Below are positions 1 to 64,000 of a stretch of 64,000 nucleotides of DNA, in pieces (position 1 is the first letter of the stretch; each line of letters starts with the position of its first letter). This stretch comes from Sporosarcina sp. FSL W8-0480. Lineage in GTDB: Bacteria > Bacillota > Bacilli > Bacillales_A > Planococcaceae. A program made the position numbers and the translations under genes. Location of the stretch: the NCBI RefSeq assembly GCF_037963765.1, contig NZ_CP150166.1, positions 2,363,501 to 2,427,500 of the forward strand, in the 5' to 3' direction. Below the pieces are notes generated by a model. That model was not told the origin of the DNA, made no database searches, and was given only the letters and a program-made list of their open reading frames with translations.

Positions 1-182
1 AATCTTTTACTGAACTTCTTTTTCCTGTTTATAAGGATGGCATCCGACGCACTTATATCCCTTTCTTGTTCGCCTTGGGTGTAAAGTGTAATCAGAAAAT
101 CACAATAATGCTCAGGTAACAATTTATTTTCCTTCCAATATTTAATCTCTGTGATGATCGTCTTTTTCCGTTGAATACTCAC
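1..182 (-). CDS. Unrecognised protein, N-terminal fragment (runs off left edge)
   Basis: A GTG start at 182 is preceded by a GGGGGAGA Shine-Dalgarno about 4 bases upstream and opens 60 codons without a stop up to the window edge. The visible N-terminus begins MSIQRKKTIITEIKYWKENK and contains the stretch LLPEHYCDFLITLY; it is basic and predicted soluble in this part. I do not recognise the family. It follows the rpoD terminator on the same strand, so it is probably a separate unit. The gene is incomplete only because the window ends. Confidence 0.6.
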   Translation of the reverse strand, partial: MSIQRKKTIITEIKYWKENKLLPEHYCDFLITLYTQGEQERDISASDAILINRKKKFSKR

Positions 183-204
183 GATGTCTCCCCCTGACCC
201 CTAG

Positions 205-240
205 GAAATAATAAAACGCATCGGCATAAATGCCGATGCG
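205..240 (-). terminator. Intrinsic terminator of rpoD
   Basis: An 11-bp perfect stem (217-227 with 230-240, CGCATCGGCAT arms) is followed on the minus strand by a T-rich run (TTTTATTATTT). It begins just after the rpoD stop codon and separates the dnaG-rpoD unit from the next gene. Confidence 0.9.
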
Positions 241-242
241 GA

Positions 243-1418
243 TCACTCCAAAAAGTCCTTCAATCTTTTACTGCGTGACGGGTGTCGTAACTTACGAAGT
301 GCTTTTGCTTCGATTTGACGGATTCGCTCACGTGTAACTCCGAAAACCTTTCCAACTTCTTCAAGAGTTCTCGTTCTACCATCATCTAAACCGAAACGAA
401 GACGCAATACATTTTCTTCCCTGTCGGTAAGTGTATCAAGAACATCTTCTAATTGTTCCTTAAGCAATTCATAAGCGGCATGGTCCGAAGGGGATTGTGC
501 TTCAGAGTCTTCGATAAAATCACCTAAGTGTGAATCGTCCTCTTCACCAATAGGTGTTTCAAGCGAAACTGGCTCTTGAGCAATTTTTAAAATCTCCCTT
601 ACCTTTTCAGCTGTTAAGTCCATTTCTTCGCCAATTTCCTCTGGGGAAGGCTCTCGCCCAAGATCCTGAAGCAACTGACGTTGGACCCGGATCAACTTAT
701 TGATAGTTTCAACCATATGGACCGGGATACGAATAGTACGCGCTTGGTCGGCAATAGCACGGGTGATGGCTTGACGAATCCACCATGTAGCGTACGTACT
801 GAATTTGAACCCTTTCGTATGATCAAACTTTTCAACCGCTTTGATAAGCCCCATATTTCCTTCTTGAATCAAGTCCAAGAAGAGCATTCCACGCCCAACG
901 TATCTTTTTGCAATACTGACAACGAGACGAAGGTTGGCTTCCGCAAGTTTTTTCTTCGCATTTTCACCTTTCTCAACAATCTCCAATTGCTCAGGATCAG
1001 GAGTTTTCATGTCGGCAAGCTTTTCTTCTGCCTCCACACCTTCCTTAATCGCGATTGCCAATTTCACTTCTTCATTTCCTGTCAGTAAGTCAACACGACC
1101 AATTTCTTTCAGGTACATGCGTACCGGGTCATTAATTTTCACGCCTGGCGGTACGCTTAAATCATTAAGATCAAATTGCTCCTCATCTTTACCGCCTTCT
1201 TCATCGTCATCCTTACGGTCCATTTCGATTCCTGCCGCATCGATTTGATCAAGAAACTCCTCGAATTGTTCCGGTTCCATTTCAAATACAGAAAGTTTAT
1301 CAGTCACTTCTTCGAGGGTCAGTTCCCCCGCTTTTTTACCTTGCTCAAGTAAGGCTGCTTTCACTTCATCTAAAGTCATATCTTGTTCCATCTCTCCGGA
1401 TTGTTCTTTTTTAGTCAT
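243..1418 (-). CDS. rpoD: RNA polymerase primary sigma factor SigA (RpoD)
   Basis: Housekeeping sigma-70 factor that directs RNA polymerase core to vegetative promoters. It is 391 residues, typical for Bacillales. An acidic region 1.1 occupies about residues 1-85; region 1.2/2 runs from about 96 ([11 protein letters not shown]) through the core-binding [12 protein letters not shown] (162-173) and the -10 recognition segment around [13 protein letters not shown] (208-220); region 4 with the helix-turn-helix [17 protein letters not shown] is at the C-terminus. AAGGAGGA precedes the ATG. It follows dnaG by 35 bp and is co-oriented, the conserved macromolecular synthesis operon of Firmicutes. Vegetative-type promoters called elsewhere in this window (for example upstream of alaS) are its expected targets. 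Confidence 0.98.
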
Positions 1419-1453
1419 AATACCCGTTCCTCCTTAATTCACCAGAATCCGGC

Positions 1454-3268
1454 CTACATTGCCGATAATGATTTCCGGAGCTGTATAATTTCCCTGGCCA
1501 GCTCCAGTGCCCGGGTATGATCATTCATCTTCTCTGCTTCTTTCGATTCATGTAACATCTCTTCAATGCGTCTTTTAATTTTATGTTTCTTGAGATGGTG
1601 TATGCAATCGCTGAATTCTTGTTCTGCGAATTCTGGATCCCTGTCAAGCATTGCCGCTTCCATCACGATTTTACGGAGTTCACGATCGTCTATTGACTCT
1701 GCGAATCTGTGGAAATCCGGCTCGCCAGTTTGTTCGTAAAACCCAGCCAACTTCACAAAAATCGTGATGTACTCGTCATGCATGAATATATCTTGATGCT
1801 CGTCACGAATCCTATCGAATAAATTCCCGTCGTTTAACAAATGGCATAACAGAAGTCGTTCTGCCCGATCAATACTATTTTGCTGACGCTCTGGCATATT
1901 GACGGCAATCTGAGAGGCTTGTCCAATCGATGGATTCGCCTTTTCCCGCTTTGCTTGCTGCCCAACTTTTTTTATGATTTGTTCATTAAGAGCATCCGAC
2001 GATACCCCGGTTTCAGTCGATAATTGACGAATCATTAAATCCCGTTCTACCGGCGATACTTTCGTTGCAAGCTCTTCTGTCACTTCATGAATATATTGCA
2101 ACACATCATTTTCATGTGATAAGTTCTTCGACCTTTTATAATAGGCCATAATGAATGACATATATGTGTATGGATTCCCTAGTACTTTCTCAGTAAATGC
2201 TTCTCCACCATTAACAGAAATATACTCATCGGGGTCCATTTTACCTGGTAAAAGGGCAATTTGTGCATCTAACCCTTTTTGTGCGGCAAGGAGAGCAAAC
2301 CTTTTGGCTGCCTCCCAGCCTGCGTTATCGCCATCGCAACAAATGATTAATTGATTTGCGATTCGTTTCAATTTTGTAAGATGTGTGTCAGACAAGGATG
2401 TGCCCATGACTGCAACACTATTCATAATTCCTGCTTTTTCTGCAGCAATCGTGTCCATAAATCCTTCGAACAGTATTACTTTACCCGTTTTACGGACATT
2501 AAGACGTGCATGATGAAAATTATAAAGCAAACGACTTTTTTCAAAAATGGGTGTTTCCGGGCTATTCAAGTACTTTGCTTCCTCTTTCGAGTCCGATAAT
2601 ACACGTCCCGAAAAACCGACAACATTCCCATTATCATCATGCAATGGAAACATAATACGTCCACGGAATCTATCGAAATACCCAGTCCCGTCACTTTTCA
2701 TAACACAAAGTCCGGCGCGCTCCATCTCCTTCATCTCAAATTTCTTCCGTTGTAACAGCGAGGTGAGCACTTCCCGATCATCAAGAGACCATCCTATACC
2801 ATACTTTTCGATAAGGTCACGGGAAAATCCTCTTTGCTCCAAATAATATAATGCTTTTTCACCTTCAACTGTATTTAGCAGTAAATGACTATAAAAATTC
2901 GCTGCAAGTGCATGGGCGTCGATCATATGCTGAAAGTCGCTCGTCTTGGGATTACTTATACGATTTTGTACTGATACGTCCAGCGTAATACCGACCCGCT
3001 CTGCAAGTTTCGAAACTGCTTCTGTAAAAGGACTGTTTTCAATATCCATTATAAAAGTAATGGCATTTCCACTGGCACCACATCCAAAGCAATGAAACAA
3101 TTGTTTATCCTCTGCAACGGAAAAGGATGGAGTATTTTCGCCGTGAAACGGACATAATCCAAACCAGTTCCTTCCCCTTTTTGTCAGTTGAACATATTCA
3201 CCGATCAAATCGACGATGTCCGTCTTGGAGCGGATCTCTTCAATTGTCTCTTCGGGAATTTTGGTCAT
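1454..3268 (-). CDS. dnaG: DNA primase DnaG
   Basis: Synthesises RNA primers for replication, working with the replicative helicase at the fork. It is 604 residues. The N-terminal CHC2 zinc finger is intact (C39, H42, C60, C63 in CPFH...HCFGC). The TOPRIM catalytic core shows the acidic residue E268 in FEGFMD and the DxD pair D312/D314 in CDGDNAG. The C-terminal ~150 residues are the less conserved helicase-binding region. It is upstream of rpoD in the same orientation. The YqxD gene found before dnaG in B. subtilis is absent here; a terminator and the pdrP gene come next. Confidence 0.98.
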   Translation of the reverse strand: MTKIPEETIEEIRSKTDIVDLIGEYVQLTKRGRNWFGLCPFHGENTPSFSVAEDKQLFHCFGCGASGNAITFIMDIENSPFTEAVSKLAERVGITLDVSVQNRISNPKTSDFQHMIDAHALAANFYSHLLLNTVEGEKALYYLEQRGFSRDLIEKYGIGWSLDDREVLTSLLQRKKFEMKEMERAGLCVMKSDGTGYFDRFRGRIMFPLHDDNGNVVGFSGRVLSDSKEEAKYLNSPETPIFEKSRLLYNFHHARLNVRKTGKVILFEGFMDTIAAEKAGIMNSVAVMGTSLSDTHLTKLKRIANQLIICCDGDNAGWEAAKRFALLAAQKGLDAQIALLPGKMDPDEYISVNGGEAFTEKVLGNPYTYMSFIMAYYKRSKNLSHENDVLQYIHEVTEELATKVSPVERDLMIRQLSTETGVSSDALNEQIIKKVGQQAKREKANPSIGQASQIAVNMPERQQNSIDRAERLLLCHLLNDGNLFDRIRDEHQDIFMHDEYITIFVKLAGFYEQTGEPDFHRFAESIDDRELRKIVMEAAMLDRDPEFAEQEFSDCIHHLKKHKIKRRIEEMLHESKEAEKMNDHTRALELAREIIQLRKSLSAM

Positions 3269-3410
3269 TCTATCACCAATCCCTTCTTACATAGTTCAAT
3301 TCGGGATAGTTTTCATAAATCCTGCTTATTCGACAAAAAAAGTTGTTATAGATACATCTTTAACAAATTCTATAAAATTTACACCCAGTTTACTATTGTA
3401 CACAATCCGT

Positions 3411-3452
3411 AAAAAAGAACCAACCTTTTCTAATCAGGTGGTCCTTCTTTTC
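3411..3452 (-). terminator. Intrinsic terminator after pdrP
   Basis: On the minus strand AAGGACCACC pairs with GGTTGGTTCTT, with one bulged base, and is followed by six T residues (complement of 3411-3416). It lies between the pdrP stop and the dnaG promoter region. Confidence 0.75.
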
Positions 3453-3460
3453 TTATTTTA

Positions 3461-4276
3461 TTATATACGCCTATTTGATAATTCACTTAAGATCAGATTT
3501 GCAGTTTCTTCAACCGCCCGATTCGATACATCAATCACTTTACAACCAATTTTCGAAACAACTTTTTCGAAATGATCAAGTTCCTGTTTAATCCGCTCGA
3601 TTCGAGCATAATTTGCATCATCCTTCAATCCAAGAGCAATAAGTCTTTCTTTTCGGATGGAATTTAATACATTCGGTGAAATGACTAAACCAAAGCATTT
3701 CTTCGGGTCAATTTCATATAATTCTTCGGGTGGGTCTACTTCAGGAACAAGTGGGACATTCGCAACTTTAAAACTACGATGTGCAAGATATTGAGACAAC
3801 GGTGTCTTGGAAGTTCTAGATACCCCGACTAACACAATATCCGCTTTTTTGACACCCCTTGGGTCCCGTCCATCATCATATTTAACTGCGAACTCGATTG
3901 CTTCAATCTTCTTGAAATAATCTTCATCCAATTGGCGAACGAGCCCCGGTTCTTCCTTAGGTTTTTCATCAAGCGAGTCGCTGATTCCATTGATAACCGG
4001 CCCTAATAAATCTATGCAGTTTAACCCATGAAGTTGACATTCTTGTTTAAGTTTTTCACGCATGGAGCTTTTCACTAATGTATAGATGATGATGGCTTGT
4101 TGTTGTTTGGCCAAATACGCTATTTCCCGCAATTGGGATTCATCTTCAACGTGAGAAAAGCGTTTCATCGATACAGTTTCGAGGTCCTGCCTGAATTGGC
4201 ACGCTGCCGCTTTGGCAACAAGGTCTGCTGTTTCACCGACGGAATCGGAAACGATGAACAATGTTAACTTTCTCAT
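3461..4276 (-). CDS. pdrP: Pyruvate, phosphate dikinase regulatory protein family (YqfL)
   Basis: Member of the DUF299 bifunctional kinase/pyrophosphorylase family that regulates pyruvate phosphate dikinase or PEP synthetase. It is 271 residues with the conserved N-terminus [17 protein letters not shown] and a P-loop-like [15 protein letters not shown] in the second half. In Bacillus the homologue YqfL is the partner of CcpN; the same pairing is seen here, ccpN being 39 bp upstream. This context supports a role in switching between glycolysis and gluconeogenesis. The actual phosphorylation target cannot be read from this window. Confidence 0.9.
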
Positions 4277-4315
4277 TGTATCACTCCTCTTTCTTTAAGC
4301 ACTAAAGGCAAACGC

Positions 4316-4945
4316 TTATAAGTCATGTTCCTCCGCTAGTGAAAGGAAAGCCCGTGTAATATTTGTTTTCGTTATTCTACCTACGACTTCCATTCCTCCC
4401 TCTTTATCAGAGATAACCGGAAGGGAGTCAATTTGTTGACCGATCATCTTTTTGGCCACTTGTATGAGAGAATCTTGCTTTTTGCAATATGTAATATTCG
4501 GCATTCTCGTCATAATGACATGTACGGGAATTTTTTCAAGTTCACTGTTACCGAGACTTGTTCGTAAAAGATCTTTTCTGGATAGAACACCTGTTAGAAA
4601 TGAATTTTTATCAACAACAAACAAAGTGCCTACATCATCTAAAAACATTTGGCAGATAGCATCATAGACTGTAACATTCTCATGTACAACAACAGGAATG
4701 GATTGGAAATCTCCGACCTTCATTCCAATCATGCCGTCCGCAACCGATTGGGTCGGTTTCTTTCCTGAATAGAAATAGCCGACGCGCGGCCTGGCATCCA
4801 AATAGCCCGCCATTGTTAAAATTGCTAAGTCGGGTCGTATCGTGGCTCTCGCTAAATTTAATCTTTCAGCTATTTGTTCACCTGTGATGGGACCGTCTGC
4901 TTTTACAATTTCAAGAATTTCAGTCTGGCGCTTATTCAATTCCAT
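4316..4945 (-). CDS. ccpN: Transcriptional repressor CcpN (HTH plus two CBS domains)
   Basis: Repressor of gluconeogenic genes during growth on glucose in the Bacillus family. The N-terminal winged helix-turn-helix begins MELNKRQTEILEIVKADGPI and is followed by two CBS domains (roughly residues 70-130 and 140-205) that bind adenine nucleotides in this family. I start it at the ATG at 4945, which has GGCGGTGA about 6 bases upstream; a longer frame from 4996 lacks a Shine-Dalgarno and adds 17 non-conserved residues. It is about 209 residues. pdrP follows on the same strand, presumably co-transcribed. Confidence 0.93.
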   Translation of the reverse strand: MELNKRQTEILEIVKADGPITGEQIAERLNLARATIRPDLAILTMAGYLDARPRVGYFYSGKKPTQSVADGMIGMKVGDFQSIPVVVHENVTVYDAICQMFLDDVGTLFVVDKNSFLTGVLSRKDLLRTSLGNSELEKIPVHVIMTRMPNITYCKKQDSLIQVAKKMIGQQIDSLPVISDKEGGMEVVGRITKTNITRAFLSLAEEHDL

Positions 4946-4986
4946 ATGAATCACCGCCCTAATCGTTCGATAATAGATACTTGAAT

Positions 4987-4995
4987 AGTATAGCA
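4987..4995 (-). promoter_or_regulatory. Candidate extended -10 promoter of ccpN
   Basis: The minus strand reads TGCTATACT, an extended -10 (TGnTATACT), about 40 bp before the ccpN start. No good -35 hexamer is present 16-18 bp upstream, as expected for the extended type. Sequence match only. Confidence 0.4.
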
Positions 4996-5053
4996 TTTTA
5001 CAACAATAATTCCTAACACGATGGCTTGTTTGCTAATATTATAAGATACACAC

Positions 5054-5095
5054 GTTGATTTGCGCTTTAGGCGGACGCATTCCGATTCAATCAAC
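5054..5095. repeat. 42-bp short form of the GGCGGACGC interspersed repeat
   Basis: Begins GTTGATTTGCG, contains GGCGGACGCATTCC and ends TCAATCAAC. Both ends match the ends of the full ~130 bp copies at 32418, 32875 and 52739, but the middle ~90 bp is missing. The element at 6761-6802 has the same length and layout. Confidence 0.7.
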
Positions 5096-5114
5096 TATAA
5101 ATACCTTAAATAGT

Positions 5115-5143
5115 TTGCAGGTAGTTATAAAGCGTGCTACACT
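5115..5143 (+). promoter_or_regulatory. Vegetative promoter of the glyS T-box transcript
   Basis: A -35 hexamer TTGCAG (5115-5120) and a -10 hexamer TACACT (5138-5143) are separated by exactly 17 bp. Transcription would start near 5150, just before the T-box leader. Confidence 0.7.
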
Positions 5144-5149
5144 AATACT

Positions 5150-5350
5150 GAATTCAATAGGCGAGGAAAGGCTTATAAGTAATGCTAACTAAAGCGAACG
5201 GGGATAGTGGAAGCCCGTAACGGCGTGAAACGGCGGCCTGGAGCTATTAATTTCTTAAGTGGGTTGTTTTTACAACCAATCGAGGTGGAACCGCGGGTCA
5301 TTATGCACTCGTCCTCGGACTATATGTCCGGGGATGGGTGCTTATTTTAA
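5150..5350 (+). promoter_or_regulatory. T-box riboswitch (glycine) controlling glyS
   Basis: A T-box leader that senses uncharged tRNA-Gly. The T-box sequence GGTGGAACCGCG lies at 5284-5295, and stem I shows an AGTA element, an apical GNUG-like loop and GAACGGGGATAGTGGAAGC. The specifier is assigned to GGC at 5232-5234 by its position ten bases before GAGC in stem I, as in the known glyQS leaders; GGC is a glycine codon and agrees with the downstream gene. The terminator hairpin (gcac/gtgc stem, 5305-5341) ends in TTATTTT just before the glyS Shine-Dalgarno. Loss of charged tRNA-Gly should stabilise the antiterminator and allow read-through. Confidence 0.93.
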
Positions 5351-5365
5351 TTGGAGGGATTTTTT

Positions 5366-6745
5366 ATGTTATCGATGGAACAAATTGTGAATTTATCGAA
5401 GCAAAGAGGTTTTGTCTTCCCGGGCTCCGATATTTACGGAGGATTGGCAAATACTTGGGATTACGGTCCCCTTGGTATTACTTTGAAGAACAATATTAAG
5501 CGTGCTTGGTGGCAGAAGTTCGTTCAGGAATCACCTTATAATGAAGGTCTGGATGCTGCTATTTTGATGAATCCTAAAGTGTGGGCTGCTTCAGGTCATA
5601 TCGGGAACTTCAATGATCCGATGATTGATTGTAAAAAATGTAAAACGCGTCACCGTGCAGATAAACTGATTGAAGATGCGTTGGATGAAAAAGGTATTGA
5701 ACTTGTCGTTGACGGAATGCCATTCGAAAAAATGGAGGAGCTTATTCAAGAGCATAATATCGTCTGCCCTACTTGTGGTGCTATGGACTACACTGGAATT
5801 CGCCAGTTCAACTTGATGTTCAAGACATCCCAAGGTGTAACAGACTCATCTGCAAACGAAATCTTTCTACGCCCTGAAACAGCTCAAGGAATTTTCGTTA
5901 ACTTTAAAAATGTTCAACGCTCCATGCGTAAAAAGATGCCATTCGGAATTGCACAAATCGGCAAGAGCTTCCGTAATGAAATCACACCAGGGAACTTCAC
6001 ATTCCGTACGCGTGAATTCGAACAAATGGAATTGGAATTCTTCTGTAAACCTGGCGAAGACATGAAATGGTATGAGTATTGGAGAGATTTTTCCGCAAAA
6101 TGGCTGTCAGACCTTGGCCTAACTGCCGAAAGAATGCGTCTTCGTGAACATAGTTCTGAAGAGCTTTCGCATTACTCAAAAGGAACAGTGGATATCGAAT
6201 ACAAATTCCCATTTGGTTGGGGAGAGCTTTGGGGTATTGCGAACCGTACGGATTTCGACTTATCCAGACATATGGAACATTCCGGTGAGGATTTCCATTA
6301 TCAAGATCCGGTTACAAATGAAAAGTACATCCCTTACTGCATTGAGCCATCTCTTGGTGCGGATCGTGTTACATTGGCGTTCCTATGTGATGCGTTTGAT
6401 GAAGAGGAGCTTGAAGGCGACGACAAGCGTACTGTAATGCGCTTCCACCCTGCACTGGCTCCTGTCAAAGCAGCTGTTCTACCGTTATCGAAGAAGTTGG
6501 CTGAAGGTGCTGATGAGGTGTATGCTGAACTCCGTAAACACTTTACTGTGCAATACGATGATTCTCAGTCAATCGGCCGTCGCTACCGCCGTCAAGATGA
6601 AATCGGAACACCGTTCTGTATCACGTATGACTTCGATTCCGAGGAAGATCGCCAAGTAACTGTAAGACACCGCGACTCCATGGAACAAGTCCGTATGCCA
6701 ATCGCAGACGTAAAAGCATACATCGAAAAGCATCTTGTATTTTAA
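5366..6745 (+). CDS. glyS: Glycine--tRNA ligase, single-chain class II type
   Basis: Charges tRNA-Gly with glycine. This is the homodimeric (alpha2) form, 459 residues, unlike the two-gene glyQ/glyS form of B. subtilis. The N-terminal [18 protein letters not shown], the CKKCK and CPTC cysteine pairs, motif 2 (FRNEITPG...[10 protein letters not shown]), motif 3 ([13 protein letters not shown]) and the C-terminal anticodon-binding domain are visible. The start is placed at the ATG at 5366 because GGAGGG lies at 5353-5358; the longer frame uses a TTG that overlaps this site. It is transcribed alone from the T-box promoter and ends at a bidirectional terminator shared with recO. Confidence 0.97.
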
Positions 6746-6760
6746 TATTAAAATGTAAAC

Positions 6761-6802
6761 TGATGCTTTCGTTTCGGGCGGACGCTTTCCACATCAAGCA
6801 AC
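6761..6802. repeat. 42-bp short form of the GGCGGACGC interspersed repeat
   Basis: Same layout as the element at 5054-5095: an end resembling GTTGCTTTCG, the core GGCGGACGCTTTCC, then directly the opposite terminus ATCAAGCAAC. The full-length middle is absent. It sits between the glyS stop and the shared terminator. Confidence 0.7.
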
Positions 6803-6840
6803 GGAAATTGAATGTACTTATCGTTTTCACAACCAATAAA

Positions 6841-6886
6841 AAACCACGGGAGAAGGTTAGTCGCCTTCTTCCTGTGGTTTTTCTTT
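6841..6886. terminator. Bidirectional terminator between glyS and recO
   Basis: A long hairpin AAACCAC...GTGGTTT with an inner GAAGG/CCTTC stem has T-runs on both strands (TTTTTCTTTTT after 6877 on plus; TTTTTTATT on minus). It overlaps the last codons and stop of recO. Confidence 0.85.
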
Positions 6887-7642
6887 TTGTGGTAATAATT
6901 CTGGGGTTCTTTCCAACTGATCAAGAAAAGACCGCGACTTCAAACGTACACCAACCTGCTCATCATATACCGTACGAACTATTTTCTTCATAAATTGCTT
7001 TGTCGCTTTTTTTAGTGTCAACGAGCCGACCTGTTGAATCGGCACCGTGAAGAACGTTCGAATCAACCTGAGTTGAGTCGGTGTAATCCGGATAAGATAC
7101 GGATCGATTTGGAAACATCGATGACAAAGAAAGCCGATTTCCTGGAAGGAAAAAGCAAATTCACCCTCAGCCGCTCCGCAATTTGCACATTGATGAAGGA
7201 CAGGATGCACACCCGCAACGGGCAGCATCTTCCATTCAACAAACAACGAGATTGCTTCAGGATCATATTGTTCATTGATTGCATGAAGTGCATCATGGAG
7301 CAAACCAAAAACGTTTGGACTTGCCCCCCGATCATCCGTCAATCGGTCGATCAACTCAACAATATAACTCGCATACGCCGTCGCTTCAAGATCCTCCCGG
7401 ATATGTCGCATGGAGTCAATTGGTTCACCCTGCTCAAGCGTCCCCATTCCGCGTCCTGTTCGCAAAAGATAGTAACCGTAAGTGAATGTTTGTGTGACAG
7501 CGGAAAGGCGGCTTGCGGGCTTTTTTGCTCCTCTTGCCATTGCCGTCATTTTCCCTGCTTCACGGGTATAGAGCGTTACGATTTTATTCGATTCACCGTA
7601 GGGCATACTTTTTAGAACGATCCCTTCCCATTTATTTAGCAA
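6857..7642 (-). CDS. recO: DNA repair protein RecO
   Basis: Recombination mediator that works with RecR and RecF to load RecA at gaps. About 261 residues. The N-terminal OB fold starts MLNKWEGIVLKSMPYGESNK; the zinc site is formed by CANCG and CHRCF near residues 150-180. The start is set to TTG at 7642: AAAGGAG lies 8 bases upstream. A GTG at 7651 overlaps that same Shine-Dalgarno and would be too close. It is the last gene of the era-recO end of the cluster, 26 bp after era. The stop codon is inside the terminator hairpin. Confidence 0.94.
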   Translation of the reverse strand: MLNKWEGIVLKSMPYGESNKIVTLYTREAGKMTAMARGAKKPASRLSAVTQTFTYGYYLLRTGRGMGTLEQGEPIDSMRHIREDLEATAYASYIVELIDRLTDDRGASPNVFGLLHDALHAINEQYDPEAISLFVEWKMLPVAGVHPVLHQCANCGAAEGEFAFSFQEIGFLCHRCFQIDPYLIRITPTQLRLIRTFFTVPIQQVGSLTLKKATKQFMKKIVRTVYDEQVGVRLKSRSFLDQLERTPELLPQKEKPQEEGD

Positions 7643-7668
7643 GGGACTCACTCCTTTTCATTAACGAC

Positions 7669-9348
<1,680 letters not shown>

Positions 9349-9356
9349 ACTCTATG

Positions 9357-9827
9357 TCACCTTTCAAGGCCGAATGAAGAGAGAATATCCTTCTGCCTTC
9401 CGAACATTTTCTTTTCGTCTTCTTCAGTCATATGATCATACCCAAGTAGATGCAGGAAGCCATGCAATGCAAGGAAACCAATTTCTCGCTTTTCATCATG
9501 GCCATATTCCACAGCTTGTCGCTTTGCAGTTTCGACGGAAATAATTATATCCCCAAGTACAACTGGCATATCTTCTTCCTGTACAATCGCAACTTCACCC
9601 TCTGACATTTCTTCAAGAGCAAATGATATGACATCCGTCGCTTTATCTTTTCCCCTGTATTCAGCATTTACTTGACGTATTTCTTCATCTGACATGAATG
9701 TGACTGAAACCTCAGGATTGCCCGAAAGATTCTCCATTTTAGCTGCATGATCTAATACATCCTGAATCAGCTTTATCGTATCTTCGGTCACTTTCTCCGT
9801 TCGATCGTCAAAATAGATATCCAACAT
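9357..9827 (-). CDS. ybeY: Endoribonuclease YbeY
   Basis: Metal-dependent RNase required for 16S rRNA 3' processing and 70S quality control. The zinc motif HGFLHLLGYDH is at residues 122-132 of a 156-residue protein. The ATG at 9827 is preferred: AAGGAGG precedes it, and the longer frame from a TTG at 9866 would put that Shine-Dalgarno inside the coding sequence. It lies 22 bp after pgpH and 9 bp before dgkA, part of one long transcript. Confidence 0.96.
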   Translation of the reverse strand: MLDIYFDDRTEKVTEDTIKLIQDVLDHAAKMENLSGNPEVSVTFMSDEEIRQVNAEYRGKDKATDVISFALEEMSEGEVAIVQEEDMPVVLGDIIISVETAKRQAVEYGHDEKREIGFLALHGFLHLLGYDHMTEEDEKKMFGRQKDILSSFGLER

Positions 9828-9849
9828 TCTTTTGTCTGCCTCCTTGGGG

Positions 9850-11976
9850 TTATTCCGGATATTCAATCCGGCTATGGAATATGCCGTTCAACGTCTCGCA
9901 AATGACGTTCTCGATTTTTTTCAACTCATTCATGGACAAATCGCATTCATCGAATTGGCCATCATTTAACTTCCCTGCAATAATCGATTTGACCAATTTC
10001 GAGATTTTCTCTGGTGTCGGTTCTTTTAATGAACGAACCGCAGCTTCTACGCTATCCGCAATTGAAATGATAGCAATTTCCTTTGTCTGTGGCTTAGGGC
10101 CGGGATATCGGAAATCATCCTCAACTACATCTTGTCCCAATTCCTTCGCCTTTACAAAAAAGAATTTCAAAAAGCTTGTTCCGTGGTGCTGTCTAGCAAT
10201 ATCAACGATCTCCGCTGGCATCCTGTGCTTCGCAAGCAAATCAGCTCCATCAGTAGCATGGGCAATAATGATATCACGGCTTTTTTCAGGAGGCAATGCA
10301 TCATGTGGATTTGAGGTTCCATGTTGGTTCTCGATGAAAAAGTTTGGTCTTACGGTTTTCCCGATATCATGATAATAACTTCCTACTCTTGCTAATAATC
10401 CATTCGCGCCGACGGATTCACAGGCGGCATCTGCCAGATTCGCAACCATGACACTATGGTGATATGTACCAGGAGTTTCTGTAAGAACCTTTTTAAGTAA
10501 CGGATGATTAGGATTTGATAATTCTATCAACCTCATGTCCGAAAGCAATCCAAACGCTGATTCAAAGAAAGGCATTAGTCCTATCGTAAGCGCCCCAGAT
10601 ACGATTCCAGATGTCAAAGCGACAATTAGGTAAAATATCAATTCCGTTAGGTCGTATGTAGACTGAGTCATTAATAAATAGAAACCTATGAATAAAATAT
10701 TGGACGTTGCAACGGCAAGACTCGTCCTTAATATATTCGACCTTCTACCGTTATTACCTAAGACATAAATACTTACAATCCCACCAAATAAGATATAAAG
10801 GACAATCTCCATCTGCATAATTGAAGCATAACCCTCATGAAGCATAATTCCGGCAGTTGCGGCGGTAACTATTGTCATCATGAAAGCCAAGCGCTCATTC
10901 GTCAACAGTTTCACAAGAAGAGGAGCCAATGCGGTCGGGAATAGAAACGCAACTTGGACATCAAACTCCTTATCTATCAAACCGATAAGTTTCATCATTA
11001 CTGCCAATATGAAAAAGATACTATAAACAATTAGCAATGATTTTTTCTTCTTATTATTTTTCTCTTGCCATGTCAGGAAGTGCATATAAATAATTGCCGA
11101 CACAAACAACACAAAAAGGCTAAGGCCAACAATCGGCTTGAAGGAAGATTGATTTGTCAAAAGGCCGGCTAATTCTAACTGTCTATATATTTCGGAATCT
11201 ATGAATTGTCCTTCTCGGACAATTACTTGGCCTTGGAGAATCCTTTTTGATTCAACTGCATTTTTCTCCTCTTCAATCCGTTTATTTGTCAGTTCTTTAT
11301 TAATCGTTTCAGTTTCAATAACTAATGATCGTCCAAGTGTTATTAATGTCTGCAAAACAGCCGGCCTAATAGCCTCGGATAAACGAAGTTTCCTTTCGAC
11401 CTCGTACCTTACCGTGGAAAGATCTCCACTTCGGATCGGTTTCGATAATTCTTCTTCAATTATCGTCGAAACTTCCCTCTGCATTTTCCTTAACTCAATT
11501 ATGTTTTCATTCAATAAGCTCGTTATCGCTTCATTGGTCAGCCTCAAGCCCGGCTCTTCTTCCTCCAACTTGGATAACTTTGCCCGGATCTCTTTTATTT
11601 GGTCAGTGCGGGACTTCACTATTTTGGACTCATCATCCGGGGCAGGAACATTTGCTTGTTTGGCTTCTATAATAATATCAAAAAGCTGGGTTGCTATTGC
11701 TGACCTGTTTTTCGAAATTTCTTCATTAAATTGATAAAAAGGCGTTACTTCGGCTTCAATTCTACGTTTCTCCTGCTCGGTCTTCACGGTATCCTCGACT
11801 GTTTTCAAGGATCTAATCGTTTTTGGAGAAATTTTGAATTCATGCAGTTCATAAGTTTCTTGCTTAACATTCCCATACATTAATGAGAATAATGCAATTG
11901 CCGCCAAGATGACGACAAACAGAGAAAGGTATTTGAACTTCAGTGATTTGAAAAGCTTCACGACTGGTTTGAACAC
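9850..11976 (-). CDS. pgpH: PgpH-type cyclic-di-AMP phosphodiesterase (7TM-HD)
   Basis: Membrane HD-domain hydrolase of the 7TMR-HD family; characterised members degrade c-di-AMP to pApA. About 708 residues: a membrane anchor (~15-35), a large extracytoplasmic domain (~40-275), seven hydrophobic segments (~280-475), then the cytoplasmic HD domain with HSVMVANLADAA, YYHDIGK and HATDGADL. The start is set to GTG at 11976, 6 bases after AAGGGGGGGG; an upstream TTG at 11997 would overlap that site. It lies between phoH and ybeY, the standard order (yqfF in B. subtilis). Confidence 0.95.
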   Translation of the reverse strand: MFKPVVKLFKSLKFKYLSLFVVILAAIALFSLMYGNVKQETYELHEFKISPKTIRSLKTVEDTVKTEQEKRRIEAEVTPFYQFNEEISKNRSAIATQLFDIIIEAKQANVPAPDDESKIVKSRTDQIKEIRAKLSKLEEEEPGLRLTNEAITSLLNENIIELRKMQREVSTIIEEELSKPIRSGDLSTVRYEVERKLRLSEAIRPAVLQTLITLGRSLVIETETINKELTNKRIEEEKNAVESKRILQGQVIVREGQFIDSEIYRQLELAGLLTNQSSFKPIVGLSLFVLFVSAIIYMHFLTWQEKNNKKKKSLLIVYSIFFILAVMMKLIGLIDKEFDVQVAFLFPTALAPLLVKLLTNERLAFMMTIVTAATAGIMLHEGYASIMQMEIVLYILFGGIVSIYVLGNNGRRSNILRTSLAVATSNILFIGFYLLMTQSTYDLTELIFYLIVALTSGIVSGALTIGLMPFFESAFGLLSDMRLIELSNPNHPLLKKVLTETPGTYHHSVMVANLADAACESVGANGLLARVGSYYHDIGKTVRPNFFIENQHGTSNPHDALPPEKSRDIIIAHATDGADLLAKHRMPAEIVDIARQHHGTSFLKFFFVKAKELGQDVVEDDFRYPGPKPQTKEIAIISIADSVEAAVRSLKEPTPEKISKLVKSIIAGKLNDGQFDECDLSMNELKKIENVICETLNGIFHSRIEYPE

Positions 11977-12029
11977 GATCGACCCCCCCCTTGCCAATAT
12001 CTCTTTTCACTGTTTTTTATTGAAATACT

Positions 12030-12061
12030 GAAAGAGCAGCCATTTTAGGATGACTGCTCAC
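12030..12061 (-). terminator. Terminator-like hairpin at the phoH 3' end
   Basis: GAGCAGTCAT (complement of 12050-12059) pairs with ATGGCTGCTC (complement of 12034-12043). The T-run is short (TTTC). It overlaps the last codons of phoH and may cause only partial termination before pgpH. Confidence 0.45.
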
Positions 12062-13004
12062 TTTCATAAGCTTCAATGATTTTCGCAACTATCGGGTGGC
12101 GTACAACATCACCCTGCTCGAGGTATTGAAAGTGTATGTCAGATACATTTTTCAAAATCGATTCGGCTGCATTCAGACCGGACCCGACTCCTTTTGGCAA
12201 GTCAATTTGGGTTTTGTCTCCCGTGATCACCATTTTAGAACCGAAACCTAATCGTGTCAGGAACATTTTCATCTGGGCCTTCGTTGTATTCTGGGCCTCG
12301 TCAAGGATAACAAAAGCATCATCAAGCGTACGGCCCCTCATATAGGCAAGGGGAGCGATTTCAATGACACCCCTTTCCATTAGACGTTCCGTATGTTCGG
12401 CCCCTAAAACGTCATGCAGAGCGTCATACAACGGACGTAAATAAGGATCGACCTTTTCTTTTAGATCCCCTGGAAGGAAACCGAGACTTTCTCCAGCTTC
12501 CACTGCCGGTCTCGTCAAAATGATCCGTTTGACCGTTCCCGTTTTCATAGCTTGCACAGCAAGAACTACAGCAAGATATGTCTTTCCAGTCCCAGCTGGA
12601 CCGATACAAAAAACAAGGTCATTTTTTCGTATCGCATGAATATATTCACGCTGGCCGATCGTCTTCGCACGAATCGCTTTTCCCTTTGTTGTTCTCGCAA
12701 CTTCTTCATCATACAATTCCGAAAAATACTCTATCGTCCCATTCTTCACCATTTCAATGGCTGTCGAAATATCCCGTAAGTTAATATTGATCCCTTTGCG
12801 TATGACTTTTAAGAGTTGCTCAAGTAAGAACTTTCCTTCTTGAATGTCTTTTTCTTCCCCCGCCAATGATATCGTGTCGCCACGTGTCAGGATAGAAATA
12901 TTCATTGACTCTTCAATCATCTTCAAATTCTGATCAGAAATGCCTAATAGCATAACCGCTTCATTTGGTTCCTCAATATGAAGTTGGATCACTTGTTCAC
13001 TCAA
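12045..13004 (-). CDS. phoH: PhoH-like P-loop ATPase
   Basis: Cytoplasmic NTPase of the PhoH family (helicase-like ATPase fold); its physiological role is not settled, although genomic linkage with ybeY suggests RNA metabolism. It is 319 residues. Walker A GPAGTGKT is at 135-142 and Walker B AFVILDEAQN at about 228-237. The TTG start has AAGGAG upstream and overlaps the end of yqfD by 8 bp (TTGAGTGA), indicating coupled translation. Confidence 0.95.
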   Translation of the reverse strand: MSEQVIQLHIEEPNEAVMLLGISDQNLKMIEESMNISILTRGDTISLAGEEKDIQEGKFLLEQLLKVIRKGININLRDISTAIEMVKNGTIEYFSELYDEEVARTTKGKAIRAKTIGQREYIHAIRKNDLVFCIGPAGTGKTYLAVVLAVQAMKTGTVKRIILTRPAVEAGESLGFLPGDLKEKVDPYLRPLYDALHDVLGAEHTERLMERGVIEIAPLAYMRGRTLDDAFVILDEAQNTTKAQMKMFLTRLGFGSKMVITGDKTQIDLPKGVGSGLNAAESILKNVSDIHFQYLEQGDVVRHPIVAKIIEAYESEQSS

Positions 13005-14097
13005 TAGTTTCAGTCTCCTTGGGAATCGGTCTTTTAACCGCTATATTTTCATTCATTAAAAATAATATAGTCCCCTCAACTGTATCACTTCCGAACGTCA
13101 AGTGTAAAATGTTTTCTTCTTTGATAATGAGATCAAATTGTGACGCATTTATTATTTTGTGTTTTATTAACGGCAGGATGATGGATTCACCCATATCTTC
13201 CGTCAATTCAAATTGTTCAATTCGGTCTTCACGGACATGTTCAGTCTTTATAAAAGATCGGAAAGATGGAAATCCATCATTTTTCCAGACAATCGGGGAT
13301 TGCCAATGAACGTTTACTTTCTCTTCACCCAACAACTGATAGTCGATTGTTTTTGGTATTTTAAATGTGTATTCTGACCAAAAATCAGCAAACACTGAAC
13401 CTTCCGCACCTACAACTGCCGTCTTATTTCCCTGCACCAAAGTGCCAGTCGCTAGTAAATCTCCCTTTTTCACTGTTTGAAAGACGTGTGCCACCCTCTC
13501 TCCCCTACTTAATCGAAAGCTTGTAATAACCCCACCCGTTCTTGCAATTAAATCGGAGGGCGGACCTTCTTTTTCAACTTTGTCGTTTAACTTCGGCGAT
13601 AACATCGGTGTGATTGTCAACGTACTTCCAGATCTTTTGAATCTGACCCAGGAAAGCGATGGATCGTCAAGCATGAGTGCACGTCTAATTTCTCCTTCAT
13701 CAGGAATTGTTGAAAGTGGCCTGAACTTTTTAATAGATGCTTTATCCAATTTAACTTCAATTCGTTCAGCCACCTCTGGCATATCCGATTCAATCTCTAT
13801 TTCCCAAAGTAACATTGAGGCAAGAAGAGGAATAAGGCATGCTATCAAAAACCGGAAAGAGGTAAATAGCCGGCTTTCCACTGATCCTTCTTCCGGCCTC
13901 TTTATAGATACCTTCATTCGATAACGACGCCTATTTTTCCGTATGAACTGGATTCCTTTCTTATCAGTTTGAAATCGGATTTTGTCGCCAGTTTCTGTTA
14001 ACCCAGTGACCTTGACACCAGACCTAACAAGGAGGCTTAAAAACCTCGATGGATCAGTTTTGCCGGTTAACATCACTTCGTATCTTTTATGAATCAT
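12997..14097 (-). CDS. yqfD: Sporulation protein YqfD
   Basis: Membrane protein of the YqfD family, made in the mother cell during sporulation in B. subtilis; related stage IV proteins act in engulfment and coat steps. About 366 residues: a cytoplasmic N-terminal region, one transmembrane segment (~82-100), and an extracytoplasmic C-terminal domain. Two starts are possible: the ATG at 14097 (GGACAGGG nearby) or the ATG at 14112; I favour 14097. The start lies inside the 3' end of yqfC, so the two genes overlap. Confidence 0.85.
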   Translation of the reverse strand: MIHKRYEVMLTGKTDPSRFLSLLVRSGVKVTGLTETGDKIRFQTDKKGIQFIRKNRRRYRMKVSIKRPEEGSVESRLFTSFRFLIACLIPLLASMLLWEIEIESDMPEVAERIEVKLDKASIKKFRPLSTIPDEGEIRRALMLDDPSLSWVRFKRSGSTLTITPMLSPKLNDKVEKEGPPSDLIARTGGVITSFRLSRGERVAHVFQTVKKGDLLATGTLVQGNKTAVVGAEGSVFADFWSEYTFKIPKTIDYQLLGEEKVNVHWQSPIVWKNDGFPSFRSFIKTEHVREDRIEQFELTEDMGESIILPLIKHKIINASQFDLIIKEENILHLTFGSDTVEGTILFLMNENIAVKRPIPKETETIE

Positions 14098-14344
14098 AGG
14101 CGCCCTGTCCATCCTTAACTGCCTTCATTGATATCGTCGAAATGGACTCAAAGGAGAATACTGCCAATTCCTCTGATAAGGTCTCAACGATAAGGTCATC
14201 CCCTGTTGCTTCAATGATATGATCACCGCTTCGAACAGCTGCGTAATCGGGGCCAAGTTTCAATAGATTATAAGGGCCCGTGATTCGAACAGTTACAAAT
14301 TCATCAATCGTTACTGAAGAGTTCATTTTAAATAGTTTTTTCAT
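14087..14344 (-). CDS. yqfC: Sporulation protein YqfC (YabP/YqfC family)
   Basis: Small protein, 85 residues, of the YabP/YqfC family seen in almost all endospore formers; in B. subtilis it is under sigma-E control and linked to yqfD. The whole sequence is one beta-rich domain with no signal peptide. Its AGGGGG Shine-Dalgarno is part of the right arm of a 13-bp hairpin that also terminates the preceding flotillin operon (14351-14385), so ribosome access may depend on which promoter is used. Confidence 0.9.
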   Translation of the reverse strand: MKKLFKMNSSVTIDEFVTVRITGPYNLLKLGPDYAAVRSGDHIIEATGDDLIVETLSEELAVFSFESISTISMKAVKDGQGAYDS

Positions 14345-14346
14345 GA

Positions 14347-14385
14347 TAAAACCCCCTATCCAAGCCTATGATTTGGATAGGGGGT
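14347..14385 (-). terminator. Terminator of the floA operon overlapping the yqfC ribosome site
   Basis: A 13-bp perfect stem (14351-14363 with 14373-14385) is followed on the minus strand by TTTT and then, within 4 bases, by the yqfC ATG. The descending arm GATAGGGGGT contains the only plausible Shine-Dalgarno for yqfC. Confidence 0.85.
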
Positions 14386-14391
14386 CGATGA

Positions 14392-14886
14392 TTATTGTTT
14401 TGATTTAGGTGGTCCTAAAATTTCAGAGAATATGATGCCCGTAATAAGATCCTGTTCGTCTTTCGGGATCAAGTGATGTTGTTCAACAGGTTTTTCCCAC
14501 ACCGGCTCGCCCTGATGCGTGGCAAGTCTGCCGCGGTGGGGAGTAGACGGGGACTTAACTTCCCGCTCTTTTCGTTGAACAGGGGTCCTTGTTTCTTTAG
14601 GCTTCTCTTCTACAACAACCTTTTTCGGACTTACAGCAGGCTCAGTCTGCCTGCTTGGCGGTTCGTCAACCTCCGTTTGAAACTCACGTTGGATTTCCTT
14701 ATACATCTCTTGGGAAATCTCTTTTAATCTTCGTAACGGATCTTGTGTTTCTGGCTGGGCAGATGGCCATTGTGTTTGCTGCTGCGGCCGTTTCGGTTGT
14801 GTTTTCTTCTGTGACTCATCAGGTTTTTTCCCTTTAAAGATCATACTGATGAATCCCAAGGCAATTGCTATTATCAACGTTTCCAT
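14392..14886 (-). CDS. Hypothetical membrane-anchored protein of the floA operon (yqfB position)
   Basis: 164 residues. An N-terminal hydrophobic helix (about 3-18, METLIIAIALGFISMIF) is followed by a long hydrophilic linker rich in P, Q, K and E, and a short conserved-looking C-terminus (DLITGIIFSEILGPPKSK). It lies 38 bp after floA on the same strand and ends at a strong terminator, so it is probably the third gene of the flotillin operon, the place of yqfB in B. subtilis. I do not recognise a catalytic domain. The topology suggests a bitopic membrane protein with a disordered cytoplasmic tail. Confidence 0.75.
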   Translation of the reverse strand: METLIIAIALGFISMIFKGKKPDESQKKTQPKRPQQQTQWPSAQPETQDPLRRLKEISQEMYKEIQREFQTEVDEPPSRQTEPAVSPKKVVVEEKPKETRTPVQRKEREVKSPSTPHRGRLATHQGEPVWEKPVEQHHLIPKDEQDLITGIIFSEILGPPKSKQ

Positions 14887-14924
14887 CAGTGCATCCCCTT
14901 TCCGGGAATATTAGTGCTCAAACG

Positions 14925-15935
14925 TCACTCTTTCTTTGTGTCAGGTTTAGGTTGTTGTTCTCCACCAATTTTACTGATGGAATCACGCATGCCTGTATCT
15001 GCTTGGATGTTCTTATAATTCATATAGTCCATAATGCCGATATTGCCATTGCGAAGTGCCTCAGCCATCGCTAAAGGAACTTCAGCCTCAGCTCCGACTA
15101 CTTTCGCACGCATCTCCTGGACTTTCGCTTTCATTTCCTGCTCGTTGGCAACTGCCATCGCACGTCTTTCTTCGGCTTTAGCTTGTGCGATATTTTTATC
15201 TGCCATCGCTTGTTCAGTTTGAAGCTCTGCACCGATATTTTTACCGATGTCAACGTCCGCGATATCGATGGACAAGATCTCGAAAGCTGTTCCGGAATCA
15301 AGTCCTTTTGCCAATACTGTTTGAGAGATCAAATCTGGGTTTTCAAGAACTTTCGCGTGATCCACTGAAGAACCGATCGTAGAAACGATACCTTCACCAA
15401 CACGGGCAACTACGGTTTCTTCACCCGCACCACCAACAAGTCTGTCGATATTTGCACGGACCGTGATTCGTGCTTTTGCCTTTACCTCGATACCGTTCAT
15501 CGCAACACCTGCAATGAATGGTGTTTCGATTACTTTCGGGTTAACGGACATTTGAACAGCTTCAAGAACGTCACGCCCTGCAAGGTCAATTGCTGCAGCA
15601 CGCTCAAATGAAAGCTCAATATTTGCACGGTGTGCTGCGATCAATGCATTAACAACACGGTCGACGTTACCACCAGCAAGGTAATGGCTCTCAAGTTGGT
15701 TAATAGATACGTTCAAACCTGCTTTATGTGCTTTAATCAATGGATTGACGACCCTACTTGGAATAACGCGACGTAAACGCATACCGATCAATGTGAAAAT
15801 ACTTACTCGTACACCCGCCGCCAACGCTGAAATCCATAGCGTTACTGGAACAAGTGTGAAAAATACTGACAATAAAATGATTGCTCCGACGATAATTAAT
15901 CCCGGAATGAGCAAACCTCCTGCAACTGCACCCAT
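14925..15935 (-). CDS. floA: Flotillin-like protein FloA
   Basis: Scaffold protein of functional membrane microdomains. It is 336 residues. An N-terminal hairpin-forming hydrophobic region (~5-45) is followed by an SPFH-type domain, an Ala/Glu-rich coiled coil (~230-300: [17 protein letters not shown]) and a short polar tail. The ATG overlaps the nfeD stop (TAATG), which indicates translational coupling. NfeD proteins are known partners of flotillins, so context and sequence agree. Confidence 0.96.
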
Positions 15936-17284
15936 TATTCATTTTCCCCCTTTTCTTCGGATTCCCTGACTACAATGCGGGATCCTTCAACCTTCACAAT
16001 AATAACATGTTTACCTTTGTCGATGTAACTTCCTTGTGAAACAACATCGATTCGCTCTCCATCCAGATCAATCGTTCCCGCTGGTCTTAGAGGAGTGATA
16101 GTTTTCGCTTTCTTGCCTAACAACTCAGTTCTGTTGACATTCGACACATACCCACTTTCTGTATCCGTCGCATCCATCAGCACCATCTTATTGAGCAAGT
16201 GCAATCTTTTCCCAAAAAACTTCATAATGATCACCATCCCAATAACGGCAACAGCAATCGCGACCAAAACCGAATAAGCCATGTACATCGGATTGCCACC
16301 CGCCAAAATGATACTAACAACAACTGCAATCGCACCAAGAGTCCCGGCTATTCCGCCCGGGAGGAAAATCTCCAATATGATAAGAATGACACCTATTCCA
16401 AAAAGGATTAGAGTCTCATATCCGGCCAAACCAGCAATAAGATGTCCGAAAAAGAAAAGCGCCAAGGAGCTGATCGCCATCGTTCCAGGTACCCCGAAGC
16501 CAGGTGAATAAAGTTCCACGACAAGGCCAAGTCCTGCAATCGATAGTAAAATCGGTACAACGATAGGATGGGTGATGAAGCGTGCTATTCCTTCAGCAAA
16601 AGATACTTTTGTCGAAATGATTTCAGCATCAGACAATCTAGTCACTTTTAACAGCTCATTGAACGAGGAAACCGTGCCGTCGCTGTATTTAACTTCCGGA
16701 TCGGCAGCCTCTTTCGCTGTCAGTGTTAAAAATTCACCTTTCCCCGCCCGATACTTCGGCATTTCGAAATCGGCATCAGCCATCGCTAATGCGAATTCAG
16801 AATTGCGGCCTTTCGATTCCGCGGCATTTATCATTTCTGCCTTCCACATGCTTTGCGCCTTTTCATTTGCAGCATTCCCATCCGCTGTGATGACTCCTGA
16901 AGATCCTATCACACCATTCGGCGACATATAAATTTTATCCGAATACAAGGCAATGAGGGCACCCGCAGAAATGGCTCTGTAATTGATGTATGCGATTATT
17001 TCCAAATCGGAGTTATCCATCAATTGCCCAATCTGCCCAGCCGCATCCGTATGGCCTCCAAGTGTATCGATTTCCAAAATGATTGTTTTGGCTCCAGCAT
17101 CCTCCGCTTCCTTGAAAGAGCGTTTCAAATAAGCATACAATCCTTTTTCAACAGCATCATCGATTTTCACGTGGTACACTTTGTCACCCGAGGCTGACGT
17201 TTGTGCAAATGGAATAGAAAAAATGGTTAGAAATAAAATGAACAGGATGAACTTCCCTATCATTTTACGCATCTTTTTGTTCAC
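15935..17284 (-). CDS. NfeD-family membrane protein with ClpP-like serine protease domain (YqeZ)
   Basis: 449 residues. The N-terminal signal peptide (about 1-32, ending QTSASG) leads to a ClpP-class domain with the nucleophile context ISAGALIA near residue 108. Four to five transmembrane segments follow (~235-355), then a C-terminal OB-fold NfeD domain (~375-440: [20 protein letters not shown]). In the long NfeD1b class the protease domain faces outside and is thought to process membrane proteins together with flotillin. It is the first gene of the floA operon. Confidence 0.93.
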
Positions 17285-17500
17285 CTCTTTCTCTACTTAT
17301 AATTATACCTTCTTTACGTATGGTAGTGGTATTAAGTTTCACTCTATTAGATGTTTTTTAACAAATGTTTAGTAAGGTGGTTGTTTATTCGCGGAAACGC
17401 TCGTTTATCTCGGAATCCGCTCGTTTATCACGGAATCCGCTCGTTTATTCCGAAATCCGCTCGTTTCCAGTGAGAATCTCTATTTCTTTCCTAACAAACA
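17285..17500. other. Intergenic region holding a 20-bp tandem repeat; yqeY absent
   Basis: There is no gene in 17285-17579. In B. subtilis yqeY lies between rpsU and yqeZ; no frame resembling it is present here. The region holds a 20-bp tandem repeat and the rpsU terminator. Confidence 0.7.
17381..17470. repeat. 20-bp tandem direct repeat, four units plus a half
   Basis: Units at 17381-17400, 17401-17420, 17421-17440 and 17441-17460 share the pattern TCGTTTATYNCGGAAWCCGC with an exact 20-bp period; a further half unit follows to 17470. The period is not a multiple of three and there is no open frame, so it is not coding. Confidence 0.9.
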
Positions 17501-17502
17501 TA

Positions 17503-17538
17503 TAAAAAACCGGATATTCCAAAGGAAAATCCGGTTTC
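17503..17538 (-). terminator. Intrinsic terminator of rpsU
   Basis: AAACCGGAT (complement of 17529-17537) pairs with ATCCGGTTT (complement of 17507-17515) and is followed by TTTATA on the minus strand. Confidence 0.88.
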
Positions 17539-17579
17539 ATAATATCAAGCTTTAATTGTTAGTTCAATATGGACAGATA

Positions 17580-17753
17580 TTAGAATTTACGCTTACGAGC
17601 AGCCTCAGACTTCTTTTTACGTTTGACACTTGGCTTCTCGTAGAACTCACGCTTTCTTACCTCTTGTATTGTACCACTTTTTGATACAGTACGTTTGAAG
17701 CGGCGAAGAGCATCTTCAAGCGATTCATTTTTGCGAACGACAGTTTTCGTCAT
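17580..17753 (-). CDS. rpsU: 30S ribosomal protein S21
   Basis: Small basic ribosomal protein, 57 residues, standard length. It begins [20 protein letters not shown] and ends in the lysine/arginine-rich [14 protein letters not shown]. The ATG at 17753 has GGAGGGAGGG upstream; an in-frame extension to 17780 would encode the Shine-Dalgarno itself. It is transcribed alone from its own vegetative promoter. Confidence 0.97.
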
Positions 17754-17812
17754 ATCTCTTGTCCCTCCCTCCGAGCACACTTCGAAACAAGGTGATACCC
17801 TTGTACTAAAAA

Positions 17813-17841
17813 ATTATAGCGTACTATTACAAAACGGTCAA
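17813..17841 (-). promoter_or_regulatory. Vegetative promoter of rpsU
   Basis: The minus strand shows TTGACC (complement of 17836-17841), a 17-bp spacer and TATAAT (complement of 17813-17818). The leader then contains a small ACAAGG/CCTTGT hairpin at 17787-17804. Confidence 0.88.
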
Positions 17842-17903
17842 TAAAAAACTTTCAAAATATCTATCCAAAATAGGTGAATGCCTTCGCATTCGTCCTAATC
17901 CTA

Positions 17904-18575
17904 TTAATAATCTGACTCGCCTTGTAATCCTTGCATAATTTTAACGCCCGAACTCGCCCCAATACGTGTTGCGCCAGCATTAATCATTTTTTGCATGTCT
18001 TCAAAGCTACGAACCCCTCCGGATGCTTTTACACCCATTTCCGGGCCTACTACTCCACGCATCAATTTTACATCTTCCTCAGTCGCACCACCTGTAGAGA
18101 AGCCAGTTGACGTTTTAACGAAATCAGCTCCAGCCGCCCTCGACAATTCAGAAGCTTTCCGTTTTTCTTGATCAGTAAGCAAAGAGTTTTCAATGATTAC
18201 TTTTACAATCGCTTTTCCTTTTGCCGCTTCTACAACGCTTGCAATGTCTTGTCCAACCTTTTCGTCATCGCCGCTTTTTAATGCGCCGATATTGATAACC
18301 ATATCGATTTCAGTTGCACCGTTATTAATTGCGTCTTTCGTTTCAAATGCTTTCACCTCTGAAGTTGAAGCACCAAGGGGAAAACCGATTACTGTACAAA
18401 CTTTTACGTCTGTTCCTTCAAGAAGCTTGGAAGCTGTTTTTACCCACGCAGGATTGACACAAACAGATGCAAATGAATACGTTTTCGCCTCTTCACATAA
18501 TGTAATGATTTCATCCTTTTTTGCGTCAGCTTTCAGTAATGTATGATCAATATACGATGCATAATTCTTATTCAA
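17904..18575 (-). CDS. deoC: Deoxyribose-phosphate aldolase
   Basis: Class I aldolase that splits 2-deoxyribose-5-phosphate into glyceraldehyde-3-phosphate and acetaldehyde in nucleoside catabolism. It is 223 residues. YIDHTLLK, the lysine in [10 protein letters not shown] and the Schiff-base lysine in FVKTSTGFS are visible. It starts at TTG with AAGGAGG 9 bases upstream. It lies after the mtaB terminator and before rpsU rather than with nucleoside transport or phosphorylase genes. A small GAATGC/GCATTC hairpin (17876-17891) follows the stop but has no good T-run. Confidence 0.96.
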
Positions 18576-18640
18576 TGTAAAAATCCTCCTTGAGTTGTAT
18601 GTACCTCTTCATCATAACAAAAATTGTTTTCCACCGCATT

Positions 18641-18674
18641 AAAAAACAGTCCACCCGTAAGGATAGACTGTTTT
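18641..18674 (-). terminator. Intrinsic terminator of the hrcA-dnaK-mtaB operon
   Basis: CAGTCTATCC pairs with GGGTGGACTG (with G-U pairs), extended by AAAA/TTTT, followed by TTTTTT on the minus strand. It lies directly after mtaB. Confidence 0.88.
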
Positions 18675-18681
18675 CTAATAA

Positions 18682-20022
18682 TTATACAAGCGCTTCGTCC
18701 GATTCTACAACACGCACGAATTGGCCTTCATTATATGGATAACCTGCTTTTACAATCTTCACTTTAACAATTTTACCGACCATTGACTCTTCCGCTGGGA
18801 AAACAACTTTTAAATAATTGTCAGTATAGCCCTCATACAGACCGCTTTCAGGGTCAAGCTTATACTTTTCCTCTGGAATGACTTCAAGTACTTCATCTTC
18901 GAAATCAGAGGCATATTGCTTCGCTAACTGGTCGTTCAACTCGATTAAACGGTGAACACGTTCGTTTTTCACGTCTTCATCAATTTGATCTTCCATGCGT
19001 GCAGCTGGTGTTCCTGTCCGTTTCGAATAAGGGAATACGTGCAATTCAGAGAATCTATGGTCTCTGATGAAATTATAAGTGTCCATGAATTCTTCTTCAG
19101 TCTCACCAGGGAAGCCTACGATGACATCAGATGTTATTGCGAGATTCGGCAAAGCTTCGCGTAATCGATCTAAACGTTCAGCGAAGAATTCCATTGTATA
19201 TTTTCTTCTCATACGTTTTAGCACCGTATTGGATCCTGATTGAATCGGGATATGCAAATGGCGCACGATTATAGAAGAATTCCGAAGGACGTCAATCACT
19301 TCGTCTGTTAATTGACTTGCTTCAATGGAGCTGATACGAAGCCTTTTTAAGCCTTTTACTTTCGTTTCAAGGTCGAGTAATAGACGGGCCAGGTTATAGT
19401 CTTTCAAATCTTCTCCATAGCCACCCGTATGGATTCCCGTTAGGACGATTTCAAGATAGCCAGCATCAACAAGCTGTTGTGCTTGGCGAATGACTTCTTC
19501 AGGGTCCCTTGAACGCATTAGGCCGCGAGCCCAAGGAATGATACAGAAGGTGCAGAAATTGTTGCAGCCTTCCTGGATTTTCAAAGATGCACGTGTACGA
19601 TCCGTAAATGCGGGAACGTCAAGTTCTTCATAAACCCTGTTTTTCATAATATTGCGGACAGCATTGATCGGTTGACGTTCGCTTCGGTACTCATCGATGA
19701 GACCTAATAACTTCGTACGATCTTGTGTACCGACGACAATATCAACCCCAGGAATCGCCATGATTTCAGCTGGAGATGTCTGGGCATAACAGCCCGTTAC
19801 ACAAATGACCGCATCCGGATTTTGACGTACTGCCCTCCGGATGACTTGGCGGCTTTTCTTATCGCCAGTATTCGTAACCGTACATGTATTGATAACATAG
19901 ACGTCTGCATTTTTCTCAAAATCGGAACGGTCGTAGCCCGCTTCCTTGAAAAGTTGCCAGATCGCTTCCGTTTCATAATGATTCACTTTGCAGCCTAATG
20001 TATGAAATGCAACAGAAGACAC
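18682..20022 (-). CDS. mtaB: tRNA t6A37 methylthiotransferase MtaB
   Basis: Radical-SAM enzyme that converts t6A to ms2t6A at position 37 of tRNAs reading ANN codons. About 446 residues. The N-terminal cluster ligands are C11, C47 and C78; the radical-SAM motif CNNFCTFC holds C153, C157 and C160; a TRAM domain is at the C-terminus. The start is GTG at 20022, 7 bases after AGAGGTGA; the longer frame from a TTG at 20046 would overlap rsmE. It is the last gene of the heat-shock operon. TcdA elsewhere in the window also acts on t6A. Confidence 0.95.
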   Translation of the reverse strand: MSSVAFHTLGCKVNHYETEAIWQLFKEAGYDRSDFEKNADVYVINTCTVTNTGDKKSRQVIRRAVRQNPDAVICVTGCYAQTSPAEIMAIPGVDIVVGTQDRTKLLGLIDEYRSERQPINAVRNIMKNRVYEELDVPAFTDRTRASLKIQEGCNNFCTFCIIPWARGLMRSRDPEEVIRQAQQLVDAGYLEIVLTGIHTGGYGEDLKDYNLARLLLDLETKVKGLKRLRISSIEASQLTDEVIDVLRNSSIIVRHLHIPIQSGSNTVLKRMRRKYTMEFFAERLDRLREALPNLAITSDVIVGFPGETEEEFMDTYNFIRDHRFSELHVFPYSKRTGTPAARMEDQIDEDVKNERVHRLIELNDQLAKQYASDFEDEVLEVIPEEKYKLDPESGLYEGYTDNYLKVVFPAEESMVGKIVKVKIVKAGYPYNEGQFVRVVESDEALV

Positions 20023-20038
20023 TAGCTGCTCACCTCTT

Positions 20039-20779
20039 TCATTCAAATTCGTATGACACTGCGGACAATAGATATAAAGGTGCTGTTTCCGTCCTAAGTA
20101 TCCGGGGTCCTAATGAGACCGAGAGAAATCCGGCAGAAACTAGCGAATCCGCTTCTTTTCTGGACAACCCGCCTTCAGGCCCGAAAACAACTAGTACCGA
20201 CTGTTTATGATACACGTTTTTAAGCCTATCTGCAATCCTATTAGGTTCGGTACTTTTGGCATCCTCTTCATCAGCAAATAACCGTACATCATAGATTTCG
20301 GCCGCCTCTAAAAGCTTTTTGAATGAGAGAGGAGCTTTCACTTCTGGGATAACGGTCCGATGACATTGCTCCGCTGCTTCCTTCGCAATTTTACGTAACC
20401 GCTCCACTTTCTTATCGCCTTTTTTACTGTCCCATTTAACGATCGATCGTTCTGCTTCAAAAGGAATGACTGCTTTCATGCCAAGTTCAGTACCTTTTTG
20501 GACAATTAAGTCAAGCTTATCCCCTTTAGGTAAGCCACATGCAATCGTCACTTTAACTGGCATTTCATTGGAGGCAAGCGTTCCTTCTTCACGGGTGATA
20601 AGTACCCCGTCCGATACTAACTCTATAATTTTCGATATAAACGCCTCTCCATTACTGACCGCGATGATACGATCTCCAACATCCATCCTCATGACCTTGA
20701 CAATATGTTTACCATCTTCACCTTGAATCATCGCTTTTCCATCTTTGTCGAAAGAGGTATCAAGAAAATAGCGTTGCAA
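20039..20779 (-). CDS. rsmE: 16S rRNA m3U1498 methyltransferase RsmE
   Basis: SPOUT-class methyltransferase for U1498 of 16S rRNA. It is 246 residues. An N-terminal PUA-like RNA-binding domain (1-70) precedes the SPOUT knot with GPEGGLSRKE and LGPRILRTETA. It starts at TTG with AAAGGAG about 10 bases upstream, 3 bp after prmA. Co-transcription with prmA and dnaJ is the Bacillales norm. Confidence 0.95.
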   Translation of the reverse strand: MQRYFLDTSFDKDGKAMIQGEDGKHIVKVMRMDVGDRIIAVSNGEAFISKIIELVSDGVLITREEGTLASNEMPVKVTIACGLPKGDKLDLIVQKGTELGMKAVIPFEAERSIVKWDSKKGDKKVERLRKIAKEAAEQCHRTVIPEVKAPLSFKKLLEAAEIYDVRLFADEEDAKSTEPNRIADRLKNVYHKQSVLVVFGPEGGLSRKEADSLVSAGFLSVSLGPRILRTETAPLYLLSAVSYEFE

Positions 20780-20782
20780 CCG

Positions 20783-21727
20783 TTACACACTCCTTTTGGA
20801 TGCGATGATTGCAACCCAGTCTTCCATTAAAACAGACTCAACGATTTCAAACCCTTTTTCAATAAGGTCATCCCTTACAAGATCGCGTTTTTGGGCAATA
20901 ATTCCCGATGCGATGAACAGACCATTATCAGGTAAAATGGAATAAGCGTCTTCCGTAAAGGTCATTATCACTTCCGCAAGAATGTTTGCGACAATTATTG
21001 ATGCCGGTTCCTTCACGGAGTCCAATAAATTTCCGTGAGTCACTTCTACAATATGTTGGACATTATTCAATATTATATTTTCTTTTGCGGCAGTTACCGC
21101 AACTTCATCAAGGTCCAATGCATGAACTTGCGATGCACCTAAGAGAGCAGCACCGATTGACAATACGCCTGAACCGGTTCCAACATCAATGACGGAGTCA
21201 CCTTTTTTAACGTACTTTTCAAGCGCCTGTAGACAGAGGACTGTTGTTGGATGAGTCCCGGTTCCAAATGCCATCCCGGGATCCAGTTCAATGATCAATT
21301 CGTCTGATTCGACAGGAACGTAATCTTCCCAAGTAGGTACGATTGTGAACCTGCTTGAGATTTTCACCGGGTGGTAATATTTCTTCCAAGCAGTAGCCCA
21401 ATCTTCTTCATCCACTTCACTTGTTTGAACCAAATTAATACCGACATCTAAGCCATATTCAACTAATTTGTCTACGGATTCACTAATTTCTTTTACAGTT
21501 TCTATTAAAAAACTATTCGTTGGTAAATAAGCTTTGACAATGACACCCTCAGAAGGGAAATCTTCTTTTTTCAACTCATAGATTTCCCCGAAGCGATCTT
21601 CATGGATGCGGTCGGGTTCATTCGAATCTTCAATTATGACTCCACTTGCTCCTGCTTCATGCAAGATATTGGCAACCGCTTCGGTCGCTTCATGTGTTGT
21701 ATGGATGGAGATTTCAGACCACTTCAA
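20783..21727 (-). CDS. prmA: Ribosomal protein L11 methyltransferase PrmA
   Basis: SAM-dependent methylase that trimethylates ribosomal protein L11. It is 314 residues. The N-terminal substrate-recognition domain spans ~1-70; the SAM motif VIDVGTGSGVLSIGAAL is near 178, and NILAEVI matches the NPP-like post-I motif of this family. It starts at TTG after AGGGATGA, 14 bp downstream of dnaJ. Confidence 0.95.
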   Translation of the reverse strand: MKWSEISIHTTHEATEAVANILHEAGASGVIIEDSNEPDRIHEDRFGEIYELKKEDFPSEGVIVKAYLPTNSFLIETVKEISESVDKLVEYGLDVGINLVQTSEVDEEDWATAWKKYYHPVKISSRFTIVPTWEDYVPVESDELIIELDPGMAFGTGTHPTTVLCLQALEKYVKKGDSVIDVGTGSGVLSIGAALLGASQVHALDLDEVAVTAAKENIILNNVQHIVEVTHGNLLDSVKEPASIIVANILAEVIMTFTEDAYSILPDNGLFIASGIIAQKRDLVRDDLIEKGFEIVESVLMEDWVAIIASKRSV

Positions 21728-21741
21728 CTACATCATCCCTT

Positions 21742-22878
21742 TCAGTCGCCTTTTAGTGTACGTTTGATTTTGTCAAATAGAGAGCTTGAGTATTCGTCAG
21801 GTGAGTTTCCGCCGATTGAAGCGAATTCACGAAGAAGTTCCTTTTGTTTTTCGGTCATTTTCTTAGGAGTAACTACTTTGAGAATTACATGTTGGTCACC
21901 TTGCCCTTGACCATGGACATTTTTTACTCCTTTTCCGCGCAGACGGAAATTTGTTCCTGTTTGTGTGCCTGCAGGTACTTTCAATTTCACGTTTCCATGT
22001 ACGGTCGGAACTTCAATCTCATCTCCTAATGCCAATTGCGGGAATGTAACAGGTACTTCAAGAAAAATATCATCGCCTTCACGGACGAAACTTTCATGAT
22101 CTTTCACTCGGAATACGATATACAGATTCCCGGCGGGTCCGCCATTTACCCCTGCCTCACCTTGACCGGATACGCGAAGCTGCTGTCCGTCATCGATACC
22201 AGCAGGAATTGTAACTTTAATCTTCTTCCGTTTCGTCACTCTTCCGGAACCATGGCATGTGTTACATTTTTCAGGTATGATTTTCCCTGTACCTTGACAG
22301 TGTGGACATGTACGGCGATTTACCATTTGGCCAAGTGGTGTGTTTTGGGTGACTGAAATCTGTCCAGTTCCACTACAGTGCGAACAAGTGTTGACAGGTG
22401 TTCCTTTTTTAGCGCCCGATCCATCACAAGTATCACATGTCTCTTCTCTAGGTATTTCGACTTCAGTTTCTTTACCGAAAACTGCTTCCATGAAATCGAC
22501 TGTCATTGTATATTGAAGGTCGTCGCCTTTTCTTGGGGCGTTTGGATCTCGACGTCTTGTGCTTCCGCCGCCAAAGAACGTGCTGAAGATGTCTTCAAAG
22601 CCGAAACCATCTGCTGAGCCGCCACCGAAGCCGCCTCCAAATCCACCGAATCCTTGGTTAGGGTCTGAATGACCGAATCTGTCGTAATTTGCACGTTTGC
22701 TTTCGTCACTTAATGTTTCAAATGCTTCTGTTACTTCTTTAAACTTTTCTTCTGCTCCAGCTTCTTTATTCAAGTCAGGGTGATATTGTTTCGATAGTTT
22801 CCTATAAGCTTTCCTGATTTCTTCTTTGCTTGCCGTTTTCGATACGCCAAGCACTTCATAAAAATCTCGTTTACTCAT
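21742..22878 (-). CDS. dnaJ: Chaperone DnaJ
   Basis: Hsp40 co-chaperone that stimulates DnaK ATPase. It is 378 residues from the ATG at 22878, which has GGGAGTG upstream; the ten extra upstream residues of the longer frame are not conserved. The J domain has HPD at 33-35; a Gly/Phe-rich linker is at ~70-100; four CxxCxGxG zinc repeats lie at ~140-205; two C-terminal substrate domains follow. A terminator lies between dnaK and dnaJ, so dnaJ and later genes may be expressed at a lower level. Confidence 0.98.
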
Positions 22879-22976
22879 TATTCCACACTCCCATAAATCA
22901 ATCGACACACTTATATATTATTCAATCCAGCTAAATGCTCGACTTATTGTAACACGTGATGAACATTTACCAAAAG

Positions 22977-23013
22977 AAAAAGCCAAAGCCGGAATATCGG
23001 ACTTTGACTTTTC
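22977..23013 (-). terminator. Hairpin terminator between dnaK and dnaJ
   Basis: AAAAGTCAAAGTCCG pairs with CCGGCTTTGGCTTTT on the minus strand, followed by TCTTTTGG. The stem is long with a short loop. It probably gives partial termination after dnaK. Confidence 0.8.
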
Positions 23014-23031
23014 CGTCAATCGATCGTTCAA

Positions 23032-24918
<1,887 letters not shown>

Positions 24919-25518
24919 TTATTCGTTTACTTTAACCATGGTAGGTCGAAGCACACGATCCTTTAACATATACCCTTTCTGAAGTTCCTCAAGCACGATG
25001 CCTGAAGACTTATCGGGGTCACTTCCTGTCATAACCGCTTGATGGAAATTAGGATCGAACTCCTTATCTAATGCCTCGATTTCGACAAGTCCTTCACCTT
25101 TTAGCGCATCAATTAAGCTGCGGTAAATCATATCCATTCCTGTCATAAGTGATGTTGCCTCATCAGTTTTCGTTTCTACTGCAAGAGCACGTTCAAAATT
25201 GTCAAGAACCGGCAATAGATTCGTCAGCAAGCTTTGCGCCTTGTACTTGTTCAAAGCTTCTTTATCGAGGGTTGCCCTTCTTTTGGCATTTTCGAAATCA
25301 GCTAACACCCGTAAAAGCTTGTTTTCCTCTTCTTGTAATTTCGATTCCAACTCACTTATCTTTGCATCTTTTTCATCAATTTCCTCATTCGTCTCTTCCA
25401 AGCTTTCCTCAACGCCGGAAGTTGTTTCCTGTTCCGTCTCCAAAACTGCGGAGTCAGTACTTACTTCCTCTTGTTCATCAATCGCAGCATTTTCTACATC
25501 ATTCATTTTCTCATTCAC
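24919..25518 (-). CDS. grpE: Nucleotide exchange factor GrpE
   Basis: Exchanges ADP for ATP on DnaK. About 199 residues: an acidic disordered N-terminus (~1-55), a long coiled coil (~55-105) and the C-terminal beta domain ending GYMLKDRVLRPTMVKVNE. The start is set to GTG at 25518, which has GGAGGA 7 bases upstream; a TTG at 25533 lies within that Shine-Dalgarno. It follows hrcA by 28 bp. Confidence 0.96.
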   Translation of the reverse strand: MNEKMNDVENAAIDEQEEVSTDSAVLETEQETTSGVEESLEETNEEIDEKDAKISELESKLQEEENKLLRVLADFENAKRRATLDKEALNKYKAQSLLTNLLPVLDNFERALAVETKTDEATSLMTGMDMIYRSLIDALKGEGLVEIEALDKEFDPNFHQAVMTGSDPDKSSGIVLEELQKGYMLKDRVLRPTMVKVNE

Positions 25519-25546
25519 AAATCTTTCCTCCAATCCAATACGATAC

Positions 25547-26572
25547 TCATTTTCCTAAATTATCCAACGCCTGCGATAAGTTACCACTTAAGATATCGAG
25601 CATCGTGATGACTTTTCCATAATCCATCCGTTTCGGTCCAATGATCGCTATGGATCCGGACAAATTATTGCCGGCCGAATAATTTGCAGTAATTACACTG
25701 CAATCTTCCATCGCATCAAGCTCATTTTCAGAACCGATTCGTACATGAATCCCCTTCTTGTCATCTCGGAAAAAGTTAAACGCAGTTGTACCATTCTCCA
25801 TCAACTCGAAAAACATCTTCATTTTTTGAAGATCATTGAATTCCGGCTGTTTCATCATGTTCATTTTGCCGCCGAAATACAGTCGTTCCTCTGGTTTAAT
25901 TGTCATAGCCCGTTGGAATGAGGCAAATAGGTCACCGGCATGATGGACATGCTGTTCAAACACCATTTTTGCTTCCCGAGCAAGCTTGTTCTGCAGGAGA
26001 CTCAACGGAGTTCCTACAAGCCTTTCGTTTAAAATGTTGACCATTTTTTCAATATCTGAAGCCACCATGCCTTTAGGTACATCAAATATCCGATTTTCAA
26101 CATGTCCATTGTCTGTAACGATGATTGCTACAGCTTTTGTTTCATCTAATGGGACAATAGAGAATTTCTTCACCGAGTGCATCAATGTGTCTGGCCCTAA
26201 AAGGATTGACGTATAGTTCGTCAATTCAGATATGATTTTTGCGGAATTGCGGATCAGCTCTTCTTTTTCCAAGACACTGTCCTGAAAAATAGAGCGTAAT
26301 TGAATGCTATCTTCCACCGTTAACTTTTCTGGCGTCAACAAGTGGTCGACGTAGAAACGGTAACCTTTTTCGGATGGAACCCTGCCTGAGGATGTATGGG
26401 TCTTCTCAAGATAACCAAGTTCCTCCAAATCAGCCATTTCATTGCGAATGGTTGCGGGGCTGTAGGGGGCCTCCGGTTTTTTAGATAACTGCCTTGATCC
26501 GACAGGTTGAGCGGATTCGATGAAGTCGTTAACCGTCAGTTGCAATATAAGCAATTGTCTGTTTGTCAACAT
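25547..26572 (-). CDS. hrcA: Heat-inducible repressor HrcA
   Basis: Represses the hrcA-grpE-dnaK-dnaJ operon (and groESL in relatives) by binding CIRCE; its activity depends on GroE. It is 341 residues. The N-terminal winged helix begins MLTNRQLLILQLTVNDFIES with the recognition region SPATIRNEMADLEELGYLEK. The ATG is 15 bp downstream of the CIRCE element. First gene of the operon, so it is autoregulated. Confidence 0.98.
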   Translation of the reverse strand: MLTNRQLLILQLTVNDFIESAQPVGSRQLSKKPEAPYSPATIRNEMADLEELGYLEKTHTSSGRVPSEKGYRFYVDHLLTPEKLTVEDSIQLRSIFQDSVLEKEELIRNSAKIISELTNYTSILLGPDTLMHSVKKFSIVPLDETKAVAIIVTDNGHVENRIFDVPKGMVASDIEKMVNILNERLVGTPLSLLQNKLAREAKMVFEQHVHHAGDLFASFQRAMTIKPEERLYFGGKMNMMKQPEFNDLQKMKMFFELMENGTTAFNFFRDDKKGIHVRIGSENELDAMEDCSVITANYSAGNNLSGSIAIIGPKRMDYGKVITMLDILSGNLSQALDNLGK

Positions 26573-26587
26573 TGATCATCACTCCTG

Positions 26588-26614
26588 TTAGCACTCTTTA
26601 TAAGTGAGTGCTAA
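26588..26614 (-). promoter_or_regulatory. CIRCE operator
   Basis: A perfect TTAGCACTC-N9-GAGTGCTAA inverted repeat lies between the hrcA promoter and its start codon. It matches the consensus CIRCE element bound by HrcA. It is the only one in the window. Confidence 0.98.
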
Positions 26615-26624
26615 TGCTACTCAT

Positions 26625-26653
26625 AATTTATCAAATCAGTTTAACGGTGTCAA
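26625..26653 (-). promoter_or_regulatory. Vegetative promoter of the hrcA operon
   Basis: The minus strand has TTGACA (complement of 26648-26653), a 17-bp spacer and TAAATT (complement of 26625-26630), directly upstream of CIRCE. Confidence 0.85.
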
Positions 26654-26668
26654 CGAATTAACTCCCAT

Positions 26669-27802
26669 TCAGTTAAGAAATTCCTGGAATACTTCGTTAC
26701 CTCTGAAGATGCCTTTCTTTGTCAATTTAATATGATTTTCGGAAATCTGAACGAGATCTTTATTGGATAGCGCTTCGATAACGGACCCATACACTTCGGG
26801 TAATGTTTTACCAAATTTAGATTCAAAAGCATGGAATGAAACACCGTCTGTTTTTCGAAGGCCAAGGAACATTTCTTCCTCCATTGCTTCGATAATAGTG
26901 ACTTCATGTTGATTCATGATCGGGCGCATTCCATTATCTGTGCTTTCCATGTACTTTTTCAAAGGTCCCAAGTTTGCGTATCTTTGACCTTTTACATACC
27001 CGTGGGCGCCAGCGCCAATTCCTGCATATTCATCATTCTCCCAATAGATTAGATTATGTATGGATTCTTTTCCTTGGATTGAGAAATTGCTGATTTCATA
27101 TTGTCGTCTACCGGCTTTCTCCATACGATCGATTAGCATGGAAAACATGTTCGCTTCCATATCTTCACCGGGCAAAGGGAGCTTCCCTTTATTCATCAAG
27201 TTATAGAAGACGGTTTTTGGTTCAACTATGAGTGAGTATCCGGAATAATGTGGAAGGTCGAGCGATAACGCCTTATTAAGTGTATCTTCCCATTGTTCGG
27301 TCGTTTGTCCAGGTAAACCATAAATAAGATCGATGCTAATGTTTTCAAAACCTATCTTCCGGGCATTTTCGATTACTTTAATCGGATCGTCTGCACCGTG
27401 TGTTCTGCCGATCCTTTTTAAAAGCTCTGTATCGAATGACTGGACACCAATGCTTAGTCGGCCGACACCGCCACTTTTCAAAACTGATAGTTTTCCGTTT
27501 GTCAATTCATCTGGATTTGCTTCGGTTGAAAATTCTTTAAGGGAACTTACATCTACATAGTGGTGGATTATTTCGAGTAAACGTTCCAATTGCTTTTCAG
27601 ATAATGCTGTCGGTGTTCCTCCACCTAAGAAAACCGTTTCAAGATTTTCGAATGAATGCCCTTCATCTTTCATGACGGCTAATTCATTTCCTATCGATTC
27701 GATATACTCGTCTACCGGTTGGTTTTTAAAAAAAACTTTGTTGAAATCGCAGTAATGGCAAATTTGATGGCAGAAAGGAATATGAATATACATGCCACGC
27801 AT
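26669..27802 (-). CDS. hemW: Radical SAM heme chaperone HemW
   Basis: HemN-like radical-SAM protein. Family members once annotated as oxygen-independent coproporphyrinogen oxidase lack that activity and carry heme to target proteins. It is 377 residues from the ATG at 27802 (AAAGGGG upstream); the longer frame begins at a TTG before that site. The 4Fe-4S motif is C11-x3-C15-x2-C18 (CHQICHYC), without the extra N-terminal region of true HemN. It lies between lepA and hrcA as in B. subtilis. Confidence 0.93.
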   Translation of the reverse strand: MRGMYIHIPFCHQICHYCDFNKVFFKNQPVDEYIESIGNELAVMKDEGHSFENLETVFLGGGTPTALSEKQLERLLEIIHHYVDVSSLKEFSTEANPDELTNGKLSVLKSGGVGRLSIGVQSFDTELLKRIGRTHGADDPIKVIENARKIGFENISIDLIYGLPGQTTEQWEDTLNKALSLDLPHYSGYSLIVEPKTVFYNLMNKGKLPLPGEDMEANMFSMLIDRMEKAGRRQYEISNFSIQGKESIHNLIYWENDEYAGIGAGAHGYVKGQRYANLGPLKKYMESTDNGMRPIMNQHEVTIIEAMEEEMFLGLRKTDGVSFHAFESKFGKTLPEVYGSVIEALSNKDLVQISENHIKLTKKGIFRGNEVFQEFLN

Positions 27803-27841
27803 TTGTTTGTGTCCCCTTTCTTTCGGCAATGCCGTTAGTGC

Positions 27842-27870
27842 AAAAAAGGAGTCCGAGTGGACCCCCTTTT
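27842..27870 (-). terminator. Intrinsic terminator of lepA
   Basis: GGGGGTCC pairs with GGACTCC on the minus strand, followed by six T residues. It lies within 10 bp of the lepA stop and upstream of hemW. Confidence 0.85.
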
Positions 27871-27877
27871 AAGTATA

Positions 27878-29701
27878 TCAATCCTCGTCCATTTTAAGGA
27901 CTGCCATGAATGCTTCTTGCGGTACTTCTACCGAGCCGACCTGCTTCATGCGCTTTTTACCTTCTTTTTGCTTTTCAAGAAGTTTTCGCTTACGGGAGAT
28001 GTCTCCTCCGTAACATTTAGCAAGAACGTTTTTACCGATTGATTTAATCGTCGAACGCGCTACAATCTTTTGACCGATTGCAGCTTGGACAGGCACTTCA
28101 AACTGTTGACGCGGAATAAGGTTTTTCAATTTTTCAACGATTGCTTTGCCACGTTCGTAGCTGAAGTCGCGATGGACAATGAAGCTGAGTGCGTCAACTT
28201 GCTCGCCATTCAATAGAATATCCATTTTGACAAGCTTAGATGTTTTATAGCCAATCAGTTCATAGTCAAATGATGCGTATCCTTTAGTACCTGATTTTAA
28301 TTGGTCGAAAAAGTCATATACGATTTCAGCAAGAGGCAATTCGTAAATGATATTTACACGTGTTGCATCCAAATAATCCATCGTAATGAAGTTACCGCGT
28401 TTATGCTGGCATAATTCCATGACAGTGCCAACATAATCATTCGGCACCATGATGGATGCTTTCACATAAGGTTCTTCAACATGATCGATCTTCTGTGCAT
28501 CCGGCATCAATGAAGGGTTATCCACTTTCAATTCTCTTCCGTCAGTTGTTACGACATTGTAAATAACACTTGGAGCAGTTGTGATCAAATCAATTTTGAA
28601 TTCACGTTCAATCCGCTCCTGGATGATTTCCATATGTAGTAACCCAAGGAATCCACATCGATATCCAAATCCTAACGCTTGTGACGTCTCGGCTTCAAAC
28701 TCCAAAGCTGAGTCGTTCAGTTCAAGTTTCTCAAGGGCTTCCCGTAAATCCACGTATTTTGACGAGTCGATCGGATATAACCCACAGAAAACCATAGGAT
28801 TCAATCGACGGTACCCTGGCAATGGTTCATTGGCCGGATTTTTCGCATTCGTAATTGTGTCACCGACACGTGTATCTCCGACGTTTTTGATAGCTGCGGA
28901 TAGGAAACCGACATCGCCTACCGTTAACTCATCGCGCAAAGAAATATTCGGTGTGAACACTCCTGTTTCAATGACTTCGAATTCTTTGCCGGTTGCCATC
29001 ATGCGGATTTTATCACCCGGCTTAACAGTCCCTTCGACTATCCGGATATTGACGATGACACCTTTGTACTGGTCATAATGCGAATCGAAAATCAATGCTT
29101 TCAACGGAGCTTCCGGATCACCTGTAGGCGCAGGTACTTTTTCGACGATCTGCTCAAGGATTTCCTCAATGCCGATACCAGCCTTTGCAGAAGCATGTAC
29201 TGCCTCAGAGGCATCCAGGCCAATTACATCTTCGATTTCCTGTTTCACTTTATCCGGATCGGCAGCCGGCAAATCGATTTTATTGATGACAGGCAAAATT
29301 TCAAGATCATTGTCGAGCGCGAGGTAAACGTTTGCCAACGTTTGCGCTTCAATTCCTTGGGCTGCATCAACGACAAGTAAAGCACCCTCACATGCTGCAA
29401 GGCTTCGCGATACTTCGTACGTAAAGTCGACGTGTCCCGGAGTATCGATCAGGTGGAACGTGTACTCCTCGCCATTCTTCGCCGTGTATGATAATTGCAC
29501 TGCGTTCAATTTAATCGTTATTCCGCGCTCACGCTCCAAATCCATTGAATCCAATGTTTGTGATTTCATTTCACGCGAACTTACTGTTTCAGTCTTTTCC
29601 AATAAACGATCGGCCAACGTCGATTTCCCGTGATCGATATGGGCAATGATAGAGAAGTTTCTAATGTTTTTTTGACGTGCCAATCTTTCTTCATGATTCA
29701 T
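27878..29701 (-). CDS. lepA: Elongation factor 4 (LepA)
   Basis: Translational GTPase that binds stalled or initiating ribosomes. It is 607 residues. [18 protein letters not shown] (G1), DTPGH (G3) and NKIDLP (G4) are present, and the C-terminal EF4-specific domain ([20 protein letters not shown]) distinguishes it from EF-G. AGGAGTGA precedes the ATG. It has its own promoter-like sequence inside a perfect inverted repeat (29726-29745) and its own terminator. Confidence 0.98.
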
Positions 29702-29725
29702 CTGTCAGTTCACTCCTATATAAGC

Positions 29726-29745
29726 TATTTGCATTATAGCAAATA
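29726..29745 (-). promoter_or_regulatory. Extended -10 of lepA inside a perfect inverted repeat
   Basis: The minus strand reads TATTTGC-TATAAT-GCAAATA: two 7-bp complementary arms flank a perfect -10 hexamer preceded by TG (extended -10). The geometry fits either an operator overlapping the promoter or an accidental palindrome. No known operator was recognised. Confidence 0.5.
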
Positions 29746-29855
29746 ACTGATAAACATGTTACATATTCTTATTCCCTTAATCACAATAATCAAAGCTCAA
29801 CTAATTAAGTTTAACAGATGCAATCATTTTGTTAAAGTTTAGCCCCATTCAAAAG

Positions 29856-29886
29856 AAAAAAGCCCCATGGATACTATCCATGAAGC
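29856..29886 (-). terminator. Intrinsic terminator of gpr-spoIIP
   Basis: GCTTCATGGA pairs with TCCATGGGGC (including G-U pairs) on the minus strand, followed by TTTTTT. Confidence 0.85.
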
Positions 29887-29897
29887 ATAGACTCTTC

Positions 29898-30734
29898 TCA
29901 TTTCAGTTCCAACTCTTCCTCATCAAGCAATTCCAAGATGGCATCTGAAAGGACTGTTAGTGTCCTGTTTAACTCATCTTCCGAGTTCCCTACACCACCT
30001 AACTCTAAAAGAACGAGTTTAGGGTGAAGGTCTTGGTTATACTTCCCGTCAACACCCGCCCCGCCCTTCGGAATGACGCCTCTTGTAATGCCAGGCACCC
30101 TCTTTTCCATGGCTGCATTTAATCTATTCGTAATCGCTTCGTTCTGTTTATAAGCTGGATTATCCAAACCAAGGACAAATGCGATTTTTGCATACCTTTC
30201 CTCTCCATGAACAACCGTTGACTTATCAGGTCCGATATCATCCCGATGAATGTCGATTATTAAGTCATATTCATTTTCGGTAATTTGCTGTTTAACGAAC
30301 GGCCTTATATCCCGATAGGCGCGTGAATAAGGCACTGCCTTTTTCAGTGTATCAGCTTCTACGCTATTGATTTCGAGTAAGCTTTTAAGTTTGTCACTCA
30401 TCTTTACTACATTCTCGGTCTGATGGTTTACGGCAATTTTTCCATCAACCGCTTTTGTAATCGGTTTGTATGCCTCAGTTGAGTGAGTATTATAAAGTAA
30501 TACTTTTCCAAGTTTCGGTTCTTCTTCGATTTCCATTTCCGTATGCACTTCGATTTCAACCTCAGGGATCGGCTCTTCCTCCGCCACAACGTTGGATGCA
30601 TAGACGATGAGAGCATTTTCTTTAATAATTTTGGAATTGGAAATCTTGGATTCTTCCGGTATAAATTGGATGACAACCGGGAATAGGAATAGAACGAATA
30701 CGATTACAGACCATATTTGCATATTTTTCTTCAT
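29898..30734 (-). CDS. spoIIP: Stage II sporulation protein P (SpoIIP)
   Basis: Membrane-anchored amidase/endopeptidase of the engulfment complex with SpoIID and SpoIIM; degrades septal peptidoglycan. About 278 residues from the ATG at 30734 (AAAGGGGGG upstream). One N-terminal membrane anchor (~5-24) is followed by a short acidic stretch (EEEPIPEVEIEV) and the amidase domain with LLYNTHSTEAY, IDIHRDD and KLVLLELGGVGN. It is much shorter than the 401-residue B. subtilis protein because the region between anchor and catalytic domain is reduced. It follows gpr by 42 bp. Confidence 0.93.
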   Translation of the reverse strand: MKKNMQIWSVIVFVLFLFPVVIQFIPEESKISNSKIIKENALIVYASNVVAEEEPIPEVEIEVHTEMEIEEEPKLGKVLLYNTHSTEAYKPITKAVDGKIAVNHQTENVVKMSDKLKSLLEINSVEADTLKKAVPYSRAYRDIRPFVKQQITENEYDLIIDIHRDDIGPDKSTVVHGEERYAKIAFVLGLDNPAYKQNEAITNRLNAAMEKRVPGITRGVIPKGGAGVDGKYNQDLHPKLVLLELGGVGNSEDELNRTLTVLSDAILELLDEEELELK

Positions 30735-30776
30735 GCGACATCCCCCCTTTTTCAACTATATGCCGGGGGGAATAGG

Positions 30777-31820
30777 TCAATGACTTGTTTTAAGTTCTTG
30801 AATCCACTCGCTAATGGAGTCAGTTAAGATTTCAGCATAAAGGGCAGCCCAAGAGTCGATCTCTTTAGGCGAAATAAATGTATTTAGATCATGGTTGGAT
30901 AATACCTCTTCAAATAATTGCACCCTTTCCTCATGTGGCCATGATGTCCAATCCCCAAATATAGGGATAAGTTTCGTCCTGTCCGCATCTTTATTCGGGG
31001 TGTGCAGCCAATTTGAAACAGACAACCGTGAGGATGGGTGACTTTCCTCTTCAATCTTGGAGGCGATATACGTAAACAATGTATTAATCGCATCGGCAAT
31101 CAAGACCGGACCATCGACGACTGTCGGAATACCAATTGCAATGACGGGAATTCCCAATGTTTCTTTCGATAATTCTTTCCGGCTGTTTCCAACCCCAGAA
31201 CCTGGATGAATCCCTGTGTCTGTCATTTGGATTGTTTTACAAAGTCGAGAGCTATCCCTTGCCGCTAAAGCATCGACGACGATGATGACATCCGGTTTAA
31301 TCTCACGAACGATGGCTTTAACGAAATCGGCTGTCTCTAACCCAGTCTGGATCGTTACACCCGGTGCATAGACAAACAGTTCACTCCCTTCGTCCGAGTA
31401 ATACATCGGGACAATCTCTTTCAATCGATCCATCGTGAGCGGCCCAACGGCGTCAGGTGTCACTTCTCTATTCCCTAACCCGACCAATAGGATTTTTCCG
31501 TTATTCAGATTAGATATGTCCTTGGTCATTTCGGTTAGTTTCGATTTCAGCATTTCTCCCATTTCTTCGAGTCCTTCGCGATCGGTATGTGTCAAAGTTG
31601 GGTTGGTCAATGTCAGATAGGTGCCTCTTTTTTTCCCTATTCTTTTTTCACCTTCGGCATTTATTTTGACAGATGTCAAAATTACTCTGCCTTTTCTTGT
31701 TTCATCAAACTGAATGCCTTCGGAGTCTTTTAATTTTTCTTTTTCCTTTTCCGTTTGGTGGCGAACCATTTCTTCGTTTTCGATTAATAGGTCGGTTCGA
31801 TAAAAATCGTATTTATCCAT
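30777..31820 (-). CDS. gpr: Spore germination protease GPR
   Basis: Aspartic-like endoprotease that degrades small acid-soluble proteins on germination; made as a zymogen in the forespore. About 347 residues. The N-terminal propeptide MDKYDFYRTDLLIENEE is present, and GLGNREVTPDAVGPL and VDALAARDSSRLCKTIQMTD mark the catalytic region. The ATG at 31820 has GAGGTGA 5-6 bases upstream; the longer reading begins with a GTG inside that site. A sigma-G-like promoter is seen upstream. It forms an operon with spoIIP and is divergent from rpsT. Confidence 0.96.
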   Translation of the reverse strand: MDKYDFYRTDLLIENEEMVRHQTEKEKEKLKDSEGIQFDETRKGRVILTSVKINAEGEKRIGKKRGTYLTLTNPTLTHTDREGLEEMGEMLKSKLTEMTKDISNLNNGKILLVGLGNREVTPDAVGPLTMDRLKEIVPMYYSDEGSELFVYAPGVTIQTGLETADFVKAIVREIKPDVIIVVDALAARDSSRLCKTIQMTDTGIHPGSGVGNSRKELSKETLGIPVIAIGIPTVVDGPVLIADAINTLFTYIASKIEEESHPSSRLSVSNWLHTPNKDADRTKLIPIFGDWTSWPHEERVQLFEEVLSNHDLNTFISPKEIDSWAALYAEILTDSISEWIQELKTSH

Positions 31821-31845
31821 TATGATCACCTCAACATGCAGTTTG

Positions 31846-31874
31846 TACGATGCGTCAAGGAAATATTCTTTGCA
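31846..31874 (-). promoter_or_regulatory. Candidate forespore (sigma-G type) promoter of gpr
   Basis: The minus strand has CATCGTA (complement of 31846-31852), matching the CATNNTA -10 of sigma-G promoters, with TGCAAA 16 bp upstream. The match is partial at -35. gpr is a sigma-G gene in B. subtilis, so context supports it. Confidence 0.45.
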
Positions 31875-31882
31875 TATTTTTA

Positions 31883-31911
31883 TTGCGTTCTTTCATTGAT
31901 TTTGCTAAAAT
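31883..31911 (+). promoter_or_regulatory. Vegetative promoter of rpsT
   Basis: TTGCGT (31883-31888), a 17-bp spacer and TAAAAT (31906-31911) lie about 75 bp before the rpsT start. Confidence 0.65.
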
Positions 31912-31987
31912 GTTAATGTTGTAAAGAGAATCCGGAAGTTAATAATGGAAAGACTCTTGCCTTACCTGAAATTTGGAGGTGAATGGA

Positions 31988-32239
31988 ATGCCAAACATCA
32001 AAGGTGCAATTAAGCGCGTAAAACAAAGTGCGGCTGCGAATGAACAAAATTCACAGTATAAACATGCTATGCGTACTGCTGTGCGTAAAGCTGATGCTGC
32101 GCTCATCAATAAAGAAGAGAACGCTGCAGAACTTTTGAAAGACGCAGTTAAAAAGTTGGATACTGCTGCACGTAAAGGTCTAATCCACAAAAATACAGCA
32201 GCTCGTCAAAAAGCACGTCTTACTAAAAAAGCTTTGTAA
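31988..32239 (+). CDS. rpsT: 30S ribosomal protein S20
   Basis: Primary 16S rRNA-binding ribosomal protein, 83 residues, rich in lysine and alanine and mostly helical. It begins MPNIKGAIKRVKQS. The ATG at 31988 has GGAGGTGA at 31974-31981; an in-frame TTG at 31973 lies within this site. It is a single gene with its own promoter and terminator, divergent from gpr, as in other Bacillales. Confidence 0.97.
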   Translation: MPNIKGAIKRVKQSAAANEQNSQYKHAMRTAVRKADAALINKEENAAELLKDAVKKLDTAARKGLIHKNTAARQKARLTKKAL

Positions 32240-32247
32240 TAGCTATG

Positions 32248-32294
32248 AAAAAGGCTGTCCATTTCACTATGAAAATGGACAGCCTTTTCTATTG
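32248..32294 (+). terminator. Intrinsic terminator of rpsT
   Basis: AAAAGGCTGTCCATTT pairs with AAATGGACAGCCTTTT, followed by CTATT; a near-perfect long stem 8 bases after the stop codon. Confidence 0.92.
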
Positions 32295-32309
32295 GAAGGA
32301 CGATATGCC

Positions 32310-32356
32310 GCCGGATTTCCGCTACAGGCGGACGCTTTCTTACCTGTAGTCAAGTG
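32310..32356. repeat. Degenerate copy of the GGCGGACGC interspersed repeat
   Basis: Contains TTCCGCTACAGGCGGACGCTTTC and then CAAGTGG within about 25 bases, resembling the short-form layout but with weaker ends. Confidence 0.45.
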
Positions 32357-32417
32357 GTTTCTTAAATTATTTATCAATATAAAACATAATTTATAGACAT
32401 AACACTGTCAACAAGCT

Positions 32418-32550
32418 GTTACTTTCCGTTCCGGCGCTCGCTTTCCGCGGGCATGGCTTGAGCCTCCTCGGTCGCAAAAGGCGTGCGCCCTGCGGGGTCT
32501 CAAGGCTCATGCTATTCCCGCAGGAGTCGAGCGCCTCCACTACAAGCAAC
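32418..32550 (+). repeat. Full-length interspersed repeat, copy A (~133 bp)
   Basis: Starts GTTACTTTCCGTTCCGGCGC, contains GAGCCTCCTCGGTCGCAAAA and CTGCGGGGTCTCA, and ends CAAGCAAC. Inner arms such as CATGGCTTGAGCC / GGGTCTCAAGGCTCATG make an extended hairpin. It is not coding. Same orientation as copy C (52739). Confidence 0.88.
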
Positions 32551-32617
32551 AAGTGCCCCTAAAAATAAAATTGAATATGCCAAATAGACATGACGAATAT
32601 TTGTTTTTTCGCAAGGT

Positions 32618-32711
32618 CTTTTATGCTATAGTGGAGCTATCCTGTTACGAAACTTTGGCTGATTCGTAATGAAACGCTCGCCAGAATAGATATGAAACAG
32701 TGTTTGCAAAC
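32618..32711 (+). other. Promoter-like and hairpin sequence without a gene
   Basis: TGCTATAGT, an extended -10-like sequence near 32630, is followed by TTACGAA...TTCGTAA, a 7-bp perfect inverted repeat, and by the palindrome GTTTGCAAAC. No open frame or terminator follows clearly. It may be a small RNA or merely chance. Confidence 0.25.
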
Positions 32712-32874
32712 TTTGCTTATCCATTTCCTAAGCTAAGTGCAATCCGGAAAACTTCTTGTCCATACTTCTCCACGCTTATCAACCTTGCCCATCTTCTTTA
32801 CTCCAATTTTTTTCTTACTCTTTAATAGTTTGCTCTTGTGGAGGCTTATTATCAAACAATCGTTAGCAGGCTCC

Positions 32875-33009
32875 GTTGATTGGAGTGGAAGGCGGCGACT
32901 CCTGGGGGATCAGCGGGACAGGTGAGACCCCGCAAGGAGCACGCCTTTCGCGACTGAGGAGGCTCACCGCCCGCCCCCCGGAAAGCGTCCGCCTGGAGCG
33001 CAAATCAAC
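32875..33009 (-). repeat. Full-length interspersed repeat, copy B (~135 bp, inverted)
   Basis: Starts GTTGATTGGAGTGGAAGGCG and ends GGCGCAAATCAAC-like termini (GAGCGCAAATCAAC); inner GACTGAGGAGGCTCACC and GAAAGCGTCCGCC are the reverse complement of copies A and C. It lies in inverted orientation to copy A, 325 bp away. Confidence 0.88.
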
Positions 33010-33032
33010 AGTTAATTGTTTATATAGTTAGT

Positions 33033-34049
33033 TCATGCCCTTAATGGGTCCATGAAGAATATCTCTAAGACTCTTTCTCTTTTGCCGCTTGTTGATTTTA
33101 GTTGGTAGTCGATGTCGGCTAATTTTTCGAGAATAAGCAGCAGTCTTTCCATATTAGGCATGCTTCTGTTTTCCATTACGAGTTTTACGCGGTACGGGTG
33201 GACGTTTAGGGTTTTTGCTATTTGTTGTTGGTGATATCCTTTTTTTACCAATATGTTGACATGAATCATCAATCTGATTTGGCCAGCGATAAGGGAAGTT
33301 AGCATTATTGGTTCTTCACCGTTCCGGAGCAAGTCATGGTAAATTTTAATGGTATCTTTTATATTTCCGTTCATATAGGCATCTGTCAATCTGAAGACAT
33401 CCATTTCGGGTAGTCTTGGGACGAGCATTTCAACTATTTCTTTTGTTACTTCGCCTTTTCCATCCATATACATTGCAATTTTCTCAAGTTCCGAAGAGAG
33501 CGTTAAAAGACTGTCTCCAGTCATATCGATCAGTACTTGTGCAATTTCTTGACTTATTTTGACACCAAACGAACTTGCTTCATTTTGAATCCACGTTGTC
33601 AAATCACGTCCGACGAGTGGTACTGCTTCAATCACTGAAGACTTTTGCATCATAAGTTTAGTAATTTTTTTCCGGCCATCCAGCTTTTCGTAAGGCGCCA
33701 AAAAGACAACTGTGGCAGTAGGAGAAGGGTTCGATAGCCACTCCTCAAGCAACGCAATATTATGTACAACCTTCTCTTTTGTTTTATCAGCAGCTTTTAG
33801 GAAAGACGCATTATTCGCGATGACTAATTTTCTCTCTACAAGGAATGGGAGTGTGTCCGCTTCTTCAATTACTGCTTCAATTGGTGTTTCATCCAGATCG
33901 AATCTGAAGACGGCATCTTCTTCTCCATCCGGCAAGGCTTTAATTAGCCGTTTGATCGTCTCATCAATTAAATGTCTTTCGACGCCCATCAACAAGTAAA
34001 CAGGCTCTATCTTCCCCTCGCTCATGCTTTTCCAGATTGCATTTACCAT
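33033..34049 (-). CDS. holA: DNA polymerase III subunit delta
   Basis: Clamp-loader subunit that opens the sliding clamp. About 338 residues; begins MVNAIWKSMSEGKIEPVYLL with the MGVERHLIDE motif typical of the family, and ends with the collar domain. The ATG at 34049 has TTGGAGTG upstream; the six upstream residues in the longer frame come from the Shine-Dalgarno region. B. subtilis counterpart is YqeN, also beside yqzM and comEC. It is the last gene of its strand segment before the repeat block. Confidence 0.95.
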   Translation of the reverse strand: MVNAIWKSMSEGKIEPVYLLMGVERHLIDETIKRLIKALPDGEEDAVFRFDLDETPIEAVIEEADTLPFLVERKLVIANNASFLKAADKTKEKVVHNIALLEEWLSNPSPTATVVFLAPYEKLDGRKKITKLMMQKSSVIEAVPLVGRDLTTWIQNEASSFGVKISQEIAQVLIDMTGDSLLTLSSELEKIAMYMDGKGEVTKEIVEMLVPRLPEMDVFRLTDAYMNGNIKDTIKIYHDLLRNGEEPIMLTSLIAGQIRLMIHVNILVKKGYHQQQIAKTLNVHPYRVKLVMENRSMPNMERLLLILEKLADIDYQLKSTSGKRERVLEIFFMDPLRA

Positions 34050-34207
34050 TCCAATCACTCCAATCACTACACTTTCCCATTATACAATACCATTTCACGT
34101 CTATGAACATTTTGTGTCGATTATCATAAACGCGGCTTAAAAGAGCGTTTGATATAGATTTTTTTTAGTTAATCATCTATACTATAAAGGAATTAGGAGG
34201 TGTAGCA

Positions 34208-34342
34208 ATGAATGAGTTTGAACAAGACGTACAGTCCAAACGCAATGATTTAATTGACTCAGGTGTTGGATTCATTGTAGCTTTCGTGGCTTTTTCTGCA
34301 ATTTTCGTTGTTGCTACAATCATCGACGTCGTCGCACGTTAA
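34208..34342 (+). CDS. yqzM: YqzM family small membrane protein
   Basis: 44 residues, too short for a usual length cut-off. It begins MNEFEQDVQSKRNDLIDSG and continues into one hydrophobic helix (about 19-40, GFIVAFVAFSAIFVVATII). GGAGGTG lies 7-8 bases before the ATG. Position between holA and comEC and the sequence match the YqzM family of spore formers; function is unknown. A hairpin terminator follows. Confidence 0.9.
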   Translation: MNEFEQDVQSKRNDLIDSGVGFIVAFVAFSAIFVVATIIDVVAR

Positions 34343-34359
34343 TGGTCAAAGAAGTCGGA

Positions 34360-34400
34360 ATGTCCATCCTTAAACGGAATGGACATGTCCGTCTTTTTTT
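34360..34400 (+). terminator. Terminator after yqzM
   Basis: TGTCCATCC pairs with GGAATGGACA (one bulge), then TGTCCGTC and seven T residues. The T-run is offset by 6-8 bases from the main stem. Confidence 0.65.
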
Positions 34401-36690
34401 ATTGGGAAGTGTGTACGGAATACCGATCCTTTTTCACTCTTATCGTGATAGAGCCATGATCCGCCGTTGATAATGTTTGTAATTTTTGCTGTTCAAAAGT
34501 GGCAAGGACTTCAGGATGCGGATGACCGTATCGGTTATTTCTGCCGTATGAAAGTATTGTCAGCTCAGGGTTCAACGTATGAATGAATAGGTCTGAACTT
34601 GATGTTCGGCTTCCATGATGACCTGCCTTAAGTATTAATCGGCCCCAATTTACATGCTTGTATTCTCTTACTATCCTCTTTTCCCCTTCAACTTCTAAAT
34701 CCCCTGTAAAAAGAAAAGATGGACCGGAAGTTTCCATTAGTAAAACAAGTGAACTATCATTCCCTTTATACAATCCTCTTTGGGGGCCAATATAGCTAAA
34801 CGTGGTAGATCCTTGCTGCCAACTAACTCCTTCATTCATCGCAAAAATAGGGATTTTCTTTTCTGCAGAAATAAGAAGTACTTCTTCCATCGTCCACTCT
34901 TTTTCACTGTTAGGTGAGATATGGATTTCCTTAACGGCTATTTCCTCAAGCACTTCATCGGCTCCTTCAATATGATCACTATCCGCATGTGTCAGTATCA
35001 ATTTATCTATTTTTTTAATACCTCTTCCCTTCAAAAATGGAACAACGATTTTCCTTCCAACTTCAAATTCCCTCTCCGGTGTACGCCAATTAGGTTCACC
35101 AAAATTCACATTTCCACCTGCATCTATAACATAGACTTCCTGTTTCCATGGAAGTTCGATAACGATAGCATCCCCTTGTCCAACATCGAGGAAAGTAACT
35201 TTCAATGTTGGATTCATATAAGGGGATGTATGAAGAATCACTGCTGGAACAAATATAAAACATAATGAATGAAACAGGTTTCTTCCGCGCTCAAATGAGA
35301 TGAAAAACAGAAAAATCCCAATAACAGTCAGAGCTGACAACACTCCGTGCGGTCTACCCGGTACCCACATCTGATAAGGTAACGACGATAGGAACTCCGT
35401 GAATAGCCCAAGCCCATTTCTGAGTGGTTCATAGATAAAGAAGATAATTGCTGCAAAAGATGGTAATAAGTACGTCAACAATAGCAAAAGTATATTTATT
35501 GGCAATATGATCACCGAATAAACGGGAACGTAAAGCAAGTTCACTACAAAAGAGGACAGTGACAGTTCATAAAAATGATATAAAAGAATAGGATATAGCG
35601 CCAATTGAGTAATCATCGTGACAAGAAACGAAACGGCTAATCCGGATTTCTGACGGGAAAGAATTTTGGTTGAATAAACCAATGAAAATGCAGCCAAGTA
35701 GGAAAGTTGAAATCCCGGCTGAAAGGCAACCCATGGCTGTAAAAGGATAAAACAGGCCGCACTTATGGCAAGTGCATCATCCATTCGCATCCTAAAGCGA
35801 CCAGTGGCAGTCAAAAGAATGAGAACCGTAACGGAAACAGCACGCCAAACAGATGGGGCTCCCCCTGCTATGACAGCGTATAGAGGCAACAAGATCATTA
35901 GGAGAGTATCTACGGTCTCTTTTCTCATGGACAGCCTGATAAGTAATGTCCGCAAAAGAAACGTTAATAAACCTACATGAAGACCAGAAATTGCAAATAG
36001 ATGAGTTATCCCTAACGTACGGTAACTTGCTGCAAGTTCCTCATCCATTCCGCTTCGATCACCAATTAATAAAGATTCAGCCTCCACTATGAGGTTTTCA
36101 GGAAAGTTTTCCCTGATATGCTGTTTAATCCGCCACCTATGCTCCGCTAATACAGATTGAATGCCTGTATTTTTCTTATAGCTTAGGACTTGGTCGGATT
36201 CAAACATACCGATAGCGCCATTTGCTTTTAAGTAATTTCCCATGTCAAAAGAGTATTCGTGTGCCGCGGGAGGCAAATCCCGGAAAACGCCAGTCAAAAT
36301 AAATTGATAAGAAGGAATGTGGATTTCTTCGAACTGTCTTTTCTGTTCTTCATCGGTAAACTTCAATTTTGAATAGACGATTTCATTGGAATGAGTTTTC
36401 GCAAAACCCTTTAACACTCCTCCATCTATTTTCACCTGGTCTGTCCATGTAAGTGCAATAGTGATGGGTGTATTAGCCTGCTTCAGCTTGGGAATTTGCA
36501 CGGAAATGAGAGAATAAGAAAAAATCGATGCTGTTAACACTAAAAGTGGTGTGAGAAAATCTTTTTTTCTACGAAGAAAAATGGGGATAAGAAGAAGATT
36601 GAGTAATAAAACATGAACCGGACCGTATGCGGCAAAAGCCGATACGGCAACCGGGATACAAACATAAATGGGACGAATTTCACCAATCAA
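34399..36690 (-). CDS. comEC: Competence DNA channel ComEC
   Basis: Polytopic protein forming the transmembrane channel for transforming DNA. It is 763 residues: an N-terminal DUF4131 region, about ten membrane segments in the Competence domain (~210-500, with THLFAISGLHVGLL), and a C-terminal metallo-beta-lactamase-like domain with DVGQGDA, LTHADSDHIEGAD and KAGHHGSRTS. The predicted start is TTG at 36690 overlapping the comEB stop (TTGA); the nearest AAGGGTGG is far upstream, so the start is the least certain part. Translation may depend on coupling to comEB. Confidence 0.95.
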   Translation of the reverse strand: MIGEIRPIYVCIPVAVSAFAAYGPVHVLLLNLLLIPIFLRRKKDFLTPLLVLTASIFSYSLISVQIPKLKQANTPITIALTWTDQVKIDGGVLKGFAKTHSNEIVYSKLKFTDEEQKRQFEEIHIPSYQFILTGVFRDLPPAAHEYSFDMGNYLKANGAIGMFESDQVLSYKKNTGIQSVLAEHRWRIKQHIRENFPENLIVEAESLLIGDRSGMDEELAASYRTLGITHLFAISGLHVGLLTFLLRTLLIRLSMRKETVDTLLMILLPLYAVIAGGAPSVWRAVSVTVLILLTATGRFRMRMDDALAISAACFILLQPWVAFQPGFQLSYLAAFSLVYSTKILSRQKSGLAVSFLVTMITQLALYPILLYHFYELSLSSFVVNLLYVPVYSVIILPINILLLLLTYLLPSFAAIIFFIYEPLRNGLGLFTEFLSSLPYQMWVPGRPHGVLSALTVIGIFLFFISFERGRNLFHSLCFIFVPAVILHTSPYMNPTLKVTFLDVGQGDAIVIELPWKQEVYVIDAGGNVNFGEPNWRTPEREFEVGRKIVVPFLKGRGIKKIDKLILTHADSDHIEGADEVLEEIAVKEIHISPNSEKEWTMEEVLLISAEKKIPIFAMNEGVSWQQGSTTFSYIGPQRGLYKGNDSSLVLLMETSGPSFLFTGDLEVEGEKRIVREYKHVNWGRLILKAGHHGSRTSSSDLFIHTLNPELTILSYGRNNRYGHPHPEVLATFEQQKLQTLSTADHGSITIRVKKDRYSVHTSQ

Positions 36691-37250
36691 TTGCCGAATA
36701 AGTCATCCACCCTTCTCTTAAATGAGGACAGTTTATCTGTAGGTGCGCCTAATTCTTTCATTTCTTCAAGTATGTCAGTGAGCAACTCCAACTTGCCTTC
36801 TTTAGTGAAATCGACTTTACTTTCATCGAAAGGGATATGATTTATCTCTACTCCTGCCTGCTCAAAGAGTTTGATCGCATATTCGTTGTTTCTGTAATCC
36901 TTTGCGTAATTGACTGTTCGGATTCCCGCTTGAATAATCGCTTTCGAACATTGCAGGCAAGGGAAATGGGTGACATAAACAGTTGAACCGTCTACTGGAC
37001 TACCATACTTTGCACATTGCAATAAGGCATTCATCTCAGCATGGATTGTACGGACACAATGATTCTCGACGACATAGCAACCATGGTCGATACAATGGTC
37101 ACCGCCGGAAATGGAGCCATTATAGCCCCCTGCAATAATTCTATTATCCCTTACAATAGTCGCTCCCACAGCAAGTCTTGTACAAGTGCTTCTGACCGCA
37201 AGAAGATGGCATTGCGCCATAAAAAACTGATCCCATGTAATACGCTCCAT
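36687..37250 (-). CDS. comEB: ComE operon protein 2, dCMP deaminase family
   Basis: 187-residue zinc-dependent deaminase of the dCMP/CMP family. H70-A71-E72 and PCLQC (P97, C98, C101) form the zinc site. In the comE operon it is not required for transformation in B. subtilis; dCMP deaminase activity is inferred from the family. TTTGGAGG precedes the ATG. It overlaps comEC by 4 bp and follows comEA by 22 bp. Confidence 0.95.
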   Translation of the reverse strand: MERITWDQFFMAQCHLLAVRSTCTRLAVGATIVRDNRIIAGGYNGSISGGDHCIDHGCYVVENHCVRTIHAEMNALLQCAKYGSPVDGSTVYVTHFPCLQCSKAIIQAGIRTVNYAKDYRNNEYAIKLFEQAGVEINHIPFDESKVDFTKEGKLELLTDILEEMKELGAPTDKLSSFKRRVDDLFGN

Positions 37251-37272
37251 ATGTATGCCTCCAAACTATTTC

Positions 37273-37968
37273 CTATTTGGTTGAAATGAAAGACTTAAGT
37301 TTATCGAATGTCTTTTGACCAATTCCAGACACTTCCATTATCGCTTCAGGAGAGTTAAAAAATCCATTTTCTTCACGATATGCTACTATTGCTGCAGCTT
37401 TCGACGGCCCGATGCCCGGAATAGTCATCAATTCCTCAACATCTGCAAGATTAATATTCACCTTGCCGTCATCATTCTGTTGGCCATTAGAATGAGGCTT
37501 TGTTAGATTTTTTGAATCATAAAAATCCAGTTCTTCGCCTTCCCTCGGTATATAAATGAATAATTCATCTACCAATTTCATCGCATGGTTCAACATTCGG
37601 GAATCTGCATTCGGTAAATACCCTCCGGCTGCATGTATCGCGTCAATCAGGCGATTTCCTTCGACCAAAGAATAGACACCTGGATATTTCACTGCACCTT
37701 GAATATCAACCATGATCAATACCGGGGCAATTGTACCCTCGCTATCCACAGGTTTCTCTTCAGGAAGTTCTTCCTCTAAAACACTAATAATTGGGGATTG
37801 ACCGCTTGCGATAATCGAGTGATTATCAGCCTGTCCTCGGGGAAAGAACAGTATTGCGGTAAGTACAGCGATTGCTGCAATGGGGGTGATGATCCTGCGC
37901 CATTTACCTGAAGAAAAAGAAGTAAGCAGTATTGTCACCCTTTCTTCGAGGCATCCATATGGAGTCAT
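37273..37968 (-). CDS. comEA: Competence DNA receptor ComEA
   Basis: Membrane-bound double-stranded DNA receptor for transformation. One transmembrane helix (~25-43) is followed by an acidic linker, an SLBB domain (~85-145: VDIQGAVKYPGVYSLVEG) and two helix-hairpin-helix motifs at the C-terminus (VNINLADVEELMTIPGIGPSKAAAIV). The start is uncertain: the ATG at 37968 has no clear Shine-Dalgarno, while an AAAGGGTGA inside the frame near 37935 would point to a shorter protein that still keeps the membrane helix. ComER, next to comEA in B. subtilis, is absent. Confidence 0.92.
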   Translation of the reverse strand: MTPYGCLEERVTILLTSFSSGKWRRIITPIAAIAVLTAILFFPRGQADNHSIIASGQSPIISVLEEELPEEKPVDSEGTIAPVLIMVDIQGAVKYPGVYSLVEGNRLIDAIHAAGGYLPNADSRMLNHAMKLVDELFIYIPREGEELDFYDSKNLTKPHSNGQQNDDGKVNINLADVEELMTIPGIGPSKAAAIVAYREENGFFNSPEAIMEVSGIGQKTFDKLKSFISTK

Positions 37969-37980
37969 ATACCACTATAA

Positions 37981-38006
37981 ACGAAAACTTCCTAAAAAGG
38001 AAGTTT
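37981..38006 (-). terminator. Terminator of the yqeG-yqeM cluster
   Basis: AAACTTCCT pairs with AGGAAGTTT across a TTTT loop and is followed by TCGTTT on the minus strand. It overlaps the yqeM stop codon. Confidence 0.75.
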
Positions 38007-38752
38007 CATTTACGGACTTGAAAAAATATTCTTTCACTTTCTTCATATGGTGGTTCATCTTCCCAATCTGCAAAAATACGCTCCACCTTAAACCCGGCAC
38101 TTTGCAACATTTCCACATATTCGTGAACGTGGTATGTTGTCTGAAGATGATTTTCATTGAACCTTCGATAAAGACCATTTTCCTCTTTCAAGAAGAACGC
38201 GATATTTGAATAGACGGAATGCTCGGTATCCCCTTCCTCGGTTTCCCAAATGTAGGCAATTCTGTCATTATCAAAAACAAAAGGCCCTTCCATAAAAATG
38301 ACATCCGTCTTAAAGGTGGAATGCACATCAAACATTAACAAACCACCATTTTTTAATATCGAATGAATACCTTTGAAGGTTTGAATCACACTTTCCCGGT
38401 CGGGTAGATAGTTAAGCGAATCTATCGCAATTACCGCACCATCATATTCCGGCTCACCTTCAATCTCCTGCATCGGCTGCTCAAGGAAATCGATGGGCAT
38501 TGATAGAGCATTTGCTCTTTTCTTGGCAACTTCAAGCATATCCGCCGAGAGGTCGATTCCGGTAACGTCTGCGCCTGCCTTTGCAAGTTTCACGGAAAGT
38601 AATCCGGTTCCGCAGCCGACATCGATGATTTTACGATTTTTCACCCCATCTAACGCAAGTGAAAGTAATTCCACATATGAATCGTATGGAATTTCGGTCA
38701 TCAGCTCATCATAAACGAGTGCGAAATTCGTGTAGGCTTCTTTATTGCTCAT
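38006..38752 (-). CDS. yqeM: Class I SAM-dependent methyltransferase YqeM
   Basis: 248 residues with motif I IIDVGCGTGLLSVKLA (~41-56) and acidic post-I VTGIDLSADML. The substrate is not known. It overlaps rsfS by 11 bp and has only a weak Shine-Dalgarno, which suggests translational coupling. Constant neighbourhood with rsfS and yqeK in Bacillales suggests a ribosome- or tRNA-related role, but this is inference. Confidence 0.88.
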   Translation of the reverse strand: MSNKEAYTNFALVYDELMTEIPYDSYVELLSLALDGVKNRKIIDVGCGTGLLSVKLAKAGADVTGIDLSADMLEVAKKRANALSMPIDFLEQPMQEIEGEPEYDGAVIAIDSLNYLPDRESVIQTFKGIHSILKNGGLLMFDVHSTFKTDVIFMEGPFVFDNDRIAYIWETEEGDTEHSVYSNIAFFLKEENGLYRRFNENHLQTTYHVHEYVEMLQSAGFKVERIFADWEDEPPYEESERIFFQVRK

Positions 38753-39086
38753 CGGCCATTTTTAGTAAAGGGGCATCTCCCCATAACTTTTCCAAATTAT
38801 AGTAGCCGCGCTCATCTTTATGGAAGACGTGTACGACTACATCACCTAAATCTACAAGGACCCATCTTCCAGTTTCCAAACCTTCAACTCTTTTTACTTC
38901 AAAGTTATTTTCAGCAGCCTTATCAGATACTTCCCTCGCGATTGCTTGAACTTGTCGTTCTGAGTTCGCATGGCAGATAATGAATTGATCTGCTATCAGT
39001 GATACACCTTCCATATTTAAAACTACAATATCCTGTGCGTTCTTGTCGTCTACTGCTTTATATGCTATTTCCAATAATGTTGTCAT
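38742..39086 (-). CDS. rsfS: Ribosomal silencing factor RsfS
   Basis: Binds L14 on the 50S subunit and blocks subunit joining under starvation. 114 residues; ALDIVVLN-like core NAQDIVVLNMEGVSLIADQFIIC and the C-terminal GRWVLVDLGDVVVHVF are characteristic. AAAGGAAACG precedes the ATG. Between yqeK and yqeM, the conserved order. Confidence 0.96.
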   Translation of the reverse strand: MTTLLEIAYKAVDDKNAQDIVVLNMEGVSLIADQFIICHANSERQVQAIAREVSDKAAENNFEVKRVEGLETGRWVLVDLGDVVVHVFHKDERGYYNLEKLWGDAPLLKMADEQ

Positions 39087-39115
39087 ATTTCACGTTTCCT
39101 TTCGTAGTTGACTGT

Positions 39116-39673
39116 TCATCTTTGTACGTGCTCATTATAGCATTCGAATGAGTCGGGGAATACAGTTACCCGTTTGCCAACTAAATATCCGACAGAATGA
39201 ATAATACAAGACTTCATCGCCTCATCTATCGATAGTTCGGCTGTTTTTCGAAGCTCCTCGATTTTAGGGAACTTTCTTCCCGGTTCAATCAGGTCGGCAA
39301 CATAAATGACTTTTTCAAGGGCAGACATTCCTACCCTACCGGTTGTATGGTAGCGGATGGCATTGAGTACATCCGAATCCGTCACCCCGAATTCATCACG
39401 TGCGATTACCTTCCCTGCCGCTGCATGCCAAATTTCATGGTGAAAAGAGAGCAGCCTATTATCTTCACCATTTTCTTCAATTAGTTTACGCATATCTGCC
39501 GGTTCCATGCTTTTCGCAACATCATGCAACAAAGCGGCTAATTCAGCCTTTTCGACTGAAACTCCATATCGGGCAGCCAAGACTTTCGCTGTTTCTGCTA
39601 CTCTAATAACATGTTCAAATCGTTTTAAAGAAACACGTTTCTTAATTTCATTAATAATTTGTTGGGTTTCCAT
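39116..39673 (-). CDS. yqeK: HD-domain Ap4A hydrolase YqeK
   Basis: Symmetrical diadenosine tetraphosphatase of the YqeK HD family, splitting Ap4A to two ADP. 185 residues from the ATG at 39673, which has TTTGGAGGG upstream; the open frame extends 59 codons further but only by reading across nadD. The metal ligands include the H of ERFEHVIR-like KRFEHVIRV, ALLHDVAK and FHHEIWHA. It overlaps nadD by 23 bp. Confidence 0.94.
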   Translation of the reverse strand: METQQIINEIKKRVSLKRFEHVIRVAETAKVLAARYGVSVEKAELAALLHDVAKSMEPADMRKLIEENGEDNRLLSFHHEIWHAAAGKVIARDEFGVTDSDVLNAIRYHTTGRVGMSALEKVIYVADLIEPGRKFPKIEELRKTAELSIDEAMKSCIIHSVGYLVGKRVTVFPDSFECYNEHVQR

Positions 39674-40232
39674 AGAGTCCCTCCAAACGGATAAAATCTT
39701 CCACCTTTTCAGGAACAAGAAAGCGAATTGTACCTTTTGCTTCAACCCTCTCCCTAATGAGTGTCGAGGAAAGTTCGATTTCTGGTATGTGAACCATTCT
39801 GATCGGATAATCTGATTTCCCGCTCGTACCCGGTCTACCAACCCCAACAAAGTGGACGATTTTTACAAGCTCATCAATTTTATACCACTTAGGGAGCATA
39901 TCAATCATATCTCCGCCGATAATAAAATAAAAATCACTTTCCGGCTCATGTTCCTTCAACAGTTTGATCGTTTCATAAGTATATGAAACTCCACCTAACT
40001 CGACTTCAAATGCGGAAACAGACAAACCATGCGTCCCTTCCACTGCAAGCTCCACCATACGTAGACGCTGCTCAGGAGTTGCATCCGTCGGGTTCGACTT
40101 ATGTGGCGGGATAGCGGTCGGCATAAGCCGCACTTCGTCAAGGCCGAGAGCATGTTTCACCTCATTGGCAATAATCAGATGTCCAATATGGGGAGGGTTG
40201 AATGTGCCGCCCAATAGTCCAATTTTTTTCAT
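39651..40232 (-). CDS. nadD: Nicotinate-nucleotide adenylyltransferase NadD
   Basis: Transfers AMP from ATP to nicotinate mononucleotide in NAD synthesis. 193 residues from the ATG at 40232 (AAGGCTGAG upstream). The nucleotidyltransferase motif GTFNPPHIGH is at 9-18 and the SSTLIRERV (SxTxxR) motif is near the C-terminus. The longer frame upstream overlaps yhbY and is not conserved. Confidence 0.96.
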   Translation of the reverse strand: MKKIGLLGGTFNPPHIGHLIIANEVKHALGLDEVRLMPTAIPPHKSNPTDATPEQRLRMVELAVEGTHGLSVSAFEVELGGVSYTYETIKLLKEHEPESDFYFIIGGDMIDMLPKWYKIDELVKIVHFVGVGRPGTSGKSDYPIRMVHIPEIELSSTLIRERVEAKGTIRFLVPEKVEDFIRLEGLYGNPTNY

Positions 40233-40242
40233 ATGCTCAGCC

Positions 40243-40530
40243 TTATGGAAGGACAATCCGTTTTTTCTCTTTCGATTCTTTATAAAGCACAAGGATTTTT
40301 CCAATCACTTGCACAACTTCAATATTAGAATCTTGAAGCTTTGAAGCAATCTCATCTTTATCCTCTTCACAATTTTGAAGAATGCTTACTTTTATCAATT
40401 CCCTTGCTTCAAGTGCATCCTCAATCTGTTTAATAATTTGATCCGTCAAACCGCCTTTTCCGATTTGAAAAATTGGTTGAAGATGATGCGCTTCACTACG
40501 TAAATAACTTTTTTGTTTACCTGATAACAT
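40243..40530 (-). CDS. yqeI: YhbY/CRM-domain RNA-binding protein (YqeI)
   Basis: 95-residue protein consisting of one CRM domain, associated with pre-50S ribosomes in this family. It begins MLSGKQKSYLRSEAHHLQP and has the loop QIGKGGLTD. The ATG directly abuts the aroE stop (TAAATG) with GGAGG in the aroE end, so translation is coupled. Confidence 0.94.
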   Translation of the reverse strand: MLSGKQKSYLRSEAHHLQPIFQIGKGGLTDQIIKQIEDALEARELIKVSILQNCEEDKDEIASKLQDSNIEVVQVIGKILVLYKESKEKKRIVLP

Positions 40531-41361
40531 TTAATTTCCTCCAAGTTTTGTTGAAATGGACTGAATCATTTTACGCGTATCCGGGGTGACACCTGTCCAT
40601 AACTTAAATGATAGGGCCCCCTGATGGACGAACATTCCGACGCCATTTAATATCTTACCGCCCGATTCACGAGATAGGCGTAAAAATTCAGTTTCCAACG
40701 GATTATAGATGATATCCGCGACAATTGTCCCTTCGGTGATTCCCGATGGATTTAAAGGAATTCCACTTTGTGCGAAATTCATGCCAACGGATGTCGTTTG
40801 TACGATTAAACCAAATTTGCTGATCGCTAATTCGGCATCCTTAAATGATAAAGCAGAACCCGAAGAAAATCCAAGAGATATCTGCAATGCTTTTTCAAAA
40901 GTTCGATTCGTAAAAGTGATGGGGCCGATACCGGCTTCTTCGAGGGCAAAGGATATACCACTGGCCGCTCCTCCTGCCCCGATTACAAGTACATCGCCAA
41001 TAGTTTCCCCTAATTCGTACTCTTCTTGCAATGAACGGACAAAACCTTGTCCATCAGTATTCATACCGTAAAGAGTACCGTCTTCAAGCACTTTTACCGT
41101 ATTGACAGCATTCATCCGCCTTGCGGTTTCGTCCAATTTGTCTATATAAGGAATGATGGCAGTCTTATGAGGAACTGTTACGTTCCAGCCGTTGCATCCT
41201 AATCTTTTTAAACTTGTAACCGCAATTTCCAACTCATCCGCCTTCACATGGATCGGGATATAGGATGCGCTAATCCCGTTATCCCTAAACCATGTTTCGT
41301 GCATGTCCGGAGACATCGATTGTGCAATTGGGTCACCGATAACTGCATACCACTTCTTCAT
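40531..41361 (-). CDS. aroE: Shikimate dehydrogenase
   Basis: NADP-dependent reduction of 3-dehydroshikimate in aromatic amino acid synthesis. 276 residues. The substrate site SMSPDMHETWF and NVTVPHKT (catalytic lysine) are in the N-terminal domain; the Rossmann motif is VIGAGGAASGISFAL. AAGGGGGGG precedes the ATG. It lies between yqeH and yqeI, as is usual in Bacillales. Confidence 0.97.
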   Translation of the reverse strand: MKKWYAVIGDPIAQSMSPDMHETWFRDNGISASYIPIHVKADELEIAVTSLKRLGCNGWNVTVPHKTAIIPYIDKLDETARRMNAVNTVKVLEDGTLYGMNTDGQGFVRSLQEEYELGETIGDVLVIGAGGAASGISFALEEAGIGPITFTNRTFEKALQISLGFSSGSALSFKDAELAISKFGLIVQTTSVGMNFAQSGIPLNPSGITEGTIVADIIYNPLETEFLRLSRESGGKILNGVGMFVHQGALSFKLWTGVTPDTRKMIQSISTKLGGN

Positions 41362-41375
41362 GGCTTGTCCCCCCC

Positions 41376-42476
41376 TTAAATAAGTGATGGACGGAGCACT
41401 ACGTCAACTCCACGAGGTGCGTGTACTGCAACAACAACCCCCGGATGCTGTACAGTGATCCAGCCAAGACCCGAAATGACAAGATCCATTTTCGGTTTTT
41501 TAATGGAAAATTCATGTCTCACAAGTGGCGGCATTTTCTCAAGCGATTCTCCACTTGGTGGTGAAAGCAAACCGCCTAAATGCGTAGCATATAATGAATC
41601 TGCATTTTCCAACTTTGTACGATGGATCGGCAGTTCATTCGAAATATGAATTGTAAAGGAAGAACGATCCCCCTTCAGAAAATCGAACCGAGCGAGCCCT
41701 CCCATGAATAACGTTTGCTCTGCATTCAATTGGAACACTTTAGGCTTTAACTCTTTTTTCGGAGTGATCGCTTTGAGATCTTTGGCATCTAAATGATGGG
41801 CGATTTGATGGTCATTGATAATTCCCGGCGTATCATAAATAGCTTTTCCGTCGTCAAGAGGAATTTCAACGAGATCGAGCGTCGTCCCAGGGAAATGAGA
41901 TGTTGTTATAACTTCACCCATACCTGTTGCGTTCTTAATGATTCGATTAATGAACGTCGACTTTCCAACATTTGTGCAACCGACAACGTAGACATCTTTT
42001 CCTTTTCTATATTTATCGATTGCCTCCATCGCCTCTTCCATTCCATGCCCTTTATGTGCGGATATGAGCAACACATCGATTGGCTTTAGCCCCAATTTTG
42101 CGGCTTCCGCTTTCATCCAATTGATAAGCCTGTTTCGGTTAATTGACTTCGGAAGTACGTCGGATTTATTGCCGATGAGCAAAATATCCTTATTGCCAAC
42201 AAATCGTTGCAAGCCGTTTATCCAACTGCCATTAAAGTCAAAAATATCAACGATTTTAATGATAAGGCCATCTTTGCTTCCAATACCGTTTAATATCTTA
42301 AGGAAATCATCCCCGGATAACGAGACCGGCTGTAATTCATTATAATTGCGAAGACGGAAACAGCGTCGACAAATGACTTCTTCCTTCTCCAATGACGATG
42401 GAGGCGCAAATCCTTCCTTCTTCGGATCCTCCGTCTGAATTTCTATTCCACAACCTATACATTTAAGTTGTTCCAA
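41376..42476 (-). CDS. yqeH: Ribosome biogenesis GTPase YqeH
   Basis: Circularly permuted GTPase needed for 30S assembly. 366 residues. The treble-clef zinc finger has C6, C9, C36 and C39. The G motifs appear in permuted order: NKSD (G4) first, then GCTNVGKST (G1), then DTPG (G3). The C-terminal domain binds RNA. It starts at TTG with GGGAGG upstream, 3 bp after yqeG. Confidence 0.97.
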   Translation of the reverse strand: MEQLKCIGCGIEIQTEDPKKEGFAPPSSLEKEEVICRRCFRLRNYNELQPVSLSGDDFLKILNGIGSKDGLIIKIVDIFDFNGSWINGLQRFVGNKDILLIGNKSDVLPKSINRNRLINWMKAEAAKLGLKPIDVLLISAHKGHGMEEAMEAIDKYRKGKDVYVVGCTNVGKSTFINRIIKNATGMGEVITTSHFPGTTLDLVEIPLDDGKAIYDTPGIINDHQIAHHLDAKDLKAITPKKELKPKVFQLNAEQTLFMGGLARFDFLKGDRSSFTIHISNELPIHRTKLENADSLYATHLGGLLSPPSGESLEKMPPLVRHEFSIKKPKMDLVISGLGWITVQHPGVVVAVHAPRGVDVVLRPSLI

Positions 42477-42479
42477 GCG

Positions 42480-42995
42480 TTATTCCTCCCATTCAATCTT
42501 TCCAAGACGTTTGAGTCTGGCCATAATTCTTCTTTCAATCATCCTGTTAAACTTTGTAACAAAACCATCTGAGCTTGCTACAGGAACAACAAGAATCGTA
42601 TGTAGGCCAAATCGTTTGCCACCTAATACATCCGTCATAAGCTGATCTCCCACCATTACGACCTCTTCCTTTTTCAGGCCCATCATGGTAAGTGCCTTTT
42701 TGAAGTTTTTTGCCAAAGGTTTACGGGCATCGCATATGAATGGTGTACCAAGCGGATCACAGAATGTCTGCACACGGGCATGATTATTATTCGAAAGAAT
42801 CGTCACTTGAAGACCCGCGTCTTGCATCATTTTCATCCACTCTGTAATTTCGGGTGTCGCCTCAGGTCGATCCCATTCCACAAGTGTATTATCCAAATCA
42901 GTAATGATTCCTTTGATTCCTTTTTCGACAAGTTTATCCGGTGAAATTTGAAAAATGTCTTTTACATACTCATCCGGTAGAAAGTATTTATACAA
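42480..42995 (-). CDS. yqeG: HAD-superfamily phosphatase YqeG
   Basis: 171-residue HAD (IIIA) phosphatase; the DLDNTLVEW nucleophile motif lies near residue 32 and VVMVGDQLMTDVLGG is motif III/IV. The start is set to TTG at 42995, with ACGGAG 8 bases upstream; it aligns with the family N-terminus (MxKYFLPDEYV). Substrate unknown, but the fixed linkage with yqeH suggests a role near ribosome assembly. First gene of the yqeG-H-aroE-yqeI-nadD-yqeK-rsfS-yqeM cluster. Confidence 0.92.
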   Translation of the reverse strand: MYKYFLPDEYVKDIFQISPDKLVEKGIKGIITDLDNTLVEWDRPEATPEITEWMKMMQDAGLQVTILSNNNHARVQTFCDPLGTPFICDARKPLAKNFKKALTMMGLKKEEVVMVGDQLMTDVLGGKRFGLHTILVVPVASSDGFVTKFNRMIERRIMARLKRLGKIEWEE

Positions 42996-43162
42996 GTTAT
43001 CCACTCCGTTATATCTCCAATTCAAAATTGATTATACCACAACAGAAGCCGACGTCATGCATTGTAAGGGCGACAATTCCTTTTCGAACATTCGCTTCAT
43101 TCTACCGAATTAATACAAGCCGTCATCGCATATGCTGTCATATAGACACAGGAGGTGGACCG

Positions 43163-43864
43163 ATGAGCGGATTTGTTATGACACTCGTCCAACTGTGGGT
43201 CGAAATCCCGGCAATGGTCGGCTATATCCGGGGGCAGGCATTCCGTCGCCCGTTATCCAAAGCGGAAGAAGCGGATTGTTTGATGCGATTGGCAGAAGGT
43301 GATGAGAGCGCAAGAGATGAGCTTATAGAAAGGAATATGCGCCTCGTCGCTCACGTAGTAAAAAAATTCCACCCAAAACATGAACAACTCGACGATTACA
43401 TTTCCATCGGTACAATAGGGCTTATGAAAGCTGTAAACAGTTTTACACTTGACCGTAAAACGAAATTAGCGACATATGCAGCCCGTTGTATTGAAAATGA
43501 AATACTCATGTATCTACGAACCCAGAAAAAAGTACAAAAAGACGTATCGCTTTTTGATCCAATCGGGACAGATAAAGATGGGCAGTCCCTTCAAATAGCA
43601 GATCTTTTGCAAACCGAAGAGGAAGCGCCAATCGAAACCGTCCAACAGAAAGAACTGAAGGAACGGCTTTACCGCCATCTTGGAAAATTGGATGGAAGAG
43701 AGCTTGAAATCATCCAAAGAAGATATGGATTATTGGATGATCAACCGATGACCCAAAAGGACATTGCCCAGCAACTCAATATTTCAAGAAGTTATGTCTC
43801 CAGAATCGAGAAAAGGGCCATCGTCAAATTGTATCAGCTATTTAAGCATGAGTACAACGAATAA
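43163..43864 (+). CDS. sigK: RNA polymerase sporulation sigma factor SigK precursor
   Basis: Late mother-cell sigma factor for coat and cortex genes. 233 residues. An N-terminal hydrophobic pro-sequence (about 1-20, MSGFVMTLVQLWVEIPAMVG) precedes Y21, which aligns with the SpoIVFB cleavage point of B. subtilis pro-sigma-K. Region 2 (RNMRLVAHVVKKF, TYAARCIENEILMYLR) and region 4 (MTQKDIAQQLNISRSYVSRIEKRA) are complete in one frame. AGGAGGTGG precedes the ATG. No skin-type element interrupts it. No clear promoter was assigned. Confidence 0.96.
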   Translation: MSGFVMTLVQLWVEIPAMVGYIRGQAFRRPLSKAEEADCLMRLAEGDESARDELIERNMRLVAHVVKKFHPKHEQLDDYISIGTIGLMKAVNSFTLDRKTKLATYAARCIENEILMYLRTQKKVQKDVSLFDPIGTDKDGQSLQIADLLQTEEEAPIETVQQKELKERLYRHLGKLDGRELEIIQRRYGLLDDQPMTQKDIAQQLNISRSYVSRIEKRAIVKLYQLFKHEYNE

Positions 43865-44045
43865 ACAAAAGCGCAGGGCGCCTGCCAAGTCCCGACAAGC
43901 GGTGGAAGACATGCCGGAAAGGCGCTCTTTGCCTTTTTGGCAAAGGAAGGCAGTCTAAGACCGTCGCTTCCTGCGACAACGACTGCATGACCCGCATCGT
44001 GCGGGCCTAACCGACTCGAAGGACTGGCGCCCGGAGTCTGGACGT
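43865..44045. repeat. GC-rich repeat element after sigK, long copy (~180 bp)
   Basis: Begins ACAAAAGCGCAGGGCGCC and ends GGCGCCCGGAGTCTGGACG. It contains internal stems (for example GACCCGCATCGTGCGGGCC and GCCTTTTTGGCAAAGG). No gene is present in 43865-44170. Part of it may end sigK transcription. Confidence 0.65.
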
Positions 44046-44077
44046 AACAAAAGCGCAGGGCGCTTGGAATCTGGACG
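44046..44077. repeat. Short copy of the same GC-rich repeat (32 bp)
   Basis: AACAAAAGCGCAGGGCGC is repeated exactly here and is joined directly to TTGGAATCTGGACG, the counterpart of the end of the long copy. The middle ~150 bp is missing. Confidence 0.65.
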
Positions 44078-44128
44078 AAATGAAAAGGCGTTTCCTTACA
44101 CAGGGCCCCCGGCCGCGTGTAAGGAAAC
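44078..44128 (-). terminator. Strong terminator after the mtnN-small ORF unit
   Basis: GGCGTTTCCTTACAC pairs perfectly over 15 bp with GTGTAAGGAAACGCC; the minus-strand product is followed by TTTT. The loop is GC-rich. Confidence 0.85.
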
Positions 44129-44170
44129 GCCAATTTAATGCATTCTGTTTTTACATCTCACATTAGGAAT

Positions 44171-44251
44171 TCAGTCTGCACTTACCTCACGAGCGATTAT
44201 AACAGCAAGTACTGTGGATAGAAAAAATACGCCAGCCATTAGATAAAACAT
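44171..44251 (-). CDS. Candidate 26-residue single-pass membrane peptide
   Basis: The ATG at 44251 is 9 bases after AAGGAGG (complement of 44261-44267), a near-consensus Shine-Dalgarno. The peptide starts MFYLMAGVFFLSTVLAVIIA and ends in six polar residues; nearly the whole of it is one transmembrane helix. It lies about 57 bp after mtnN on the same strand and before a strong terminator, so it would be on the mtnN transcript. An alternative ATG seven bases upstream reads a frame of similar length without membrane character and sits too close to the Shine-Dalgarno. I do not recognise a family. Confidence 0.5.
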   Translation of the reverse strand: MFYLMAGVFFLSTVLAVIIAREVSAD

Positions 44252-44308
44252 CTATCATAACCTCCTTATGGACAATAAATACTCTACCTTCATCTTACCA
44301 TATATCAT

Positions 44309-45001
44309 TTATAATTTCGATAAGACATGCATGACAATTTCGGAAGAATGTTTTGCTGCAAGAGGTAGGAATTCATCAAAACTAATTGAAGATTCCTTTC
44401 CAGCAATATCGGATAATGCACGGATTACAACAAAAGGTTTTCCAAATTGGTGGCAAACCTGTGCAACTGCCGCGGCTTCCATTTCAGCAGCAATCATTTC
44501 AGGGAACTGACTTTTCACGAGATTAACTCGTTCACTGTCGCTCATGAATACATCTCCTGAAGCAATCAGTCCTATTGAATGTGAGTGTTCCCCAATTTCC
44601 TCAATAGCTTCCCTTGCAACTTGGACAAGCCTTGAATCCGATTGATAGGACGGTGGCATTCCCGGTACTTGACCGATTTCATAGCCAAATGCAGTTGCAT
44701 CCACATCATGATGTCTTACATCATCCGAGATGACAATTGTCCCCACTTCAAGCGATTCGGCAAATCCGCCTGCGGATCCTGTATTTAGTACTACATCAGG
44801 ATCATATTGCTGAATAAGCAATGTTGTCGCAATCGCCGCATTTACTTTACCAATGCCGCTTTTCACAAGGATGACATCATTTTTGCCAATCTTTCCTTCA
44901 ATGAATTCACAACCAGCAATAACACTCGTGTTCTGAGATTCGACTTTACTCCTTAAGATTTCAACTTCTTCTTCCATTGCACCTATTATTGCTATTTTCA
45001 T
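44309..45001 (-). CDS. mtnN: 5'-Methylthioadenosine/S-adenosylhomocysteine nucleosidase
   Basis: Cleaves adenine from MTA and SAH, recycling by-products of SAM chemistry. 230 residues; begins MKIAIIGAMEEEVEIL with the catalytic glutamate at 12 region; NTGSAGGF and IAAEMEAAAVAQVC (E175-region ribose contact) and ALSDIAG (catalytic Asp) are present. GGAGGG precedes the ATG. The several methyltransferases in the window produce SAH, its substrate. Confidence 0.97.
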   Translation of the reverse strand: MKIAIIGAMEEEVEILRSKVESQNTSVIAGCEFIEGKIGKNDVILVKSGIGKVNAAIATTLLIQQYDPDVVLNTGSAGGFAESLEVGTIVISDDVRHHDVDATAFGYEIGQVPGMPPSYQSDSRLVQVAREAIEEIGEHSHSIGLIASGDVFMSDSERVNLVKSQFPEMIAAEMEAAAVAQVCHQFGKPFVVIRALSDIAGKESSISFDEFLPLAAKHSSEIVMHVLSKL

Positions 45002-45056
45002 CTAGTTGCCCTCCGACCCTAATTCAGTTCAATGATTAAAATTCATTGATCAAAGT

Positions 45057-45761
45057 TCAATATTCAAAGTCCAATGTGTTTAAAATATCCATTTTAACGG
45101 GCTTCCAACCTTGTCCATCCACCCATTCAAGATACACACGAAATTTCTCTGATTTGTCCCTGGTGGAAACGATCCCAATAGATTTTTGGGGGCCACCGCC
45201 ATTTTTAATTTTCCAATAGATCAAAGACTCTACCGGAAACTTTGTAGCATAGGCAATTGCTTCTTTCTTTTCATCCCAATCAACTGACTCATCATTATAA
45301 ATAGAAACATGTTCACCTGTTTGGACAGTTCCAATCGGCTTCCAAGCTGCGTCAACAATAGTCTCTACAACTATTTCCTCATCATTCGGTACAGTAGTTA
45401 CAGTATCTTCACTATCACCTTCATCGTCGTTCTGCCCATTCCCGGAAGTACCTGCACCTGCACTATCAGATCCCCCATCATCCGTTACTTCATCATTCGC
45501 GTTACTATCATCTTTATCGTCAGTCACACTTCCGTCATCAGTATTGGCATCTTCTTCACTAAAATTTTCATCGATGCTTCCTTGTTCATCTTGATTTGCG
45601 ACCTGATCTTTTTTGTCGTCATTGCTGCTCATGAATATATTTGCTCCGACAATCACTATCAAGACCACGACAAGTCCAATCATAATATTTAATAATTGGT
45701 TGCCACGGTTCTTCCTCTTTTTACGGCCTATTCGAGAGTAATTCGAATTATTTCCATTCAT
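45057..45761 (-). CDS. yrrS: YrrS family membrane protein (DUF1510)
   Basis: 234 residues. A short basic cytoplasmic N-terminus (GRKKRKNRGNQ) leads to one transmembrane helix (~24-44), a very acidic Asp/Ser/Asn-rich linker (~48-130) and a C-terminal DUF1510 domain (~135-234, IVDAAWKPIGTVQTGEHVS). In B. subtilis yrrS lies by the PBP gene pbpI and greA; the PBP gene is not present here. Function unknown; topology places the conserved domain outside the membrane. Confidence 0.88.
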   Translation of the reverse strand: MNGNNSNYSRIGRKKRKNRGNQLLNIMIGLVVVLIVIVGANIFMSSNDDKKDQVANQDEQGSIDENFSEEDANTDDGSVTDDKDDSNANDEVTDDGGSDSAGAGTSGNGQNDDEGDSEDTVTTVPNDEEIVVETIVDAAWKPIGTVQTGEHVSIYNDESVDWDEKKEAIAYATKFPVESLIYWKIKNGGGPQKSIGIVSTRDKSEKFRVYLEWVDGQGWKPVKMDILNTLDFEY

Positions 45762-45798
45762 ATTGCCGTCCCCCTTAAAAAGTTTGGCTTATTTACGG

Positions 45799-45829
45799 AA
45801 AAAACCGCCCTCATTCGAAGGCGGCCACT
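45799..45829 (-). terminator. Intrinsic terminator of greA
   Basis: CCGCCTTCG... pairs with ...GAGGGCGG on the minus strand, followed by TTTTTT. Confidence 0.88.
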
Positions 45830-45834
45830 TCTGG

Positions 45835-46311
45835 TCACTTTATTTCAACAATAACGACCGACATTTCTCCCCCTGGAGTTACAATCTTAACTTCATCGCC
45901 TTTTTTACGGCCAATCAGGCCTTTTGCGATTGGTGAATCGTTAGAGATTAATCCTTCAATCGGATTAGCTTCTGCAGAGCCGACAATCGTGTATGTCTCT
46001 TCATCACCATCAGGTAGTTCTTTAAATGTAACCGTTTTCCCAAGTTGTACTTCATCAGTATTTAATTCGTTTTCTGTGATAATGACACAGTTACGAATCA
46101 TGGACTCAAGTGTAGATATTTTCCCTTCAACAAATGCTTGGTCTTCCTTCGCAGAATCGTACTCCGAGTTTTCTGACAGATCGCCAAAACTACGCGCAAC
46201 TTTAATGCGTTCAACGACTTCTTTACGTTTTACAGTTTTTAAGAACTCAAGCTCTTCTTCAAGCTTCTTTTTGCCTGATACTGTCATTGGGTATTTTTTC
46301 TCTGATACCAT
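45835..46311 (-). CDS. greA: Transcription elongation factor GreA
   Basis: Rescues backtracked RNA polymerase by stimulating transcript cleavage. 158 residues. The N-terminal coiled coil carries the tip motif [15 protein letters not shown] with its acidic residues; the C-terminal FKBP-like domain ends the protein ([13 protein letters not shown]). AGGAGTG precedes the ATG. It lies between udk and yrrS, with terminators on both sides. Confidence 0.98.
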
Positions 46312-46340
46312 TTTACAACACTCCTCATATTCCTGTTCAT

Positions 46341-46380
46341 AAAAACACTATGCCGCTCCTGCTTGAGGTATGCGACATAG
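46341..46380 (-). terminator. Intrinsic terminator of udk
   Basis: CTATGTCGC...CCT pairs with AGG...GCGGCATAG on the minus strand with small internal loops, then TG and TTTTT. Confidence 0.65.
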
Positions 46381-46412
46381 GGCCATTTATATTGAATTCT
46401 GACTTTATCATA

Positions 46413-47051
46413 TTACAATTCAGGACCGTATTCAAGAATTGTTTTTATTTTCGTTACCATTAGGTCGATCGCAACTTCATTATGACCGCCTTCCGGGATG
46501 ATAATATCTGCATAACGTTTCGTTGGTTCAATGAACTGATTGTGCATCGGACGAACAACTGATAAATATTGGTCGATTACAGAATCGATAGTTCTGCCTC
46601 TTTCGTTAATATCCCGCATCAAGCGCCTAATAATGCGTAGATCAGCATCTGTATCAACGAAAAGCTTAATATCCATCAGATCACGCAGCCTTTCATCTTC
46701 AAGAACAAGAATTCCCTCAAGAATGATAACATCCTTCGGTTCAATCGCGATCTTCTGTTCCGACCTTGTATGCAAAGCGTAATCATACACCGGCTTTTCT
46801 ATAGCTTCCCGATCTAAAAGTTTACCGATATGATCTATCAACAAATCTGTATCAAACGCAAGTGGATGATCGTAGTTTGTCAAAAGTCTTTCTTCAAACT
46901 CCAAATGGGATTGATCCTTATAATAATAATCCTGTTCAATTACAACAACGGAGTGTTCCTTGAACACATCATAAATTCGGTTCGTAACACTAGTCTTCCC
47001 AGATCCTGAACCACCGGCTATGCCAATGACAAGAGGTTTGCTCTTATCCAT
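46413..47051 (-). CDS. udk: Uridine kinase
   Basis: Phosphorylates uridine and cytidine in pyrimidine salvage. 212 residues. Walker [13 protein letters not shown] (10-21), the DYYYKD motif and the R-rich lid [12 protein letters not shown] are present. GGGAGG precedes the ATG. It complements cdd, earlier in the window. Confidence 0.97.
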
Positions 47052-47082
47052 TTACTTTCCTCCCTCAATAGCAGGGAAACCC

Positions 47083-47724
47083 CTAGTCCCTCTTTTTTAC
47101 TGCAATCAGAATTCCGTCACCGACTGGAAGCAGTGACGTTTCATACTGTGGATGCCCCATGATCCAAGTAGTGAATTCCTTCAGATTTCGAATCATCGTA
47201 CGGTTCCGTTTCGGTAATTCCTCATCCGGAATCAGTACAGCTCCATGCATAAACATATTATCACAATATATGACACCGCCCGGCGCAACAAACTTTGAAT
47301 ATTTCTCAAAAAAACGTTTATATTGGCCTTTTGCAGCATCTATGAATAGAGCATCATACTGACGTTCAGAAATTAGTGCTTCATCCAACAATAAAGCGTC
47401 GCCTTCAATGATAGTGATTCGATCACTATAACCACTTCGCTCGATATACTCGACTGCGGATTCATACCTTTCCTTGTCCCGTTCTATTGTTAGAATGGAA
47501 ACGTCTTTTAATGAAGATACCATCCGGATAGCAGAATATCCTATTGCGCTGCCAATTTCAAGTATAAACTTTGGCTGCTGAATACGAAGCAGGCCGACAA
47601 ACGTGTCAATTCCGCTCCTGTCCATTATCGGAATCCTATTTTCCTCTGCATATTTCTCCATTTCTTGTATTAATGGATTTTCGGCTTCACCCAAATTGGA
47701 AATATATGTTGTGTACTCACCCAT
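47083..47724 (-). CDS. trmR: tRNA 5-hydroxyuridine methyltransferase TrmR (YrrM)
   Basis: Class I O-methyltransferase making 5-methoxyuridine at tRNA position 34 in the characterised B. subtilis protein. About 213 residues. ILEIGSAIGYSAIRM is motif I; YDALFIDAAKGQY and the metal-site VIYCDNMFMHG match the COMT-like fold. The ATG at 47724 has GGAAGTGA upstream; an ATG at 47739 is possible. In B. subtilis yrrN and yrrO lie between yrrM and udk; they are missing here. Confidence 0.9.
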   Translation of the reverse strand: MGEYTTYISNLGEAENPLIQEMEKYAEENRIPIMDRSGIDTFVGLLRIQQPKFILEIGSAIGYSAIRMVSSLKDVSILTIERDKERYESAVEYIERSGYSDRITIIEGDALLLDEALISERQYDALFIDAAKGQYKRFFEKYSKFVAPGGVIYCDNMFMHGAVLIPDEELPKRNRTMIRNLKEFTTWIMGHPQYETSLLPVGDGILIAVKKRD

Positions 47725-47751
47725 GATGGTCACTTCCATTCTTTCTGAAAA

Positions 47752-48876
47752 TCAGTCACCAGATCTGTGTTTTGCTATATTTGCCAAATGCTCTTCATAT
47801 GTTTTCGCGAAATGATTTTCTCCTTCATTATCTGCAAGGAAATAGAAATACTCCGTAACTGCAGGGTCAACCACTGCCTTTATTGAAGACTTTCCAGAGT
47901 TCGCGATTGGTCCTGGAGGAAGACCTACGTATTTATATGTGTTATATGGATCGTCGACTTCCAAATCGGCAAATAAAACCCTATCTTTATGCTCGCCTAA
48001 CGCATATAAAACAGTTGGGTCTGTTTGAAGCATCATGCCTTTTTCCATTCTGTTATTAAAGACACTCGCAATTACTTCCCGGTCAGTAGTTGCCGTTGCT
48101 TCTCTTTCAAGTAAACTGGCGAATGTAAGTAACCAATGGACAGACCTACCGTTCGACTCCAAATAAGCGAAGTATGGTGTAACATTGGCGGATGTTGCAT
48201 CCAACATCGTTGTAACAACCGTTTCAACTGAGGGCTTCTCTTCGTAGAATGGATATGTCGCAGGGTATAAATACCCTTCGAGTGGATATCTAACATTTTC
48301 CGCCAATATTTCTTCAGTTAAAATATTGGGGTATTTACCCATAAGATCTGCTATTGTTTGTTCATTATTCACATACTCTAAAAATTTCTTAGCTGGAATT
48401 CCGGCCCGTTTTTCGACTACCTTTGCTATTTGATCCAATGTTAAGCCTTCAGGAACAGTCATCGTGAAGACTGGTGTCCTATAAACTTTACCCGTTTTTA
48501 GACTTTCAATTAATTCATCTAATGTCATTGCCTTTGTCAATCCGTATGAACCTGCTTGAAACTGTGATTCATTGTTGAATTTTGCATAATACTTGAATAT
48601 TTTCGCGTTCCTGACGAGACCTTTTTCCTCCAGCATTTCGGAAATTGATGTTAACCCTGATCCGATTGGGACTTCGACATCAATTATCTCTTCGGAGTTA
48701 GGGTCAACAGGCTGAAGTGCTTCGTTTATGTATTTATAAACTGCACGGCCACCAAGAAGCCCCCCGATTATGATTATTAATGCGAGAACAAATACGATGC
48801 GCCTTACAATTTTCACTTCTTTTTTCTGTTCGAGCATCTTTTCAAACATCGCTTCTTTTTTTGACCCATTTTCCAT
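47752..48876 (-). CDS. mltG: Endolytic murein transglycosylase MltG
   Basis: Cuts nascent glycan strands and sets chain length. About 374 residues: a short cytoplasmic N-terminus, one transmembrane helix (~22-45), and the YceG domain with LLTFASLLEREATATTDR, whose glutamate is catalytic, and LQTDPTVLYALG. The ATG at 48876 has GGGG about 9 bases upstream; the ATG at 48891 is an alternative. Confidence 0.94.
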   Translation of the reverse strand: MENGSKKEAMFEKMLEQKKEVKIVRRIVFVLALIIIIGGLLGGRAVYKYINEALQPVDPNSEEIIDVEVPIGSGLTSISEMLEEKGLVRNAKIFKYYAKFNNESQFQAGSYGLTKAMTLDELIESLKTGKVYRTPVFTMTVPEGLTLDQIAKVVEKRAGIPAKKFLEYVNNEQTIADLMGKYPNILTEEILAENVRYPLEGYLYPATYPFYEEKPSVETVVTTMLDATSANVTPYFAYLESNGRSVHWLLTFASLLEREATATTDREVIASVFNNRMEKGMMLQTDPTVLYALGEHKDRVLFADLEVDDPYNTYKYVGLPPGPIANSGKSSIKAVVDPAVTEYFYFLADNEGENHFAKTYEEHLANIAKHRSGD

Positions 48877-48944
48877 TCTGCGTAACCCCATTTCGTGCTA
48901 TCTAACTATTGAACTGAAAACATGTAAAAAAGTTATTAACAGTG

Positions 48945-48976
48945 AAAAGACGGAATGGCCTGCACCATTCCGTCCG
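48945..48976 (-). terminator. Intrinsic terminator of yrzB
   Basis: GACGGAATGG pairs perfectly with CCATTCCGTC, followed by TTTTCACTG on the minus strand. Confidence 0.85.
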
Positions 48977-48988
48977 TGCACATATAAA

Positions 48989-49285
48989 TTATTCTTCGTC
49001 CTCGTCTTCTTCGGCAAGGAAAGTGTTTAACATTTCTTCGATCATATCCCACTCTTCATCAGTTTCAATCGGCAATAACTCGCCGTCTTCATTATCTTCA
49101 GATGGGATGAAAGCTGAAGCATGGATTTCGACTTCATCATCTTCGCCAACTTCGTCTTCGCCTAAAATATGGTAAAGGACATAGGATTTTCCGAAGTCTT
49201 CCGATTCAAATGTGAAAATAACTTCACATACATGCTCTACACCGTGCTCGTCTACTACTGTCATTGTTTCTTGTCCATGTTCCAT
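48989..49285 (-). CDS. yrzB: DUF1292 family protein YrzB
   Basis: 98 residues, very acidic (C-terminus [16 protein letters not shown]). The ATG at 49285 has GAGGTGA upstream. Family DUF1292 is always next to ruvX and yrzL in Firmicutes; function unknown. Possibly a binding partner of the neighbouring proteins, which is inference from context only. Confidence 0.92.
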
Positions 49286-49295
49286 ATAAATCACC

Positions 49296-49715
49296 TCATC
49301 TATTTTTTGAATCAAGATACCCTTGAAGTATCATGACTGCCGCCATCTTATCGATGACTGTTTTTCTTTTCTTTCTGCTGACATCTGCTTCGATCAGCAT
49401 CCGTTCCGCCGCCATTGTCGTTAACCTTTCATCCCATAGCACAACTGGATAACCAAACGTTTCCTTTAAGAGTTCCGCATATTTTTCGGACGCTTCCCCT
49501 CTTGGACCGACTGAATTATTCATGTTTTTCGGATAACCAACAACGAAAGAAGTAACTGCATATTCACTAGCAAGCTCCTGAATTCTTGACATACCAAATT
49601 GGCCGGCACTTTCATCAATCTTAACCGTTTCGATGCCTTGAGCTGTCCACCCAAGTGCATCGCTGATTGCAATACCGACCGTTTTGGATCCAACATCCAA
49701 CCCCATTACCCTCAC
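49296..49715 (-). CDS. ruvX: RuvX/YqgF-type Holliday junction resolvase-like nuclease
   Basis: 139 residues with an RNase H fold. [15 protein letters not shown] holds the first catalytic aspartate; DERLTT and [12 protein letters not shown] supply others. In E. coli YqgF acts on pre-16S rRNA ends; in others, Holliday junctions. It starts at GTG overlapping the yrzL stop, with GGGGGTAA in the end of yrzL. Confidence 0.94.
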
Positions 49716-49984
49716 TTGGATTTACCCCCGTTTTCACGGATGTAGAATTTCACAAGCTCCTCAAGAATTTCGTCCCTCTCCAGTTTTCGGATGAGGTTAC
49801 GGGCTTCATAGTGGCGAGGAATATAAGCCGGGTCGCCAGATAGAAGATAACCGACAATCTGGTTAATAGGATTGTAACCCTTGTCCTCTAGTGCCTTATG
49901 CACATGAAGCATGACCAATTTCACTTCTTGCTCCATTGATTCCTCAGGAAAGTTGAATTTCATCGTTTTGTCGTATGAATTCAT
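49712..49984 (-). CDS. yrzL: IreB family regulatory phosphoprotein (YrzL)
   Basis: 90 residues, UPF0297/DUF965. IreB of Enterococcus is a substrate of the Ser/Thr kinase IreK and affects cephalosporin resistance; TMKF and [21 protein letters not shown] are conserved. The ATG at 49984 has GCGGGGTG upstream. It lies 81 bp after alaS and overlaps ruvX. Confidence 0.93.
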
Positions 49985-50065
49985 AGTCGACACCCCGCTT
50001 TCCAATCGTCCGTTTGTTAATCGGATATCTGTCCCACTTACTCTATACCCGACGCCTGTTTCCCG

Positions 50066-52699
50066 TTAAACGGATTTGACATAATCATACACGGATTGGA
50101 GGGCTACATCAAGTTTAGAAGCATCTTTTGCACCAGCCATCGCCATATCTGGACGCCCTCCACCTTTACCGCCGCACTCCGAAGCTACATGGTTGACGAT
50201 TTTTCCGGCGTGGAATTTCCCGTCTTTCAAGTCTTCCGTCACTCCGGATGCAAGTAAAACCTTACCTTCCGTCGCCGCACCAAGTACAATTACACCTTTA
50301 ACAATCTTTTGTTTCAATTCATCAATCATTTGCCTTAAGGCGTTGTTATCCTTAACATCCACTCTCGCTGATAGTACTGTCACATCGTCAATTTGTTGCG
50401 CCGTTGCCATTATATCGGATAGCTGGCTATTCCCCAATTTCGCAGAAAGTGAATCATTTTCACGATGCAACTCTTTTACCTCCGTCAAAGTGGCTTGGAC
50501 CTTTGCTACAATCTCTTTTGGATTCGTTTTTAAGATTGTCGCAGCGCTATTCAATAGCTCCTCTTCCTCTTTGAATGAAAGGTAGGCTTGTTTGCCAGTA
50601 ACCGCCTCGATTCGTCTTGTACCTGCACCTATGCCGCCTTCCGATTCAATCTTGAAAAGGCCGATAGTAGAAGTTGTCGGAACGTGGCAACCTCCGCATA
50701 GTTCAAGAGAAAAATCTCCTATGGATACTACACGAACAACATCGCCATATTTTTCACCGAATAAAGCCATAGCACCCATTTCTTTTGCTTCATTGATTGG
50801 CTTTTGTTCAATTTGAACTGTGATATCTTCCCAAATCTTTTCATTAACGTTTTCTTCAATCCGTTCCAATTCTTCTTTTGTAACTTGACCAAAATGCGAA
50901 AAGTCGAAACGTAGACGATCCGGTCCAACATATGAGCCAGCCTGATTGACATGATCACCAAGTACAAGTTTTAATGCTTTGTGAAGGAGATGCGTTGCTG
51001 TATGGTTTTTAATCGTCAATTTCCGTGAATCAGCATCCACCTCTGCATAGACATTGCTGTTATTCGAAACCTCACCAGAACGCACAGTTCCGGAATGTAA
51101 GTTTTGGCCATTCGGTGCCTTTTGGACATCCTTCACCTCGATGACAAATGCGTCACTTGAAACAATACCTTTGTCGGCGATTTGTCCTCCACTTTCAGCA
51201 TAGAACGGAGTACGTTCAAGGATGAATTGGACTTCATCCCCTTCGGAAGCATGTGCAACCAATTCTCCATTATGCAATAGCACGGTAATTTGTGACTCGC
51301 AAGTTAACTGATCATAGCCGATGAACTCGCTTGTTTCATGAATATTCCCTAACACTTCTGATTGAACATGCATTGAATCGACATCTTGTCGAGCTGCCCT
51401 AGCACGTTTCCGCTGATTTTCCATTTCTTCCTCAAAGCCAACACGGTCGACCGTAACACCAGACTCTTCTGCAAACTCTTCAGTCAGCTCAAACGGGAAG
51501 CCGTACGTGTCATATAACTTAAATGCATCTTCACCGGATACAACTGAATGGTTAGCTGCTTTCGCTTTTTCCATAACACCATTCAAAATGGATAGACCTT
51601 CATTCAATGTTTCATGGAAGCGTTCTTCCTCATTCTTGATCACTTTCATGATGAAAGCTTCTTTTTCCTTAACTTGTGGATAGAAGTCTTTCATTACTTC
51701 CCCAACGACCGGAACAAGTTCGTACATGAATGGCTTATTAATGCCCAATTGTTTTGCGAATCGTACTGCGCGGCGTAGAAGTCTACGTAATACATACCCT
51801 CTTCCTTCGTTTGAAGGTAATGCTCCGTCGCCAATCGCAAATGCAACAGTTCGGATATGGTCAGCTATTACCTTAAACGCTGTGTCCTTCTCATCATTTC
51901 CACCATACTTTTGACCGGATACGTTTTCTACAGACTGTATAATCGGCATAAACAGATCCGTGTCAAAGTTCGTTGGCACTTCCTGGATGACGGAAACAAG
52001 TCGTTCAAGTCCCATTCCGGTATCGATGTTTTTCTTCGGAAGCGGTGTGTATGTGTTATCCGGATTATGGTTAAATTCGGAAAAAACTAGGTTCCAGATT
52101 TCCAAATACCGTTCATTTTCACCACCTGGGTACAATTCAGGATCTGAAAAATCATCGCCGTATGACGGTCCACGATCATAGAATATTTCGGAGTTCGGGC
52201 CGCTTGGTCCCTCGCCGATATCCCAGAAGTTCCCTTCCAGTCGGATAATGCGCTCTTCAGGAATGCCGATTTTGTCTTTCCAGATCGCGTATGCTTCGTC
52301 GTCTTCCGGATGGATGGTGACGGATAGTAATTCAGGGTCGAAGCCGATCCATTTTTCATTAGTTAGGAAATCCCATGCACGGATGATGGCTTCTTCTTTG
52401 AAGTAGTCACCGATAGAGAAGTTGCCTAACATTTCGAAGAATGTATGGTGGCGTGCTGTTTTGCCGACGTTTTCAATGTCGTTTGTACGGATTGATTTTT
52501 GGGCGTTGACGATACGTGGGTTGGTTGGGATGACACGTCCGTCGAAGTATTTTTTTAGGGTTGCGACTCCGCTGTTGATCCAGAGGAGTGATGGGTCGTC
52601 GATTGGTACTAGGGGTGCTGATGGTTCTTCGCTGTGTCCGTGTTGTTTGAAGTATTCAAGGAACATTCTTCGGATTTCAGCTGATGTTAGTTTTTTCAT
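50066..52699 (-). CDS. alaS: Alanine--tRNA ligase
   Basis: Charges tRNA-Ala and edits mischarged Ser/Gly. 877 residues. The class II catalytic core is at the N-terminus ([29 protein letters not shown]); the editing domain has [11 protein letters not shown] and CGGCHVP zinc-ligand motifs; the C-Ala domain ends with [17 protein letters not shown] precedes the ATG. It is controlled by the T-box 220 bp upstream; a repeat element lies in the leader between them. Confidence 0.98.
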
Positions 52700-52738
52700 G
52701 GGGTTTTCCTCCTTATGATTTCAATAATTATTGCCACC

Positions 52739-52865
52739 GTTGCTTTGCGTTTCAGGCGGACGCTTTCCGTGGGGCGCGGGTGAGCCTCCTCGTCGCTTCG
52801 CTCCTGCGGGGTCTCACCATTCGCGCTTAACCCCACAGGAGTCGCCGCCTTCCACTTCAAGCAAC
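52739..52865 (+). repeat. Full-length interspersed repeat, copy C (~127 bp), in the alaS leader
   Basis: Starts GTTGCTTTGCGTTTCAGGCG and ends CACTTCAAGCAAC; the middle has GAGCCTCCTCG, CTGCGGGGTCTCACC and CAGGAGTCGCC as in copy A. It lies between the T-box terminator and the alaS start codon and would therefore be in the alaS mRNA. Confidence 0.9.
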
Positions 52866-52912
52866 TAGACATACTTACCTATCTGTAGAATAGATAGAAA
52901 AAAACCAAAAAT

Positions 52913-53146
52913 AAAAAATCCCCGCCCCTGTACAAGGGACGAAGATTTTTCGTGGTACCACCCTAATTTACCGGTAATAAGACTGACCGGTATCTCAAGA
53001 AGCCTTAACGCGGCTGACGGCAAGGATTAGTTGCTCTCGGGAGTAGCTTTCCGGCAAATGGCCATGGGAATCCTTACAGCCTCGGGATTCCTTTCTGAAC
53101 ATGGTGATAGGCGTACTTTCTCCGTCAACGAATTTATTATGTGATA
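52913..53146 (-). promoter_or_regulatory. T-box riboswitch (alanine) controlling alaS
   Basis: The T-box sequence AGGGTGGTACCACG is the complement of 52951-52964. Stem I has AGTACGC, an apical stem GGAATCCCGAGGCTGTAAGG and, by alignment with known leaders, the specifier GCT (complement of 53045-53047), an alanine codon. The terminator (complement of 52917-52950) ends in six T residues. Uncharged tRNA-Ala should favour read-through. Confidence 0.93.
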
Positions 53147-53152
53147 CTTTGG

Positions 53153-53181
53153 ATTATAGGGAAAAGATTTCGATGTGTCAA
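53153..53181 (-). promoter_or_regulatory. Consensus vegetative promoter of alaS
   Basis: TTGACA (complement of 53176-53181), exactly 17 bp, TATAAT (complement of 53153-53158): both hexamers perfect. The -35 contains the TGA stop of recD2 (53178-53180). Confidence 0.95.
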
Positions 53182-55619
53182 TCGATTGCCTCGGAAAAGT
53201 CGTATGGGGTGATTCCCCTCATACCAATCATCGGGTCAATACCTAAAATTGTTTCTCTTGTTAACCTGTATTCTTTTTTGTTTACTACAACGTCGAAATC
53301 AGGTTTGTCCTGTGTTTCGACATGTGTTGCTTGTTCGTTTGTTTCGATTATATTTTCATTTTCCAAGATAGATTCTTTGCGTAGCCTTTCCTTAAGGGTC
53401 GTCTGGCGCTCGAGTTCGTCTGTCCGGTTAATGCCGATTATGAATTCTTCTGGCTCACCGCATAGAATCAAAAAGTTTTTAGCCCGTGTAATTCCTGTGT
53501 AGAGAAGATTTTTCCGGAGCATTTTTCGATAGCCTCGGACGACGGGCATGACGACAATTGGAAATTCACTGCCTTGTGATTTATGGATTGAACAGCAGTA
53601 GGCGAGTGTTATTTGATTTAGGTCATTACGTTCATATTCCACTTCAATCCCGTCATACGAAACGATCAGCATTTCCTTTTTGTCCACTGTTTCGCTGGCT
53701 TTGATGATAGAGATGACTTCGCCCATGTCGCCATTGAACACATTGCTTTCGGGTTGATTGACTAGTTGGAGCACTTTGTCCCCAATCCGGTAAACTGTTT
53801 CCCCGAATACAACTTCTTTCCGGTCGGGACCCGGCGGATTGACCATCTGCTGGATCATTTTGTTTAATCCATCTATACCTGCAGGACCTTTATACATTGG
53901 TGCAAGCACTTGGATGTTTTTAATATGGTGCCCTTTTGAGATTGCGTTTTTGATGACCTGTTCAACGACTTCAAGGATTTGATCTCCATACGCTTTGATG
54001 AATGAACGATCTCCTGTTTTCCGAGTGATGTCATCTGTCCAGTCGCCGTTTTTAATCATATGTGCCATTTCAATGATTGTAGATCCTGCACTTTGACGAT
54101 AGATTTCGGTCAGTTCGACAACCGGGATTTTTCCGGAGTGGAGCATATCTTTCAAGACTTGTCCCGGTCCAACAGGGGGCAGCTGATCTTGGTCTCCGAC
54201 GAAAAGTATTTGGATGTCGTTTTGTAATGCCTTCAGCAATTGATGCGCCAGCCATGTATCGACCATCGACATCTCATCGATTATGATGAGACGCCCTTCC
54301 ACTTCTTTCCCGATTGCGTCATCCTTCTCCTGGCCGGTAAAACCAAGAAGCCGATGGATGGTCATTGCCGGTAGACCTGTGGATTCGGACATCCTTTTAG
54401 CCGCACGTCCAGTCGGAGCAGCCAAAACAATCGGAAAGCTTTCTTCTTTTTTCGCATAGACTTTAGGGTCTAATGAAAGGCCATGCAATTCGGCATATAC
54501 TTCAACTAATCCCCGAATTACAGTTGTTTTACCAGTACCTGGCCCACCGGTTAGAATCATCGCTGGGGAATGAATAGCTTCCTGAATGGCTGCGACCTGG
54601 GTTTCTGCATAGCTGACGCCAAGACGCTCTTCGGCTTCACCAATTGCTTTGCGGATTTCGGATACTGGAAATTTATCGGCATGGTCATTCTCCATTATCC
54701 GTTCCATTTTCGAAGCGATGCCAATTTCCGAGAAATAAAGAGAAGGGACATAAAGCCTTTTACCTTCCCCGCAAAGCTTCCCTTCTTCTACCAATTCAAT
54801 AATCATTTGTGTAATTTGCTGAAAGGTCACTTCTTCCTTTTGGCTACTTTCAAGTAGGCGCTTCACTTCTGGCAAAATCATTTCAGCCTCTAAATAGACA
54901 TGGCCAGCCGACTGGACCCCTTGGTTAATTGAATGAAGAATCGCTGCCTTCACTCGCGAAGGGTGGCTACCAGTAATTCCAAGTTGTTTACCTAATTCAT
55001 CCGCTCGTTGAAATCCTATTCCTTCAACGTCTTCTATCAACCGGAAAGGGTTCTCTTTTAATAGCTCAATTGCTTCCTCACGGTATGTCTGGAAAATCCG
55101 CATGGATAGCTGGGGGCCGAACCCCCATTCATTCAATTGGACCATTGACCGCTCTAAACCTAAATTTTCCTGTAATACTGTTACAAGTGTTTCTTTCCTC
55201 TCTTCTGAAAGCTTCGGAATGCGGTCAAGCACAGATGGGTTTTCTAAAATTTGCTGGATTGCGTCCATTCCTAAAATCTTTACAATCGTATCTGCTGTTT
55301 TTCTACCTATTCCGGGGAATAAATCACTTGATAGATAATGAACGATTCCGGTTTCAGTTTCTGGCATTTCCTTGGAGAAGGTGTGGACATCGAATTGCTG
55401 TCCATAGGTCGGATGGTTGACAAGTACGCCGGTTAATCGATAATCCTCTTCGTTCGCTAAGGGCGGAAAGTTCCCTTTTATGACGATTTCCCTATCCGCA
55501 TAGCCGCTATTTGTTTTCGTTATTTTCAATTTGACGATTGAAAATAGATTATCGGGATTGTGGAAGATTGTAACTACTGGTCTTCCAACTATGAACATCG
55601 CCTCTGTCTTTCCCGCCAT
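53178..55619 (-). CDS. recD2: RecD2-type 5'-3' DNA helicase
   Basis: Superfamily 1B helicase involved in fork progression and repair, without RecB/RecC. About 813 residues. The N-terminal OB-like region is followed by tandem helix-hairpin-helix motifs (DLFPGIGRKTADTIV; DVEGIGFQRADELG), Walker A LTGGPGTGKTTVIRG, the DEMSMVD motif II and the C-terminal SIHKSQGSEFP. The ATG at 55619 has AAGGTGG 8 bases upstream; starts at 55643/55640 would be further upstream and overlap this site. It follows the TPR gene closely. Confidence 0.95.
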   Translation of the reverse strand: MAGKTEAMFIVGRPVVTIFHNPDNLFSIVKLKITKTNSGYADREIVIKGNFPPLANEEDYRLTGVLVNHPTYGQQFDVHTFSKEMPETETGIVHYLSSDLFPGIGRKTADTIVKILGMDAIQQILENPSVLDRIPKLSEERKETLVTVLQENLGLERSMVQLNEWGFGPQLSMRIFQTYREEAIELLKENPFRLIEDVEGIGFQRADELGKQLGITGSHPSRVKAAILHSINQGVQSAGHVYLEAEMILPEVKRLLESSQKEEVTFQQITQMIIELVEEGKLCGEGKRLYVPSLYFSEIGIASKMERIMENDHADKFPVSEIRKAIGEAEERLGVSYAETQVAAIQEAIHSPAMILTGGPGTGKTTVIRGLVEVYAELHGLSLDPKVYAKKEESFPIVLAAPTGRAAKRMSESTGLPAMTIHRLLGFTGQEKDDAIGKEVEGRLIIIDEMSMVDTWLAHQLLKALQNDIQILFVGDQDQLPPVGPGQVLKDMLHSGKIPVVELTEIYRQSAGSTIIEMAHMIKNGDWTDDITRKTGDRSFIKAYGDQILEVVEQVIKNAISKGHHIKNIQVLAPMYKGPAGIDGLNKMIQQMVNPPGPDRKEVVFGETVYRIGDKVLQLVNQPESNVFNGDMGEVISIIKASETVDKKEMLIVSYDGIEVEYERNDLNQITLAYCCSIHKSQGSEFPIVVMPVVRGYRKMLRKNLLYTGITRAKNFLILCGEPEEFIIGINRTDELERQTTLKERLRKESILENENIIETNEQATHVETQDKPDFDVVVNKKEYRLTRETILGIDPMIGMRGITPYDFSEAID

Positions 55620-55646
55620 ACCTTCCACCACCTTAACCATCAACTG

Positions 55647-56309
55647 TTATGATTGTTCGCCCATTTTGATCATGTCGTAAATATATCGTGCCTGAGTATG
55701 TTCCGGTTCCAGTGTGAATGCTTTTTCAAGATGATGAAGAGCATCCTCTTTCCGGTTTGTCGAAACTGCATACAACACACCGATATTATAATGGGCATCG
55801 GCATTTTCCTCGTCGTTTTCAAGGATAAATTGAAGTTCTTTTCTTGCCTCCTCAAATAGTTCCATTTCAGCAAGGAGAATTCCATAGGTCAACCTGATTT
55901 CGAGGTCAGCAGGTGCCAATTCAGCCGCCCTTTGAAAATATGGCAAGGCAAGTTTACTATTGCCGGATTGTTTCAAGCTTTTTCCAAGCATGAAAAAAGC
56001 ATCTGCTTCTTGTAAACCGGCACGGATTGCTCTTTCATAAATTCGAGTTGCCTCTTCAAAACGGTCATTCGTAAAATAGAGGTTGCCTAAGCCATATAAA
56101 GCTGAACCGGCATTTTCGTCTAAAGAAATCGCCTTTTGAAAGAAACGCTCCGCCCTTTCCGTGTCACCAAGGGAAGCAAAAACATTCGCTATGTTAATGT
56201 ATCCTACAGGATTGTCCGGCTCCTCTTCGGCTGCTTTCATGAAAGCTTCTATCGCTTTTTCATATGCCCCTTCTTGAAGAGCTTTTATACCAATTTCATT
56301 GTATTCCAT
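55647..56309 (-). CDS. yrrB: Tetratricopeptide repeat protein (YrrB)
   Basis: 220 residues made almost entirely of six TPR units (34-residue spacing, for example PDNPVGYINIANVFASLGD and ADAHYNIGVLYAV). No signal peptide or membrane segment. The ATG at 56309 has GAGAGG upstream; the 26 extra codons of the longer frame overlap mnmA. B. subtilis YrrB lies in the same place, next to mnmA; an adaptor role is inferred from the fold. Confidence 0.92.
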   Translation of the reverse strand: MEYNEIGIKALQEGAYEKAIEAFMKAAEEEPDNPVGYINIANVFASLGDTERAERFFQKAISLDENAGSALYGLGNLYFTNDRFEEATRIYERAIRAGLQEADAFFMLGKSLKQSGNSKLALPYFQRAAELAPADLEIRLTYGILLAEMELFEEARKELQFILENDEENADAHYNIGVLYAVSTNRKEDALHHLEKAFTLEPEHTQARYIYDMIKMGEQS

Positions 56310-56320
56310 GGAATAACCTC

Positions 56321-57451
<1,131 letters not shown>

Positions 57452-57466
57452 TCATCCTTTTTAAAT

Positions 57467-58603
57467 TCATTTCACTAGTCGTTTTACGATGTCCGATGTT
57501 TTTTGCGCTGCATCTCGGATATCATCTTCATCAAGACCAAGTCCAAAGCTGAAACGGACAGAGTTCCTTAATTTCGCAGATTCGCTCCCGCATATTGCGG
57601 ATAAGACATGGGATGGCTCGAGAGACCCAGCTGTACAAGCGGATCCGCTCGATACCGCAATTCCCGCCATATCCATATTTACCAACAGGGATTCGATATC
57701 TGTTCCTTGGAAACTTATATTGATAACATGCGGGAGTCTTTCCGCTCCCCCTGCATTCACTTCGTAGATTACATTGTTCTTTTCAAAAGTCTCTATTAAG
57801 ACCTTTTCAAAGCCTGCATATTTTTTACGGTTTTGGACCATCTCTTGTTGGGCTACTTTCACGGCCTCTGCAAAGGCTGCAATCGCAGGCACATTTTCCG
57901 TCCCCGCTCTTCTTTTTCTTTCCTGTTCACCACCAATAAGTAGTGGATTCGTTTGAAGTCCTTTTCTTTGGTACAGGAAGCCGACCCCTTTAGGTCCATT
58001 TAACTTATGGGCGGAAGCACTTAGTAGATCAACTTGAAGTTCATTCACATTTAGTTCCACTACCCCGAATGCTTGTACAGCGTCTGTATGAAAAACAGCC
58101 TGATGTTCCTTCAGTACTTCTCCGATTTCCTTGATTGGCTGGATTGTGCCAATCTCATTGTTTCCGTACATGATGGACACAAGAATTGTTTCATCTGTTA
58201 GTGCATCCTCTATTTGTTGTACATGTACTACTCCGTTTTCATCAACAGGTAAATAGGTTACCTGAAAACCGGATTTCTCTAATTCTTTACAAGAATTCAG
58301 AACCGCATGGTGTTCGATTGCGGTTGTAATGATATGATTACCTTTTTCTTTCATCGAATTTGCTGTGCCAAAAATGGCTATATTATCTGCTTCGGTGCCT
58401 CCTGAAGTAAAGATGATTTCAGTCGGTTCGGCATGTATCGCTTCTGCTATCGTTTTTCTTGAGTCATCTAAAAGTTTACGAGCAGTACGACCGAATGTAT
58501 GAATGCTTGAAGCATTCCCGAATACAGTGTCCATTGCGCGCATATAGACAGCACTAACTTCCGGATGTATAGGAGTTGTGGCAGCATGATCTAAATATAT
58601 CAT
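57467..58603 (-). CDS. yrvO: Cysteine desulfurase (YrvO type)
   Basis: PLP enzyme that takes sulfur from cysteine. 378 residues. YLDHAATTP at the start, the PLP lysine in SASAHKLNGPKG and the persulfide cysteine in SSGSACTAGS are present. It is followed 22 bp later by mnmA, indicating a dedicated tRNA thiolation pair; the absence of iscU nearby supports this. cymR is 27 bp upstream. Confidence 0.96.
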   Translation of the reverse strand: MIYLDHAATTPIHPEVSAVYMRAMDTVFGNASSIHTFGRTARKLLDDSRKTIAEAIHAEPTEIIFTSGGTEADNIAIFGTANSMKEKGNHIITTAIEHHAVLNSCKELEKSGFQVTYLPVDENGVVHVQQIEDALTDETILVSIMYGNNEIGTIQPIKEIGEVLKEHQAVFHTDAVQAFGVVELNVNELQVDLLSASAHKLNGPKGVGFLYQRKGLQTNPLLIGGEQERKRRAGTENVPAIAAFAEAVKVAQQEMVQNRKKYAGFEKVLIETFEKNNVIYEVNAGGAERLPHVINISFQGTDIESLLVNMDMAGIAVSSGSACTAGSLEPSHVLSAICGSESAKLRNSVRFSFGLGLDEDDIRDAAQKTSDIVKRLVK

Positions 58604-58629
58604 CGTCTTGTTTCTTCTCCTTCACAGGA

Positions 58630-59049
58630 TTATATATAAAACATATAACCATCTAAATTTGTAGATTCTTCTGCTTCAATTAGGTCATGTATCGTCGTCT
58701 TGTCGAGGACATCTCTAATTGCCTCCCCAATTCGATTCCAAAGTGACTGTTGTGGTACATTGCTTTCCTCAATTCCTTCAACAACTTGAATTGGGCCTTC
58801 AAGCAATCTAATCACATCTCCGGCTGTTATCTCAGAGGGTGGTTTCGAGAGCTTATAGCCTCCGTAGGCACCACGGACACTGTTTACAATTCCGCTATTG
58901 CGCAAGGCAGGAATAAGTTGCTCCAAATAAGCTTCAGATAGATTTTGCTCTTCTGCTATTTTTCGCAAAGGCAAAGGGCCTTCCCCATACTTTTTTCCAA
59001 GCTCTACAACAACCGTAAGTCCATACCGACCTTTCGTAGAAATTCTCAT
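58630..59049 (-). CDS. cymR: Rrf2-family cysteine metabolism repressor CymR
   Basis: Global repressor of cysteine synthesis and sulfur uptake genes, active with CysK in B. subtilis. 139 residues. Winged helix MRISTKGRYGLTVVVELGKK with recognition helix NLSEAYLEQLIPALR. It lacks the three-cysteine cluster of IscR/NsrR (none in the 90-110 region), as CymR does. The ATG at 59049 is preceded by AAAGGACG. It heads the cymR-yrvO-mnmA unit and is divergent from rarA. Confidence 0.94.
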   Translation of the reverse strand: MRISTKGRYGLTVVVELGKKYGEGPLPLRKIAEEQNLSEAYLEQLIPALRNSGIVNSVRGAYGGYKLSKPPSEITAGDVIRLLEGPIQVVEGIEESNVPQQSLWNRIGEAIRDVLDKTTIHDLIEAEESTNLDGYMFYI

Positions 59050-59121
59050 AATAACCAACGTCCTTTTCTTTAACTACACTTCAAAATATTATAGCATAAC
59101 TGACCTTCACGCTTCCTCCAA

Positions 59122-59150
59122 ATGACTTATCCCTTTAACTCATGTATAAT
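59122..59150 (+). promoter_or_regulatory. Candidate vegetative promoter of rarA
   Basis: ATGACT (59122-59127, four of six matches), 17 bp, TATAAT (59145-59150). The leader to the TTG start is only about 25 bases. Confidence 0.6.
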
Positions 59151-59180
59151 GGAGGAACAGATGTACGGGGAGTGATTTTT

Positions 59181-60461
59181 TTGCACAACGAACCACTGGC
59201 ATTCCGGATGAGACCGAAGACGATAGATGAAATTGCAGGACAACAACATGTTATCGGAAAAGACACGGCACTTTACAGAATGATTTCAAAAGGCCATGTC
59301 CCTTCTATGCTTCTATACGGCGAGCCCGGAATCGGGAAAACGTCATTGGCTTATGCCATTGCAGGAACGACCCAATTACCATTCATCTCTTTAAATGCCA
59401 CAGTTTCCGGAAAAAAAGAAGTGGATGATGTAGTTGCCGAGGCAAGGATTACAGGAAAAGTCATTTTGTTTCTTGATGAAATCCATCGGTTCAATAAACT
59501 TCAGCAGGACACACTGCTTCCGCATGTTGAAAAAGGGTCAATTGTACTGATCGGAGCAACAACTGAAAACCCCTTCCATAGCGTAAACCCAGCTATCCGA
59601 TCACGTTGCGGAGAAATCTTGCAGTTAAAGCGGCTCGAGCCTGAGGATGTCGTCAAACTTATAGAGCGCGCAATACATGATAAAGAACGAGGTCTTGGGA
59701 AAACCCCTATTGAGATATCGGCTGACCAAATCAAAAAAATCGCGGAAGGCGTAAACGGGGATGCTCGAAAAGCACTCACTTTATTGGAATCTATTGTTTC
59801 GGCAAGTGACGAAGAAGACGGAACAATCATCATCGAAGATTGGTTGATCGATAATTTGATCGGTCGTATCGGTCTTGTTGGTGATAAAAAAGGATCCCAT
59901 CACTATAACCTTTTATCAGCATTGCAGAAATCGGTTCGTGGAAGCGATGTAAACGCGGCAATCTTCTATTTGGCAAACCTGCTCGAAACCGGGGATCTTA
60001 TCGCCGTCTCAAGACGATTGCTTGTAATGGCTTATGAGGATATTGGGTTAGCCGCTCCAGAAGTCGGTCCTCACGTCCTTGCTGCAACGGAGGCTGCCGT
60101 TCGATTAGGCATGCCTGAAGCACGTATTCCTTTAGCGAACGCCGTTATCGAGATGTGTCTCGCCTCAAAGTCCAATTCGGCATATAAAGCAGTCGACGCC
60201 GCAACGAGGGCGATTAACGAAGGAAAGACCGGTGACATCCCCATGCACCTTCGCGATGCACATTATGCAGGAGCAGCGGAATTGGGACATGATGGCTACC
60301 AGTACCCGCATGATACACCAATCGGCTCCTTCGGCGGCTGGGTCGATCAACAATACTTACCCGACAAGCTAAAAGACACAGAATTCTACACCCCCGTAAA
60401 CGCCGGCGAAGAAAGAAAATTAGCGGGCATCTATCAACGCCTAAAAGAATTTAGGAAATAA
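59181..60461 (+). CDS. rarA: Replication-associated recombination protein RarA (MgsA)
   Basis: AAA+ ATPase acting at stalled forks, related to clamp loaders. 426 residues from TTG at 59181, with GGGGAG 8-10 bases upstream; the longer frame reads through the -10 region of the promoter. PLAFRMRPKTIDEIAGQ, Walker A YGEPGIGKTSLA, Walker B LFLDEIHRFNK, sensor GATTENP and the C-terminal tetramerisation domain (YQYPHD) are visible. Single gene ending at a shared terminator. Confidence 0.96.
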   Translation: MHNEPLAFRMRPKTIDEIAGQQHVIGKDTALYRMISKGHVPSMLLYGEPGIGKTSLAYAIAGTTQLPFISLNATVSGKKEVDDVVAEARITGKVILFLDEIHRFNKLQQDTLLPHVEKGSIVLIGATTENPFHSVNPAIRSRCGEILQLKRLEPEDVVKLIERAIHDKERGLGKTPIEISADQIKKIAEGVNGDARKALTLLESIVSASDEEDGTIIIEDWLIDNLIGRIGLVGDKKGSHHYNLLSALQKSVRGSDVNAAIFYLANLLETGDLIAVSRRLLVMAYEDIGLAAPEVGPHVLAATEAAVRLGMPEARIPLANAVIEMCLASKSNSAYKAVDAATRAINEGKTGDIPMHLRDAHYAGAAELGHDGYQYPHDTPIGSFGGWVDQQYLPDKLKDTEFYTPVNAGEERKLAGIYQRLKEFRK

Positions 60462-60506
60462 TAATAATATATAGAATGTAGAATTGATTGTAATTAGGTG
60501 GCTCCA

Positions 60507-60698
60507 GTTGCTTGAAGTGAAAGGCGGCGAAGTGCAAAGATGTGCTCTCAACGCTTCGCTTTTGTTCGCAAAAGCCGTTCTTCGTGACGGCTTTTCCTGC
60601 CGGAAAAGCATGGGCTGAAGACCCCGCAACGGAGCGAAGCGAAGTGAGGAGGCTGAGGCCATGCCGGCGGAAAGCGTCCGCCTGTAACGGAAAGCAAC
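60507..60698 (-). repeat. Full-length interspersed repeat, copy D (192 bp, expanded)
   Basis: Starts GTTGCTTGAAGTGAAAGGCG and ends GTAACGGAAAGCAAC; GTGAGGAGGCTGAGGCC and GAAAGCGTCCGCC match copy B. It is about 60 bp longer than the others because of extra stems around CGCTTTTGTTCGCAAAAG and GCCGTTCTTCGTGACGGC. Together with the terminator it accounts for the 298-bp gap between rarA and tcdA. Confidence 0.88.
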
Positions 60699-60714
60699 GG
60701 TCTATTAATTTTCA

Positions 60715-60757
60715 AAAAGAGGGTTGTCCAGAACTACTTTCCGGACAACCCTCTTTT
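60715..60757. terminator. Bidirectional terminator between rarA and tcdA
   Basis: A 15-bp perfect stem (60715-60729 with 60743-60757; AAAAGAGGGTTGTCC arms) serves both converging genes. Confidence 0.92.
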
Positions 60758-60759
60758 CA

Positions 60760-61527
60760 TTACTTTTTATCCTTCACTCGCTCAATCGGAATATCCTTCA
60801 CAATATCATTCAACACCCAACTCGCACAAACAAGCCCCGCCACTGACGGAACATACGCATTCGAAGCTGGCGGCATCTTCGCTTTACGAATCGCCGCTTC
60901 AGGCTTTCCGACCGTTTCCACAACATCCTCCCGTATAACAATCGGACTCTCATCCGAAAACACAACAGGAACACCTTTCTTAATACCCTCTTTTTTCAAT
61001 CGAAGTCTAATCACTTTCGCAATCGGATCTGTGTGTGTCTTTGAAATATCCGCGATTCTAAAGCGAGTTGGATCCAGTTTATTCGCAGCACCCATGCTTG
61101 AAATGATCTTAATTCCCCGGGAAACACATTCCTTAATCAAATGGATCTTATAACTAATCGTATCCGATGCATCAATCACATAATCAGGATTATAACTGAA
61201 GATTTCTTCGTAAGTCTCTTCTGTATAAAACATATGAAGACTGATCACTTCACAATCTTTATTCACATCAGCAATCCGTTCTTCCATCACTTCAACTTTA
61301 GAACGGCCAATCGTTGAAAGAGTAGCAACAAGCTGACGATTCACATTCGTTATATCTACTGTATCTTTGTCAATAAGGATAATTCTACCTACACCACTGC
61401 GTGCACAAGCTTCAGCTGCAAAAGAACCAACGCCGCCAACACCAAGTATAGCCACAGTAGTATTGCGCATGCGATCGATGCCTTCCGGACCAATCGCCAA
61501 TTCATTACGAGAAAATTGATGTAACAC
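60760..61527 (-). CDS. tcdA: tRNA threonylcarbamoyladenosine dehydratase TcdA
   Basis: E1-like enzyme that cyclises t6A37 to ct6A using ATP. 255 residues from the GTG at 61527, with AAAGGCGG upstream. The adenylation loop GVGGVGS is at 29-35; DKDTVDITNVNRQ is the metal/nucleotide motif. The frame extends 55 codons further upstream but only through the 6S RNA terminator region, so that part is rejected. It acts on the same base as MtaB. Confidence 0.95.
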   Translation of the reverse strand: MLHQFSRNELAIGPEGIDRMRNTTVAILGVGGVGSFAAEACARSGVGRIILIDKDTVDITNVNRQLVATLSTIGRSKVEVMEERIADVNKDCEVISLHMFYTEETYEEIFSYNPDYVIDASDTISYKIHLIKECVSRGIKIISSMGAANKLDPTRFRIADISKTHTDPIAKVIRLRLKKEGIKKGVPVVFSDESPIVIREDVVETVGKPEAAIRKAKMPPASNAYVPSVAGLVCASWVLNDIVKDIPIERVKDKK

Positions 61528-61558
61528 TATAATTCCGCCTTTCTTATATGAATCAATC

Positions 61559-61589
61559 AAAAACCCCTCCGCATGTCCGCAAGAGGGGT
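61559..61589 (-). terminator. Intrinsic terminator after the 6S RNA locus
   Basis: CCCCTC pairs with GGAGGGG on the minus strand with an inner GCGGACATGC region, then TTTTT. Confidence 0.8.
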
Positions 61590-61615
61590 ATAGTGAATTA
61601 ATTGAATGTATAAAT

Positions 61616-61810
61616 ACGTTAACGAATCCCAAACGTGCCGTCTTTGAAGTATCGTTTTGAACCCGCACTCTGCAGGTGGGTGCCATATCCATTTATTCTG
61701 AAGTCCCTAAAGTTACGGGCGTTCCATCCGAAATGAAATACAAGCTCCCTACGATAAAAATGTTCGGTCAAAACTGATTAACAAATAACGAACACTTCAG
61801 GATTCGTATT
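61616..61810 (-). ncRNA. ssrS: 6S RNA (bsrA/ssrS type)
   Basis: Regulates RNA polymerase by mimicking an open promoter. The aspS-tcdA gap is where B. subtilis carries 6S-1 RNA. Here a good vegetative promoter ends near 61811, and the ~192-nt product would be closed by ACGAATCC (5' end) pairing with GGATTCGT (complement of about 61620-61628). Inner helices include CTGAAGT/ACTTCAG. Assignment rests on locus, length, promoter and terminal stem, not on a covariance search. Confidence 0.7.
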
Positions 61811-61816
61811 AATAGT

Positions 61817-61845
61817 ATCCTATCACATTTTTAGACTGTATTCAA
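61817..61845 (-). promoter_or_regulatory. Vegetative promoter of the 6S RNA
   Basis: TTGAAT (complement of 61840-61845), 17 bp, TAGGAT (complement of 61817-61822), placing the 5' end near 61810. Confidence 0.7.
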
Positions 61846-61900
61846 CGATTTCCACATAGGTAATTTATTGCATATTTCGAATAGTTACTTTTCCACTACT

Positions 61901-63658
61901 TTATTTTGCCTGAATGGAAATTCCCAATTCGTTAAGTTGTGAAGGATCTACCTCGCTTGGCGCTTCTGTCAGCAAGCAGCTCGCACTTGCTGTCTTCGGA
62001 AATGCAATTGTATCGCGCAGATTTGTTGAACCGGATAACAACATAACGATTCGGTCCAATCCGAAAGCAATTCCGCCATGTGGAGGTGTACCGTAGTCAA
62101 AAGCATCTAACAAGAAACCGAACTGTTCTCGTGCTTCTTCTTCAGTGAATCCAAGTGCCTTAAACATTTTCTCTTGTACATCCCGCTTGTATATCCGTAA
62201 GGAGCCTCCGCCAAGTTCGTAGCCATTCAAAACAAGGTCATATGCTTGTGCTTTTACAGAACTTGGATTCGATACAAGACCTTCCACATCTGCAGGCATT
62301 GTGAATGGATGGTGCGCTGCGTAATAACGGCCTTCTTCTTCGTCGTATTCGAATAATGGCCAGTCAGTTACCCATAAGAAATTAAACTTCGTTTCATCAA
62401 TCAACTTTAAGTCCTTAGCTAACTTCAAGCGTAGGGCACCAAGTGCATCTGCTACAACCGACTTTTTGTCCGCAACAAACAGGAGTAAGTCCCCTTCTTT
62501 CGCATCAAGTAACTTCCCTAATGCATCAGCCGCTTCACCTTCGAAAAATTTTGCAATCGGACCTTTCAATCCTTCCGCGTCTACTTTTAGCCAAGCAAGG
62601 CCTTTCGCCCCATAACGTGCAGCAAATTCCCCAAGTGCATCAATGTCTTTTCGAGAGTAGTTATCGGCTGAACCTTTTACATTGATAGCTTTTACTTGCC
62701 CACCTGATTCCACGGCCCCAGCAAACACTTTGAATGAAGAATCCTTAACTACTTCAGAGACATCTTGAAGCTCCATTCCAAAGCGTGTATCCGGTTTATC
62801 CGATCCGAATCTACTCATCGCTTCATCGTAAGGCAGACGTTTGAAAGGGATTTCGATATCGATTCCTTTTACATCTTTCATTACTTTTTTCATTAGCCGT
62901 TCATTCAATTCGATAATGTCTTCAATTGTCATGAAGCTCATTTCCATATCAATTTGTGTGAATTCAGGTTGACGGTCTGCACGTAAATCCTCATCACGGA
63001 AGCAGCGTGCGATTTGATAATATCTATCGAACCCGGAAACCATCAGCATTTGTTTAAATAACTGTGGGGATTGTGGCAATGCGTAGAACTGTCCGTCATG
63101 AACACGGCTTGGTACGAGATAGTCCCTTGCGCCTTCTGGTGTGGACTTTGTCAGGATAGGTGTCTCCACTTCGAGGAATCCTTCGCTGTCCAAGAAATTA
63201 CGAACCGTTTTTGTAATGTCCGAGCGCATCTTGAATACTTTTGCCAATTGTGGACGACGTAAATCCAAGTAACGGTATTTCAAACGGATTTCTTCATTTA
63301 CATCGGTCTCGTCTTCAATGATGAAAGGAGGTGTTTTAGCCTCGTTAATGATATTGATGTTTTCCACATGCACTTCAATGGATCCTGTTGGCAGCTTGAC
63401 ATTTTTTTGTTTCTCTTCCCTTTCAACTACTTTCCCGTTTACCTCGATTACAAATTCACTTCGAATGGATTCCGCGATTTCAAGAGCTTCTTTAGAAAAA
63501 TCAGGATTGAAAACAGTTTGAACAATACCCGAACGGTCTCTTAGGTCGATAAAAATGAGCCCTCCAAGGTCCCTTCTTTTTTGCACCCAGCCTTGTAACG
63601 TAACTGTTTGCCCTATTGTATTTTCAGTTAGTTCTCCACAGTAATGTGTACGTTGCAT
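61901..63658 (-). CDS. aspS: Aspartate--tRNA ligase
   Basis: Charges tRNA-Asp. 585 residues, bacterial type with the N-terminal OB anticodon domain ([24 protein letters not shown]), motif 2 [16 protein letters not shown], the GAD insertion (~290-410) and motif 3 [20 protein letters not shown] precedes the ATG. It follows hisS by 17 bp, the usual hisS-aspS operon. Confidence 0.98.
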
Positions 63659-63675
63659 AAACTCATCAACCTTCC

Positions 63676-64000
63676 TTATTTCAACTGTTCTTTTAGTGTT
63701 TCAATAATTTCCGTATCGGATACTTTTTGCTGTGAACCATCGCCCATATTTTTGAGTTGAACGACTTGATTGTTCACTTCATCTTCTCCGATTACAATTA
63801 CAGATTTCGCATTGAATCGATCTGCCGATTTCATTTGTGCTTTCATTTTACGATCCATGTAATCCATATCTGCACGGATGTCAGAGCTTCTCAATTCATT
63901 CAATAATTTAAAACCTTTTCGGTAGGCAGCAGTATCTAATGTAACAATATAAACATCAAGCTCCGGTTCTTGCTCGAATGACTTTCCTTCCGCATCCATT
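63676..64000 (-). CDS. hisS: Histidine--tRNA ligase, C-terminal part (runs off right edge)
   Basis: The last ~108 residues, covering the anticodon-binding domain: [39 protein letters not shown] and the terminal [14 protein letters not shown]. It reads in from beyond the window, so the catalytic domain and start are not visible. Identity rests on this domain and on linkage to aspS. Confidence 0.93.

Follow-up and report, generated by a model that had tools for sequence, protein, structure and literature searches.

Several kinds of very small protein have been described in Bacilli. SpoVM and CmpA are very short sporulation peptides, YrhC (PF14143) is a small hydrophobic protein of 74–82 aa with two hydrophobic stretches that is encoded behind mtnN or behind its operon, and Prli42 is a stressosome-associated membrane miniprotein with a 31-position model (NF033880). 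The B. subtilis yrzI operon is described as encoding “multiple peptides of unknown function” (PMC10100781). S1025, S1024, S1026 and yrzI are chosen candidates for direct degradation by Rae1 (PMC10632193), and S1025 is called the Rae1 substrate that was characterised first (PMC11780869). Expression cluster C2 (PMC3498285, Table 4) contains yrzI and S1026 together with cotT, yodI and ymaG, and yodI and ymaG are marked sigma-K.

The ORF described here lies behind mtnN in the window, the whole 64,000-nt stretch of Sporosarcina sp. FSL W8-0480 DNA that was analyzed. It and its surroundings comprise the following features:

44171..44251, minus strand: 26-codon ORF for a predicted membrane microprotein, MFYLMAGVFFLSTVLAVIIAREVSAD, with ATG start and TGA stop
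44261..44267, minus strand: Shine-Dalgarno sequence AAGGAGG, 9 nt before the peptide ATG
44083..44131, minus strand: terminator-like hairpin GGCGTTTCCTTACAC...GTGTAAGGAAACGCC followed by TTTT, fold z = −3.89
44309..45001, minus strand: mtnN, 5'-methylthioadenosine/S-adenosylhomocysteine nucleosidase (TIGR01704, 329.8 bits)
45057..45761, minus strand: yrrS-like DUF1510 gene (PF07423, 118 bits), upstream and in the same direction
43172..43864, plus strand: sigK, the convergent neighbour (PRK05803 SigK, 298.4 bits, cut-off 252)
42480..43025, minus strand: yqeG homolog, the next minus-strand gene past sigK

The upstream neighbour of the ORF is mtnN, whose end (44309) is 57 nt away. The sigK assignment scored slightly under the cut-off of a second model (TIGR02846, 287.6 bits against 298.65), and its start codon was our choice within a longer open frame. 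On the plus strand, the reading of 44171–44251 is interrupted by stops. On the minus strand, MFYLMAGVFFLSTVLAVIIAREVSAD is hydrophobic nearly throughout up to R21, which supports the one-helix membrane peptide of the preliminary description, its membrane character being judged by hydropathy alone. The near-consensus, well-spaced Shine-Dalgarno sequence claimed there was also found, and similar sites stand at the same position in the majority of 30 Sporosarcina loci compared by eye. The hairpin (44131–44087) has 16 + 4 pairs and then UUUU. Folding of 121 nt at this site gave −41.7 kcal/mol, a value equaled by 0 of 200 shuffles. The hairpin is strong, as proposed earlier, and lies 39 nt past the peptide stop, so that the “directly downstream” of the preliminary description amounts to some 40 nt. 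The output of a simple terminator scan did not contain this hairpin; in the majority of the same 30 loci a comparable hairpin, GCGTTTCC...GGAAACGC, stands behind the ORF (by eye). We take the hairpin as the probable end of an mtnN-peptide transcript. The peptide appears to have been overlooked, as that description suggested, and is very likely a membrane protein.

To measure selection we used 56 distinct 26-codon sequences from 71 Sporosarcina loci, arranged in 24 disjoint pairs with at least 75% identity. In the true frame pN/pS was 0.162 (114.7 synonymous and 56.3 non-synonymous changes in the 24 pairs), whereas the two remaining sense frames gave 1.22 and 2.53. When the changes were shuffled, 0 of 1000 trials gave a ratio as low, the shuffled mean being 0.666 and the minimum 0.424. 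A low ratio (0.291) was also seen in antisense frame 2, which we attribute to the overlap of third positions. The S. thermotolerans ORF (L002) shows three differences, all at synonymous third positions; mtnN of that species is 89% identical to the window gene, and its sigK match is split into three frameshift-like pieces, perhaps because of sequencing errors, the completeness of that assembly being rated at 83%. The peptide frame is therefore under purifying selection, synonymous change dominating in just the comparison that the preliminary description had put forward as a check. The low pN/pS, together with the fixed place after mtnN, led us to reject a chance ORF. The predicted product fits the general kind of single-pass membrane microproteins in having less than about 50 aa, selection at the protein level and one hydrophobic helix (by hydropathy only).

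The frame is retained in close relatives. A profile matched 62 of 68 Sporosarcina genomes at E ≤ 0.02, and five of the six profile-negative genomes still showed the peptide, leaving G615 alone with none. Where mtnN is close, each of the 16 named Sporosarcina loci has the peptide; it is missing from a metagenome contig labelled Sporosarcina (L121), in which mtnN is 44% identical and differently situated. When the DNA after mtnN was read with a filter for ribosome site and hydropathy, positive ORFs were found in 10 of 18 genomes from other genera of the family (Planococcaceae) and in 37 of 55 further family genomes, and a peptide-like ORF follows mtnN in Lysinibacillus composti (L070) as well. 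With the position-blind profile A2 and a threshold of E ≤ 0.05, 141 of the 200 genomes sampled from the family had a match. The profile gave 138 rows at E ≤ 1e-3, and mtnN was listed for 111 of these: 108 lie 55–909 nt after mtnN on the same strand (median 114.5), and the remaining three, from two g31 genomes, lie elsewhere. Counted by genome, 110 in the family had both a match at E ≤ 1e-3 and a listed mtnN, and 108 of them have the homolog at this distance after mtnN. No peptide was found after mtnN in g31 (0/6), g35 (0/4) or g40 (0/2), nor in the g26 and g30 genomes read; since such lineages keep mtnN, the peptide is dispensable. The genome studied here has one copy in a search at E ≤ 10, a second match being partial and within a 154-aa frame.

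In a class-wide, position-blind search of 398 genomes with profile A4, 12 genomes from beyond the family had a match at E ≤ 1e-3. In nine of them (families f9 and f42) the peptide lies between mtnN and yqeG; because A4 included two Mammaliicoccus rows, these nine matches are blind to place and not wholly independent in sequence. With the window yqeG as query, a homolog was found right behind the peptide in 9/9. In the other three (f37) the peptide lies downstream of yrhC (E from 5.8e-5 to 9.0e-4); G463 and G479 have it some 80 nt away and G416 some 720 nt, homology here being based on 25–30 residues and position. An extra G416 row (E 2.3e-4) falls at another place, and rows outside the family with E from 1e-3 to 0.05 are mostly pieces of long frames. 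In the G463 locus (L240), a CRISPR-like array of TTTCAATTCCTCATAGGTACGATACAAA with spacers adjoins the peptide at about 900–1270. Mammaliicoccus has a version of the peptide between mtnN and yqeG in 4/4 named loci, 35 residues long in the two loci read; none was found in Staphylococcus massiliensis (L116). Matches within 1.2 kb after mtnN occurred in 5 of 57 mostly Halobacillus-type named loci (L072–L128), namely the four of Mammaliicoccus and L073. Oceanobacillus indicireducens (L095) has a 25-aa hydrophobic ORF 30–105 nt after mtnN that overlaps the 3' end of the convergent sigK and does not match the peptide family profile.

The f37 arrangement recurs among genomes with YrhC. Twenty-nine genomes had YrhC over the cut-off, and in 12 of the 28 whose downstream DNA was inspected the peptide follows yrhC. 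It is the last ORF of a yrzI small-ORF cluster in seven genomes, which belong to other families of Bacilli (L235, L250, L252, L256, L255, L258 and L263), in the order yrhC, yrzI (at least one copy), an 18–23-residue ORF, a short basic ORF (6/7) and the membrane peptide. Pfam confirmed YrzI (PF09501) for all three clusters tested out of these seven (54–66 bits). The 18–23-residue ORF, whose product ends in TGDST in three genomes, EKDST or EKDTT in three and YKDTG in one, may, going by its position, be the counterpart of S1025. In L247/L254 and in L259 the peptide stands directly behind yrhC. Where seen, sigK is on the opposite strand in most yrhC-type loci, but L250, L251 and L257 have both genes on one strand; L270 (family f14) has a YrzI-like ORF, identified by eye, and no such peptide. 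The likeness to the yrzI operon consists in the peptide closing a YrzI-initiated cluster. The peptide is distinct from YrzI and from the 18–23-residue ORF behind yrzI; PF09501 matched neither the window peptide nor sets of 33 and 48 family members, and S1024 of B. subtilis is a possible counterpart. It also differs in standing directly behind mtnN in Sporosarcina and between mtnN and yqeG in Mammaliicoccus. The poorly understood yrzI small-peptide cluster is hereby tied to a peptide that is kept in relatives without sporulation genes.

Searches of known families with the window peptide returned no Pfam family, no PHROG and no PDB chain. Alignments of family members reached best E values of 0.012 (Pfam) and 0.0025 (NCBIfam), each involving one or few members, and our literature search found no description of this peptide. 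A phage protein was rejected on the PHROG result, one of two relatives matching weakly (E 0.094). A leader peptide was rejected because the next minus-strand gene lies beyond the terminator and the convergent sigK. Relative to Pfam, NCBIfam, PHROG and PDB as searched, the peptide represents a new family of an already known kind, the membrane microproteins, and it adds a conserved protein family to those in the profile libraries searched.

Conservation within the peptide suggests how it might work. Column entropy along the alignment showed a periodicity of 100 degrees, the strongest of seven angles tried, and 35 of 5000 shuffles, which ignore relatedness, were as strong. The conserved face comprises M5, a small residue at 8, T12, I15, I19 and E22, and the tail past E22 is short and usually acidic. 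We read conservation along one face of a helix as packing against another helix. The explanation we prefer, and to which we give roughly even chances, is that this is a real gene of an undescribed family of 24–35-residue single-pass membrane microproteins encoded behind mtnN (or behind yrhC in other Bacilli families), with an accessory or regulatory role through helix packing or as a homo-oligomer. With mtnN as its steady neighbour, the peptide would likely be co-transcribed with mtnN; its helix would insert in the membrane, and there it might pack against a membrane protein, as an accessory subunit or to regulate it, or associate with itself. A bolder version, possible but tentative, starts from an ancestral Bacilli small-ORF cluster between mtnN (and yrhC) and sigK, of which the peptide would be the most widely retained member. 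It would bind one specific membrane partner and so link either the recycling of methylthioadenosine/SAH or the yrzI peptides with a membrane process common to spore formers and their staphylococcal relatives. The one fixed place of the gene in several culturable genera makes deletion and tagging tests simple.

Among the alternatives, it is unlikely, although much in the family agrees with it, that the peptide serves sporulation, as a mother-cell product with its site of action at spore membranes. The peptide mostly goes with sporulation genes there: SpoIVA is present in 155 of 200 family genomes, and only 10 of the 141 peptide-matching genomes (E ≤ 0.05) come from the six genera that lack it, four of these being from g31, with matches that are either weak or not near mtnN. 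In addition, sigK is the convergent neighbour, yrzI and S1026 share an expression cluster with sigma-K-marked genes (PMC3498285), and Pfam labels YrzI a “probable sporulation protein”. The resemblance to SpoVM and CmpA lies in very short length and nearness to a sporulation gene in spore formers. The difference is that this peptide is also found in Mammaliicoccus, which is not known to sporulate and has it after mtnN in 4/4 named loci, and in genomes without SpoIVA. Five genomes with no SpoIVA match (G067, G071, G118, G146 and G154) have it after mtnN, so that, with Mammaliicoccus, the peptide is not confined to spore formers; the nine f9/f42 genomes have it with yqeG next, and the SpoIVA-bearing g35 genomes lack it after mtnN (0/4). 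The link to sporulation may in part reflect joint loss of the peptide and the sigK region, and the role of the peptide is probably not limited to that process.

Another possibility is that translation of the ORF, and not the peptide, is what counts: ribosomes on it would lead to decay of the mRNA or protect the 3' end of mtnN, on the model of the yrzI operon with its link to Rae1. The seven clusters that end in the peptide and the reports of S1025, S1024, S1026 and yrzI as Rae1 candidates (PMC10632193) and of S1025 as Rae1 substrate (PMC11780869) speak for this. The constraint, however, tracks amino-acid sequence and helix face, the Rae1 substrate is a different ORF, and the window leaves no space for other cluster ORFs in the 57 nt before the peptide or the 39 nt up to the hairpin, which together make an effect on the mRNA improbable. 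Size, hydrophobicity, strong Shine-Dalgarno sequence, strong terminator and convergent gene would also suit a stand-alone hydrophobic type I toxin with an antisense RNA from the sigK side, yet type I toxins are usually patchy in distribution. A single copy in this genome, a fixed place across most of the family, strong purifying selection and a promoter scan without a promoter-like match from sigK to the peptide render a toxin very improbable. We consider descent from Prli42 or YrhC, whether as a paralog or as a remnant, least probable of all. Prli42 shares its size class and single helix, and weak matches exist (9.7 bits and E 0.73 for the window peptide against a cut-off of 27.5; 4/48 and 3/33 family members, best E 0.011), but a full Prli42 gene lies elsewhere in this genome (55.8 bits, G000:C1:2286161-2286253), and on this and the sub-cut-off score Prli42 was rejected. 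YrhC occupies the same slot after mtnN, before a sigK-like ORF identified by eye, in Halobacillus and relatives. Nonetheless YrhC and the peptide are encoded by distinct genes wherever both occur, in f37 and elsewhere, and comparison of the peptide and YrhC profiles gave a probability of 0.2%, although 26 columns have little power; a shortened YrhC was rejected on these grounds.

RNA elements were also present in the window. Rfam placed a Bacillaceae-1 RNA (RF01690) at 43939–44005 on the plus strand (73.3 bits, gathering 35), with sigK on one side and the terminator of the peptide on the other. It is flanked by the 15-mer AAAAGCGCAGGGCGC, of which the window holds exactly two copies (43867–43881 and 44049–44063, plus strand), perhaps the borders of an inserted or repeated element. 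Farther away, Rfam identified a T-box leader at 52932–53137 and a 6S RNA at 61622–61806, both on the minus strand.
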